This document shows positions 1 through 50,212 of a stretch of DNA of 50,212 nt, in pieces. The notes below the pieces were generated by a model. That model was given only the letters and a program-made list of their open reading frames with translations, searched no databases and was not told where the DNA came from. This DNA is from Bacteroidales bacterium (lineage in GTDB: Bacteria; Bacteroidota; Bacteroidia; Bacteroidales; WRLA01): assembly GCA_031254805.1 (NCBI GenBank), contig JAIRTP010000012.1, forward strand, positions 1 to 50,212, given 5' to 3'. Each line of letters starts with the position of its first letter. Position 1 is the first letter of the stretch. A program made the translations under genes and the position numbers.

Positions 1-596
1 AAAGGCGCTGTGCTGACAATGGACGCATTGCTCTGTAAAAAAAACGCCGGACAAAATTGTAACGACGGGCAATCACTATGCAGTCAAAGTCGAGGACAAT
101 CAACCAAAGCTGAGAGAGGCGCTTGAAGAAACTATAATCAACACATAGCCGATAGATTATCACATTGAAGAAGAAATAATCAGAGGTCGTTGTGAAATCC
201 GGGAAACTTGGATTTACAAGCGTGAAGACAATTTGGCTGACGGTTGGGAAAGTATTAAACTCATTATTTTAGCGCTAGAAACTTTCTTTCCTCAAAAGAA
301 GAACACAAAACCGACACTCTTTATATATCTGATTTAGAAAATAATTGCGCAACGTATTTTGCCGCCGGACTGCGTTCTCACTGGAGTATTGAAAACAAAT
401 TACATTACACCAAAGATGTTTCGATGCGCGAAGGCCGCGAATGTACGAAAGACAAACAGGCGGCGCTAACTTAGCTTTAATTAGAGATTTTGCTTTCAAT
501 ATCTCTAAATCAAAAAACAAATCAGTAAAGTACGCTGCTGAAGTTTTTGCAAATCATAATGTCAAAGAACTTTATTATATACTAATCAGAACTTAA
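1..596 (+). pseudogene. ISAs1-family transposase remnant
   Basis: Translation in shifting frames gives the C-terminal half of an ISAs1/H-repeat-type DDE transposase. Recognisable blocks are KGAVLTMDAL near base 1, HYAVKVEDNQPKL around 72-110, IIRGRCEIRETWIY around 178-220, the catalytic-Glu block HWSIENKLHYTKDV around 382-423, and the tail NVKELYYILIRT ending in TAA at 594-596. The frame is broken by a shift in the A-run near 40, an in-frame TAG near 145, a shift near 285-300 and another near 465-475, so it cannot make a working enzyme. The 5' part lies outside the window. I could not identify a terminal inverted repeat after the stop. Confidence 0.85.
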
Positions 597-618
597 CAGA
601 CCTGCTCCATAGAGGGGA

Positions 619-795
619 TCATAATTTTTTTTGTATTTCTATATTTAAAAATTGTAAAAGCAATGAATCAACATCTTCCAAAAGTATATTAGCGTCCGTA
701 TTCAACCATTGTTGCGATGCAGGTGTTCTAAACTCCAACCTATTCCTCCAAGCCCATCTGCGAAAGATGGAAGGAAAACAGAATTATCTTAATAC
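619..795 (-). pseudogene. Fragment of a LanC-like (lanthionine synthetase C family) gene
   Basis: Read on the minus strand this stretch encodes FLPSFADGLGGIGWSLEHL, then after a one-base shift WLNTDANILLEDVDSLL and a short tail ending in TGA (619-621). The GLGGIGW block followed by a D/E-rich segment of the type ANxILEDVD resembles the Bacteroidota LanC-like proteins found in peptide-modification loci. Only about 55 codons remain, without an upstream half, so this is debris. The assignment rests on a short motif and on memory of the family; it could be another alpha/alpha-barrel protein. Confidence 0.45.
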
Positions 796-913
796 TATTA
801 TATTTCCGTATTTTTACCCATAGCGATTTAGGTAAAAACAGTCTTTTCCAGTTGATTTTTTTATTAGATTTTTGCATCGGTAAAAGTTTACGCCATATTT
901 TAAAACCAAAAAA

Positions 914-1639
914 ATGGGAAGACTGATAGATCGGTTAAATCAAGACATTCGTTTTGAAGAGGGCATGAAAGCTTGCATGAATTGCGGCGTTTGTACCGCT
1001 ATTTGTCCTGCCGCAGAGTTTTACAAATATGATCCCCGGGAAATATGTAATTTGGTGCAACTTGATGATGAAGATACGTTAGAAGAGTTGTTGAAGAGCG
1101 ATACGATCTGGTATTGCGGCGAATGTATGTCGTGTAAAATGCGTTGTCCGCGTGGAAATACCGCCGGATTAATCATTATGGCATTACGTACTTTGTCGCA
1201 AGAAACGGGATTGTTTGTCGAGTCGGAAAAAGGACGGCAACAATTTGTCATTAAACGCGTCATCGGACAAAATATCATTGATATAGGATATTGTATTCAC
1301 CCGCGAAGAGTAAATCCGGAGTTGCATATGGAACAAGGGCCGATTTGGAAATGGATCGTAGAAAACGACGAATCTATTTATAATAAGCTTGGCGGAGGAA
1401 ATTACGGAAAAGAAGGCCCCGGCGTATTTCGTAAAATCAGCGAAGAGTCGATGAATGAAATTCGAAATATTTTTAAAGTTACGGGAGGCAATGATTTTAT
1501 GGACAAAATCGAAGATTATTCTCGCCGGAAAGCAAAAGAATTAGGGTTTGATTTTGATAAAGAAGGCGACGATCAGCGCTATTTTATGCATGTTTATCAA
1601 TCAAATAGTCAGACGCATAACAAAGATACGGAGGGGTAA
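914..1639 (+). CDS. HdrC-like 4Fe-4S dicluster protein (first gene of Hdr-like operon)
   Basis: This 241-residue soluble protein has two [4Fe-4S] motifs of the HdrC type: C21-x2-C24-x2-C27-x3-C31-P and C68-x2-C71-x2-C74-x3-C78-P. Such subunits relay electrons between the flavin subunit and the CCG subunit of heterodisulfide-reductase-like complexes. It is longer than a typical HdrC because of a C-terminal extension of about 150 residues of unknown role (residues 90-241). It starts at the first ATG after an AT-rich leader and overlaps the next gene by one base (TAATG), preceded by a GGAGGGG ribosome-binding sequence. It is the first of six closely packed genes. The fold and operon role are clear; the electron donor and acceptor are not. 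Confidence 0.8.
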   Translation: MGRLIDRLNQDIRFEEGMKACMNCGVCTAICPAAEFYKYDPREICNLVQLDDEDTLEELLKSDTIWYCGECMSCKMRCPRGNTAGLIIMALRTLSQETGLFVESEKGRQQFVIKRVIGQNIIDIGYCIHPRRVNPELHMEQGPIWKWIVENDESIYNKLGGGNYGKEGPGVFRKISEESMNEIRNIFKVTGGNDFMDKIEDYSRRKAKELGFDFDKEGDDQRYFMHVYQSNSQTHNKDTEG

Positions 1640-2703
1640 TGTTTGAGGGGAAAAAATTAATTTGGCAAGAGTATGAAAAGGAGATTGCCGACGATAAATT
1701 GTTTTATGTCAGAAGTTGTATCCGACAAAACTTTTTTCCGGGTTCTGAAAGCGCTTTTTTGAAGATTTTGAGAGAGATTTTAGGGAAAGACGTTTTTGAA
1801 GATCCGCGTCACAGCACCTGTTCCGGTATCGGATATCATGGCGATGTAGTTCCTATTGAGACCGTACAGACCATCGTTGCGCGACATTTTTCGATGATGA
1901 AAGAACGTGGTTATGAAAATTATGTCGCTTCGTGCGTTACCTCTTTCGGAATTTATACGGAATTTCTCGATATGTGGGAGCATTTTCCAAAAACCAAGGA
2001 GCAAACGGCGAAATATTTAAAGGCGGCAACGGGACGCGAATTTGTCATTCCAAAGAATCTTTCCCATGCCAGCGACGTGATCTATAAATTGCGCTATGAG
2101 ATTGCCGAAAAAGCTAAATTTCAATTAGTGAATAAAAATACCGGGAAACCGCTGAAAATAGTAGACCATATTGGGTGCCATTATGGGAAAATGTTTCCGA
2201 AATCAAGCGTCGGCGGATCGGAATTTCCGCAAATTTTATCCGGAATGATCAAAGCTTGGGGCGGAGAAGTGATAGATTATCCCGAGCGTCGTCATTGTTG
2301 TGGATTTGGCTTTCGTCAATATTTAGTGCAGTCCAACAGAGGATACAGCATCGCTAATTCTTATAAAAAATTTGAATCGATGGAGCCTTACGAACCTGAT
2401 TTTATTGTGGCTAACTGTCCCGGATGCGCCATGTTCATGGACAAATGGCAATATACCATCGCTTCGATGGAAAACCGCACATTCGACAGAGAAGGAAGAG
2501 GTATTCCTGCTTTGACATATGAAGAGATGGCGGCGTTGGTATTAGGATTTGATCCTTGGGAGTTAGGATTGCAGATGCATCAGATTGATTGCGAACCGTT
2601 ATTGGATAAAATCGGTATTCCGTACGATCCGGCAAAAAAATATATCGGTCTCCATGGCGAACAATTACCAAAACCAGAACAAGTGAACTGTTTTAGACAT
2701 TAA
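1639..2703 (+). CDS. HdrB-like CCG-domain protein
   Basis: A 354-residue protein of the heterodisulfide reductase subunit B family. HdrB proteins carry two CCG (CX~35CCX~35CxxC) modules that bind non-cubane [4Fe-4S] clusters. The second module is complete here: C180, C220-C221, C260-x2-C263 (GCHYGKM, HCCGFGF, NCPGCAMF). The first is reduced: C27 in SCIRQNFFPGSES, C61 followed by Ser where CC is expected, and C99-V-T-S102 where CxxC is expected. One catalytic cluster is therefore probably absent or ligated differently. The start ATG overlaps the stop of the upstream HdrC-like gene by one base, suggesting translational coupling. The partner flavoprotein is encoded two genes downstream. Confidence 0.8.
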   Translation: MFEGKKLIWQEYEKEIADDKLFYVRSCIRQNFFPGSESAFLKILREILGKDVFEDPRHSTCSGIGYHGDVVPIETVQTIVARHFSMMKERGYENYVASCVTSFGIYTEFLDMWEHFPKTKEQTAKYLKAATGREFVIPKNLSHASDVIYKLRYEIAEKAKFQLVNKNTGKPLKIVDHIGCHYGKMFPKSSVGGSEFPQILSGMIKAWGGEVIDYPERRHCCGFGFRQYLVQSNRGYSIANSYKKFESMEPYEPDFIVANCPGCAMFMDKWQYTIASMENRTFDREGRGIPALTYEEMAALVLGFDPWELGLQMHQIDCEPLLDKIGIPYDPAKKYIGLHGEQLPKPEQVNCFRH

Positions 2704-2734
2704 TAAATAATTTTAAACATAAATAATAAAAGGT

Positions 2735-3289
2735 ATGAAAACTGAAAGAACTATTGCTAATGATTTTCCTCAGCCTATAGAAGTACAAGTAGGCTATGAT
2801 CGTTTTTTTAATGGAATAAAAGAAATTGTGAATGGAAAAAAGATTGATAATGCGCTGGGCGAGAAATTGAAAACATATGTTTTTGATTCTTTTGACTCTT
2901 TTGATTTCAGCGATTTTCAGGAATTTTCCGATACTTTGTATGTCAGAAAATATTTAGGAAAAGATTTTGAAACAGGTTGGGAAGCAATTTTGATGTGTTG
3001 GAAAAAAGGGAATCAAACGGCTATTCATGGGCATCCTCAATTTGCCGCTTATAACTTTGTCAAAGGAGATTTCTTAGTAGAAGTTTTTGAGGCGAAGGAT
3101 GATTTTGTGCAATTGGCTAATGCGATCGAAGCCAAAAGGGGAGATGGTTTTTTTGCAGTCGGAGAACCTGATGCATTTGATAATCACATTCATAGAATCA
3201 CCTGTCTGAGCGATGTCGGGTATAGTTTACACATCTATTCCGACGATGCAAGAAAAGGGTTCAACATGAATGAATTATTGAAAGGTTAA
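2735..3289 (+). CDS. Cysteine-dioxygenase-like cupin
   Basis: A 184-residue single-domain protein with a cupin metal site: H98-x-H100 in AIHGHPQF, then a later His at 151 or 153 in DNHIHRIT. It resembles type I cysteine dioxygenase (PF05995-like), a family that adds O2 to thiols through a 3-His Fe(II) centre. That assignment comes from the motif layout and length; the substrate is inferred. It lies inside the Hdr-like operon, 31 bases after the HdrB-like gene and 52 bases before the HdrA-like gene. A thiol substrate or thiol sensing linked to the complex would fit. An O2-using enzyme is unexpected in a fermenting anaerobe, so it may instead be a metal-binding isomerase or sensor cupin. Confidence 0.6.
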   Translation: MKTERTIANDFPQPIEVQVGYDRFFNGIKEIVNGKKIDNALGEKLKTYVFDSFDSFDFSDFQEFSDTLYVRKYLGKDFETGWEAILMCWKKGNQTAIHGHPQFAAYNFVKGDFLVEVFEAKDDFVQLANAIEAKRGDGFFAVGEPDAFDNHIHRITCLSDVGYSLHIYSDDARKGFNMNELLKG

Positions 3290-3341
3290 TTATAAAAAGC
3301 CTTGATATTTATACTCTTAAAGTCTGAATTCTATAATAATT

Positions 3342-4373
3342 ATGAATGAAAATAGTAAACAAATCGTTGTTGTCGGCGGCGGTCCCGGAGGATTGGAAAC
3401 AGCCTCAATGCTCGCTCGAATGGGATTTGATGTGGAAATTATTGAAAAAGAAGATGTTATCGGAGGGCATTTGAATCAATATTATCAATTATTTCCTAAT
3501 TTTAGAGACGCCGGAGAGCTTACGCAGGAGCTTAAGGAACGAGCCGCGCATCCGAAGATTAAGATCTCGACGGGAGAATCTCTTTTGGATTTAACTCGAA
3601 ACGACGGGAAATTTGAAATATTGACATCAAAAAGAAGGAAGATAAATCCCGACGCCGTTGTGATGGCTACCGGTTTTGATCCTTTTGAAGCGGAACGTAA
3701 AGAGGAATTTGGCTATGGCGTTTATCCCAACGTCATTACGAGTATAGAATTAGAAAAAATGTTTCGGGAACAAGGTAAAGTAACGACTGTCGACGGACGC
3801 ATTCCGGAAAGAGTAGGCATCGTCCATTGCGTAGGTTCGCGAGATGAAAAAGTCGGAAATTTTTATTGTTCCCGTATTTGTTGTATTTGCGGCGTCAAAC
3901 AAGCTATTGAGATCAGAAAACATCATCCGGAGACGCGTGTGACCAATTTTTACATGGATATGCGTATGTCCGGACAATATTTTGAAGAGTTGTATCGCCA
4001 ATCGCAAGAGCGTTGGGGCGTATATTATGTGCGCGGGCGTATCTCGGAGGCGGCTATGACGGTTGATGGAAAGATTCGCGTAAAAGCGGAAGATACGCTT
4101 ATCGCCAAACCGGTGACTTTGTCGGTAGATCTATTAGTTTTAATGGTAGGAATTGAAGCGTCAAATTCGACTAAAGAATTTTCAAAAAGACTTGAAATAG
4201 AGTCGGATTATGGATTTTTCCGGTCGCGCGACCGTCATTCTGAAGATCAGGAGTCGCCTGTTGACGGATTGTTTTTGGCAGGCACGGCAAAAGGTCCGGC
4301 TTCTATCAAGGAAACTTTGGCCGATGCGAGGGCTACGGCAGGAAAAGTATGGGAATATTTTCAAAATAATTAA
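3342..4373 (+). CDS. HdrA-like FAD/Fe-S oxidoreductase
   Basis: A 343-residue flavoprotein with an N-terminal dinucleotide-binding motif GGGPGG (residues 12-17) followed by an acidic residue ending the second strand (IIEKED). It also carries the HdrA signature: C163 in HCVGSRDEK and the cluster C176-x3-C180-C181-x-C183 followed by GVKQA. HdrA/QmoA proteins use the FAD and this [4Fe-4S] cluster to pass or bifurcate electrons. It is about half the length of methanogen HdrA and lacks the extra ferredoxin domains, so it is closer in size to QmoA. A C-terminal FAD-binding block (DGLFLAGTAKGP) is present. It sits 6 bases ahead of the second HdrC-like gene. Confidence 0.8.
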   Translation: MNENSKQIVVVGGGPGGLETASMLARMGFDVEIIEKEDVIGGHLNQYYQLFPNFRDAGELTQELKERAAHPKIKISTGESLLDLTRNDGKFEILTSKRRKINPDAVVMATGFDPFEAERKEEFGYGVYPNVITSIELEKMFREQGKVTTVDGRIPERVGIVHCVGSRDEKVGNFYCSRICCICGVKQAIEIRKHHPETRVTNFYMDMRMSGQYFEELYRQSQERWGVYYVRGRISEAAMTVDGKIRVKAEDTLIAKPVTLSVDLLVLMVGIEASNSTKEFSKRLEIESDYGFFRSRDRHSEDQESPVDGLFLAGTAKGPASIKETLADARATAGKVWEYFQNN

Positions 4374-4379
4374 GCTTAT

Positions 4380-4751
4380 ATGACCGAAAACAATTTATTC
4401 GGATATAAAATCAGCAAACCGCGTTCTATTAGTATGGATAGCGCCGATCTTTCGTTAGCGCACGAAATTTTGGATAAAATACCGACGTTTCGGCTTTGTA
4501 TTTCCTGCGGAGGATGTACTTCTGCCTGTACCGCCGGAAATTTTACCGATTTCAATATCAGAAGAGTTAATTTGATGTTGCGGCGCGGACAATTGGAGAC
4601 GTTATCGAAAGAGCTGAAGGACTGTATGTTTTGTGGTAAATGTTATTTGGCATGTCCGCATGGCGTTAATACCCGCAACGTGATTTTGATGATGAAGGAA
4701 TTATTGTACGAATGGGAACAAAACATAGATAGGCGAACCGAAAAATTGTAA
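4380..4751 (+). CDS. HdrC-like small 4Fe-4S protein
   Basis: A compact 123-residue ferredoxin-like protein with two complete clusters: C40-x2-C43-x2-C46-x3-C50 and C82-x2-C85-x2-C88-x3-C92-P. The length is typical of HdrC, unlike the longer homologue at the start of the operon. It should pass electrons between the HdrA-like flavoprotein upstream and the membrane HdrD-like subunit that begins 2 bases after its stop. The operon thus encodes two different HdrC-type subunits, one next to the HdrB-like protein and one next to the membrane protein. Confidence 0.8.
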   Translation: MTENNLFGYKISKPRSISMDSADLSLAHEILDKIPTFRLCISCGGCTSACTAGNFTDFNIRRVNLMLRRGQLETLSKELKDCMFCGKCYLACPHGVNTRNVILMMKELLYEWEQNIDRRTEKL

Positions 4752-4753
4752 TT

Positions 4754-6523
4754 ATGGAATATTTTGACATATTTGTAATACCGTTTACAATAGGCGTTAT
4801 ATTTCTTTTTTCGATCTTGATCGGGAAATTTGTCTATTGGTTTATTCAAATCCCAAGAAGAGATAAAAGGCTTATCGGCAAGAACTTCTTTACGGTAAAA
4901 ACCTTAAAATCTATTTGGGAATGTATCACGGAATGTTTGCTGCATGTGCGAATTTTTAAAACCAATCCGCGATTGGGATTCATGCACATGAGCATTGCAT
5001 TTGGGTGGTTTATGATGATATTAGTCGGGAAATTTCAATCTACGGCGGCAACCGGAATGTGGATCGAACCTCCTCACGTTGCGATATTTTTGAAATATTT
5101 CGTTCCGACGGAAAGTTATCGATTTGCGCATCTGTTTGCGGCTGTTATGGACTTCTTCCTGCTATTGGTGTTGACGGGGATCATATTGGCGGCGGTTAAA
5201 CGTTTTCGTCCGCAAGCCGCCGGCATGAAACGTCCGACAAAGCATACGACTTTCGATAAAGTTGCGCTGATCTCTTTATGGGCTATTTTCCCATTGCGCC
5301 TTTTGGCGGAAAGCTTTACTTCAGGAACTTACGATAGCGGGAGCTTTTTGACGGGAAGTTTAGGCCGGCTTTTTGAGCTTTTTCTTCCGGTAGAAAGTTT
5401 GTATTATCCGGCATTTTGGGGATATTCCATTGCTCTTGGCATATTTTTCTGCGCCATGCCTTTCAGCCGTTATATGCACATTTTTGGAGAAATTGGGCTT
5501 ATTTTCCTGCGTAATTGGGGATTGAAAACCGAAAATAAAGTGGAAGGATTTGCCAATTTCGAGTTGCACTCTTGCTCTCGTTGCGGGATGTGTATCGACG
5601 TATGTCAATTGAGTACGGCGGCAAAGATCAACGACGTGCAATCGGTTTATTTTTTACGAGATGAACGTTATAATACTTTGTCGCGTCGCGTCGCTAATAA
5701 CTGTTTAATGTGCGGACGTTGCGAGGAAGTTTGTCCTGTTTTGATTAAAAGCAATCGTCACCGTTTATTAATGCGTAAATCTCCTTTTGGAACCGTAACG
5801 CCTGATTTTTCATATTTGCAAAGAAATGAAATTTCAATATCTTCGGGCGATGTCGCTTATTTTGCGGGTTGTATGACCCATTTGACGTCTTCGATCAAAA
5901 TGTCGATGTTGAGAATTTTTGAAAAAGCCGACGTACATTATACTTTTATTGATGAAGAAAAAGGAGCGTGCTGCGGTCGGCCGATCATGTTGAGCGGAGC
6001 ATTGAACGCCGCCGACGATATGATCGCATTTAACAAAAAACTTATTAAAGAATCCGGGGCTAAGTTATTGGTAACTTCTTGCCCGATTTGTTATAAATTC
6101 TTCAATGAGAACTATAAACTTGATATTCCGGTCATGCATCATACCGAATATATCAACTTTTTGGTGAAGGAAAGAAAGATAAAATTGCAAAAAACGGCGG
6201 AGAAATATGTTTATCATGATCCGTGCGAATTGGGTCGATTAAGCGGTATTTATGAACAACCAAGGACTGTTTTGCAAAAAACGGGCATTTTGGTTAGCGT
6301 TCCCGAGGAGAAAGAAGACGCTCTGTGTTGCGGAGGAAGTTTGGCGAATACAGAGATCAATTATGCAGAAAGAGGAAACATCGTACGCGACGTCATTTGC
6401 ACATTGAGCGCCGATGAACCGGATTGTTTAGTGACGGCTTGTCCGTTATGCAAAAAAACTTTTAACAAAGAGCGTATTATCGACGTAAAAGATATTGCCG
6501 AAGTCGTCGCTTCACAGATGTAA
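4754..6523 (+). CDS. Membrane-bound HdrD/EMO-like Fe-S oxidoreductase with NarI-like domain
   Basis: This 589-residue protein fuses three parts. Residues 1-255 form about five transmembrane helices of NarI/cytochrome-b type, with candidate haem His residues at 79, 126 and 242. Residues 274-327 hold two [4Fe-4S] motifs (CSRCGMCIDVC and CLMCGRCEEVCP). Residues 368-570 hold two complete CCG modules: C373/C406-C407/C443/C446 and C491/C525-C526/C563/C566. This layout matches HmeCD/DsrMK fusions and the ETF:quinone oxidoreductases called EMO. It should exchange electrons between quinone and the soluble Hdr-like partners, or an ETF. It is the last gene of the operon; I saw no clear terminator after it. 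Confidence 0.8.
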   Translation: MEYFDIFVIPFTIGVIFLFSILIGKFVYWFIQIPRRDKRLIGKNFFTVKTLKSIWECITECLLHVRIFKTNPRLGFMHMSIAFGWFMMILVGKFQSTAATGMWIEPPHVAIFLKYFVPTESYRFAHLFAAVMDFFLLLVLTGIILAAVKRFRPQAAGMKRPTKHTTFDKVALISLWAIFPLRLLAESFTSGTYDSGSFLTGSLGRLFELFLPVESLYYPAFWGYSIALGIFFCAMPFSRYMHIFGEIGLIFLRNWGLKTENKVEGFANFELHSCSRCGMCIDVCQLSTAAKINDVQSVYFLRDERYNTLSRRVANNCLMCGRCEEVCPVLIKSNRHRLLMRKSPFGTVTPDFSYLQRNEISISSGDVAYFAGCMTHLTSSIKMSMLRIFEKADVHYTFIDEEKGACCGRPIMLSGALNAADDMIAFNKKLIKESGAKLLVTSCPICYKFFNENYKLDIPVMHHTEYINFLVKERKIKLQKTAEKYVYHDPCELGRLSGIYEQPRTVLQKTGILVSVPEEKEDALCCGGSLANTEINYAERGNIVRDVICTLSADEPDCLVTACPLCKKTFNKERIIDVKDIAEVVASQM

Positions 6524-6658
6524 TGAAAAGTAGTTGCGACGCATAGCGATGGCTTGCTTTTCGCAATGTATTCGGAAAATTTCGTTTTCAATTCATTTAC
6601 GCGTTTAATATTTTGAAACTTTTCAGTTGGCGCTTCACTGTGCTCAATAATTTTTTTG

Positions 6659-6666
6659 TACATTTG
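6659..6666 (+). promoter_or_regulatory. Bacteroidota -7 box upstream of ftsX
   Basis: TACATTTG fits the TAnnTTTG consensus and lies 33 bases before the ftsX start. No good TTTG -33 element is seen at the right distance. It separates the housekeeping operon from the Hdr-like operon. Confidence 0.4.
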
Positions 6667-6699
6667 CATCTTTCAAAGGACAATTTTTTGACAGGATAA

Positions 6700-7581
6700 A
6701 TGGCGACGCAACAAACTCGGCAACATAAAAGAAAAGTACGGGCGTCTTATTTGACGACGACGATAAGTATTTCGTTGGTATTGTTAATGTTGGGATTGCT
6801 TGGGTTGTTATTGTTAAACGCTAAAAAAGTTGCCGATCATGTAAAAGAGCATATCGGGTTGAGTTTGGTTTTTCATGATAATACGAAGGAGAACGATGTT
6901 ATCAGATTGCAAAAAAGCATCGACCGGCAAACTTTTGTGAAAGATACCCGTTATATTTCCAAAGAAGCTGCTGCAGAATCTCTTACGGAGACCCTTGGCG
7001 AAGATTTTGTTAATTTTTTGGGTTATAATCCTCTGGAAGCTTCCATAGAAATCCATGTGAAGGCTGCTTGGGCTAATAACGACAGTCTTCAGGTGATCAA
7101 AACTTGGCTTTTATCTCAAAGCGAAGGAATTAAAGACGTTCAATATCAAGAAACTTTGGTGCAGGCTATTAATAACAACATCAGTCAAATATCGCTGATT
7201 ATTGTTAGCTTTAGCACCATATTGTTATTAATTTCTTTAGCGTTGATCAATAATACCATTCGGTTATTTATTCATGCGCGAAGATTTATTATTCGAACCA
7301 TGCAATTGGTTGGGGCGACAGAGGCTTTTATACGGAGGCCTTTTGTGAAACGCGGCATTTTACAGGGATTTGTAAGCGCTATTATTGCGATTGCCGCTAT
7401 TATTATTATGCTGTATGCCGCTCAGGATAAAATTCCGGAATTAGTCAATTTGGAAGAGCCTGAAACGACGTTGCTTCTTTTTGGGATCGTGATCGTTTTG
7501 GGAATTCTAATGGCTTGGGTAGCAAGTTATTTTGCCGTCCGAAAATATTTAAGAAGTAATATCGATAATTTATATTATTAA
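6700..7581 (+). CDS. ftsX: Cell division permease FtsX
   Basis: A 293-residue protein with the FtsX layout. There is one N-terminal transmembrane helix (about 18-42), a periplasmic domain (about 45-160) and three C-terminal helices (about 165-190, 222-246, 256-278) that make up the FtsX permease core. With the FtsE ATPase it forms an ABC-type complex that activates cell-wall hydrolases at the septum; FtsE is not in this window. The ATG start follows a -7 box. The next gene begins 4 bases after the stop, and the order ftsX, small membrane protein, uppP, truB is common in Bacteroidota. Confidence 0.88.
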   Translation: MATQQTRQHKRKVRASYLTTTISISLVLLMLGLLGLLLLNAKKVADHVKEHIGLSLVFHDNTKENDVIRLQKSIDRQTFVKDTRYISKEAAAESLTETLGEDFVNFLGYNPLEASIEIHVKAAWANNDSLQVIKTWLLSQSEGIKDVQYQETLVQAINNNISQISLIIVSFSTILLLISLALINNTIRLFIHARRFIIRTMQLVGATEAFIRRPFVKRGILQGFVSAIIAIAAIIIMLYAAQDKIPELVNLEEPETTLLLFGIVIVLGILMAWVASYFAVRKYLRSNIDNLYY

Positions 7582-7585
7582 TAAA

Positions 7586-7876
7586 ATGAGAAAGTCTGCT
7601 TCCTTTTTAAAAAACTCTGTTTCTGAAAAAGAAACAAAAGGGAAAAATATGCCGTTTCATAAGGATAATTATATCTTTCTGTTGATTGGATTAGCCTTTA
7701 TCGTTATCGGTTTTCTTTTGATGATTAATGGGTCGTCTAATGATCCGGATGTTTTCAGCGAAGAAATTTACTCTTTTCGCAGGATCACTTTATCGCCTAT
7801 TTTGATTGTCGCCGGATTCATTATTGAAATTTATGCGATCATGAAAAAACCGAAATCAACTGAAAAGAAAGAGTAA
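7586..7876 (+). CDS. DUF3098-type small membrane protein
   Basis: A 96-residue protein with two hydrophobic segments, at about 29-47 (YIFLLIGLAFIVIGFLLMI) and 70-87. They flank a short loop reading NDPDVFSEEIYSFRR and ending in a Pro-containing turn before the second helix. This matches the Bacteroidota family of unknown function (DUF3098) that regularly sits between ftsX and uppP. The function is unknown; the position suggests an envelope or division role. The stop is 9 bases from the uppP start, so co-transcription is likely. Confidence 0.75.
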   Translation: MRKSASFLKNSVSEKETKGKNMPFHKDNYIFLLIGLAFIVIGFLLMINGSSNDPDVFSEEIYSFRRITLSPILIVAGFIIEIYAIMKKPKSTEKKE

Positions 7877-7885
7877 CGAGAGATA

Positions 7886-8683
7886 ATGAGTTGGTTCGAG
7901 GCGTTGATTTTAGGAATTGTCCAAGGGCTTACGGAATTTTTACCGGTAAGTTCAAGCGGACATCTTGTGATGATGAAGGAGTTGCTGGGCGTGGAGCAAA
8001 CCGGAAGCGTCGCTTTTGAAGTGGTTGTACATGCGGCGACAGTTTTAAGCGTTATTATTGTTTTTCGTAAAGATATCCGGAAACTGTTATCAGAATTTTT
8101 CAAATTCAAGTATAATATTGAAACAGAATATATTCTAAAAATAGTCCTTTCGATGATTCCTGTTTTGATTGTAGGATTATTTTTCAAAGATTTTATCGCT
8201 TCTCTGTTTGGCGAAGGATTGAGACTGGTTGGCAGCATGTTGCTGGTTACCGCGATATTACTGACGTTGACTCATTTCGTTAAATTTAAAGAACGACATT
8301 CAATTCGTTATAAAGACGCTTTTATTATCGGTTTAGCGCAAGCATGCGCCGTATTGCCGGGATTGTCTCGTTCGGGATCTACGATTGCGACGGGATTATT
8401 GCTTGGAAATAGAAAAGAAGAGATAGCGCGATTTTCATTTTTAATGGTTTTGATTCCTATTTTGGGAGAAGCTTTCCTTGAGTTGATAGGAGGCGAATTT
8501 ACTTTGGCGACATCGGGCATTCCGACAATTTCTTTGCTCATCGGCTTTTTTGCGGCATTTTTATCGGGACTTTTTGCCTGTAAATTGATGTTGAGGATTG
8601 TTAAAAATAGTAAACTTGTCTATTTTGCCCTCTACTGTGCCATTGCAGGATTAGTAGCGATTGGATTTTCAATATTTTCATAA
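7886..8683 (+). CDS. uppP: Undecaprenyl-diphosphatase UppP (BacA)
   Basis: A 265-residue integral membrane protein. It removes a phosphate from undecaprenyl diphosphate so that the lipid carrier for peptidoglycan and other envelope polymers can be recycled. The family's two signature regions are clear: GLTEFLPVSSSGHLV near residues 14-28 and LPGLSRSGST near 157-166. The hydrophobic profile suits the usual re-entrant multi-helix fold. The length is normal. It is followed by truB after 3 bases. Confidence 0.93.
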   Translation: MSWFEALILGIVQGLTEFLPVSSSGHLVMMKELLGVEQTGSVAFEVVVHAATVLSVIIVFRKDIRKLLSEFFKFKYNIETEYILKIVLSMIPVLIVGLFFKDFIASLFGEGLRLVGSMLLVTAILLTLTHFVKFKERHSIRYKDAFIIGLAQACAVLPGLSRSGSTIATGLLLGNRKEEIARFSFLMVLIPILGEAFLELIGGEFTLATSGIPTISLLIGFFAAFLSGLFACKLMLRIVKNSKLVYFALYCAIAGLVAIGFSIFS

Positions 8684-8686
8684 AAA

Positions 8687-9427
8687 ATGCAATCTTCTCT
8701 TTTGGACTTTCAAGAAGGCGCGATTCTTTTGGTGGATAAACCATTAAAATGGACTTCTTTTGACGTTGTCAATTATTTGCGGGTTCGTATTTCCAAAGCA
8801 TTAAAGGTGAAAAAAATTAAAGTCGGACATGCCGGAACATTAGATCCTTTGGCAACGGGATTACTTCTAATTTGCACCGGAAAAAAGACTAAAGAGATTG
8901 AAAAACTGCAAGGATTTGACAAAGAATATGTTGGGACGTTCAAGATCGGCGCGACAACGCCCTCTTATGACGGAGAAACAGAAGAAAATCAGCATTTTGA
9001 GATAAAAAATATAACAGAAGAAACGTTGCGACAAGTAGCTTCGGAATTAACGGGAGCGATTGAGCAAATTCCGCCAATTTTTTCCGCTATCAAAATCAAC
9101 GGGAAAAACGCCTATATGCATGCTCGAAAAAACCATGATATAGAACTTAAAGCGCGACGGGTACATATATATCAATTTGAATTGACGGAAATTTCTTTAC
9201 CGTTTGTCTCTTTTCGCGTGCAATGCAGCAAAGGAACTTATATTCGCTCATTGGCGCATGATTTCGGCAAGAAATTAAACAATGGAGCATATCTTACTGC
9301 TTTACGAAGGACAAAGGTCGGCGATTATTCCATAAATGGCGCGCTTTCTTTGGAACAGGCGGAACGTCTCGTCGCCAGCGTTTTATCCCAAGATAATCTT
9401 GTTAATGGAAATATTTCTTTACCATAA
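8687..9427 (+). CDS. truB: tRNA pseudouridine(55) synthase TruB
   Basis: A 246-residue TruB, which converts U55 in the tRNA T-loop to pseudouridine. The catalytic Asp is D53 in GHAGTLDPLATGLL, and the substrate block YDGETEEN and the segment SKGTYIRSLAHD are also in place. It lacks a C-terminal PUA domain, as in other short Bacteroidota TruB proteins. It is the last gene of the ftsX operon. Its final 26 bases overlap the convergent acyltransferase gene on the other strand. Confidence 0.93.
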   Translation: MQSSLLDFQEGAILLVDKPLKWTSFDVVNYLRVRISKALKVKKIKVGHAGTLDPLATGLLLICTGKKTKEIEKLQGFDKEYVGTFKIGATTPSYDGETEENQHFEIKNITEETLRQVASELTGAIEQIPPIFSAIKINGKNAYMHARKNHDIELKARRVHIYQFELTEISLPFVSFRVQCSKGTYIRSLAHDFGKKLNNGAYLTALRRTKVGDYSINGALSLEQAERLVASVLSQDNLVNGNISLP

Positions 9428-10754
9428 AAAGAACGGTATTAATAATATATTCTCTTTGCTTTTTCATTTCGTTAAAATCAGCGGAATTTTTCTTTTGAAT
9501 AAAACGTAATCGCCATACATTCAATATATTATTTGTAGCCACTTGATAAAAAAGAGACATTCTTCCTAAAAACATTGCCGACAAAGCTATGCCAAGCGCT
9601 ATCAAAAATGAGTGAAAAACAAAACTTAATACCACGATAACAATAGAATAATAGATTAAATAGAGTAAAAGCCACAATACCAAATGGAAAGAACTTCTGA
9701 AATCATCTTCTTTTAAATTTTGAGCAACTTTTACTGAAATGAAAGAAGGGATAAAATTGGCCACTCTGCCGGCTAAAAAAAGAGGAAAACCGATTATTAA
9801 AAGTAAACTTTTGAGTAATAATTGCGGTAATTTTTTAGGTTTTTCAAAAACGTCGTCTTTTAAGCGGAGTTTTTTGAGACAAGAAGAATAATCGGAATAA
9901 TGTCGAGCAAGTTCTTCGATTTTTTTTGGATTTTCATTCTCTTCATGGTCGAGCGCTGCGGAAATTTCTTGTCGGGCCTTAAGCAACGTTAAAAGGTTCT
10001 TTTTGGAATTTGGGGTGCATTGGCAAAGCAGAGAATCAGCCATCAAAGACATATCATAAAAAGTGGCGTAATACTTTTCGGAACGGATATTTTGTATAAG
10101 AGCGCCAATCTTTTCACTCAAATCATCTCGTAAAGCATTCAAAGCTTTTGCCTGATGCTCATTGTACTGAGTCATATAATCATTTATCGAAATAGGAGCG
10201 CCAAAACGAATTATAAGGTTTTTGCTCGGTTTTACATAATCTTCATAATCAATTCCAACCGGTACAATTACAATTTCGCTGTCTTTCAATTCTTCTTGTG
10301 CAGAAAAAGCGATACGAAACATCCCTTTTACCAATGGCAACAATGTACGTTTAAAACTTTGAGCGCCCTCCGGCATTAAACAGAGCGTTACATGATCGCG
10401 AAGAACATCGATGGCTTGCTCGAATATCTCTTTATTTTTATCCAATTCGCTGCGTCCGTCGCGCTGACGATAGACAGGTAAAATATTGAGCCATATAAGA
10501 ATTTTAGCTATAATCTTTTTTTTAAAAATATCGGCGCGCGCTAAAAAAACCGGTTGCCCGGGTTGCGTCATCAAAACGGCCAAAGCGTCCATCAAAGCAT
10601 TCTGATGATTGGGAGCTAAAATGACGGTCTTTTCTTTTGGAATATTTTCTTTTCCTTCTACGACAATTTTATCATAAAACTGCGCAAACGTGAAATTTAC
10701 ATATGGCTTGAAAATCGCGTACAAAAGATCGAAATTTTGTATTTTTTTCTTCAT
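9402..10754 (-). CDS. PlsC-family acyltransferase (1-acyl-glycerol-3-phosphate acyltransferase-like)
   Basis: About 450 residues. The N-terminal half has the PlsC acyltransferase motifs: NHQNALMD (NHx4D catalytic motif, residues 49-56) and MPEGAQS (PEG motif near 128). Such enzymes acylate lysophosphatidate or related glycerolipids at the membrane. The C-terminal part has hydrophobic helices (about residues 320-405) and a charged tail. The ATG at 10754 is preferred over an upstream TTG, because a -7 box lies just upstream. The 3' end runs 26 bases into the convergent truB gene. The exact acceptor lipid is not readable. Confidence 0.8.
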   Translation of the reverse strand: MKKKIQNFDLLYAIFKPYVNFTFAQFYDKIVVEGKENIPKEKTVILAPNHQNALMDALAVLMTQPGQPVFLARADIFKKKIIAKILIWLNILPVYRQRDGRSELDKNKEIFEQAIDVLRDHVTLCLMPEGAQSFKRTLLPLVKGMFRIAFSAQEELKDSEIVIVPVGIDYEDYVKPSKNLIIRFGAPISINDYMTQYNEHQAKALNALRDDLSEKIGALIQNIRSEKYYATFYDMSLMADSLLCQCTPNSKKNLLTLLKARQEISAALDHEENENPKKIEELARHYSDYSSCLKKLRLKDDVFEKPKKLPQLLLKSLLLIIGFPLFLAGRVANFIPSFISVKVAQNLKEDDFRSSFHLVLWLLLYLIYYSIVIVVLSFVFHSFLIALGIALSAMFLGRMSLFYQVATNNILNVWRLRFIQKKNSADFNEMKKQREYIINTVLFMVKKYFH

Positions 10755-10771
10755 GATCAAATATTCCGTCG

Positions 10772-10800
10772 CAAATTTAAATTATTTTGATGCTTTTCAA
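10772..10800 (-). promoter_or_regulatory. Promoter of the PlsC-type gene
   Basis: On the minus strand, TTG (10798-10800), 18 bases, then TAAATTTG (10772-10779), matching the TTTG/TAnnTTTG pattern. It lies 17 bases upstream of the ATG. Confidence 0.4.
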
Positions 10801-10919
10801 TGGAGACTTTGTTCCCTTCATGATTCGATATGTTTAACTGTCGCCTTCAAAAGAGGCGGATTTTGTAAAAAGATGAAAGCATGGCCTTCAAAACGTTCAT
10901 TGAAATGTAGCCAGATTAA

Positions 10920-11867
10920 TTAAAACTTTTTCAAACGGCGGAAAATGAAAGCAATAATTAAGCCTGAAGCGATATGCCAAACGCCCCACCATGCCGTTAC
11001 GAAAAGCATTCCGCCGGTTACTACGCCGGGAGGAAATATCTTCGGATTGAACAATAATGCCAATCCCAGCCCCGAATTTTGTATTCCTGTTTCTATGGAT
11101 ATCGTTCTGCGGTCAGGAATACTATGCTTGAATAAAGAAGCTAATGAAAATCCCGTAGTAATAGCTAATCCATTGTGAATAAGCACTATGATGAAAATAT
11201 AACCAAAATTATGAAGGAAATTATCTAAATTATTCCACATAGCCATTATCAAGATTGCCGAAAAAGCAATTAGTGAAAGAAATTTAATCGGTCGCAAAAT
11301 CTTATCTTTTATTTTTGGGAAAAAGCGAGAAAATAACATCCCCAAAATCAGAGGCAACGCTAAAAGAATACAAAGCGTGATAAGAATTTGTGGAAAGTCT
11401 ATTTGAAGCGGTTGAAGCAGATCGACGGTTCTTTTACTCAAAAAATTAATATACATTCCTCCCCAAATCCGAAAGTTGAGCGGCGTCATAATAACGGCGG
11501 CGGCGGTGCTAAATCCGGTAAGCGATACAGAAAGAGCAATATTTGCTTTTGCCAGCGACGAGATGTAATTCGACATATTTCCTCCCGGGCATGCGGCTAC
11601 CAAAATCATCCCCATCGCTACGCTTGGAGGAATGAATTTATATCCGGCCGCTACAATTAAAAAGGTAACAGCAGGTAAAGCGATCCATTGACTAAATAAT
11701 CCGACAATTAATGGTTTGGGAGACAAAAATACTTGTTTAAAATCGGAAAATTTTACATCCAGCGCTATCCCAAACATAATAAAAGCCAATACAATGTTGA
11801 CTATCAGAATACCGTCTTCGCTAAAATTAATGGTAAAATTATCTAATGCTTCCAGTTTTTCGTACAT
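10920..11867 (-). CDS. Bile acid:sodium symporter (SBF) family transporter
   Basis: A 315-residue hydrophobic protein with about nine to ten transmembrane segments. It has SBF-family (PF01758) features such as ACPGGNMSN (about residues 91-99) and a later ETGIQNSGLGLAL block, which form the crossed Na+ binding region in structurally known members. These are sodium-coupled organic-anion carriers; the substrate here is unknown. It is transcribed divergently from the lysine fermentation genes across a 283-base spacer, so it could import an acid or help export a product, but that is inference. Confidence 0.85.
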   Translation of the reverse strand: MYEKLEALDNFTINFSEDGILIVNIVLAFIMFGIALDVKFSDFKQVFLSPKPLIVGLFSQWIALPAVTFLIVAAGYKFIPPSVAMGMILVAACPGGNMSNYISSLAKANIALSVSLTGFSTAAAVIMTPLNFRIWGGMYINFLSKRTVDLLQPLQIDFPQILITLCILLALPLILGMLFSRFFPKIKDKILRPIKFLSLIAFSAILIMAMWNNLDNFLHNFGYIFIIVLIHNGLAITTGFSLASLFKHSIPDRRTISIETGIQNSGLGLALLFNPKIFPPGVVTGGMLFVTAWWGVWHIASGLIIAFIFRRLKKF

Positions 11868-11890
11868 ACTTTTTGTAATTAAGAAAATAA

Positions 11891-11922
11891 CAAAAGTATG
11901 AGGTTTATTTGTCTACGACAAT
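11891..11922 (-). promoter_or_regulatory. Promoter of the SBF transporter gene
   Basis: On the minus strand, ATTG (11919-11922), 20 bases, then TACTTTTG (11891-11898), 23 bases upstream of the ATG. It is back to back with the atoD promoter. Confidence 0.4.
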
Positions 11923-12080
11923 AAGTAAAAGTACGTAAAATTACTATATTCTATTTCGTTTTGTCGTTAATATTTGGAATATGGAGGATAAAGTATGGCT
12001 TTAAAATATAAAAGTTTGTTTTACAGTGAATTTTATTTCAAAAGAGCATTGGCTTCACATGATTTCTTTTTCCATCTTTT

Positions 12081-12112
12081 TTTGGACATTCCGTTATACT
12101 TCCGTACCTTTG
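12081..12112 (+). promoter_or_regulatory. Promoter of the lysine fermentation genes (atoD)
   Basis: TTTG (12081-12084), 20 bases, then TACCTTTG (12105-12112). This is a near-ideal Bacteroidota sigma-ABfr-type promoter about 38 bases before the atoD start. A perfect 8-bp dyad lies directly downstream, where transcription should begin. Confidence 0.6.
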
Positions 12113-12113
12113 C

Positions 12114-12133
12114 ACGCTCTATATTTAGAGCGT
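12114..12133. repeat. 20-base dyad at the atoD transcription start
   Basis: ACGCTCTA, a TATT spacer, then TAGAGCGT: a perfect 8-bp inverted repeat. It begins two bases after the -7 box, so it covers the expected transcription start and the first transcribed bases. It could be a repressor operator or a short 5' hairpin that stabilises the message; sequence alone does not separate the two. Confidence 0.6.
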
Positions 12134-12150
12134 CATTAAAATTATAAAAT

Positions 12151-12795
12151 ATGGATAAACAGATAAGTATAGATGAGGCAGTTGCTAAGATAAAAGACGG
12201 GATGACCTTAATGATCGGCGGTTTTTTGGCTAATGGAACGCCTGAAAAAATCATCGATGCATTAGTCAAAGCCAATGTGAAAAACTTGACGATCATTGCC
12301 AACGACACCGGATTTCCCGATAAAGGCATTGGAAAATTGGTTGTGAATCATCAGGTAAAAAAGATCGTCACTTCTCATGTAGGAACAAATCCCGAAACAG
12401 GCAATCAAATGAACGCCGGTTTAATGGAGGTTGAATTTTCTCCGCAAGGCACTTTAGCGGAACGCGTAAGAGCCGGCGGCGCCGGAATAGGCGGATTTCT
12501 TACTCCGACAGGATTAGGGACGCAAGTAGCTGAAGGAAAAGAGATTATTGAACGTCATGGCAAACAATATCTTTTTGAAGAACCATTACGCGCCGATGTG
12601 GCTCTTTTAAAAGCCAATGTGTCCGATCATTTAGGCAATCTTATTTACAAAGGAACGACTCAAAATTTTAATCCATTGATGGCGACGGCGGCAGATATCG
12701 TGATCGTCGAAGTGGAAGAATTAGTTGAAACCGGAAAACTTCCTATAGAAGCCATTCATACGCCGCATATTTTTGTGGATTATATTGTTCAATAA
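12151..12795 (+). CDS. atoD: 3-oxoacid/butyrate-acetoacetate CoA-transferase subunit A
   Basis: A 214-residue class I CoA-transferase alpha subunit. It has the N-terminal block TLMIGGFLANGTPEKII (CoA-binding GGF region, residues 20-36) and the GGAGIGGFLTPTG loop near 110-122. In lysine fermentation this enzyme moves CoA between acetoacetate and acyl-CoA partners. The length is normal. The catalytic Glu is on the beta subunit (AtoA), which should follow directly but does not; the next gene after 76 bases is kal. AtoA must be encoded elsewhere for this to work. It is the first gene after a strong promoter and dyad. Confidence 0.88.
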   Translation: MDKQISIDEAVAKIKDGMTLMIGGFLANGTPEKIIDALVKANVKNLTIIANDTGFPDKGIGKLVVNHQVKKIVTSHVGTNPETGNQMNAGLMEVEFSPQGTLAERVRAGGAGIGGFLTPTGLGTQVAEGKEIIERHGKQYLFEEPLRADVALLKANVSDHLGNLIYKGTTQNFNPLMATAADIVIVEVEELVETGKLPIEAIHTPHIFVDYIVQ

Positions 12796-12871
12796 ATAAC
12801 GACAAGTACATGCAATCGATAGAGCAAATTTTATAAAACGCTCTTTTATTGTTAGATAAAAAAAGGAAAAC

Positions 12872-13255
12872 ATGGAAAAAGTGATGATACGCGTGCGCAT
12901 GAGTTCGCACGACGCCCATTATGGCGGAAATTTGGTAGACGGAGCAAAAATGTTGCAACTTTTTGGCGATGTAGCTACGGAATTATTAATTAGAAACGAC
13001 GGCGACGAAGGACTTTTCAGAGCTTATGATAGCGTTGATTTTCTGGCTCCCGTATATGCCGGCGATTACATTGAAGCTATAGGAGCGATAACAGAGAAAG
13101 GAAATAGTTCTCGTAAAATGACTTTTGAAGCGAGAAAAGTGATCGTTCCGCGCACGGATATCTCAGAGTCGGCGGCTGATGTTTTGGAGGAACCGATCGT
13201 GGTTTGCAGAGCGTCGGGAACTTGCGTAGTACCAAAAAGTTGCCAAAGAAAATAA
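12872..13255 (+). CDS. kal: 3-aminobutyryl-CoA ammonia-lyase
   Basis: A 127-residue hotdog-fold protein matching Kal, which removes ammonia from L-3-aminobutyryl-CoA to give crotonyl-CoA in lysine fermentation. The sequence begins with a conserved strand ([20 protein letters not shown]) where hotdog thioesterases and lyases place active-site residues. It then has a [13 protein letters not shown] strand near 52-64. The assignment depends strongly on the neighbours: kce is next and atoD is just upstream. Alone it could be read as a generic thioesterase-like protein. Confidence 0.85.
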
Positions 13256-13328
13256 AATTTTGCCGAGAGGTGAAATATAAATTGAAAAAGATTGATCATA
13301 AAAAAGTTATATTTTAATAAATATTTTT

Positions 13329-14150
13329 ATGGAAAAACTCATCATCACAGCCGCGATATGCGGCGCGGAAGTTTTGAAGGAACACAACCCTGCGATTCCT
13401 TACACAATTCCGGAGATGGTTCGCGAGGCAAAATCTGCTCACGAAGCAGGAGCCAGCATCATCCATCTTCATGTTCGCTACGACGACGGAACGCCGACGC
13501 AGGATAAAGCGCGTTTTAAAGAGATCATCGACGCCATTAAAGCTGAAATCCCCGACGTTATTATACAACCGTCGACGGGCGGCGCTGTCGGAATGAGCAA
13601 CGACGAAAGATTGCAACCTATTGAATTATTGCCCGAAATGGCAACTTTGGATTGTGGAACGCTTAATTTCGGAGGCGACGAAATTTTCGAAAACACCGAA
13701 AATACGATCAAATATTTTGGAGAGAGAATGATACAATTGGGTATTAAACCCGAATTGGAAGTTTTCGATAAAAGTATGATCGATATGGCGTTGCGTCTAC
13801 ATAAAAAAGGATTTATTAAAGCTCCGATGCATTTCGATTTCGTTATGGGCGTCAATGGCGGTATTTCAGGAGAATTGCGCGATTTCGTCTTTTTACGCGG
13901 CAGTATTCCCGCTGATGCGACTTATACCGTAGCCGGTATCGGGCGTTATGAATTTCCGCTTGCGGTAGCCGCTATCATCGACGGCGGACATGTACGCGTA
14001 GGATTTGAAGATAACGTGTATCTGTCAAAGGGTGTTTTAGCTAAGTCAAACGGCGAATTGGTGGAAAAAGTAGTGCGTTTGGCGAAAGAATTTGGACGCG
14101 AAATTGCGAACCCGCAGGAAGCAAGAGCAATATTAGGATTGAAAAAATAA
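13329..14150 (+). CDS. kce: 3-keto-5-aminohexanoate cleavage enzyme
   Basis: A 273-residue TIM-barrel protein of the BKACE (DUF849) family. Kce condenses 5-amino-3-oxohexanoate with acetyl-CoA and splits it to 3-aminobutyryl-CoA and acetoacetate. The zinc ligands H46 and H48 (IIHLHVR) fall at exactly the positions known for Kce. The catalytic-region acid E14 (CGAEV) and E227 (VGFEDNVY), the likely third zinc ligand, are present. It lies 73 bases after kal. The DNA between it and kdd holds a decayed GxxExxY gene. Confidence 0.92.
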   Translation: MEKLIITAAICGAEVLKEHNPAIPYTIPEMVREAKSAHEAGASIIHLHVRYDDGTPTQDKARFKEIIDAIKAEIPDVIIQPSTGGAVGMSNDERLQPIELLPEMATLDCGTLNFGGDEIFENTENTIKYFGERMIQLGIKPELEVFDKSMIDMALRLHKKGFIKAPMHFDFVMGVNGGISGELRDFVFLRGSIPADATYTVAGIGRYEFPLAVAAIIDGGHVRVGFEDNVYLSKGVLAKSNGELVEKVVRLAKEFGREIANPQEARAILGLKK

Positions 14151-14191
14151 TTTATTTGACCACAAAAGCGCACAGAGGTTTTCACGGAAGA

Positions 14192-14534
14192 ATGAATAGA
14201 GAAGAAAATTTTAAAAAGTATTAGATTACGCTTTTTGTGTTCATACTGAATTGAGCGCCGGATGATCGGAAAACGTTCATAAAGAATAATTGTTCTACGA
14301 ATTGGAATACATGGAGGTCAAAATTGAGCGGAAAATTTATAAAGAGGTAAATTAGATGCATTACCGAATAAATTTATTGGTTGAGAATTGTGCGGCAACA
14401 GGATTGAAATCGCTTATTGATGTTCGCTTTATTTAAATTCTTGCATATTTGAAACGCTCCAAATGCAAACTCAGGCTTCTTGTAAATCTCAATGATAAAG
14501 CCTACAGAAAGGCATAAAATGCGTAATTTCATAA
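14192..14534 (+). pseudogene. GxxExxY-family gene, decayed
   Basis: Reading across frames gives MNREENFKK, then VLDYAFCVHTELSAG, SENVHKE, LFYELEYMEVKIERKIYKEV, HYRINLLVEN, ILAYLKRSKCKLRLLVNLN and finally GIKCVIS-stop. In order these match the GxxExxY family (vHxxLGpGLLExvYee, eidlLVe, qllsYLK, GLLiNFn, GikRvv). In-frame stops (at SAG-stop, HKE-stop, KEVN-stop and the RFI-stop) and at least three frameshifts show it is dead. The lead-in CACAGAGGTTTTCACGGAAG is typical of the repeats that precede such genes. It fills the 509-base gap between kce and the first kdd. Confidence 0.8.
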
Positions 14535-14609
14535 ATCTTTAGTATTTTTGTGAAACTTTTTGCGCTTAAAACAGAATAATAAACGAATAATTTTATAACA
14601 ATAAAACTT

Positions 14610-14637
14610 AGTATCTTTTGAAATCATTAGTGATACT
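14610..14637. repeat. Inverted repeat upstream of kdd
   Basis: AGTATC, 16 bases, then GATACT, ending 22 bases before the kdd start. A weak -7-like sequence (TACTTTG) overlaps the right arm. It may be an operator or simply chance in AT-rich DNA. Confidence 0.3.
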
Positions 14638-14659
14638 TTGTATTTAAACAAGAAAGAAC

Positions 14660-15703
14660 ATGCAAAAGAAAGGAAACAAATACGGGCTTCACAGAGTCAT
14701 TGAGCCTAAAGGCGTATTGCCGCAACCGGCAAATAAAATAGATAATAACATGGACGAAATCTATGATAATGAGATTTTAATAGACGTCCAAACGCTGAAC
14801 ATCGACTCGGCTAGCTTCACTCAAATCGAAGAACAAGCCAAAGGCGACAAGGCAAAAATTGCAGAAATCATGCTCGACATCGTCGATAAACAAGGAAAAC
14901 ACCGTAATCCGGTGACCGGTTCCGGCGGAATGTTGCTGGGAACGGTAGAAAAAATAGGCGATGCGCTTGTCGGAAAGACAGATTTGAAAGCAGGCGATAA
15001 AATAGCGACATTGGTTTCGCTCTCGTTAACTCCGCTGAGGATAGACAAAATCAAAGATATCCGCCCTGATATAGATCAAGTTGATATTGATGGAAAAGCA
15101 ATTTTATTTGAAAGCGGTATTTACGCTAAAATTCCGGACGATATGCCGGCAACATTAGCTTTATCCGCATTAGACGTAGCGGGCGCGCCGGCGCAAACGG
15201 CAAAATTAGTCAAACCGGGCGATACGGTCCTTATCATCGGAGCCGGTGGAAAATCGGGCATGTTGTGCTGTTATGAAGCAAAAAAACGTACCGGAATTAC
15301 CGGAAAAGTAATCGGTTTATGCCATAGCGAAAGAAGCGCCAAAAGATTGCAGGAACTCGGATTCTGTGATTATGTCTTCTTGGCCGACGCCACGCAACCT
15401 GTTCCGGTTCTCGAAAAAATCGAAGAACTCACCAACGGCGACCTCTGCGACGTCGCAATCAATAACGTAAATATTCCCGATACTGAAATGACCAGCATCC
15501 TTTGCACCAAAGATACGGGCGTTGTTTATTTCTTCTCCATGGCGACAAATTTTACAAAAGCCGCCTTAGGAGCTGAAGGAGTTGGCAGCGACGTGACGAT
15601 GATTGTTGGCAACGGTTATACCAAAGGTCATGCGGAAATTACGCTTCAGATATTACGCGAAAGCGAAAAGTTAAGAAAAGTATTTACCGAACTTTATGCA
15701 TAA
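14660..15703 (+). CDS. kdd: L-erythro-3,5-diaminohexanoate dehydrogenase, copy 1
   Basis: A 347-residue medium-chain-type dehydrogenase. Kdd oxidatively deaminates 3,5-diaminohexanoate to 5-amino-3-oxohexanoate with NAD(P)+. The family's N-terminal sequence (YGLHRVIEPKGVLPQPA), the NPVTGSGGMLLGTV block and the nucleotide-binding loop VLIIGAGGKSGML (about 196-208) are all present. It is one of two adjacent copies: the next gene starts inside the last 8 bases of this one (ATGCATAA overlap), and I judge the two proteins clearly more than half identical by eye. Length and motifs are normal, so both look functional. Confidence 0.92.
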   Translation: MQKKGNKYGLHRVIEPKGVLPQPANKIDNNMDEIYDNEILIDVQTLNIDSASFTQIEEQAKGDKAKIAEIMLDIVDKQGKHRNPVTGSGGMLLGTVEKIGDALVGKTDLKAGDKIATLVSLSLTPLRIDKIKDIRPDIDQVDIDGKAILFESGIYAKIPDDMPATLALSALDVAGAPAQTAKLVKPGDTVLIIGAGGKSGMLCCYEAKKRTGITGKVIGLCHSERSAKRLQELGFCDYVFLADATQPVPVLEKIEELTNGDLCDVAINNVNIPDTEMTSILCTKDTGVVYFFSMATNFTKAALGAEGVGSDVTMIVGNGYTKGHAEITLQILRESEKLRKVFTELYA

Positions 15704-16748
15704 GAAAGAGTATAAAAAAGGATGCCGATATGGTACGCATCGGGTAGTTTCTCCGGTCGGTACGCTGCCGCAACCGGCGGAGAAACTTGATAATACCATG
15801 GTAATTTATGATAATGAATTGCTTATCGATGTTTCTACCTTGAACATCGACTCTGCAAGTTATACCCAGATCAAGCAATCTTGTAACGGCGATGCCGAAA
15901 AGATGAAAAAGATGATACTTTCGATCGTCGATGAAAGAGGAAAAATGCAAAATCCCGTAACAGGTTCGGGAGGAATGTTAATAGGAACGGTAAAAGAAAT
16001 TGGTCCTAATTTTCCGGCAAATAAAAAGATAAAAGTAGGCGATAAAATAGCTACGTTGGTGTCACTTTCATTAACGCCGTTACAAATCAAAAAGATAGAG
16101 CATCTTTCTCCCGATTCTGATCAAGTTGATGTTGAAGCTGAAGCCATTTTATTTGAAAGCGGTATATTTGCCGTTTTACCGGATGATATTCCGGAAAAGC
16201 TGGCTTTAGCGGCATTGGATGTGGCGGGCGCTCCGGCACAGGTCGACAGACTTGTAACAGAAGGAGACATCGTATGTATTATTGGCGGAGGTGGAAAATC
16301 AGGCATTTTATGCTGTTATCAAGCAATGAAAAATGTCGGAAATTACGGAAAAGTTATCGTGGTAGAATTTTCCAACTCGAATGCGCAACGAATTATCGAT
16401 ATGAGTTTGGCGACCGACGTCATTGTAGCAGATGCGACCAACGTAATGGACGTTTACAATAAAGTGATGAAAATTACAGGTGGAAGAGGTTGCGACGTTA
16501 CGATTAATAACGTCAACGTTCCTTCAACGGAAATGACCTCCATTTTGGTCACCAAAGGTCAAGGCTGCGTCTATTTTTTCTCCATGGCGACTAGTTTTAC
16601 CAAAGCGGCTTTGGGAGCCGAGGGCGTTGGAAAAGATATCAATCTCATTGTGGGGAACGGTTATGCGCGCGGACATGCGGAATTAACCTTGAATATAATT
16701 CGCGAATCGGAAGAGATAAGAAATTTATTTGAAAAGATATACGTGTAG
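15696..16748 (+). CDS. kdd: L-erythro-3,5-diaminohexanoate dehydrogenase, copy 2
   Basis: A 350-residue paralogue of the gene before it, with the same blocks: YGTHRVVSPVGTLPQPA, NPVTGSGGMLIGTV, nucleotide loop CIIGGGGKSGIL, and VYFFSMATSFTKAALGAEG near the end. Differences cluster at the N-terminus and in the stretch after the nucleotide loop, which contacts the cofactor ribose in this fold (GKVIVVEFSNS here, GKVIGLCHSER in copy 1). The two copies may therefore differ in NAD/NADP preference or subunit pairing; this is inference. A 143-base spacer separates it from kamA. Confidence 0.9.
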   Translation: MHKKEYKKGCRYGTHRVVSPVGTLPQPAEKLDNTMVIYDNELLIDVSTLNIDSASYTQIKQSCNGDAEKMKKMILSIVDERGKMQNPVTGSGGMLIGTVKEIGPNFPANKKIKVGDKIATLVSLSLTPLQIKKIEHLSPDSDQVDVEAEAILFESGIFAVLPDDIPEKLALAALDVAGAPAQVDRLVTEGDIVCIIGGGGKSGILCCYQAMKNVGNYGKVIVVEFSNSNAQRIIDMSLATDVIVADATNVMDVYNKVMKITGGRGCDVTINNVNVPSTEMTSILVTKGQGCVYFFSMATSFTKAALGAEGVGKDINLIVGNGYARGHAELTLNIIRESEEIRNLFEKIYV

Positions 16749-16891
16749 TTAAAAGAGTAAGGGATGAGGCGTGTTTTTTAATTAAAAATGGCGGAGCGTA
16801 GAAAGAATTAAACTAATCTCGCTCGCTTCCTTATTCCTTGAGATAAAAAGAAAATATATTAAGAACGTTATAGATCAAAGTTATTACGTCA

Positions 16892-18139
16892 ATGAATAAT
16901 AGAAAGAGAATGTTTCCGGAAGTTGCCGACGAACAATGGAACGACTGGAAATGGCAAGTAAAAAATCGAATAGAAACGTTAGAAGATTTAAAAAGATATA
17001 TATCGCTTACTGCAGAGGAGGAAGAAGGGGTAAAAAAATCTTTGGCGACTTTACGTATGGCGATTACGCCGTATTATCTCAGTTTGATCAATCCGGACGA
17101 TCCGCATTGTCCTATTCGGAAACAAGCGATTCCGACAGGAGTAGAAACGCGTCAATCAGCGGCGGATCTTCTTGATCCGCTTCATGAAGATGAAGATTCT
17201 CCAACGCCGGGACTTACGCACAGGTATCCCGACAGAGTACTCTTTTTGATTACCGATATGTGCTCCATGTATTGTCGTCATTGTACCAGGAGAAGATTTG
17301 CCGGTCAAACCGACAGCGAATCGCCGTCCGAACGGATACAAAAAGCGATAGATTATATCGCCCGTACGCCTGAAGTGCGCGATGTTTTACTATCCGGAGG
17401 CGATGCGTTGATGGTTAGCGACGCTATGCTGGAGTCGATCATTCAAAGATTAAGGGCCATTCCGCATGTTGAAATCATTCGTATAGGAACGCGTACGCCG
17501 GTCGTGTGTCCGCAGCGTATTACGGACGATTTGGTGAATATGCTGAAAAAATATCATCCTATTTGGCTGAATACTCATTTCAACCATTCTAACGAAGTAA
17601 CGCCGGAAGCTGCCGAGGCTTGCGCCAAACTTGCTAATGCAGGCATTCCGTTAGGAAATCAAACGGTGCTTTTGCGCGGCGTGAACGATTGCGTCAACGT
17701 GATGAAGAAGTTGGTTCATAATCTTGTAAAAATAAGAGTTCGTCCATATTATATCTATCAATGCGATCTTTCTATGGGGCTGGAACATTTTCGCACGCCC
17801 GTTTCAAAGGGGATTGAGATCATTGAAAGTTTGCGGGGACACACTTCCGGATATGCGGTACCGACTTTTGTCGTAGATGCTCCGGGCGGCGGCGGTAAAA
17901 CGCCGGTTATGCCGACTTATATAATTTCTCAAAGTCCGTCGAAAGTGATATTGCGTAATTTTGAAGGTGTTATTACTACTTATACGCAGCCGGAGAATTA
18001 TGTAGACGAATGTTATTGCCAAGATTGTCAAAAACTTCATAGCGAAGGTGTTGCAGGATTGTTCGAGAACGATGATCCGAATAAGATAGCTTTAGAACCG
18101 ACCGAGCTTGCTCGTAAAAAAAGACATAAAAATAGTTGA
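16892..18139 (+). CDS. kamA: Lysine 2,3-aminomutase
   Basis: A 415-residue radical SAM, PLP-dependent enzyme that converts L-lysine to L-beta-lysine, the first step of the pathway. The cluster motif is C124-x3-C128-x2-C131 (CSMYCRHC). The PLP lysine is K336 in PGGGGK. The lysine-binding acids D292 (QCDLSMG) and D329 (VVDAPGG) match Asp293 and Asp330 of the clostridial enzyme, which supports lysine rather than glutamate as substrate. The C-terminal zinc motif C374-x-C376-x2-C379 is present. Right after its stop come inverted GTGCGAAAG-type repeats and a decayed foreign gene, which separate it from kamB. Confidence 0.95.
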   Translation: MNNRKRMFPEVADEQWNDWKWQVKNRIETLEDLKRYISLTAEEEEGVKKSLATLRMAITPYYLSLINPDDPHCPIRKQAIPTGVETRQSAADLLDPLHEDEDSPTPGLTHRYPDRVLFLITDMCSMYCRHCTRRRFAGQTDSESPSERIQKAIDYIARTPEVRDVLLSGGDALMVSDAMLESIIQRLRAIPHVEIIRIGTRTPVVCPQRITDDLVNMLKKYHPIWLNTHFNHSNEVTPEAAEACAKLANAGIPLGNQTVLLRGVNDCVNVMKKLVHNLVKIRVRPYYIYQCDLSMGLEHFRTPVSKGIEIIESLRGHTSGYAVPTFVVDAPGGGGKTPVMPTYIISQSPSKVILRNFEGVITTYTQPENYVDECYCQDCQKLHSEGVAGLFENDDPNKIALEPTELARKKRHKNS

Positions 18140-18146
18140 AAGTGAA

Positions 18147-18191
18147 AAAGTGCGAAAGTGAAAATTAGAAAGCGACGAACTTTCGCACTTT
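18147..18191. repeat. Inverted repeat AAAGTGCGAAAG / CTTTCGCACTTT after kamA
   Basis: A perfect 12-bp inverted pair (18147-18158 and 18180-18191) starts 8 bases after the kamA stop. The right arm is the same word that recurs three times in tandem at 18613-18663. Together the two sets bracket the four-helix-bundle relic. The hairpin could weaken transcription from kamA into kamB. Confidence 0.75.
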
Positions 18192-18205
18192 ACAAACTAA
18201 CCGCC

Positions 18206-18552
18206 ATGCTTATAGAACGATTTGAAGACATCATAGCTTGGCAGAAAGCAAAGCAATTGACAATTATTGTTTTTAAGCTATTTGAGAAGAGTAAAAATTT
18301 TTGCTTCAAAGACCAAATAAATAGGGCTTCAATTTCGATCATGAATAATATAACGGAAAGATTTGAGAGAAAAAGCAATAAGGAATTCAAATATTTTCTT
18401 TTCATAGCAAAAGGCTCATGCGGAGAAGTTCGTTCATGCCGATTTTAGCAATGGGAACTAGATCTTATTAAGCAGAACAAGGGAAAAATCTATTAACGCT
18501 TTCAGAAGAGATATCAAGAATGTTGTCGGGATTAATAAAAATGCTAAATTAG
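18206..18552 (+). pseudogene. Four-helix-bundle (23S rRNA intervening-sequence) protein gene, frameshifted
   Basis: The ATG at 18206 opens a clear member of the four-helix-bundle/S23 family: FEDIIAWQKAKQLT, FCFKDQINRASISIMNN, FERKSNKEFKYFLFIAKGS and CGEVRS follow in order. After CGEVRS the frame breaks. The rest is found in two other frames: ELDLIKQNKGKIY, then TLSEEISRMLSGLIKMLN and TAG at 18550-18552. At least one stop and two shifts are needed to read it whole, so it is inactive, though the protein part is little eroded. Direct and inverted copies of a CTTTCGCACTTT word flank it, as is usual for this family. Confidence 0.85.
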
Positions 18553-18612
18553 TAAATAGTTTATAAAGTGGAAAAGTAAAGAGTTGAAAGTTTATAAAGT
18601 AATAGAAAACAA

Positions 18613-18663
18613 TGAACTTTCGCACTTTATGGACTTTCGCACTTTATGAACTTTCGCACTTTA
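18613..18663 (+). repeat. Three tandem 17-bp repeats reading into kamB
   Basis: Units TGAACTTTCGCACTTTA (18613-18629), TGGACTTTCGCACTTTA (18630-18646) and TGAACTTTCGCACTTTA (18647-18663), followed by a partial fourth, TGGACTTTA. The same word occurs singly at 18177-18192 on the other side of the relic gene. The last unit supplies the A of the likely kamB start codon. Confidence 0.85.
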
Positions 18664-19670
18664 TGGACTTTATAGATGACATATTAAAATGTAGCAGCGT
18701 ATCGGTAGTTGGATTGGAGAAGAATACCGGTAAGACGGAAACGTTAAATTATATCGTCAAGAGGCTGAAAGATTCTTCAAAACAAATCGCAATCACTTCT
18801 ATCGGTATTGACGGAGAAAGCATTGACAGCGTTTATCAAACTAAAAAACCGGAGATTGATATCTTCGAGGATATGATTTTCGTTACTTCGGAACGTTTTT
18901 TCAAGCAGAGAAAGTTTCCCGCCGAAATCATCGCTGTGAGCGACCGCCATACCGCTTTAGGAAGGTTGGTTACGGCGCAGGCCAAAGCTACCGGGAAAGT
19001 TTTACTTTCAGGCCCTGCCGATACCATTTGGTTGCAAGATTTGATACAATCGCTCAGGACCCATAATGTGGATTTAACTTTAGTCGACGGCGCTTTATCG
19101 CGATTGAGTCTTGCTTCCCCAACCGTCGCTGACGGCATGATCTTGGCGACGGGAGCCGCGCTATCTTCCAACATTTCGCAGTTGGTTAAACAGACGAAAT
19201 TTGCCTACAAACTGATCAATTTGGAGCAAGCTGACGCCGTCGTCGCGGAAAAACTGCTGCCGCTTCAAAAAGGTATTTGGGAGATGGATTCCGAAGGAGT
19301 TGTTCATAATTTGAATATTCCTTCGGTCTTTACGCTTTATAACGATTCCGGACAACTTTTCAAATACGGGACTATGGTTTTTGTAGCGGGGGCGATAAGC
19401 GACGCTTTATTGAAAAATTTGCGAAATCAAAAACAGATTAAAGAAATCACGTTGATTATCAAAGATTTTACAAAAGCGTTTATTACAGAGGAAATTTACA
19501 ACTCCTTTATTAAGAAGGGAGGACGAATTAAAGTTTTGAAAAAAAGCAAGTTAGTCACTATTACCATCAATCCGACCGCGCCAAAAGGCCGCAATCTTGA
19601 CTCCGAAGAGCTTCAAAACGCTCTGCAAAAAGCGTTGGAACTTCCTGTTTTTGACGTGAGGAGGTTATAG
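18663..19670 (+). CDS. kamB: KamB, putative lysine 5,6-aminomutase reactivase subunit
   Basis: About 335 residues, with an N-terminal P-loop GLEKNTGKTE (residues 17-26). It matches the KamB proteins found in lysine fermentation clusters, which with the MutS-like KamC are thought to reactivate B12-dependent lysine 5,6-aminomutase. An in-frame ATG at 18612 would add 17 residues translated purely from the 17-bp repeats, so I prefer the ATG at 18663. That start codon lies at the edge of the repeat array, so insertion of the repeats probably replaced the native 5' end. The aminomutase subunits KamD and KamE are not in the window. Confidence 0.75.
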   Translation: MDFIDDILKCSSVSVVGLEKNTGKTETLNYIVKRLKDSSKQIAITSIGIDGESIDSVYQTKKPEIDIFEDMIFVTSERFFKQRKFPAEIIAVSDRHTALGRLVTAQAKATGKVLLSGPADTIWLQDLIQSLRTHNVDLTLVDGALSRLSLASPTVADGMILATGAALSSNISQLVKQTKFAYKLINLEQADAVVAEKLLPLQKGIWEMDSEGVVHNLNIPSVFTLYNDSGQLFKYGTMVFVAGAISDALLKNLRNQKQIKEITLIIKDFTKAFITEEIYNSFIKKGGRIKVLKKSKLVTITINPTAPKGRNLDSEELQNALQKALELPVFDVRRL

Positions 19671-19835
19671 AAATTCTCATAGGCTTCGAACATTTATGAA
19701 TGCTTCTTAAAACCTATAATCAATTCCTGCATAAAAAGTTGGAATGAAAGAATTTAACATGAGAAAAAACTGATAAACAGAAATCTGCCTGCAAATTAAA
19801 ATATATGATTTTACGCAACATTCTCTTTAAAAGAG

Positions 19836-19856
19836 TAATTTTGCATGATATATTTG
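19836..19856 (+). promoter_or_regulatory. -7 boxes upstream of kamC
   Basis: Two TAnnTTTG matches, TAATTTTG (19836-19843) and TATATTTG (19849-19856), lie in the 193-base kamB-kamC gap. The first is better placed for a short leader. They suggest kamC may have its own promoter; no convincing -33 element is seen. Confidence 0.35.
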
Positions 19857-19863
19857 CTTTTTA

Positions 19864-21315
19864 ATGACGATAAGAATTAATAGACTCATGCAACTGAAAA
19901 CGGTCATAAAAAAAGTTGAAGCGTTAAGCTACATGATAAACAATCTTGATTTGCAATCAGGCTTGGGAAGAAAAATTTTGCTTGAGAGTTATTTTATGAC
20001 TGATAAAGAGGTGATAGATAGAGAGTTGAACGACGTAGAAAAAGTGCGAGAATTGCTTTCCGTCCCTCGACTTAACCTCTTTTTCGATGCCGTTAAAAGA
20101 AAATTGTCGCAGGTAAAAGATGTCAGGAATACGGTTATTCGTCTTTCCAACAACGCTGTTTTAGAAGATATTGAGTTGTTTGAGTTAAAGCATCTTTGCA
20201 TTTTATGTTATGAGATAGTCCGGCTGATCGATGAAGAAAATATTGACCTTGTTCAATTCCCTGATATATTGCTGGTTTTGGATATTTTAGATCCTGAAAA
20301 ATTGCGACTCCCGAATTTTTTTATTTACGACGCTTATTCCGAAGAGTTAGCTCGCTTAAGAAAAGAGTTGAAGAAAGAGAGACAACTATTAGGGACTATT
20401 TCTCAAAACGATGTTGAGACTTACAAAACGCAAGAAGAAAAGACGGATATTATTTATCAAAGATCGCTTAACGAAGAGGATAAAATACGTATTCGTTTGT
20501 CGGATCAATTGTCGCCGCATTGGAAAGAGCTGCTTATGGCTTTGGAGATGGCGGCGCGTTTAGATAATTTAATTGCTAAAGCTGCTCAAGCAACTCAAAT
20601 GGCTTTAACTAAGCCTTCTATACATGAAAATATCACATCGTATAAAGGTATTTTTCATCCGCAATTGAAAACTATTTTAGAGAGCGAACAAAAGCGTTAT
20701 CAACCGATAGACGTCGCTTTGGAGAAAAATCCTTGCTTGATTACAGGCGCCAATATGGCTGGAAAGACGGTTTTATTAAAATGTTTGCAACTATCGCAAT
20801 ATTTGTTTCAGTTCGGTTTTTTTGTTCCTGCTCAAAAAGCTGAGATCATGTTAGTGGAAGATATTCTGACAAGTATGGATGACGAGCAAGAAGAGTTGAG
20901 GGGACTTTCTTCTTTTGCGGCTGAGATTCTTTCCATTGATCGCATGATCAAAACAATTCGTTCCGGAAAAAATGTTTTGATTCTTATTGATGAACTGGCT
21001 CGAACAACCAATCCGGTAGAAGGCTCCGCTATTGTGAACGGCATGCTTGATTTTTTAGGTGAAAACAAAGTTCAAAGCATTATTACGACGCATTATAGCG
21101 GAATTACTGCAAAAAGCAGAAAATTACGCGTAAAAGGATTTATCGAAACGAAAGTGAATGAGCCGCTTACCAAAGAGAATATCGGTGATTTTATCGATTA
21201 TTCTTTAGAAGAAAACCGAGAAGCGGTAGCTCCAATGGAAGCGCTTCGCGTAGCAAAGATTTTAAACGTTGATAAAGCATTCATGGAGAAAATTGACGGA
21301 TATCTGAAAAAGTAA
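19864..21315 (+). CDS. kamC: KamC, MutS-like ATPase of the lysine 5,6-aminomutase reactivase
   Basis: A 483-residue protein whose C-terminal half is a MutS domain V ATPase. Walker A is GANMAGKT (295-302), the signature is RGLSS (346-350), Walker B is VLILIDE (371-377) and the switch His is H410 in ITTHYSG. The N-terminal half is helical and lacks the MutS mismatch-recognition domain, which fits KamC rather than a DNA repair enzyme. KamC with KamB is the predicted reactivase for B12-dependent lysine 5,6-aminomutase. It is the last plus-strand gene of the cluster; ispF faces it 14 bases beyond. Confidence 0.8.
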   Translation: MTIRINRLMQLKTVIKKVEALSYMINNLDLQSGLGRKILLESYFMTDKEVIDRELNDVEKVRELLSVPRLNLFFDAVKRKLSQVKDVRNTVIRLSNNAVLEDIELFELKHLCILCYEIVRLIDEENIDLVQFPDILLVLDILDPEKLRLPNFFIYDAYSEELARLRKELKKERQLLGTISQNDVETYKTQEEKTDIIYQRSLNEEDKIRIRLSDQLSPHWKELLMALEMAARLDNLIAKAAQATQMALTKPSIHENITSYKGIFHPQLKTILESEQKRYQPIDVALEKNPCLITGANMAGKTVLLKCLQLSQYLFQFGFFVPAQKAEIMLVEDILTSMDDEQEELRGLSSFAAEILSIDRMIKTIRSGKNVLILIDELARTTNPVEGSAIVNGMLDFLGENKVQSIITTHYSGITAKSRKLRVKGFIETKVNEPLTKENIGDFIDYSLEENREAVAPMEALRVAKILNVDKAFMEKIDGYLKK

Positions 21316-21329
21316 TGTTGACTTTCGGG

Positions 21330-21812
21330 CTAATTTTGATAAATTAAAGCGACGCAATATGCGGTTACGCCTTCTTCTCTTCCTTCAAAGCCAAGTCGTT
21401 CGGTCGTAGTTGCTTTGATAGAGATATCTTCTTCGGCTATTTGAACGACCGCGGCGATTTTCTCTTTCATCTTTGGGATAAAAGAAGCAATTTTTGGGGT
21501 TTGCAAAGCAATTGTACAGTCAATATTTCCTATTTCAAATCCCTTTTCTTTAATCAAAACAACAACATTTTGTAATAAAATCGCACTGTCAATACCTGCG
21601 TAATCGTTCGATGAATCAGGAAAGTGAAATCCTATATCTCGCATATTTGCGGCTCCCAAGAGCGCGTCGCAAATGGCATGTAAAAGAACGTCGGCATTGG
21701 AATGTCCCGTAGCTCCTTTGTAATGAGGTATTAAAACTCCTCCTAATATAAATACTCGATTTTCTTCGAGCCGGTGCACGTCCATTCCAAATCCAATCCT
21801 GATTTTTTTCAT
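21330..21812 (-). CDS. ispF: 2-C-methyl-D-erythritol 2,4-cyclodiphosphate synthase
   Basis: A 160-residue IspF of the non-mevalonate isoprenoid pathway. It cyclises CDP-methylerythritol phosphate to MEcPP with loss of CMP. The metal-site motif GMDVHRL (D10, H12) and the downstream block HSNADVLLHAICDALLGAA are present; the usual HSD is HSN here. The C-terminal TTTERLGFEGREEGV is typical. The ATG at 21812 begins the family sequence; a longer upstream frame would read through the porV terminator and is rejected. Confidence 0.93.
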   Translation of the reverse strand: MKKIRIGFGMDVHRLEENRVFILGGVLIPHYKGATGHSNADVLLHAICDALLGAANMRDIGFHFPDSSNDYAGIDSAILLQNVVVLIKEKGFEIGNIDCTIALQTPKIASFIPKMKEKIAAVVQIAEEDISIKATTTERLGFEGREEGVTAYCVALIYQN

Positions 21813-21824
21813 AATATCAATGAT

Positions 21825-21863
21825 TAAAAAACCTCTAAAAACGGGAAATAACGTTTTTAGAGG
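21825..21863 (-). terminator. Rho-independent terminator of porV
   Basis: A perfect 12-bp stem CCTCTAAAAACG (21832-21843) / CGTTTTTAGAGG (21852-21863) with an 8-base loop, followed on the minus strand by TTTTTT. It lies between the porV stop and the ispF start. Confidence 0.85.
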
Positions 21864-21887
21864 CAATAAATTAATTGATTAAATTTT

Positions 21888-23075
21888 TTATTGGAAGTTG
21901 AATGAGAGCGAGAAACGCAATGTATTATCTTGCGGACTCATTTGACTATTTGTCGGAATAATATAAGAAACGCCCAAATCAAAGATATTAAATTTGACGC
22001 TGGCTCCTATGCCCAAATATTTACGGTTTCCTTTATATCTGTTTTCGTTAAAATAGCCTAAGCGTATGCCAAATTGTTTATTATACCAATATTCTGCTCC
22101 AAGACCAAACATAAATTCCGCCATCTCTTCTTTAAATCCACCCGGAGCGTCGTAAAATGACTGTATCATTCCTTGGAAAACGGATACTTGAGGATCTTTA
22201 CCTTTTATGATATACCTTTCTCTATCACCGGAAAGCGTCGTATCGCTATATATAGGCGTAGTTGGAACTAATAACTTACTGATGTCTATATAAGCGGCAA
22301 TAGAATTATAACGATCTATTTCTATTTCATAAGAGGGGCCGAAACGCAATGTAGTAGGAATAAAGTTTCTCATGTCTGCGGCCGAGTGAGAGTAACTCAT
22401 TTTAGTACCGATATTGGCTATATTGACTCCCACAGAAAGCGTCGATCCATAAGCCACATCAATAGGTTCTCTATAGTAAAAAGCCACGTCGGCGGCGACA
22501 GAAGATCCCGCTTTTGTATCTGCACCACCAGATGATTGCCCTTGTGTTAAATTTGAATAGACGAAACGAGCGGCAACGGCTCCTGATATTTTTTCGGAAA
22601 ATTTTCTGGAATAAGTTGCGTCAATAGCAAACTCGTTCGGATTAAAATCTCCCATAGGGTCGCCTTCTATATTGTAAAATTTTACTTCTCCAATTGTAAA
22701 GTAACGCAACGATGCTGCAATGGCATTTTGGTCATTGATTTTCCAATATCCATATAGCGACATCAATCCGATATCGTCTACTAATGCTGTTAACCATGGA
22801 ACATACGATAATTGAAATCCAAATGTATTTTCTATGAAAGCATATTTTGCCGGATTCCAATATAATGAAGTAACATCTGCCGAAGAAGATACTCCAACAT
22901 CTGCCATACCGCCTCCTCTTGCATCAGGAGCAATGGTCAAAAACAAAGCGGCCGTATTAATTGCTCTTGACCCACGGGCATCTGTTTTCCAATCTTCTTG
23001 TGAATATCCAATGTGTACGCTTAACATAACCATCGCAAAGAATAACCCTACGCTCTTCAAAATAATTTTTTTCAT
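21888..23075 (-). CDS. porV: Type IX secretion outer-membrane protein PorV
   Basis: About 395 residues with a signal peptide (MKKIILKSVGLFFAMVMLSV...GYSQ) and an outer-membrane beta-barrel of FadL type. The N-terminal PorV signature is clear: a TAALFLTIAPDARGGGMADVG stretch and a SLYWNPAKYAF block, and the C-terminus ends in Phe-Gln after an amphipathic strand. PorV collects type IX cargo at the outer membrane and hands it to the attachment machinery. A cargo candidate with a sorting domain is at 39926. The ATG at 23075 starts the signal peptide. It has its own -7 box and a strong terminator. Confidence 0.9.
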   Translation of the reverse strand: MKKIILKSVGLFFAMVMLSVHIGYSQEDWKTDARGSRAINTAALFLTIAPDARGGGMADVGVSSSADVTSLYWNPAKYAFIENTFGFQLSYVPWLTALVDDIGLMSLYGYWKINDQNAIAASLRYFTIGEVKFYNIEGDPMGDFNPNEFAIDATYSRKFSEKISGAVAARFVYSNLTQGQSSGGADTKAGSSVAADVAFYYREPIDVAYGSTLSVGVNIANIGTKMSYSHSAADMRNFIPTTLRFGPSYEIEIDRYNSIAAYIDISKLLVPTTPIYSDTTLSGDRERYIIKGKDPQVSVFQGMIQSFYDAPGGFKEEMAEFMFGLGAEYWYNKQFGIRLGYFNENRYKGNRKYLGIGASVKFNIFDLGVSYIIPTNSQMSPQDNTLRFSLSFNFQ

Positions 23076-23157
23076 ACTTATAATTGTTCTTAAATTTAAT
23101 ACATTCAATACTTAACGTTCTATCTTTATTTTTATTGTGAATAATTTTTTTGGAATG

Positions 23158-23165
23158 CAAAAGTA
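23158..23165 (-). promoter_or_regulatory. -7 box upstream of porV
   Basis: TACTTTTG on the minus strand, 83 bases before the porV ATG and abutting the stop codon of the DPP11 gene. It suggests porV can be transcribed on its own. Confidence 0.4.
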
Positions 23166-25325
23166 CTACTTTTTATTTACAATTGACATTTCATCTACTA
23201 AATGTTTTGCGCCTGCAAATTTATCTATAATAAAAAGACAATAGCGAATATCTAACGATATATTTCTGCAAACATTCGGGTCGTACATCAAGTCGCTCAT
23301 AGTGCCTTCCCAACAACGGTCGAAATTAATTCCGACCAAATGCCCGTCTGCGTTTAATACAGGACTTCCGGAATTTCCTCCGGTCGTATGATTGGTCGCT
23401 ACAAATGCGACATGCATAGTTCCATCTTCGTCGCCATAGCGGTCGTAATTTTGCTTTTGATAGAGATCTTTAAGTTTCGGCTCGACGACATAATCATAAA
23501 TATCCGGATTTTCTTTTTCTATAATTCCATCCAAAGTAGTAAAATGACGATACATAACGCCGTTTACAGGATAATATCCTTTTACGCGACCATAAGTGAC
23601 GCGTAAAGTGAAGTTTGCATCGGGATAAAATGTATGATCTTGTTGCATTTCCATTTGCGCTTTCATATAAAGACGTTGCAATTGAGCGTTTTCTTTTGTC
23701 AAATCGGAAATATGCGAAGCAATATTCTTACTGATAAAATCTCTTGAGGCTGTAAACAGTTTATATGCCGGATCTTTTTCTATAGTTTTTATATGCGAAG
23801 GTTTGTAATTGTCAAAAAACAGGTTGACCTTATTTTGATCTAAAAACATCGTTTTGTTGAAAATATCGGCAATAAATGCGGCTACGCCTTTTTTATTAGC
23901 TGCCTGAAATTCTATCGGAATATGATCTAAAGGCACGGAAGCGAGATAATTGGTCAACATCGTTTCTGCAATGCGTTGATCGATCGGACGGTAATAATCT
24001 TTATAAAAACCGTCTGCGATTTCTTTTAAATGTTCAACCTCTTCGCCAATAGCGACGGCGTCCAGCGGCTCTTTTTTACTTAATTCTACCAAATCTGAAA
24101 ATCTTCCGGCAAAACGTAGTAATTCTATCGTATAAACCGATTCGGTAAAATAAGTATAAGCTACTTGCAACTCTTTCAGCGCTTTATAGTTCTTCTCAAA
24201 AGTGGGGAGAATATTTTCGTATTTATTTTTGAGATTAGACGGACCATTAGCCCAACTTTGAAATTGTCGTTCAAGTTCCTGTTTTTTCTCAATTCCGTTC
24301 ATTCGCCTAATTCCTTTGTTTTCGCCTTGCCATTTTTTCCAACCGTTCGAAACGTTTTGATATTTTGCGGCATATTGAATCCTTACTTTCGGATCGATAT
24401 CCATAGATTCCGACATAATATTCAACCTTTTTGTTCTCAGGTCAATACGAATCGGATTGGTTATTTCGACCGTCTCTTCGATAGCGTAAGAAGGCAAATA
24501 ACTATTAGTGCGCGCCGGATATCCGAAGACAAAAGTGAAATCATCCTCTTTCACGCCGTCTAAAGAAATTTCAAAGAATTTTTTCGGTTGATAAGGGACG
24601 TTATTTTCTGAATATTCTGCCGGTTTGTTATCTTTATCGGCATAAATGCGGAATAATGAAAAATCTCCGGTATGACGCGGCCACATCCAATTGTCGGTAT
24701 CGCCGCCGAATTTTCCGATATTAGAAGGCGGCGCGCCTACTAATCGTATATCTTTAAAAATTTCATTGATAAATAAAAAATATTGATTACCGTGATAAAA
24801 AGAGACAATGGAAGCTTCATAATGCGTTCCGTCTTCTTCTTCCGTTTTTATCTTTTTGGAATTTTTTTTGATGATCTCGCTTCTTTCGCTTTCATTCATA
24901 TTATCGGCAACCCCTTCTAATACGCGATCGGTTACCTCCTCCATACGGATTAAAAAAGTCACGGTCAATCCCGGATTAGGAAGTTCTTCGCTTTTATTCA
25001 TCGCCCAAAAACCGTTTGTCAGATAATCATGTTCAACAGAAGAATGCTGTTGGATTTGGCTATAACCGCAATGATGATTGGTCAAAAGCAATCCTTCGGC
25101 AGAGATTACTTCTCCCGTACATCCGCGGCCAAACAACACTACGGCATCTTTCATGCTGTTTGTATTTTCATCATAAATATCTTTTGCAGTAATTTTCATC
25201 CCCATCTCTTGCATCTGCGCTTCATTGAGTTCGCCTAAATAAAGCGGGATCCACATCCCCTCTCCGGCAATTAGATGAAATGAGAAAAGAAAAAAGACGA
25301 TAAAGGTAAAAAAGAACTTCTTCAT
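23166..25325 (-). CDS. dpp11: S46 family dipeptidyl-peptidase, DPP11 type (Asp/Glu-specific)
   Basis: A 719-residue secreted serine peptidase of family S46 with a signal peptide (MKKFFFTFIVFFLFSFHLIA). The catalytic His is H85 in TNHHCGY and the catalytic Ser is S652 in GGNSGSPV. Eighteen residues later R670 (NFDR) occupies the S1 specificity position: Arg there marks DPP11, which releases dipeptides with Asp or Glu in second position, while Gly marks DPP7. The length is almost exactly that of characterised DPP11. This supports a peptide-eating lifestyle. It lies downstream of moxR in the same minus-strand run. Confidence 0.9.
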   Translation of the reverse strand: MKKFFFTFIVFFLFSFHLIAGEGMWIPLYLGELNEAQMQEMGMKITAKDIYDENTNSMKDAVVLFGRGCTGEVISAEGLLLTNHHCGYSQIQQHSSVEHDYLTNGFWAMNKSEELPNPGLTVTFLIRMEEVTDRVLEGVADNMNESERSEIIKKNSKKIKTEEEDGTHYEASIVSFYHGNQYFLFINEIFKDIRLVGAPPSNIGKFGGDTDNWMWPRHTGDFSLFRIYADKDNKPAEYSENNVPYQPKKFFEISLDGVKEDDFTFVFGYPARTNSYLPSYAIEETVEITNPIRIDLRTKRLNIMSESMDIDPKVRIQYAAKYQNVSNGWKKWQGENKGIRRMNGIEKKQELERQFQSWANGPSNLKNKYENILPTFEKNYKALKELQVAYTYFTESVYTIELLRFAGRFSDLVELSKKEPLDAVAIGEEVEHLKEIADGFYKDYYRPIDQRIAETMLTNYLASVPLDHIPIEFQAANKKGVAAFIADIFNKTMFLDQNKVNLFFDNYKPSHIKTIEKDPAYKLFTASRDFISKNIASHISDLTKENAQLQRLYMKAQMEMQQDHTFYPDANFTLRVTYGRVKGYYPVNGVMYRHFTTLDGIIEKENPDIYDYVVEPKLKDLYQKQNYDRYGDEDGTMHVAFVATNHTTGGNSGSPVLNADGHLVGINFDRCWEGTMSDLMYDPNVCRNISLDIRYCLFIIDKFAGAKHLVDEMSIVNKK

Positions 25326-25337
25326 AATTTCACATTA

Positions 25338-26315
25338 TTATTTCGATGAAACAAATTTTGCAATGATATCTCCCACGCTGATTCCTTCCGCTTCCGCTTT
25401 GAAATTTCTCACGATACGGTGTCGTAAGATAATATCGGAAACAGCGTTAATATTTTCAATATCAGGAGAATATTTTCCATGAATTGCCGCGTGACATTTA
25501 GCTCCGATAATTAAAAATTGTGATGCGCGCGGTCCGGCTCCCCAGTTCAAATATTGATTAGCCCATTCATGCGCGCTTGCCGTTCCGGGACGCGTTTTTG
25601 CCGCTAAATGGACTGCATATTCGTATAAATTATCTGCAACGGGAATTCTGCGAATCAGATCTTGATAAAATAATATCTCTTCACGGGAAATTACTACTTG
25701 CGGCTTTTGTTGTCCGGGAGAAGTCGTTTGTTTTACAATATCGACTTCCTCTTGAAATGAAGGATAATCTAAAATGATATTGAACATGAAACGGTCTAAT
25801 TGCGCTTCAGGCAACGGATATGTTCCTTCTTGTTCGATCGGGTTTTGCGTTGCCAATACAAAAAACGGATCGGGAACGGGATAGGGCTTTCCGGCCACCG
25901 TTACCATTCGTTCTTGCATGGCTTCCAAAAGAGCTGATTGTGTTTTGGGAGGCGTACGGTTGATCTCGTCCGCCAACAATATGTTGGCAAAAATAGGGCC
26001 TTGAATATATTTGAAATTTTTATTTTCATCCAAAATCTCCGAACCGACAATGTCGGAAGGCATTAAGTCAGGCGTAAACTGAATACGAGAAAATGACAAT
26101 CCCATAACTTCGCTGATCGTACTGATCAATAACGTTTTTGCCAATCCGGGAACTCCGACCAAAAGTCCGTGTCCGCGGCTAAAAATAGGAATTAATACGT
26201 TTTCAACTACTTGCTCTTGCCCGACAATTACTTTTGCTATCTCTTTTTTTATTTCTTTATATTTCTCTAAAAAACCTGCAATTGCTTCTACGTCATCTTT
26301 ATACTTCATCATCAT
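25338..26315 (-). CDS. MoxR-family AAA+ ATPase
   Basis: A 325-residue MoxR ATPase with Walker A GVPGLAKT (about 58-65), Walker B LLADEINR, sensor-1 region FVLATQNPIEQEGTYPLPEAQ and arginine-finger region LDRFMF. MoxR proteins act as chaperone-like remodelers of partner proteins, often VWA-domain proteins; no VWA partner is encoded here. The start has three consecutive ATGs, so the N-terminus is uncertain by two residues. It lies 15 bases after the SurA-like gene and 12 bases before the DPP11 gene. Confidence 0.9.
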   Translation of the reverse strand: MMMKYKDDVEAIAGFLEKYKEIKKEIAKVIVGQEQVVENVLIPIFSRGHGLLVGVPGLAKTLLISTISEVMGLSFSRIQFTPDLMPSDIVGSEILDENKNFKYIQGPIFANILLADEINRTPPKTQSALLEAMQERMVTVAGKPYPVPDPFFVLATQNPIEQEGTYPLPEAQLDRFMFNIILDYPSFQEEVDIVKQTTSPGQQKPQVVISREEILFYQDLIRRIPVADNLYEYAVHLAAKTRPGTASAHEWANQYLNWGAGPRASQFLIIGAKCHAAIHGKYSPDIENINAVSDIILRHRIVRNFKAEAEGISVGDIIAKFVSSK

Positions 26316-26330
26316 AAAACTTGGTAAAAA

Positions 26331-27692
26331 TCATTTATTTAAGAAATTGAAATTACATTTAAACGAATTATCTACTCGTATATAAGTTTTTTTAGATTGC
26401 TCTTTCATCCATTTTTGTACGGCGTCCAATTTCTTTTTCTCTAATGCCCAATCTTGTATTTTATCGTAATCGGTTTCGAGAGATGCGCGATGCGGCTCTG
26501 ATTTTGATTTTAAATAGAGAATGCGATACGCTTGATTGCCGTCTTCTTTTTCAAAAAGAACGGGATTGGATATTTCGCCTTCATTCAACTTATCGATCAC
26601 GTACAACATTTTCGGATCTAATTGTCCTAGTTCCCATTTTGAAGAGTTAGAATGAGGATTGATAATATATCCGCCTGCAATTTTATTATCCGATTCCGAA
26701 TAGGTTCTTATGGCGTCGTCAATAGAAATTTCTCCCTTTCTGATCAATATGGCTACGCTATCCAATGTTTGTTGCGCTTGCGCCAAATCTTCAAGAGCGA
26801 CTTTAGGGCGTAATAATATGTGGCGGACATTAATATAATCTCCGCGGCGATCTATCATTTCAACGATATGAAATCCGGCTTTCGTTTCGACAACATCCGA
26901 CATTTCGCCCGGTTCTAATTTGAATGCCGCCGTTTCAAATTCAGGATATAATTCGCCGCGTCCGTAATAGCCCAACTCTCCGCCTTTGTTAGCAGAGCCG
27001 GGGTCTTCCGAATACAAAATCGCCAAAGTGGAGAATTTTTCACCGTCAAGTACGCGTTGGCGAAAAGAACGTAACCGTTCTTTGATTTCGATAACCTGTC
27101 CCATTCCGACTTTCGGCTGCTTGACGATCTCTTGAACGACTACTTCCGAATTGACCATTGGAATACTGTCTATCGGTATTGATTTATATAATTTTCGTAC
27201 TTCGGAAGGCGTTATCGTGATATCTTTCGTCACCTCTTCGCGCGCCATGTTTACCAAGTTTTGCTCGCGAATGGAATTGCTCAATTCTTCGCGAATTTCT
27301 TCCATCGGCTTTCCAAAATATTCTTCTAATTTTTCATGAGAACCGATTTGTGAAACAAAATAGCGAATACGGTACTCCAACTCATTATTTATTTGATTTT
27401 CATTTACGGTCAAACTATCAAATTCTGCTTTATCAAGGAGCATTTTGGAGAAGATCATATCTTCCAAAAGTTCGCATTTTGCGCTCTCGTCCGATCCGAT
27501 ATTGGGTTCCATTCTTTTATATTGCAAAAGATTTGCCTCTAATTCGGAAAGCAGTATCGTCGATTTTCCAACAACAGCCGCGACGCCGTCGATCAACGTG
27601 CCGCCGGGCATAGATGTCGACGTTTCTTGCGCTACTGCGAAAAAAGCCCAAAATGATAAAAAGAACAGTATGATTAAATTTTTGTTATCCAT
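26331..27692 (-). CDS. SurA-like periplasmic peptidyl-prolyl isomerase
   Basis: A 453-residue exported chaperone/isomerase. It has a signal peptide (NLIILFFLSFWAFFAVAQ), a SurA N-terminal domain (LIDGVAAVVGKSTILLSELEA, about 33-53) and two parvulin domains. The first carries LAILYSEDPGSANKGGELGYYGRGE; the second begins near INVRHILLRPK. SurA-type proteins escort outer-membrane proteins across the periplasm. It is the third isomerase in a row here, a common Bacteroidota arrangement. Confidence 0.88.
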   Translation of the reverse strand: MDNKNLIILFFLSFWAFFAVAQETSTSMPGGTLIDGVAAVVGKSTILLSELEANLLQYKRMEPNIGSDESAKCELLEDMIFSKMLLDKAEFDSLTVNENQINNELEYRIRYFVSQIGSHEKLEEYFGKPMEEIREELSNSIREQNLVNMAREEVTKDITITPSEVRKLYKSIPIDSIPMVNSEVVVQEIVKQPKVGMGQVIEIKERLRSFRQRVLDGEKFSTLAILYSEDPGSANKGGELGYYGRGELYPEFETAAFKLEPGEMSDVVETKAGFHIVEMIDRRGDYINVRHILLRPKVALEDLAQAQQTLDSVAILIRKGEISIDDAIRTYSESDNKIAGGYIINPHSNSSKWELGQLDPKMLYVIDKLNEGEISNPVLFEKEDGNQAYRILYLKSKSEPHRASLETDYDKIQDWALEKKKLDAVQKWMKEQSKKTYIRVDNSFKCNFNFLNK

Positions 27693-27709
27693 TACAGAAG
27701 TGTTATTAT

Positions 27710-28600
27710 TTAAAGTATTTCAAAGGAACCATTTTCTAATGCGTCTTCAAAGATCTCTCTACGCAGATTTTTTAATAAGGCTTCTTTTCGACGACTCAAA
27801 ATAATTTTTTCTATCCGTTCCTGTTCCAACTGCAAAGGATTTCTGTCTCCCAAGAGCCTGAATTCTAAAAAATTGAGATAGTACCAAAATTGATCGTCGG
27901 TAAAATTAACGTAGCGGTTATATTTCAAGTAATAATTCGGATTAGTAATATTCGGTATGGGGATATTTGTTAATAACTCGTCAAAGTATATCCAACACGT
28001 CGTATCTATATTAAACATCTGGATTTCATTAGCATAGAGAAATTCTTCAATGTTGTGAAATTGCAGAGGATATAGATTTCTTCTGAATTCTCGAAGTTGT
28101 TGGGACGAATCTTTATGAATTACAACATAAAACGCCCTTACAACAATACGGTTGGCAATGAAATCGTCTAAATGACCATTATAATAATCTTCTATTTCTT
28201 GATCTGGCACAACGGTATCAAGATTTTGTTCTACAAGGCGTCTTTCATAAGATAGTTGAAGCAGCGAATTTTTGTATTCCTCCAATTGTCTGCTGAAATC
28301 TTTCTCGTTATCAGGCAGATTGACTATCGCATGGTGTAAAAGAAGCTGCTCTTGCACCCACATGTTCACAAAATTACGCGACCAAAAAGAGCTATCTTCG
28401 AGCGTCATACCGCCGGGGTATTTGCTGTTGATATCGTCTAACGACAAATAGCTATTATAAACGCGAGCTACCCACTGTTCTTCCGGTTCGCTATCGCTTT
28501 TCAAATTGATATATTTGCATCCGCTACAACATAATAGCAATACTGCAAACGTCGCAAAAAACGTTTGTACTCGCTTACTGTTATGTCTAATACTTTTCAT
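27710..28600 (-). CDS. Isomerase-related lipoprotein of the SurA gene set
   Basis: A 296-residue lipoprotein with a signal ending in LLLCCSGCKYIN, so the mature protein is probably lipid-anchored at a Cys. The rest is helical (VNMWVQEQLLLHHAIVN, then YERRLVEQNLDTVVPDQEIEDYYNGH), like the chaperone arm of SurA/PpiD proteins. No complete parvulin core is visible. It sits 4 bases after the large isomerase gene and 17 bases before the SurA-like gene. It is probably a chaperone-like partner with degenerate isomerase ancestry; that is inference. Confidence 0.65.
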   Translation of the reverse strand: MKSIRHNSKRVQTFFATFAVLLLCCSGCKYINLKSDSEPEEQWVARVYNSYLSLDDINSKYPGGMTLEDSSFWSRNFVNMWVQEQLLLHHAIVNLPDNEKDFSRQLEEYKNSLLQLSYERRLVEQNLDTVVPDQEIEDYYNGHLDDFIANRIVVRAFYVVIHKDSSQQLREFRRNLYPLQFHNIEEFLYANEIQMFNIDTTCWIYFDELLTNIPIPNITNPNYYLKYNRYVNFTDDQFWYYLNFLEFRLLGDRNPLQLEQERIEKIILSRRKEALLKNLRREIFEDALENGSFEIL

Positions 28601-28604
28601 GCAA

Positions 28605-30638
28605 CTATTTTTTTAAGCTATTCAAAACTTCCTGATTGACTTGTATGGGATACTTTTTCCGTAATCCATCCATCCACTCTTTTTCCAAAAATTCTTGATA
28701 ATCAATAATTACCATTCCTCTTGTTTCGTTCAGTTCTTTTGGTTCGGGCGGTAACGCGCGGTTTATTTTGAAAATCTTTACAATATTATTATCTAATACT
28801 TCCGATTCAAGATGAGGAAGTTGCACATCCCACAGAGCGTCTACTTTCTTTTCTATGCCTTTTTCTACTTTATAATGGTCGATAAAGTAATAGATTCTAT
28901 CGTTATCGGCGTATACCGCTTTGAGCTCATCGTCGCTTTTATCTTTTTTTACTAATTTAACAAGCGCTTTTTCCGCTTTTTTACCTTCTTCTTGGCTTCT
29001 GAAGCCGGAAATAGTAATATCGACATAATCCCGTCGTTCTTTCCAATAATATTTGTTGCGATTTTGAGCGAAGAAATTTTCCAATCCGACGCTGTCTGTT
29101 GTCGAGCGTCCCCAGACTTCCCGTTCAATCATTTCGTACAGCAAAATCCCGTCGCGATATTCTTTCAACAACAGACGAAATTCAGGATGCTTCGCCTCCA
29201 AACGACAATCTTCATAAGTTGTACAAGTTTCATCGCTCCAAATTTTGAAATATTTTTTCACTAAAGTTTCAGCTGTTTCGGTTTCAGCCGTTGGATTTAT
29301 TTTATTAGCTTCTTTCTCTTTTTGCAATTGAATAAAAGCAATAAAATGATCTGTAGTTAGGATAGAATCGCCCAATGTAATGAGCGGGAAATGCAGGGTT
29401 GCCACTTTTGCAAGATTCCAATTATCCGTTAATATGGATGCGTCTGTTCCTGCTAGGAATTTTTTAAGGTTGTCCTGATTTTCTATATAGCCATACTCTT
29501 TTTTTATCTTTTCGATTACGGCTACCGTACTTTGCTTAGAGCGGGAATCTCTCAAAACGCGGCTTCTTATCTCATATTTTATTTCGTCGAAAGGAGGAAC
29601 CGGTTTTTTATCCTCTAAGCGTAAGATATGATATCCGTTATAAGTTTTGATCGGTTTAGAGATATCGCCGGGATTTTTCAAATCATAAACGACTTCTACA
29701 AATTCCGGCGCCATTCTATTAGGAACAAACCAAGGTAAAACTCCGTCATATTCGACCGATTCCTGATCTTCGGAATATTGATAGACCATTTTTTCCCATG
29801 CTTCGCCTTCTTGCAATTTTTTATAAACTTCGTCGGCTTTAGCTTGGATTTCTTTCTCTTGTTCTACTGTAATATCAGGTTTCACAGAGAAGAAAATATG
29901 CGATACTTGCACTCTTCCCAATGCGGGCTTGCGGTCGGTGACTTTTATCAAATGATAACCGAAAGATGAGCGAACAATTGGAGAAAGCGTATGGTTTGGC
30001 GTCGAATAAGCGGCAGATTCAAATGGATACACCATGTTAAAAACGGTGAAATATCCTAAATCGCCTCTATTTCCTTTAAATCGGTCGCTATCTCTCGCCG
30101 AAGGGTCGTCGGACAATGCAACGGCAAGTTCGCCAAAATCTTCTCCTTTTCCAATACGTTTACGAATATCCTCGATTTTCTTATATGCGGCGAGCGTATC
30201 CTTTGGAGAAGCTTCTTCGTTGCAAAATATCAAAATATGACTTACGCGCACATCTTCTTGCATTCTTTGATAGGCTTCATTAATGAGATGATCCAGCGCT
30301 TTTTCGTCCGTAAAATATGGTTTAGCCAGATCTTTACGATAACCTCCCATTTCATCACGAAATGCCGCCGTCGTATCTATGTGATAATACTCCGCCTCAT
30401 TAACGCGATATTTGAACTCGGAATACATATTGATATATTCGTCAACGGTCTTTTTGTCTAAAATGTCGTTATTATTATTTTTCAGATAAACATTCATAAA
30501 CTCTTCGACTGTGACAGGAGTATCGCCCACTTTCATCAACATACGCGTATCGTTTATATACGGATTTTGGGCAATTGCTGGTAATGAAACAATCGCCGAT
30601 AAAGCAAATAAGAGGAAATATTTTACCATTTTATTCAT
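28605..30638 (-). CDS. Large periplasmic peptidyl-prolyl isomerase with two parvulin domains
   Basis: A 677-residue exported protein (signal MVKYFLLFALSAIVSLPAIAQ). The two parvulin domains are at about 130-235 (RVSHILIFCNEE, DPSARDSD, GDLGYFTV) and 240-350 (VSHIFFSVKPD, LPWFVPNRMAPEF, YHILRLEDKKP). A long C-terminal helical region of about 300 residues follows. It should aid folding of secreted and outer-membrane proteins. It follows guaB at 76 bases on the same strand. Confidence 0.88.
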   Translation of the reverse strand: MNKMVKYFLLFALSAIVSLPAIAQNPYINDTRMLMKVGDTPVTVEEFMNVYLKNNNNDILDKKTVDEYINMYSEFKYRVNEAEYYHIDTTAAFRDEMGGYRKDLAKPYFTDEKALDHLINEAYQRMQEDVRVSHILIFCNEEASPKDTLAAYKKIEDIRKRIGKGEDFGELAVALSDDPSARDSDRFKGNRGDLGYFTVFNMVYPFESAAYSTPNHTLSPIVRSSFGYHLIKVTDRKPALGRVQVSHIFFSVKPDITVEQEKEIQAKADEVYKKLQEGEAWEKMVYQYSEDQESVEYDGVLPWFVPNRMAPEFVEVVYDLKNPGDISKPIKTYNGYHILRLEDKKPVPPFDEIKYEIRSRVLRDSRSKQSTVAVIEKIKKEYGYIENQDNLKKFLAGTDASILTDNWNLAKVATLHFPLITLGDSILTTDHFIAFIQLQKEKEANKINPTAETETAETLVKKYFKIWSDETCTTYEDCRLEAKHPEFRLLLKEYRDGILLYEMIEREVWGRSTTDSVGLENFFAQNRNKYYWKERRDYVDITISGFRSQEEGKKAEKALVKLVKKDKSDDELKAVYADNDRIYYFIDHYKVEKGIEKKVDALWDVQLPHLESEVLDNNIVKIFKINRALPPEPKELNETRGMVIIDYQEFLEKEWMDGLRKKYPIQVNQEVLNSLKK

Positions 30639-30714
30639 ATTAATTTTTAATTCCTAATTCTCAATTCTTAAATATCAATTGTTAATAACGTGACGTTTAA
30701 TCTATTATTATCTG

Positions 30715-32178
30715 TTATCTCGAATAATTCGGCGCCTCGCGGGAAATGATCACATCATGCGGATGGCTTTCATTCATTCCGGCGGCGGTTATTTTCATAA
30801 ACTTAGCTCTTTGAAGTTCGGAAATATTATGCGATCCCGTATATCCCATTCCGGCGCGTAAACCGCCAACCATTTGATAAACAACCTCGCTCAATGTTCC
30901 TTTATAAGCGACGCGTCCGACAATTCCTTCCGGCACCAATTTTTTAATATCTTCTTCCACATCTTGAAAATAGCGATCTTTCGAGCCTTGTTGCATGGCG
31001 TCGATGGAACCCATTCCCCGATATGTTTTATATTTTCGTCCTTCGTAAATAATCGTTTCTCCCGGCGATTCGTCGACGCCTGCAAAAAGCGACCCCGCCA
31101 TAATGGAATTAGCTCCGGCGGCAATGGCTTTTACAATATCTCCCGTATAACGAATTCCTCCATCGGCGATTATTGGAATATTTTCCCCTTTTAAAGCTTC
31201 CGCAACATCCATTACCGCAGTCAATTGAGGCACGCCGATTCCGGCTATAATCCGCGTAGTACAAATAGATCCGGGACCAATGCCTACTTTTACCGCGTCG
31301 ACGCCCAATTTAGATAAATCAGTCGCCGCTTGCGCCGTAGCAATATTTCCTACGATCAAATCAATATTCGGAAAGGATGCTTTTATCTTTTCAACCATTT
31401 GCATGACCGCGTCCGAATGGGCGTGCGCCGTGTCGATGCTCAATGCGTCGACTCCCGCATTGACCAATGCTTGAACCCGCTCAAGAGTGTCGCGGGCAAT
31501 TCCGATAGCGGCGGCAACCCGTAAACGTCCTTGCGAATCTTTGCATGCCATCGGATACTCTTTTAGTTTCAGAATATCTTTGTAAGTGATAAGGCCGATT
31601 AATTTTTCATTCTTATCAATAACGGGTAATTTTTCGATTCGATACTTTTGTAATATTTCGATTGCCTTTTCAAAATTCTCAAATTCGGTCGTTGTAATCA
31701 CATTTTTTGTCATTACTTCGGCAACGCGTTTATTTAGTTCCTTTTCAAAGCGCAAATCCCTGCTTGTAATAATGCCGACCAAAACGCCTTGCTCATCGAC
31801 AACGGGAATACCTCCGATGCGATAATTTTTCATAATTCGTAAAACGTCGAAAACCGTAGCGTTACTATGTACCGTGATCGGATCGACGATTATTCCGCTT
31901 TCGGCGCGTTTGACTTTAAAAACCTCGGCGGCTTGCTGTTCAATCGACATATTTTTATGAATAACTCCAATGCCTCCTTCGCGAGCTAATGCGATGGCCA
32001 TTTGGTGTTCGGTCACGGTATCCATAGCGGCAGAAACAATGGGAATTTTCAGTTCGATGTTTCGGGAAAATAGCGTAGATGTATCCGTTTCACGCGGTAA
32101 AACAGAAGAGCGCGCAGGAACTAATAAGACATCGTCGTATGTAAATCCCTCTCCAACAAACTTTTCGCTTAGTTTCAT
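30715..32178 (-). CDS. guaB: Inosine-5'-monophosphate dehydrogenase
   Basis: A 487-residue IMPDH, which oxidises IMP to XMP in the committed step of guanine nucleotide synthesis. The catalytic Cys is C306 in GPGSICTTR. Two CBS domains occupy about 95-205, and the barrel blocks [10 protein letters not shown] and [14 protein letters not shown] are present. The length and start are normal. Its order before the isomerase genes is common in Bacteroidota. A TACCTTTG -7 box lies just upstream. Confidence 0.96.
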
Positions 32179-32198
32179 GCTCTAAAAATTTTTATCTG

Positions 32199-32206
32199 CA
32201 AAGGTA
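32199..32206 (-). promoter_or_regulatory. -7 box upstream of guaB
   Basis: TACCTTTG on the minus strand, 20 bases upstream of the guaB ATG. No clear -33 element. The rest of the 375-base guaB-lipoprotein gap is AT-rich, with only the divergent promoter at 32484-32513 visible in it. Confidence 0.45.
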
Positions 32207-32483
32207 GATTAAAAATTTGAAAAATCCGAAAAGAAACGACGACTTTTATTCTAAAGTTTAAAAATTGCAGGGAATTTTCTCTGCAAAAAAAGTATATGGA
32301 GATGATTATTCAGCAAGGTTCAGACAATCAAAATTATACAAATTTTTCTTAGTAAAACAAGTTTTTTTATGTTTCAAAAAATCCTCCCTAACGGAAAAAA
32401 ATTGAACAATTATACGATTTATGCGTCTTAGTAATGATTATGCTTTTTTTTGTAAATATTTGAGATAATTTGAAGTGATTCTG

Positions 32484-32513
32484 TTGCGCATTCAAAAAAA
32501 GTATGTACTTTTG
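32484..32513 (+). promoter_or_regulatory. Promoter of the first paralogous lipoprotein
   Basis: TTG (32484-32486), 19 bases, then TACTTTTG (32506-32513), about 40 bases before the ATG. It matches the Bacteroidota consensus well. Confidence 0.55.
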
Positions 32514-32553
32514 CAACAAAGTAACAATATGTTTAACTTAAAGTGATTTAAAA

Positions 32554-33390
32554 ATGAAAAAAATTGGAATTTATTTTTTGTCGTTAGCTCTTGTAGCAAT
32601 GACTTTTGTAGCCTGTGGAGGCGATAAACCAGATGATAATAAAATAGCAGCGCCTGTAATAACTATTAACGGCGGCGCTGATATTGAAATTGAGTGGACT
32701 ACTATTGCCGAGCTTAAAATACCGGTTAAAGTAATTTCTGAAGCTGAAAAAATGGAAAGAATCCAAGTGATTATCACGGATGAAAATGGCAAAGAATATA
32801 CTGTAGAAGATATTAAAACATTTACGAAGCCGGATACTAATAAAGAGGTTAATAGAGAATACACTATTACTGAATTAGCAGTAATTATTACACAACTTCA
32901 ATCGGGACAAGTAGCTCCTAAAGATTTTATTGTAAAAGCTTATACGACGACTTATTATCCTGAAACAAAATCTCAAGCTTTCAAACTTCCCGATATTCCG
33001 GAGCCACCGCAAACGCCGTTGTCAGATCCAAAAGATTTTACATGGCATCGTGTATCGTCAAATGATGGAACAGGATTGGCTCAATTTGGGTTAGAGTGGA
33101 AAAGCAATACAGCCACCCATATTATAATTACCCCTGTTGCAGGCGCAAAATTGGTGGAGTTAACAGAAGCTGATTGGACAGAGATTACGACTCAAAAAGG
33201 ACTTGCCGAAGTTGTTAATGAAAAAGAAGGAATCAGCAAATGGGAAGTAATACCGGCTAAGACTACATTTAACTATGTTATTGCTACTAGAACGGCTGAA
33301 GGAAAATATTTCTTAATCAACCCGACAGAGCGTACGATCAATCCGAATGATGGCGGCGATAGAACCATTTCCGGAAAATACAAAGAATAA
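32554..33390 (+). CDS. Lipoprotein with N-terminal Ig-like region, paralogue 1
   Basis: A 278-residue lipoprotein (signal ending in VAMTFVACGGDK, lipobox Cys about residue 21). The middle (about 35-145) looks like a beta-sandwich. The C-terminal half has DPKDFTWHRVSSNDGTGLAQFGLEW, which is closely paralleled in the next gene (DPESFEWRRLGINDGQGLDEFGLMW). I do not recognise a named function. It has its own promoter and a terminator, so it is a single-gene unit. Surface or periplasmic location is expected. Confidence 0.7.
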   Translation: MKKIGIYFLSLALVAMTFVACGGDKPDDNKIAAPVITINGGADIEIEWTTIAELKIPVKVISEAEKMERIQVIITDENGKEYTVEDIKTFTKPDTNKEVNREYTITELAVIITQLQSGQVAPKDFIVKAYTTTYYPETKSQAFKLPDIPEPPQTPLSDPKDFTWHRVSSNDGTGLAQFGLEWKSNTATHIIITPVAGAKLVELTEADWTEITTQKGLAEVVNEKEGISKWEVIPAKTTFNYVIATRTAEGKYFLINPTERTINPNDGGDRTISGKYKE

Positions 33391-33411
33391 TTATTTTATA
33401 TGAAGAACAGA

Positions 33412-33440
33412 AACCACCTCAATTCGGGGTGGTTTTTTAT
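33412..33440 (+). terminator. Rho-independent terminator after lipoprotein 1
   Basis: Stem AACCACCTC (33412-33420) / GGGGTGGTT (33426-33434, one G-T pair) with loop AATTC, followed by TTTTTATTTT. Confidence 0.85.
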
Positions 33441-33453
33441 TTTCAAAATATCG

Positions 33454-33461
33454 TATCTTTG
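33454..33461 (+). promoter_or_regulatory. -7 box upstream of lipoprotein 2
   Basis: TATCTTTG, 23 bases before the ATG of the second lipoprotein and just after the terminator of the first. The two genes are therefore separately transcribed. Confidence 0.5.
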
Positions 33462-33484
33462 CCCAAACGAATAAAGATTAAAAA

Positions 33485-34282
33485 ATGAGAAGAGCGACTT
33501 ATTATTTTATAGCAATTGTATTATTTCTTGGAATTGTTGGATGTGAAGACGATCCCAATCCTCCTCAAATTAGAATTAACGATGGAGAAAAAGTTGTAGT
33601 AGATAAAATAAGCGTTGATTCTTTGGCGCTCCCGATATATATTAGTAGCGAAAGTTATTTGTATTCTATAAAGGTAGCCGGTATATATAAAAACGGAAGC
33701 GAATATATTATGCGGAATATCCTCTTTGAAGGGCTCATATCGGAATATGAAGATACTTTAAGATATTCGGATTTTCCATCTGACTTTCTTCAATATAAGG
33801 ATCTAATGGTCAGCGCGATTACAAGCGAAGGCATCAAGCAAACGCGAACTGTTCCGATTACATTTTCTAATTTTGGAAAGATATTGGCGGATCCCGAATC
33901 GTTTGAATGGCGTAGACTGGGCATTAATGATGGACAGGGATTGGATGAATTTGGGCTTATGTGGGATAATAACATCATCGAAGAATTCGCAGAAATTAAG
34001 AAAAAGTCGGAAACATTGAAATTTTGCCAGCTTGATCCTTCATTTTGGGAATTGATCAAAACAGAAGAGTATTTACGCGAAGTTGTCGATGCGGCAAGTT
34101 CAATCAACGTTTATACAAATGTTTCGACCGTAGAAAATCTGACTTATAACGACGTGCTTGGAATCAAATTGAATAGCACGACATATTACCTGCTTCATAT
34201 TACTTATGCGAAAGTTGAACACCAAGAGGGCTATGGAAAAGTAGTCGTTATTTCAGGAGAGTATAAAAAAGTTATTCAATAA
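33485..34282 (+). CDS. Lipoprotein with N-terminal Ig-like region, paralogue 2
   Basis: A 265-residue lipoprotein (signal ending in LGIVGCEDDP, lipobox Cys near residue 20). It shares with the upstream gene the order PPQIRINDGEKVVVD-type strand, Ig-like middle, DPESFEWRRLGINDGQGLDEFGLMW block and a closing strand ending in SGEYKK. The sequences have diverged a good deal, so this is an old duplication. The function is unknown. A strong terminator follows. Confidence 0.7.
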   Translation: MRRATYYFIAIVLFLGIVGCEDDPNPPQIRINDGEKVVVDKISVDSLALPIYISSESYLYSIKVAGIYKNGSEYIMRNILFEGLISEYEDTLRYSDFPSDFLQYKDLMVSAITSEGIKQTRTVPITFSNFGKILADPESFEWRRLGINDGQGLDEFGLMWDNNIIEEFAEIKKKSETLKFCQLDPSFWELIKTEEYLREVVDAASSINVYTNVSTVENLTYNDVLGIKLNSTTYYLLHITYAKVEHQEGYGKVVVISGEYKKVIQ

Positions 34283-34310
34283 AATTGATATAAGAAGTAA
34301 TCATTATAGA

Positions 34311-34344
34311 AAAGAGGTCGTCTCAAAGGGCGGCCTCTTTTATT
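34311..34344. terminator. Bidirectional terminator between lipoprotein 2 and the methyltransferase gene
   Basis: Stem AAAGAGGTCG (34311-34320) / CGGCCTCTTT (34331-34340, one G-T pair), 10-base loop, T-rich on both strands. It can serve the plus-strand lipoprotein and the minus-strand methyltransferase operon. Confidence 0.8.
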
Positions 34345-34387
34345 TCTGCTTTTAATGAGTTTTTTTCGTTATAAAAATCTCTGATTT

Positions 34388-35101
34388 TTATGATTTAACA
34401 GCCAATTCGGCTAAATATAAATAATGATCGTCTTCAAATAGTTTTTTGCATGAAAACCCATGTTTTTCAGCATAACAGGATAATGTATCGAAATCAATAA
34501 ACAGCCAATCAAAAGTCTCTCCCTTTTCGTTTTGAAAAGAAAAAGTATATTTTAATTCCCCATAATATTTGCCGGCAAGGTTAATGTTTACGCTGCCGTC
34601 TTTTTCTTCAAAAAGATAGAGAATATCAGAAGAATCAAGCAAAATCTTCCCCTGCGGAGCAAGCAATTTAGCGGCTTGTTCAAAAAAATGGGGGAGATTG
34701 CTCATTTTTCCGACAATGCCGACGCCGTTCATCAACAGCAAGATTATATCAAATTTTTCGTTTTTCAAATTAAAAAAATCTTCTTGAAGAGCATGTTTTA
34801 CGCCTCGTTTTTTCATTGCTTCCACAGCTCCTGTCGAGATGTCAATAGCCGTCGTATCTAAATTATTTTCTTGCAGCCATAACGCATGACTTCCCGCTCC
34901 GGCTCCGACGTCAAGAATTCGTCCTTTTGCATGGCGCAACGCCAGTTTTTCCGTTTCGGGCATCTCTTCAAAAGTGCGAAAAAAAAGCTTTACCGGCCAT
35001 TGTTCAGTATCCGCGATGTCGCTTTCAACGATAAAAGAAGCGTTTCGAGAACCGTTCAAATAAGCGAGAAGCCCTTTTCCATAGACGTCGTTATTCTTCA
35101 T
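34388..35101 (-). CDS. Class I SAM-dependent methyltransferase
   Basis: A 237-residue methyltransferase with SAM motif I ILDVGAGAGSHAL (about 64-76), an acidic residue ending strand 2 (TTAIDIS), and motif IV FDIILLLMNGVGIVG. The substrate is not readable. Its start overlaps the last 11 bases of the NAD(P)HX repair gene on the same strand, so the two are translationally linked. It may act on a small molecule; nothing in the context says which. Confidence 0.85.
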   Translation of the reverse strand: MKNNDVYGKGLLAYLNGSRNASFIVESDIADTEQWPVKLFFRTFEEMPETEKLALRHAKGRILDVGAGAGSHALWLQENNLDTTAIDISTGAVEAMKKRGVKHALQEDFFNLKNEKFDIILLLMNGVGIVGKMSNLPHFFEQAAKLLAPQGKILLDSSDILYLFEEKDGSVNINLAGKYYGELKYTFSFQNEKGETFDWLFIDFDTLSCYAEKHGFSCKKLFEDDHYLYLAELAVKS

Positions 35102-36608
35102 CGCGAACTTTTAAAAATGCTTTTCCTAAATAATTAATGATATCGCCGGCGATTAAAGCCTCTTCTCCCAATGTTTCCGCCGCCAAATTTCCAGCTAAGC
35201 TATGTAAATAAACGCCGTTAATTGCCGCTAACTTCGGATGATATCCCTGTGCAAGCAAGCCTGTGATCAAGCCGGTCAATACGTCGCCGCTTCCTCCCGT
35301 TGCCATTCCCGGATTTCCGATAATGTTGAAATAACAACTTCCGTCCGGGCATGTTATAGCCGTATACGCTCCTTTTAAAATCACATAAGCGTCATAACGT
35401 TTCGAAAAAGCGCGTTGCATCTCATTTCGTTCAAAATCATTTTCGGCAACGCCTATCAAACGTTCAAACTCCTTTAAATGAGGAGTGAAAACACATCCTT
35501 TAGGGATGAAAGAAAGCCATGTGGGATTTTCCGACAAGATATTGATAGCGTCGGCGTCGAAAACGATAGGCTTTGGATAGTTTTGTATCAATAATTTCAA
35601 AGCGCGCATCGTTTCGGGAGCCTTGCCTAATCCGGGACCAATCCCGATAGCGTTATAACGTTCGAGATGGCGTATTCCGGAGAAAAAATGTTGATGCTCG
35701 TCGGGAGAAATGATAGCTTCGGGATGCGTTATTTGAAGAATATTAATGCCTTGAACAGGAAGATGAACAGAAGCTAATCCTACTCCGCTTCGTAGCATGC
35801 CGCCTACGGAAAGGACGGCCGCTCCAAACATTCCGTAACTTCCTGCGATGATAAGTCCATGCCCGTAATTTCGCTTATGCGAGAATTTTTCCCGAACAAT
35901 TAAATTTGAAGCGATAACGTCGCTAATGATCACATAATTTTTTACTTCTATATTATGAAGGCGCTCTTCCGACAGGCCGATGTCTAAATATATGATCTTT
36001 CTGCAATAGTAATAATTTTCTTGAAACAGAAACGCCAATTTTACCGGCAAAAAAGTAAGAGTTATGTCGGCGTTGATTATTGCATTTTCCAAACTGCTCT
36101 CATCGCAATATAAGCCTGACGGAATATCTATTGAAATGACAAAATAAGCCGACTTGTTAATGTGCGTTATCAGATCGGCAATAAAACCGTCGACCTTATT
36201 ATTTAATCCCGATCCGAAAATGGCGTCGATAACAACGTCGCTTTCATAGAATTGAGGGATGGAACCGGAATCGTTGATATCAATCATTTTTACCGTTCCC
36301 TGTTCTTCTAATCTTTTTCGGTTGATTAAAAAATCTTCGCTGTGCTTATTGACTGTTCTTACAAAATAGACAATGACCGGATAACCATGATCGGCAAGTT
36401 TTCGAGCAATTACCAATCCGTCGCCGCCATTGTTGCCGCGTCCGGAAAATATTTTAACGGTTTTTCCCTCTAATAAATCGCTATTTTCAAGAAGATAGTC
36501 GACGCATGCAGTTGCTGCGCGCTCCATTAAATCAATAGATTTTATCGGCTCATTTTCAATAGTATATTGATCTAATTGGCGAATCTGATGGCGAGAAAGT
36601 ATTTTCAT
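35091..36608 (-). CDS. nnr: Bifunctional NAD(P)H-hydrate epimerase / ADP-dependent dehydratase
   Basis: About 505 residues, two fused domains. The N-terminal YjeF_N epimerase (about 1-210) shows SGRGNNGGDGLVIARKL and the metal-region DAIFGSGL. The C-terminal carbohydrate-kinase-like dehydratase (about 230-500) shows GPGLGKAPET, HLKEFERL and the catalytic NPGMATGGSGDVLTG. The enzyme restores NAD(P)H damaged by hydration. The ATG at 36608 begins the family sequence (MKILSRHQIRQLD); a longer upstream frame is rejected. Confidence 0.92.
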   Translation of the reverse strand: MKILSRHQIRQLDQYTIENEPIKSIDLMERAATACVDYLLENSDLLEGKTVKIFSGRGNNGGDGLVIARKLADHGYPVIVYFVRTVNKHSEDFLINRKRLEEQGTVKMIDINDSGSIPQFYESDVVIDAIFGSGLNNKVDGFIADLITHINKSAYFVISIDIPSGLYCDESSLENAIINADITLTFLPVKLAFLFQENYYYCRKIIYLDIGLSEERLHNIEVKNYVIISDVIASNLIVREKFSHKRNYGHGLIIAGSYGMFGAAVLSVGGMLRSGVGLASVHLPVQGINILQITHPEAIISPDEHQHFFSGIRHLERYNAIGIGPGLGKAPETMRALKLLIQNYPKPIVFDADAINILSENPTWLSFIPKGCVFTPHLKEFERLIGVAENDFERNEMQRAFSKRYDAYVILKGAYTAITCPDGSCYFNIIGNPGMATGGSGDVLTGLITGLLAQGYHPKLAAINGVYLHSLAGNLAAETLGEEALIAGDIINYLGKAFLKVRDEE

Positions 36609-36746
36609 TTTAACGGTTTTTGTTGATGCAAATATAGTTAAATAATATACCGGGTCAACAAAAAAAACCATAATAGAAGATTGAAATTTATTAAAAATTC
36701 TAAATTTTCAGAGCAACTCAACTATACTTTAGAGATTAAAAAGAGC

Positions 36747-36754
36747 TATCTTTG
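36747..36754 (+). promoter_or_regulatory. -7 box upstream of uvrA
   Basis: TATCTTTG, about 100 bases before the uvrA start. No good -33 element. No SOS-type palindrome is seen. Confidence 0.4.
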
Positions 36755-36855
36755 CAGATTATTTGAGAGTCCTTTGCGTCAATTTTCGGATTTTGATTTG
36801 AGATATTGCAAACGCTTTCATACAGAATTTCAATAAATTCTTTTATTGCAGTTAA

Positions 36856-39708
36856 ATGTATTATATGACTGAAGAACAAAAAGATATATTTTCTTCCGAT
36901 GAATATTTAATTGTAGAAGGAGCCCGCGTGCATAATCTGCAAAACATTACAATTGCTATTCCTCGAAATAAGTTAGTCGTGATCACGGGATTGAGCGGGA
37001 GCGGTAAATCTTCTTTGGCATTTGATACCATTTATGCTGAAGGACAACGCCGTTTTTTGGAGACGCTTTCGGCTTACGCCCGTCAATTTATTGGGAATAT
37101 GGAGCGTCCGGATGTCGATCAAATCTCCGGATTAAGTCCGGTAATCAGTATTGAACAAAAGACGGTTAACAGAAATCCGCGTTCTACGGTAGGAACTATT
37201 ACGGAAGTATACGATTTTTTAAGGCTTCTTTTTGCGCGGGCATCCGACGCTTTTTCGACTCAAACAGGCGAAAAGATGATGCGTTATTCCGAAGAACAGA
37301 TTTTGGAAATGATTATTGAGCGTTATAATGGCCGGAGAATAGCTTTGCTGACTACTTTAGTAAAAGGAAGAAAAGGGCATTATCGAGAATTATTTGAGGA
37401 GATGTTTCGTCAAGGTTATGCAAGCGTACGCGTCGACGGCGAAATGCGAGAGATTGTCCCGCGCATGCAGATCGAACGTTATAAAATACATGATATAGAA
37501 TTGGTTATAGATCGGTTTACTATTAACGATAAGAATATACAACGCTTAGAAAAATCGGTTCAAACCGCCATGGATATGGGAAAAGGCTCTTTGATCATTT
37601 ATGATTATGAAAGTGAAGAGCCTGCGCATTTCAGTAAGAATTTGATGTGTCCGACAACAGGAATATCTTATGAAGATCCTGAGCCCAATACCTTTTCTTT
37701 TAACTCTCCTTATGGAGCATGTCCGCATTGTAAAGGTCTTGGAGAAGTTCCTGAGATCGATATTGAAAAGATATTTCCCGATAAAAGTCTTTCCATAAAA
37801 AAAGGAGGAATCGCTCCGTTAGGAATTTATAAAGATAATTGGATATTCCAACAAATCAGCTCGTTAGGATTGCGTTATGATTTTACTTTAGACATGCCTG
37901 TCGCAGATATCTCCGAAGAAGCAATATCTTCGATTTTATATGGAATAAACGACGGTTTTAAGGTTCAAAAGACAGTTCACGGCGTTGTGCAGACATATAA
38001 TTCGAATTTTTCCGGTATTATCAATTTTATTATGGAGCAATTCCAAGAATCCGAATCGGCTTCCATAAAGCGTTGGGCTAATGAATTTATCAATAATGTA
38101 GTTTGCCCTGTTTGCCACGGAACTCGCCTTAAAAAAGAGTCGCTTTACTTCAAAATCAACGGCTTGAATATCGCGCAATATGCCGAAATGGATTTGAATG
38201 CTTTGAAACAAACTTTGGAGAAAAGCGCCGGGACTTTTGACAAACAGAGGGAGCATATTGCCGACGAAGTTATGCGAGAATTGTTGACCAGAATAGACTT
38301 TTTGTTGGAAGTAGGGCTGGATTATCTTTCATTGAACCGCGGAGCCAATACGCTTTCGGGAGGCGAAAGCCAACGAATTCGTTTAGCGACTCAGATAGGG
38401 TCGCAATTGGTGGGCGTGCTTTATATTTTAGACGAACCGTCGATAGGTTTACATCAGCGCGATAATCAGCGATTAATAAAATCTTTGGGAAATTTGAGAG
38501 ATATTGGAAATTCTGTTTTTGTCGTAGAACATGATAAAGATATGATATTGTCGGCAGATTTTGTTTTGGATATCGGACCGGGAGCAGGGAAACATGGAGG
38601 CGAAGTAGTTGCTTTCGGGACGCCCGACGATGTTAAACAGAGTTCGGGATTGACAGGATTATATTTGAGCGGAAAAAAAGAGATTCCGATACCAAAAACG
38701 CGACGAAAAGGAAATGGAAAACATATTATACTGAAAGGAGCGGAAGGCAACAATCTTCAAAACATCGACGTGGAATTTCCTTTGGGAACATTAATTTGCG
38801 TTACCGGCGTTTCCGGTTCGGGAAAATCGACTTTAATCAATGAAACGTTATATCCGATTTTATCCGCTTATTTTTATAATTCGCTCAGAAAACCGAAAAA
38901 ATATCTCTCTATTGAAGGATTACAACATGTCGACAAAGTGATCTCTATAGATCAAACGCCGATCGGTCGTACTCCGCGCAGTAATCCCGCCACTTATACA
39001 AAAATGTTTGATGAGATAAGAAAACTTTTTATAAGCCTTCCGGAGTCAAAAATACGGGGATATAAACCGGGTCGTTTTTCTTTTAATGTGGTTGGAGGAC
39101 GTTGTGAAACGTGTAAAGGCGCCGGAATACAAACCATTTCCATGAATTTTCTTCCCGACGTATATGTAGTTTGTCCTGAATGTCATGGAAAAAGATATAA
39201 TAGAGACACGCTTGAAGTTCGCTATAAAGGACGTTCGATCAGCGATGTGCTTGACATGACGATCAATCAAGCGGTAGATTTTTTCGAACATATTCCTTCC
39301 GTCATGCAAAAACTTCGCGCTCTTCAAGATGTCGGATTAGGATATATCACTCTGGGACAACCTTCTACTTTGCTTTCCGGAGGAGAAGCTCAACGTGTGA
39401 AATTAGCTTCTGAATTGGCAAGACGCGATACCGGACGAACATTTTATATCTTAGATGAACCGACAACAGGTTTGCACTTTGAAGATGTTCGCGTTTTAAT
39501 GGAGATGCTCAACCGTCTTGTGTCGAAAGGAAATACCGTATTGATCATCGAGCATAATATGGAAGTGATCAAATTAGCCGATTATATCATTGACCTTGGT
39601 CCGGAAGGAGGAAAACGCGGAGGGCAAATTGTCGCTAAAGGAACTCCTGAAGAAATTATTAAAGTTAGAGATAGTTTTACGGGACAATTTTTGAAAGAAG
39701 AGTTATAA
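36856..39708 (+). CDS. uvrA: Excinuclease ABC subunit A
   Basis: A 950-residue UvrA, the damage-sensing ATPase of nucleotide excision repair. The first ATPase half has Walker A GLSGSGKSSLAF (about 45-56) and the second VTGVSGSGKSTL. The ABC signatures LSGGESQRIRLA and LSGGEAQRVKLA are both present. The zinc modules CPHCKGLGEVPE, CPVCHGTRL and CETCKGAG are in order. The start could be this ATG or the one three codons later. It is a standalone gene. Confidence 0.97.
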   Translation: MYYMTEEQKDIFSSDEYLIVEGARVHNLQNITIAIPRNKLVVITGLSGSGKSSLAFDTIYAEGQRRFLETLSAYARQFIGNMERPDVDQISGLSPVISIEQKTVNRNPRSTVGTITEVYDFLRLLFARASDAFSTQTGEKMMRYSEEQILEMIIERYNGRRIALLTTLVKGRKGHYRELFEEMFRQGYASVRVDGEMREIVPRMQIERYKIHDIELVIDRFTINDKNIQRLEKSVQTAMDMGKGSLIIYDYESEEPAHFSKNLMCPTTGISYEDPEPNTFSFNSPYGACPHCKGLGEVPEIDIEKIFPDKSLSIKKGGIAPLGIYKDNWIFQQISSLGLRYDFTLDMPVADISEEAISSILYGINDGFKVQKTVHGVVQTYNSNFSGIINFIMEQFQESESASIKRWANEFINNVVCPVCHGTRLKKESLYFKINGLNIAQYAEMDLNALKQTLEKSAGTFDKQREHIADEVMRELLTRIDFLLEVGLDYLSLNRGANTLSGGESQRIRLATQIGSQLVGVLYILDEPSIGLHQRDNQRLIKSLGNLRDIGNSVFVVEHDKDMILSADFVLDIGPGAGKHGGEVVAFGTPDDVKQSSGLTGLYLSGKKEIPIPKTRRKGNGKHIILKGAEGNNLQNIDVEFPLGTLICVTGVSGSGKSTLINETLYPILSAYFYNSLRKPKKYLSIEGLQHVDKVISIDQTPIGRTPRSNPATYTKMFDEIRKLFISLPESKIRGYKPGRFSFNVVGGRCETCKGAGIQTISMNFLPDVYVVCPECHGKRYNRDTLEVRYKGRSISDVLDMTINQAVDFFEHIPSVMQKLRALQDVGLGYITLGQPSTLLSGGEAQRVKLASELARRDTGRTFYILDEPTTGLHFEDVRVLMEMLNRLVSKGNTVLIIEHNMEVIKLADYIIDLGPEGGKRGGQIVAKGTPEEIIKVRDSFTGQFLKEEL

Positions 39709-39895
39709 ATAAGAAGTTTCCTTGAAAGCTCAAAATTTCATTTAATAACCGCTTAATCAGTTGTCGATGTCCCGTTAAATGTACATATTCTTTTGACTTT
39801 GTTTTGTCGCTATTTTGAGAGGTTGTCAAATTGAGAATGCCCATGATTTGTCGCAACTCCTTTTTATTCCGGATTCCGCAATAGAAAAAAATACA

Positions 39896-39903
39896 TATAT
39901 TTG
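39896..39903 (+). promoter_or_regulatory. -7 box upstream of the endonuclease I gene
   Basis: TATATTTG, 22 bases before the ATG. The remaining 217-base gap after uvrA shows no clear terminator. Confidence 0.4.
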
Positions 39904-39925
39904 TAACATATAAAATCGATGACAT

Positions 39926-41506
39926 ATGATTAGAAATTACATAAGGACAATTTATATATCTTGTTTGTTTATATCTGTTCCTATTGCCGCGCTATTTGCT
40001 CAGATTCCGGCCGGATACTACAACAATGCCTTTTATAAATCGGAATATGCTTTAAAGACGGCTATACATCAGATAATTAAACAAAATCATCAACAAAGTT
40101 CATACAGCGATTTGTGGGATCATTTTCAAAGTACCGATCGCCGTCCTGACGGAAAAGTGTGGGATATGTATTCCGAATGTGATTTTATTTTTAAAACCAA
40201 TCAATGTGGCAATTATAAAGCGGAATGCGATTGTTACAACAGGGAACACTCTTTTCCGAAAAGCTGGTTTAACGATGCTCAGCCCATGTATACCGATCTG
40301 TTTCATTTGTATCCAACGGACGGCTGGGTGAACGGAATACGTGAAAACCTGCCTTTTGGAGAGACAAATGGGACGTCCTATGGTTCGGGAAAAAGGGGAC
40401 CTTGTACTTTTCCCGGTTATTCGGGTACGGTATTTGAGCCGGCGGATGAATATAAGGGAGATTTTGCGCGAACATATTTCTATATAGCGACGCGCTATCA
40501 GGATCAAATATCTAATTGGAACGCGGAAATACTTTCAGGTAATAATACGTCTGTTTTCACTCAATGGACAACAAACTTATTGTTGAAATGGCACGAACAA
40601 GATCCTGTCAGTCAGAAAGAAATAGAAAGAAATGATGCCGTATACCGAATACAGAATAACAGGAATCCTTTTATTGATTATCCTGAATTGGCGGATTTAA
40701 TATGGGGAGCGAAATTTGGCGAACCATTTCTACCGGATGGGGCAATTATTTTTGGAGCGACTTCTATTTGCGAAGAGAGCGTACACGTTTATAGAGCAGA
40801 AAAAGGGAAGTCTAACTATCTTTGGAACGCTCAAAACGGGCGCATTGAAGGATCCGCCGCGCTTGATTCTGTTACTGTGAGATGGGAGCGTTCGGGAACG
40901 GGAAATTTGTATGTAGAATATGAAGAGCAAAACGGAGAACAAATGTCGGCGGAATTGATCGTTGAGATTAAACAGAGACCGAATGCTACTATAACGGGAG
41001 CAGATCAAGTTTTAATGAATACGGAAGGGTATCTTTATTCTACCGAAACAAATATGACCGATTATGTTTGGTCTTTTACGGGAAATGTTTCTCTGTCTGA
41101 AGGCGGAGGAGGCGATGATCATACGGCTATATTAGATTTTGGCGAAAAGGGAACGGCAACGGTAAGCGTCAATTATACTCAAAACGGATGCGATGCTCTT
41201 CAACCTTCCTTGTTGGAAGTGAAAATTGTTTCGACTCTTGGGATGGAAAATATGATGAATTGGCAAAAAAGTATTACAATATCGCCCAATCCGGCAGCCC
41301 ATTTTACTAACATAAGTTTCGGGAACTTATTTACAGGAAATATTCAAATATTTAATATTTTTAAACAGATGATCAATAATATAACAATTTATAATTCAAC
41401 TTCTCATATTGTAGATATCTCTTCATATGGTAATGGATTATTTATTTTTAAGATTACGCCTGAGAACGATTCCGTTATATATAAAAAGATCATGGTTATC
41501 AAATAA
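39926..41506 (+). CDS. Secreted endonuclease I with T9SS type A sorting domain
   Basis: A 526-residue exported nuclease. A signal peptide (residues 1-25) precedes an EndA/NucM-type (endonuclease I) domain. The catalytic blocks are REHSFPKSWF (H108), DLFHLYPTDGWVNG (H127, N136) and NLPFGE. A beta-rich linker with PKD/Ig-like features spans about 270-425. The last 85 residues form a type IX type A sorting domain (SITISPNPA..., ending in YKKIMVIK). It should be secreted through the Por system, of which PorV is encoded at 21888, and digest extracellular nucleic acid. Confidence 0.88.
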   Translation: MIRNYIRTIYISCLFISVPIAALFAQIPAGYYNNAFYKSEYALKTAIHQIIKQNHQQSSYSDLWDHFQSTDRRPDGKVWDMYSECDFIFKTNQCGNYKAECDCYNREHSFPKSWFNDAQPMYTDLFHLYPTDGWVNGIRENLPFGETNGTSYGSGKRGPCTFPGYSGTVFEPADEYKGDFARTYFYIATRYQDQISNWNAEILSGNNTSVFTQWTTNLLLKWHEQDPVSQKEIERNDAVYRIQNNRNPFIDYPELADLIWGAKFGEPFLPDGAIIFGATSICEESVHVYRAEKGKSNYLWNAQNGRIEGSAALDSVTVRWERSGTGNLYVEYEEQNGEQMSAELIVEIKQRPNATITGADQVLMNTEGYLYSTETNMTDYVWSFTGNVSLSEGGGGDDHTAILDFGEKGTATVSVNYTQNGCDALQPSLLEVKIVSTLGMENMMNWQKSITISPNPAAHFTNISFGNLFTGNIQIFNIFKQMINNITIYNSTSHIVDISSYGNGLFIFKITPENDSVIYKKIMVIK

Positions 41507-41520
41507 CTTTATTGTATTTT

Positions 41521-42567
41521 ATGGAATTACAAAAACGTATCGATACATTTGCAAAACTTGGATTGGAGTTAAAAAAAATAACTTCCGATTCTTCTGATTT
41601 TGTTTCAAATAAAACTGCTCAACTTAAAGAATTGATTGAAGATTCCAAGCATTATAATCCATGGTTTACTTCAATGAATGTGCAATTTTGTTTAGAAAAT
41701 TGGGGAGACGCTTTAACCGAGGAAAATCTGCATTGCTGGTTAAAAAAATACTCATTCCCTGAAACAAATACTCGAAAAAAAGTGGGGATTATTATGGCGG
41801 GAAATATTCCAATGGTCGGATTTCACGATTTTATCTCTGTTTTATTAACAGGACATCAAGCCATAGTTAAATTGTCTTCTTTAGATAATAAACTATTACC
41901 TGCAATTTTTGAGATACTTACAGATATAGATCCTGCTTTATCAGATCAAGTTGTTTTTACAAACGGATTAATGAAAGAGGCCGATGCGTTTATTGCGACA
42001 GGGAGCAATAATTCGGCGCGTTATTTTGATTTCTATTTTCAAAAATATCCTCATATCATTCGGCGGCATAGAAATTCAGTAGCTGTTCTCACGGGAGAAG
42101 AAACAACCGAATATCTCAAAAAATTGGGAGAGGATATTTTCAGATATTTCGGATTAGGATGTCGCAATATTTCCAAATTATTTGTTCCTGAGAATTATGA
42201 TTTTAATTTATTGATAGAAATTCTGTCGGAATGGCGTTATTTGGATGATCATCATAAGTATCATAACAATTTTGACTACAATAAAGCTATCGCTTTAGTA
42301 AATCGGGACGAGTTTATTGACGGCGGATTCTTTATTTTAAAACCGAACGCAATGCTTTCTTCTCCGGTCTCTGTCATTCATTACGAGTATTATCAAGATT
42401 GGAGACATGTTCAAAAAGAGCTTTACGCTCATGCGGAATCCATTCAATGCGTGGCATCCTGCAATGACGATATCCCTTTTGCAATACCTTTCGGGAAAGC
42501 TCAAAAGCCGGATTTATGGGATTATGCCGACGGGATTGACGCTATTCATTTTTTACTAAATATATGA
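41521..42567 (+). CDS. LuxC-type acyl-CoA reductase
   Basis: A 348-residue protein of the Bacteroidota acyl-CoA reductase (LuxC-like, PF05893) family. It has the aldehyde-dehydrogenase-fold nucleotide region VGIIMAGNIPMVGFHDF, the block FIATGSNNSARYF and the probable catalytic Cys in FGLGCRNIS. These enzymes reduce an activated acyl group to an aldehyde; the substrate is unknown. The ATG at 41521 is preferred over the upstream TTG. It follows the nuclease gene by 14 bases, so co-transcription is possible. Confidence 0.85.
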   Translation: MELQKRIDTFAKLGLELKKITSDSSDFVSNKTAQLKELIEDSKHYNPWFTSMNVQFCLENWGDALTEENLHCWLKKYSFPETNTRKKVGIIMAGNIPMVGFHDFISVLLTGHQAIVKLSSLDNKLLPAIFEILTDIDPALSDQVVFTNGLMKEADAFIATGSNNSARYFDFYFQKYPHIIRRHRNSVAVLTGEETTEYLKKLGEDIFRYFGLGCRNISKLFVPENYDFNLLIEILSEWRYLDDHHKYHNNFDYNKAIALVNRDEFIDGGFFILKPNAMLSSPVSVIHYEYYQDWRHVQKELYAHAESIQCVASCNDDIPFAIPFGKAQKPDLWDYADGIDAIHFLLNI

Positions 42568-42916
42568 GTGTATAATCTTATTATAATCAATGTTTTATAT
42601 TCTATTATTTATAATAGAATGCGACATTTATTTCATGCGAATATAATATATTTGTTTTTTTACAAATCATCATTGAATATTTGATTTTTTATTATCTTTG
42701 GCTTTCTTTTTTGAGATGATTGACTTGTAAGGTTTTTCTAAGCGATGCGAAATAAACGAGATATATTGGTTTTTCTGAACTTCCGAATGGAACGTGATTT
42801 TCATAATCGCAGGTGGCGGCAGGCGGTTATGAAGGTTGCCTTTGGCTACGCCGAACTTCGTTTCAGGCAATCCTTAATATGGTAAAAATTCGCATCCCTA
42901 AAATCCTTTTAGTAAT
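42568..42916. other. 349-base gap with palindrome and -7 box
   Basis: This gap holds a perfect palindrome (42599-42620) and a -7 box TATCTTTG (42693-42700), which might drive the truncated ligase gene. Between about 42790 and 42880 the base composition shifts to GC-richer sequence (GGTGGCGGCAGGCGGTTATG) that stands out from its surroundings. I assign no gene there; a 66-codon minus-strand frame over it has no recognisable domain. Confidence 0.5.
42599..42620. repeat. Perfect 10-bp palindrome after luxC-type gene
   Basis: ATTCTATTAT-TT-ATAATAGAAT. It starts 32 bases after the acyl-CoA reductase stop. It has no T-tract after it, so it is not a classical terminator; it may be a 3' stabilising hairpin or an operator. 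Confidence 0.6.
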
Positions 42917-43357
42917 ATGAAGAAAACAGTTATACAACTTTTCAACGAGAGCGTCGAGAAATATCCGGACAACGTTTTTTTATGGGAGAAAAAAAAGGAT
43001 AAATTTGACCTCGCATCGTATATTAAGACTAAAAAACGAGTTCACCGTTTAGCTGCCGGATTACTAACGATTGGATTAAAAAGAGAGACTAAAGTTTCTT
43101 TTCTCGCAGAAGGACGAAACGATTGGGTCATGGGAGAGTTGGCGGTTCTTCATACGGACGCTGTGAATGTTCTGCTTTCTATAAAACTTGATGATGGAAA
43201 GGATCGTATTTTTAGAATTGTGCATTTAGATTCGGAATTTATTCAATAACGCTTTGGAAATGTCGTATGCTTATGATAAAAAGGATTACAACAAAGGCAA
43301 TGTTTTTCCAAAATCAACAGCGACTTAAATGTTTATACCAAAAACGTTAAAAAGTAA
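42917..43357 (+). pseudogene. Truncated AMP-forming acyl-CoA ligase fused to an unrelated 3' scrap
   Basis: The first 110 codons (42917-43249) match the N-terminus of Bacteroidota long-chain acyl-CoA synthetases (FNESVEKYPDNVFLWEKK, HRLAAGLLTIGLKRETKVSFL, GRNDWVMGELAVLHTDAVNVLL). They stop after about a fifth of the protein, before the AMP-binding P-loop. From about 43237 another frame reads NLFNNALEMSYAYDKKDYNKG and, after one more shift, INSDLNVYTKNVKK with TAA at 43355-43357. This looks like the tail of a different gene. An internal deletion that joined two genes explains it. Confidence 0.7.
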
Positions 43358-43362
43358 GTATT

Positions 43363-44085
43363 ATGAATATTTTTTTTGATATTATTATTTTTATTTCTTT
43401 TGCCTTGTTGGCATATTGGATTTCTGCTGTTATTCATGAATTGGGACATGTTGTAGTAGGTCTGGCGCACGGATGGAAATTGTTTATGTTTGTTGTTGGG
43501 CCTATTGGTATTAAAAGAAAAGAAGATGGACTTCATTTATATTTTGAAAAAAATGTTGTTTTATGGTTCGGAGTAGGAGGCACGCTTCCTGTTAAAAACG
43601 ATGCAGACAATATGAAAGTATGGGCGAAGATTTTACTCGGCGGTCCCATCGCATCATTATTAGCAGGGATTCTATTTTTAGCGATATTCATTATTCATCC
43701 TAATCTTGTTTGGCTGTTATTAGGAGCTATTCCCATTGGAATGGGTATAGCTTGTTTGTTGCCATTAAAAACAGGTATTAGCTATTCTGACGGGAAAAGA
43801 TGGCATAGAATTCATAAAGGAGGCAAAGGTAAAGCAGAGGAAACGGCGTTATTCAATATGATAATGATCGACCAATTTTGTAAAGACTACGTCTCAATTC
43901 AGAAAAGCGATTTTGAGGCTTTGTTAGATTCAAAAAATTCTGTGTTACGATATTATGGCCTTTATTTCTCATATCGGTATTACGACGCTCATAATGATTT
44001 TGATAATAAATCACTAACACTTGACGCCCTACATAAAATGGAGAAAGATGTTCCGAAGTTTATTGTTGATGATTGCAAATTGTAA
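43363..44085 (+). CDS. M50-type (site-2-protease-like) membrane metallopeptidase
   Basis: A 240-residue membrane protein. The zinc motif HELGH is near residues 25-29 within the first helix (ISAVIHELGHVVVG). Further hydrophobic segments lie at about 88-107 and 112-132, and the family's second motif may be the Asp-Gly in SYSDGKRWH near 144. S2P-like proteases cut membrane substrates in regulated signalling. The C-terminal 80 residues are soluble and helical. It starts 5 bases after the decayed gene and has no clear partner. Confidence 0.7.
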   Translation: MNIFFDIIIFISFALLAYWISAVIHELGHVVVGLAHGWKLFMFVVGPIGIKRKEDGLHLYFEKNVVLWFGVGGTLPVKNDADNMKVWAKILLGGPIASLLAGILFLAIFIIHPNLVWLLLGAIPIGMGIACLLPLKTGISYSDGKRWHRIHKGGKGKAEETALFNMIMIDQFCKDYVSIQKSDFEALLDSKNSVLRYYGLYFSYRYYDAHNDFDNKSLTLDALHKMEKDVPKFIVDDCKL

Positions 44086-44087
44086 TT

Positions 44088-44252
44088 GTTCTCCATATTC
44101 TAAGAGGTTTGCGATCCTTTTACCGAGCAAAACCATTTGCTCAACAGCTCTCTAAAATTGTGCGAGGAAAGATCGGCGAACGAATTGATTATATGTATAT
44201 GCCGAAAGGAAAGGATATCTTAAACGAACAAAATGTACAAACTTTGATATAA
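44088..44252 (+). other. Open 54-codon stretch without start codon
   Basis: Reads VLHILRGLRSFYRAKPFAQQ onward to MPKGKDILNEQNVQTLI and a TAA at 44250-44252. It has no ATG near its beginning and I do not recognise it. It may be the tail of another truncated gene, like the scrap at 43237-43357. Confidence 0.3.
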
Positions 44253-44257
44253 CATCA

Positions 44258-45625
44258 TTAATCTGAAGCCTTTTCTCTGAACGTTTCATTAAAACTTTTC
44301 TTTGCAAATTTTGGCAACATGCGTTGCATCCCCCATTGATTTTTGATGATCGAGGCCAAATAAGTTGATTTTTTAATTCTTCCGCTATTTAGAATGGCGC
44401 GATTTCCTAAAAATCGTAAACTTTGTTGCATGATGACATTTTTCACGGAAAACTCTCCTAATTTTCCCTCTTTCATAAACAAAGCTCTATTATACAGCAA
44501 TAAATTGTTCAAAGGAATTCTAACCGGACAATGATGTTCGGGATGGGGGCTTAAAATTGACGCATACGCCAAGTAACGATATGCTTTTGTGTCTCTCATC
44601 AATGGGACGATGATCGAACCTATCGGACCGGAATAAGGCGATTGATAAGAGGCTTTTCCGATGGTTCTGAATACGGGACAATATCGCGAACATGCGCCGC
44701 AACGGATACAATTAAGAGCTTTCCGTTGTTTTCTATATCGCAAAACGGCGTCTCTTTGATTGTTGATGATAACGACGTACATCTCTTCGGGGCCGTCATG
44801 TTCATAAGGTTTCTTTGGACCGAATATCAAATGATTATACGCCGTTAAAGGCTCGCCAGTTCCCGCCAGCGCAAACATATTCCACAGCAATTCCAAATCA
44901 TTGACCGAAGGAATGATCTTATCATAGCCGGCTACGACAATGTGAATTTTTGGGAAAGCGACGGCGCGCGCAATATTTCCTTCATTTTCGCTTAACGCAA
45001 TCGCTCCTATGTCGGCGACAAGGAAATTTGCGCCTGTAAATGCAATATCCGCGTCAAAGAAACGACTTTGCATTTGTTTTGCAATAAAATGCGTCAGCGA
45101 GTTTGGATGGTAATTTATTTCGACTTTATATCTCTCTTTAAGAGCTTGGGCGATTTCTTTATTATTTTTTCGCGTAACGTCGAAACGTTCATTAGCAGTA
45201 ATTTCTTTCATAAAATCAGGAAACGCCGTATCCAAAAAATCACATTTGACGCCAAGATGCTGTTTGAGAGATATTTCTCTGAGAGCGCCGGAATTGGTTG
45301 CGATTACCTTCTTTGCATTAGCGGAATTGAATATCGATAAGATTGCGTTGATCGCCTCTCTTTCGTCAACCGTCCAGATAACTTTTCCTCCGCGTTCGGT
45401 AAACTTTGTTTCAAATTCTTTGAGATATTTTTCTACATTGTCTATTCCTTTCGATCTGATATACGACGCCCGGTCGTAAAGTATGTCTACATTACAGTAA
45501 TAATCTCTTGTTCTCTTTTTTCTGCGCTCATACGCTATAAAATGTTGATTTTGATTTTCATATCCGTCAACATCCAAAGAGTTCTCTTGTGAATAATTAA
45601 GAAAATTTTTCTCGGAATTAATCAT
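44258..45625 (-). CDS. LutB-like iron-sulfur protein with one cluster motif lost
   Basis: About 455 residues. A LUD domain (about 60-290) is followed by a ferredoxin-like segment, as in LutB/YkgF of the lactate utilisation complex LutABC. The first cluster motif is intact (C306-x2-C309-x2-C312-x3-C316-P). The second, normally LCxxCxxxCPV, reads LSPHPEHHCPV, leaving a single Cys (C366). No lutA or lutC is nearby; the partners upstream are yjbQ and dtd. It may have a different role from lactate oxidation. The ATG at 45625 is preferred over an upstream GTG. Confidence 0.8.
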   Translation of the reverse strand: MINSEKNFLNYSQENSLDVDGYENQNQHFIAYERRKKRTRDYYCNVDILYDRASYIRSKGIDNVEKYLKEFETKFTERGGKVIWTVDEREAINAILSIFNSANAKKVIATNSGALREISLKQHLGVKCDFLDTAFPDFMKEITANERFDVTRKNNKEIAQALKERYKVEINYHPNSLTHFIAKQMQSRFFDADIAFTGANFLVADIGAIALSENEGNIARAVAFPKIHIVVAGYDKIIPSVNDLELLWNMFALAGTGEPLTAYNHLIFGPKKPYEHDGPEEMYVVIINNQRDAVLRYRKQRKALNCIRCGACSRYCPVFRTIGKASYQSPYSGPIGSIIVPLMRDTKAYRYLAYASILSPHPEHHCPVRIPLNNLLLYNRALFMKEGKLGEFSVKNVIMQQSLRFLGNRAILNSGRIKKSTYLASIIKNQWGMQRMLPKFAKKSFNETFREKASD

Positions 45626-45646
45626 ATTGCGCAGCACAGGTTTTTA

Positions 45647-46060
45647 TCAATTAGAACGGCATATTGTCACAACTACCGTACGGCGTTTTCTCGGCCCGTC
45701 AAATTCATATAAAAGAATACTTTGCCAAATGGAAATGCCAAGTTTTCCGGCAGTAACAGGGATCGTTTTAGAAGGGCCTAAGATATTAGCTTTCATATGA
45801 GCCGTAATGTTATCCGTATCGGCTTGCATGGCGCCGCCGGATTGTTTATTACGGAGCAGATCATCCAACAATAATAAACTCTGATTTTGGACGATGCCCT
45901 CCGAATTTTCCTGAATAGCGATACTCGCCGTGGCTCCTTGAATAAAAATATTGACAATTCCCGTATCAATGCCGCTTTCCTTCACGATTTTTACCACCTC
46001 GCGCGTAATATCAATTACATCTTCCTTATCATTTGTATTGACATAAAACGACTTTTGCAT
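45647..46060 (-). CDS. YjbQ family protein (UPF0047)
   Basis: A 137-residue protein of the YjbQ/UPF0047 family. It has GATASIAIQENSEG, the metal-region ITAHMKANILGPSKTIPV and the closing WQSILLYEFDGPRKRRTVVV. Members have weak thiamine-phosphate-synthase activity in some bacteria, and the real role is unsettled. It lies 3 bases after dtd and 21 bases before lutB on the same strand. Confidence 0.88.
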   Translation of the reverse strand: MQKSFYVNTNDKEDVIDITREVVKIVKESGIDTGIVNIFIQGATASIAIQENSEGIVQNQSLLLLDDLLRNKQSGGAMQADTDNITAHMKANILGPSKTIPVTAGKLGISIWQSILLYEFDGPRKRRTVVVTICRSN

Positions 46061-46063
46061 CTT

Positions 46064-46516
46064 CTATTCTTTTAATTTTGTATCGATAATAATTGTTACC
46101 GGTCCGTCGTTTACCAAACTTACATCCATCATGGCTCCAAATTTTCCGGTTTGAATATCTTTTCCCGTCGTTCGACTTAATGTATTTATAAATTTTTCAT
46201 ACATCGGAATGGCGAAATGTGGTTTTGCCGCTCGAATATACGACGGACGATTTCCCTTTTTTGTCGAGGCATGAAGCGTAAACTGGCTGATAACCAAAAA
46301 TTCGCCGTCAATTTCATCGATGGAGCAATTCATTACGCCGTCGGTATCGTCGAAAATTCGCAACTGCGCAATTTTTCCGCACAACCATTGAATATCCTCC
46401 TCGGTATCGACCTCCTCAATACCCAAAAGAATCAACATCCCTTGTTTGATTTTTCCGACAACCGCTCCCTCAATCGTTACGGAAGCCCTTTGTACTCTTT
46501 GAATAACCACCCGCAT
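46064..46516 (-). CDS. dtd: D-aminoacyl-tRNA deacylase
   Basis: A 150-residue Dtd, which hydrolyses D-amino acids mischarged on tRNA. Both signature regions are present: the Ser-Gln-Phe-Thr-Leu motif (SQFTLHASTKKGNRPSY, about 77-93) and the Gly-cisPro region NDGPVTI (about 136-142). The length is standard. It is the first gene of the dtd-yjbQ-lutB run. Confidence 0.95.
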   Translation of the reverse strand: MRVVIQRVQRASVTIEGAVVGKIKQGMLILLGIEEVDTEEDIQWLCGKIAQLRIFDDTDGVMNCSIDEIDGEFLVISQFTLHASTKKGNRPSYIRAAKPHFAIPMYEKFINTLSRTTGKDIQTGKFGAMMDVSLVNDGPVTIIIDTKLKE

Positions 46517-46548
46517 ATATTATTTTTTTTGTATGAAAGAAGCGGATG

Positions 46549-46556
46549 CAAATTTA
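46549..46556 (-). promoter_or_regulatory. -7 box upstream of dtd
   Basis: TAAATTTG on the minus strand, 32 bases before the dtd ATG. Confidence 0.4.
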
Positions 46557-46627
46557 AAGAATTATTTTGCAAGGATATAATAAATATTGAATAAGTATAA
46601 ATGGCTACCAATACGCTTGACAATACA

Positions 46628-46662
46628 AAAGCCAAAATATGTAAAAAAAATATTTTGGCTTT
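46628..46662 (-). terminator. Terminator of the propeller-lipoprotein operon
   Basis: Perfect 13-bp stem AAAGCCAAAATAT (46628-46640) / ATATTTTGGCTTT (46650-46662) with a 9-base loop. It lies 26 bases past the stop of the DUF4221-type gene. The T-tract on the minus strand is short (TTTTGT), so strength is uncertain. Confidence 0.7.
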
Positions 46663-46688
46663 GGCCTCTTTTTCATTATGAATCTTTT

Positions 46689-48332
46689 TTATTCTGCAAG
46701 TTTTTCTCTCAATAAGTTCATGTCGCCGGGGTTGATGATTTTCTTATAAACGATTTCTTTATTTGCTTCTATATATTGCGGATTGATCCAAAGATCGACA
46801 TAATGAAGATATCGCCTTGTAAGATCCGTATAGAAAAACGCTTTTGCATCATTATCAACAGCGGCATCGTCAAAAATAATCTTCATGAAATCATCCGCTT
46901 TCTTCTGTTCGGAAGCGATGAGTACAATTGCTAAGTCATTGTTTTTCTTCATCGAAGGCAAGCTTTCTTTGATAATTTTGGCATAAGCAGGCAAACAGGT
47001 CTCGCATGACATTTCCAAAGGAACGAGAAGAAATTTTGAAAATCCCTTACTCTCCGTTATATTGTTTGCATAACGAAGTAGGGACACATCTATATCGGCA
47101 TGTTCATAGCCTTCATTATATTTATCTTTTCGTTCTTTAATGAGACTTGCCAAGTATCCGGACGGCTTTTTCTCAATTTTATAATTGAAAAAGGTCAGAA
47201 TCAATTTATCACCGTCGGCAAAATTATTATTTGCCAAAAAACCGCCATTGTATGGCTTAAGGGAACGATAATATCCTTCAGGCATCACGCCTTCGCCTAT
47301 TTTATTCATATCTTTATCCAACAGCGCAAAAGTATAAATAGTATGATCTTTGCATAAAGGGCTATCCGTCGAATCCGCCGCCACGCGAGCGTACCATATT
47401 ATGATTTCATTAAAAGGATCATATTTCATATTCATATATTCGCCTTTATAATGGTCGTAACCCGGAATAGAATAGGTTGATTGCTTATCGGTATAAAAAT
47501 AAGGCGCAATAGAATCTATCGTAATAAAAGGAATGTATGTTTGCGTCAACTCCTTTGTAGCGATATTGTATTTATATAATGTCGGAGTATGCCCAAAGGC
47601 GGCATACAGGTTCTCTTTTCCATCAAAACATCCGCGGAGAGGCCTAAATCTGTACGTATAGAAATCATGATCGCCATAACAGGGGAAGTAGATGGGAATT
47701 TCAGAATAAGCATCATGATTGCGGTGGTCGATAAAACCCAACGACGCATGTCCGTCGCAATAATTAATTCTTTCATCATATTTTAGAGAAGTATAGACGA
47801 CATCGTCTTGATGGATTAGAGGAAAATCTTTATAATCCGTGACATAATTATGCAATGTGTCGAAGTGCGCTTTTGTTTTCACGGGAAGGCCGTCCAAAAA
47901 GAAAGTGTCAATAATCTTTTTTTCCCTGTTGATCATAACGAGCGCCCGATCGTGTAAATTTCCTAAATATGAGGGCATGAAAGCCAACAGGATGGAATCC
48001 GGGGAGATTATATAAAAATCCTCAATCAATTGTTTCTTGTGAAAATCAAGATCAATGGAGTCTACTATCTTCTTTGAACTTAAACTTAAAAAGTTTAACT
48101 TTCTATTGATTTGATCAATGGAAGCGAAACAGGTATCCCCATTGGGTAAGACATATAATCGCGAGCTCCATGTCGACATTTTTTTGGGCGTGTCAAATTC
48201 TATTTCATATTCCGGAATCAATACAATTACCTCTTCATGAGAAGATTTTGACATACAACACGATATGAAAAAGGAGAATAAGCAAATAATTAATCCTTTT
48301 TCTAATAAGGAATACATTCTTGCTGTTTTCAT
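46689..48332 (-). CDS. DUF4221-like propeller lipoprotein with thioredoxin-like C-terminus
   Basis: About 547 residues. A lipoprotein signal ends in FFISCCMS. The middle (about 40-400) has repeated strand motifs typical of beta-propellers (LYVLPNGDTCFASI, FDGKENLYAAFGHTPTLYKY, KYDPFNEIIIWYARV) and resembles the Bacteroidota DUF4221 family. The last 105 residues begin with SC443ETC446LPAY and read like a thioredoxin-fold tail (LVPLEMSCETC, LAIVLIAS). A role as a thiol-redox partner of secreted Cys-bearing proteins is inferred. Its ATG overlaps the stop of the upstream small lipoprotein by 4 bases (ATGA). Confidence 0.6.
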   Translation of the reverse strand: MKTARMYSLLEKGLIICLFSFFISCCMSKSSHEEVIVLIPEYEIEFDTPKKMSTWSSRLYVLPNGDTCFASIDQINRKLNFLSLSSKKIVDSIDLDFHKKQLIEDFYIISPDSILLAFMPSYLGNLHDRALVMINREKKIIDTFFLDGLPVKTKAHFDTLHNYVTDYKDFPLIHQDDVVYTSLKYDERINYCDGHASLGFIDHRNHDAYSEIPIYFPCYGDHDFYTYRFRPLRGCFDGKENLYAAFGHTPTLYKYNIATKELTQTYIPFITIDSIAPYFYTDKQSTYSIPGYDHYKGEYMNMKYDPFNEIIIWYARVAADSTDSPLCKDHTIYTFALLDKDMNKIGEGVMPEGYYRSLKPYNGGFLANNNFADGDKLILTFFNYKIEKKPSGYLASLIKERKDKYNEGYEHADIDVSLLRYANNITESKGFSKFLLVPLEMSCETCLPAYAKIIKESLPSMKKNNDLAIVLIASEQKKADDFMKIIFDDAAVDNDAKAFFYTDLTRRYLHYVDLWINPQYIEANKEIVYKKIINPGDMNLLREKLAE

Positions 48333-48796
48333 TGAGGCATGCAAATTATAATAGTAACACTTGTCTCAGATTCAGAAAGATGGCATTCTGAGCCTTCTCC
48401 TGAACAACTTATGGTAGTTTCTCCTGTCGTTTCATCCTTTTTCCAAAAGATTTCTTTATCACAACTTTCTCGAGCAAGATCTAAAAATAAACTGTCTTGA
48501 GAATTCCAGCCAAACAACAAAACCTGTTGTCTATTTGTTTCGAATAATTTCACATCAGAATAATTAGAATAGCTCAAATTCATCGAGTTAAGAAGATGAG
48601 GAGCTATCGATTTTTCTATAGCGTCCATGAGTTGCATTGCATGATATGCATCATCAAATTGCAATACATCTTTTGAGGATTCTTTTAAAGAATATTCAAT
48701 GTCCCCATTTTTTTCAATAGAGTCTTTTACACAAGAGGTTAAAGTAACCATTAGAAGTGACAAAAGAAATGTTAAAACAATCTGTCTGGCTTTCAT
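48329..48796 (-). CDS. Small cysteine-rich lipoprotein, paralogue A
   Basis: A 155-residue lipoprotein (signal ending in LMVTLTSCVKD). The mature part carries four cysteines shared with the next gene: one in ESCDKEIF and three in the C-terminal pattern ISCSGEGSECHL...TIIICMPQ. The middle reads DVLQFDDAYHAMQLMDAIEK and FETNRQQVLLFGWNSQDS, with close matches in the paralogue. The C-terminal C-S-G-E-G-x-x-C pattern recalls NVEALA-type Bacteroidota peptides, but I cannot assign it to that family. It overlaps the propeller gene by 4 bases. Confidence 0.65.
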   Translation of the reverse strand: MKARQIVLTFLLSLLMVTLTSCVKDSIEKNGDIEYSLKESSKDVLQFDDAYHAMQLMDAIEKSIAPHLLNSMNLSYSNYSDVKLFETNRQQVLLFGWNSQDSLFLDLARESCDKEIFWKKDETTGETTISCSGEGSECHLSESETSVTIIICMPQ

Positions 48797-48884
48797 AATT
48801 TATAAATTTAAAGTTTGACCATAAATTTTACTTGCTTGAATTTATATTAAACGTTCATCAGTTTCATTCGAATATCACAATATT

Positions 48885-49367
48885 TTATTGTTCTGCACAA
48901 ACAATGATCGTAGCATTTCCATCTGTATCTTTTCCTATACGGCACCCATTTCCTTCCCCTGAACAACTTATGATTTGTATTGCAAAATCAGGGTCATAAT
49001 AAGTGAAATAATCTTTATCACAAATTTCTTGTGCTGCCTCAAATAATTGATTGTTTTGCGAATCCCAACTAAACACAAAAAATCTTTCATCATCTATTTC
49101 AAACATTCTTACAGTAGAATACCCAGAAATATTTAAATTCAGAGAATTAAGAATCCTCGCGTCTATCACTTTCTCCTTCGCTCCCGCTAATTCAAAATTT
49201 TGGCAAACATTTGAAAATTCTAAAATATCAACTGAAGAATTCTTTACAGGGGTTTCTTTGTCATTTATTTCTCCTTGCCTTTCAAAAGTATTTTTCGTAC
49301 AGGAATTATATGATAATATAATAATCCCCGTTAATAAAATTAAACTGATTTCTTTGATTTTTGACAT
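48885..49367 (-). CDS. Small cysteine-rich lipoprotein, paralogue B
   Basis: A 160-residue lipoprotein (signal ending in ILSYNSCTKN). Parallel blocks to paralogue A are DILEFSNVCQNFELAGAKEK, ILNSLNLNISGYSTVRMFE, FFVFSWDSQN, EICDKDYF and a C-terminal ISCSGEGNGCRI...TIIVCAEQ. All four C-terminal cysteines are conserved. It is the promoter-proximal gene of the three-gene unit, 88 bases before paralogue A. The function is unknown. Confidence 0.65.
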   Translation of the reverse strand: MSKIKEISLILLTGIIILSYNSCTKNTFERQGEINDKETPVKNSSVDILEFSNVCQNFELAGAKEKVIDARILNSLNLNISGYSTVRMFEIDDERFFVFSWDSQNNQLFEAAQEICDKDYFTYYDPDFAIQIISCSGEGNGCRIGKDTDGNATIIVCAEQ

Positions 49368-49383
49368 GACTGTAAATTTTTAA

Positions 49384-50011
49384 GCTTAAATTAATGGCAC
49401 AAAGATAAGAAGATTTTAATCGCCGACATCTTGTTGTTAAAAAAAATCAAAATAAAGACTAATGCGTTTCCAATCACTTTTCCGATATTCATATTTGCGG
49501 ACAACGGTATGGAAAGTTTCATCGCATTTTACATATTAACCTGAGTTCGAGATAAGCGTGAGTTGTGGCGTATATTCTTGAAATTTAACTTTTATGGAAG
49601 GCTTCTTTGGGAAGAAACTGTATGCGGCTAATCCTGCGAGCATGTTAACGATAAAATTGGCGACGGAACGATGGCGGGAATGTTCGATTTGGCGTGGAAA
49701 AGAATTAGAATCAGCATCACATCGCTTGTCGACATCTTCCCCGCACGATTTCTTGTTTTTTGCCTGCTTCTGCCGGAAGTAAACACGGGAGTAATACTTT
49801 TTTCAAAATTGTTGAGGAATTCGTCGATGACGTAGTATTTTTCAACTATATTTGCTAATTTTATATTGTTATAAGATTGAATATCAATAATAAAAATATA
49901 TAGAATTATGACGTAGGCGCCCCGGAAGGGGTTATTATGCCTTGTCGGGGACTTTTTTCCTAATTCGCTACTCTCTTTTAATTCATTTTCCTTGAGATAG
50001 ATTCTTGATAA
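49384..50011. other. Gene-poor stretch with possible mobile-element debris
   Basis: I see no convincing gene. A 62-codon frame at 49594-49782 lacks recognisable motifs. At 49908-49966, the plus strand can be read as YDVGAPEGVIMPCRG in one frame, and the DNA contains a CCCCGGAAGGGG hairpin and a CCCCG/CGGGG pair. Sequences of this kind recur near mobile genes in Bacteroidales in my recollection, but I cannot verify it. Confidence 0.35.
49400..49407 (-). promoter_or_regulatory. -7 box of the cysteine-lipoprotein operon
   Basis: TATCTTTG on the minus strand, 33 bases upstream of the paralogue B start. Confidence 0.45.
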
Positions 50012-50044
50012 TTTGTTGTGATTCGCAAATATTTTATATCTTTG
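50012..50044 (+). promoter_or_regulatory. Promoter of the tyrosine recombinase gene
   Basis: TTTG (50012-50015), 21 bases, TATCTTTG (50037-50044), 34 bases before the ATG. Confidence 0.5.
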
Positions 50045-50078
50045 CCGTTAGTATTCATTGTTTGTTTTTAGTATTGGA

Positions 50079-50212
50079 ATGATTATTAAAAGTATACAAA
50101 CAGAACGTGCAATACATGGAAAGCAAGAGGTAATCAAACTTTTGTTTGCTTATGATGCAGTTGTTGTTGCAAAAATCCGCACGATTCAAGGTATGCGATG
50201 GAGCCGTAGTAT
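50079..50212 (+). CDS. Tyrosine recombinase/integrase, N-terminal part
   Basis: Only the first 44 codons lie in the window. They read IKLLFAYDAVVVAKIRTIQG followed by MRWSRSM. This matches the N-terminus of the Bacteroidota tyrosine recombinases in which a F-x-YD motif is followed by IRxIxGxRWSxxxxxWyvP. The catalytic Arg, His and Tyr residues would be beyond the window, so activity cannot be judged. A good promoter precedes it. Confidence 0.7.
   Translation, partial: MIIKSIQTERAIHGKQEVIKLLFAYDAVVVAKIRTIQGMRWSRS

Follow-up and report, generated by a model that had tools for sequence, protein, structure and literature searches.

Three adjacent genes on the minus strand of the window (the whole stretch of 50,212 nucleotides that was analyzed) encode one large and two small lipoproteins. 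They raise the question of whether these proteins work together, what they would do in the cell envelope, and whether such a system is new. An earlier note on this DNA had proposed a new system, acting either as a thiol-disulfide relay or as a processed secreted peptide with its surface receptor. The present analysis indicates that the trio is a real, recurring and undescribed module. It is a variant of a pattern of the Bacteroidales that is itself uncharacterized, and not an entirely new kind of system.

Organization of the Locus

The three open reading frames were confirmed as linked genes of the minus strand, in the order P0003 (160 amino acids, 48885..49367), P0002 (155 amino acids, 48329..48796) and P0001 (547 amino acids, 46689..48332), the last two overlapping by ATGA. 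Their description as lipoproteins was likewise upheld, all three having hydrophobic N-termini that end in a cysteine, in the contexts LTSC (P0002), YNSC (P0003, a weaker lipobox) and FISCC (P0001). None of the three reached the cut-off of any Pfam or NCBIfam model.

The -7 promoter element of Bacteroidota is TAnnTTTG. A pattern scan located a fitting sequence, TATCTTTG (49400..49407, minus strand), about 33 bp ahead of P0003, the first gene, where it may serve as the -7 element of the trio; the gap between P0003 and P0002 (48797-48884) held no match to this pattern. Directly 3′ of P0001 lies a 13-bp perfect inverted repeat, AAAGCCAAAATAT / ATATTTTGGCTTT (46628..46662, minus strand), read from the sequence and not flagged by the pattern scan, which is a possible terminator. 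With a putative promoter before P0003, none between the small genes and a repeat after P0001, a single operon P0003-P0002-P0001 is likely.

The genes downstream of the trio, named by eye from their translations as dtd-like, YjbQ-like and lactate-utilization-like, appear housekeeping-like and not obviously related to it. The trio is an accessory unit, absent from the equivalent site of the congener G001, where an ATPase-like gene precedes dtd in its place. In another genome (G174), a 300 bp direct repeat at 97% (L044:8134-8433 and 11231-11530) flanks a small-large unit. On one side of the unit is a complete aminotransferase-like gene and on the other a second copy of the 3′ segment of this gene, as if the unit had been inserted with duplication. 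No close relatives of the trio were found among 60 relatives, plasmids or viral contigs.

The Large Lipoprotein: a Propeller and a Thioredoxin-Like Tail

Residues 32-387 of P0001 (47172..48239, minus strand) align, in a full-length model of modest confidence (pLDDT 57), with the crystal structure of a DUF4221 protein (3s9j, BVU_1028). This was the best match in the PDB (Z 21.2 over 289 residues at 3.6 Å, the next row being at Z 12.3), and Foldseek gave an E-value of 5.5e-13. P0001 did not reach the gathering score of Pfam DUF4221 (PF13970), and a homologue (L045) passes it (24.7 vs 23.4 bits). The N-terminal two-thirds of P0001 is thus, as modeled, a DUF4221-type propeller, in agreement with the "DUF4221-like" label of the earlier note. 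Short DUF4221 members have in common with P0001 this propeller fold but, at about 390 amino acids, lack its tail.

The tail (approximately residues 415-547; 46692..47090, minus strand) carries the active-site-like motif CETC at residues 443-446 (46995..47006, minus strand). Modeled alone (pLDDT 71.5, pTM 0.73), it is predicted to adopt a beta-alpha-beta-alpha-beta-beta-alpha fold in which the first core helix begins with the CxxC. Its best 50 structural matches all belong to the thioredoxin superfamily, chiefly ResA/TlpA/DsbE, Sco and peroxiredoxins (Z about 7). In line with this, a tail profile of 17 sequences matched FetE of Campylobacter jejuni (8t4c; E 2.3e-5), in an alignment that runs from CPSC as far as the downstream Pro. 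Matches of the same profile to APOBEC3G, of 32 residues around the CxxC, were rejected as chance. The earlier note had made its proposal depend on a thioredoxin fold in this region, and such a fold was predicted; the tail is, from these models, a ResA/TlpA-like thioredoxin domain with a putative capacity for thiol-disulfide exchange.

Compared with the ResA/TlpA/DsbE oxidoreductases (3gl3, 1st9) and FetE, the tail has the same fold and CxxC position, but it is fused to a propeller, is only about 10-15% identical, and its family does not always keep the second cysteine. Among 27 aligned large proteins, the first cysteine is present in 27 and the second in 24. In the three exceptions (CxxT, CxxI), the small partners seen for two keep both of their cysteines, so that a two-cysteine exchange is not obligatory; these losses may reflect decay or, equally well, a monothiol or isomerase-like role. 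NHLRC2 (PMC6107167) likewise unites a thioredoxin-like domain with a beta-propeller in a single protein. NHLRC2 is, however, eukaryotic, and its propeller is of the NHL type. Its thioredoxin domain comes first, unlike that of P0001, and we know of no small cysteine partner for it.

The Small Cysteine Proteins

P0002 and P0003 are paralogues (38% identity over 140 amino acids, E 2e-33), with four cysteines in common beyond that of the lipobox (C112, C131, C138 and C152 in P0002). The earlier description of four conserved cysteines, with a CSGEGxxC...C pattern, holds for these two proteins, but only the C-x6-C pair extends to the whole family. This pair, CSGEGNGC in P0003 (48942..48965, minus strand) and CSGEGSEC in P0002 (48383..48406, minus strand), is the sole invariant feature, both cysteines being present in 21/21 members, with a slightly longer spacing in a few. 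The other two cysteines are limited to the P0002/P0003 subgroup, and the family has no conserved histidines and no further family-wide cysteines.

The upstream partners found in relatives are exported proteins of 104-140 amino acids, usually with a lipobox and very divergent in sequence. In a profile comparison, P0002 and P0003 matched the rest of this family chiefly over about 38 C-terminal columns (probability 94%). By eye they are most like the L044 protein and a piece at L043, the two loci whose large proteins are nearest to P0001. The L043 piece (2815-2949) is a 43-codon open reading frame consisting of the C-terminal cysteine part only (HCEGSGTTC...IICPGTHM), without signal peptide, and is either a remnant or a minimal form of the small protein.

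No convincing match to the family was found in the PDB, and neither P0002, P0003 nor any of the 21 members matched PF14055 (NVEALA). Pfam and NCBIfam names were not retained, the weak matches being mostly to lipoprotein families and read as signal-peptide similarity. One small partner (L088:2647-3348) apparently contains two cysteine modules, CDLSGEEC and CYGTGTEC.

Distribution and Linkage

With P0001 as query, three relatives were found among 393 genomes of the order. Overall, distant relatives of the large protein, at 20-30% identity, occur in about ten other Bacteroidales genera. A profile of four large proteins gave matches in 29 genomes, of which about 15, in about ten genera, have the propeller-thioredoxin form. 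The large-protein relatives reached in the scan of named genomes belong to uncultured Bacteroidales, many from ruminants, and outside the order only forms of about 390 amino acids without the tail were seen in a sample of the phylum.

Of the 29 unique loci for which sequence upstream of the large gene was available, 21 have a gene for a small exported protein directly upstream of it, one (L043) has a remnant, and seven (L093, L094, L129, L130, L131, L132, L134) have no small gene within 700 bp or as far as the sequence extends. The occurrence of homologues without small lipoproteins, named in the earlier note as evidence against the system, is therefore real in 7/29 cases, against 21 that have a small gene. 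These seven loci belong to one rumen clade and its relatives, and one genome with two solo large copies keeps a small-large pair at another locus. Tandem small-large units were observed at three loci (L086, L087, L133), and the small-small-large layout of the window recurs at L085.

A blunt regular-expression test of the linkage that does not use homology gave 13/30 for these loci vs 2/121 for other long open reading frames (Fisher p 5e-9), one locus being counted twice under two names (L081 = L136). Pairwise divergences of small proteins and of their large partners were correlated (Mantel r 0.43, p 0.002, n 12, close clade left out), shared ancestry being still included in this value. Neither the linkage nor the cysteine pattern is due to chance, as both are encountered again in distant relatives.

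Relation to NVEALA Clusters

The nearest known arrangement is that of the NVEALA (PF14055) clusters, with their TolB_like (PF15869), DUF5128 (PF17170) and DUF4221 (PF13970) proteins. A search with NVEALA itself showed that these peptide genes generally lie 0-165 bp before a propeller-sized lipoprotein gene; seven such lipoproteins checked against Pfam were TolB_like, DUF5128 or DUF4221, and at L100 one short DUF4221 gene follows an NVEALA gene. The motif C-x-G-x-G-x(3-4)-C occurs in some of the NVEALA peptides (e.g., CNGIGSLDC, CYGWGDIEC). Moreover, a thioredoxin-like lipoprotein with "DSxGCTxC" adjoins the NVEALA gene in five loci (L140, L143 with GCTRC, L154, L160, L165). The resemblance of these lipoproteins to thioredoxins stays below Pfam cut-offs, and their family resembles the P0001-type tail family in a profile comparison (probability 72%, E 3e-5).

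As in NVEALA clusters, an exported cysteine-containing product is encoded directly upstream of a propeller lipoprotein on the same strand, in the window and at the 21 loci mentioned above. By contrast, the propeller and the thioredoxin domain are joined in a single protein in the window, and the small partner is a lipoprotein of 104-160 amino acids without NVEALA leader. PF14055 has no match in the genome of the window; by this model the trio falls outside the NVEALA family, yet its gene organization is alike. By analogy, it looks like a fused form of an NVEALA cluster, with the same three ingredients, two of them fused. The idea of an undescribed new system thus stands in part: no family model or paper describing the small family or the propeller-thioredoxin fusion was found in the literature searched, but the trio resembles NVEALA clusters. 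That search also returned no paper naming NVEALA or DUF4221, and for DUF5128, DUF4934 and the Pfam accessions it yielded only unrelated papers. As a side observation, some of the GCTxC thioredoxin-like lipoproteins beside NVEALA genes (L140:1925-2794, L154:1698-2294, L160:1900-2763) also carry DUF1573.

Proposed Function and Alternatives

From a mechanistic point of view, we propose, with a probability of about one half, that the small lipoprotein docks on the propeller and has its disulfide exchanged by the tail. The three genes would make up a small operon encoding an envelope system of two parts. In it, the small lipoproteins would be exported as cargo, each with its C-terminal C-x6-C pair closed into a small disulfide loop. 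Their dedicated partner would be the large lipoprotein, its propeller holding the small protein while the ResA/TlpA-like tail makes, breaks or isomerizes the disulfide. This step would probably take place in the periplasm, ahead of surface display or release of the small protein. Physical binding, the thiol chemistry on the small protein, the direction of electron flow, the compartment and the biological role are the parts of this scheme that we infer.

The compartment was considered in the light of the surface export signal of Bacteroidota lipoproteins, C-X-K-(D/E)2 (PMC5080379). In the small family, K occupies +3 after the lipidated cysteine in 17 of 18 recognized lipoboxes and D or E occupies +4 in 14 of them; the window pair has a weak likeness to the signal (CVKDS and CTKNT). 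Large proteins rarely carry a motif of this kind. Given such N-termini in small proteins and their rarity in large ones, the large protein would act on the periplasmic side, on a small protein not yet displayed. The genome encodes a DsbD-type protein, which could bring electrons to the tail, and has no match to a VKOR-type oxidant. If both proteins were at the surface, DsbD would be unable to feed the tail.

Of the two models put forward at the outset, relay and receptor, both are still viable, and the thiol-disulfide link is favored because both cysteine pairs are conserved, the genes have an operon layout, and some NVEALA clusters possess a separate thioredoxin-like lipoprotein. The seven solo homologues, the losses of the second cysteine, the family match of P0002 and P0003 over so few columns and the weak export signals count against it. 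In the receptor model, the small proteins would be released, whole or as a processed C-terminal piece, and act as signals or shared goods. The propeller lipoprotein would be their receptor at the surface, with a tail that is structural or serves another client. The surface-export-like N-termini of the small proteins agree with this, as do the conservation of the C-terminus, the only part kept at L043, and the short exported NVEALA peptides beside propellers. We nevertheless consider it unlikely, since the first cysteine of the tail is never lost, which would be unexpected for an idle domain, the large proteins mostly lack the export motif, and the unit had no sensor, sigma factor or transporter among its observed neighbors in the window.

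FetE is the best match to the tail in sequence, and Sco proteins are among its matches in structure. The cysteines of the small protein might instead bind a metal or cofactor and be kept reduced by the tail, a task that proteins of the FetE or Sco type may perform when iron or copper is acquired. Two reports describe the capture of B12 or iron-siderophores by other propeller lipoproteins of Bacteroides (PMC10404256, PMC13142918). Such a role appears improbable, as the genes recognized beside the unit in the window include neither a TonB-dependent transporter nor a metal gene and the small family lacks conserved histidines or further family-wide cysteines. A cassette for inter-bacterial competition or immunity, in which the small proteins are antagonists that the large lipoprotein matures or from which it protects the producer, would account for the accessory position, differing genomic surroundings, tandem copies and fast divergence. 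We give it very little weight, as no toxin-like domain or dedicated secretion gene was recognized and the weak library matches of the small proteins look like lipoprotein signal-peptide similarity.

The docking and disulfide-exchange reading bears on the NVEALA clusters themselves, whose peptides and neighboring propeller lipoproteins occur in many copies in certain Bacteroidales genomes. A natural propeller-thioredoxin fusion beside a small cysteine protein offers a concrete, testable hypothesis for their function. Tentatively, and against somewhat unfavorable odds, the fusion may be taken as a "Rosetta stone" by which propellers, thioredoxin-like lipoproteins and small exported cysteine products, including NVEALA, form one disulfide-setting envelope system. 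If this is true, the disulfide of a small product that is displayed or released is set by an oxidoreductase under the guidance of a propeller, which would represent a new class of dedicated peptide-maturation machinery.

Elsewhere in the window, positions 12151-18139 carry lysine-fermentation-like genes (CoA transferase, Kce-like and KamA-like), recognized by eye from their translations.
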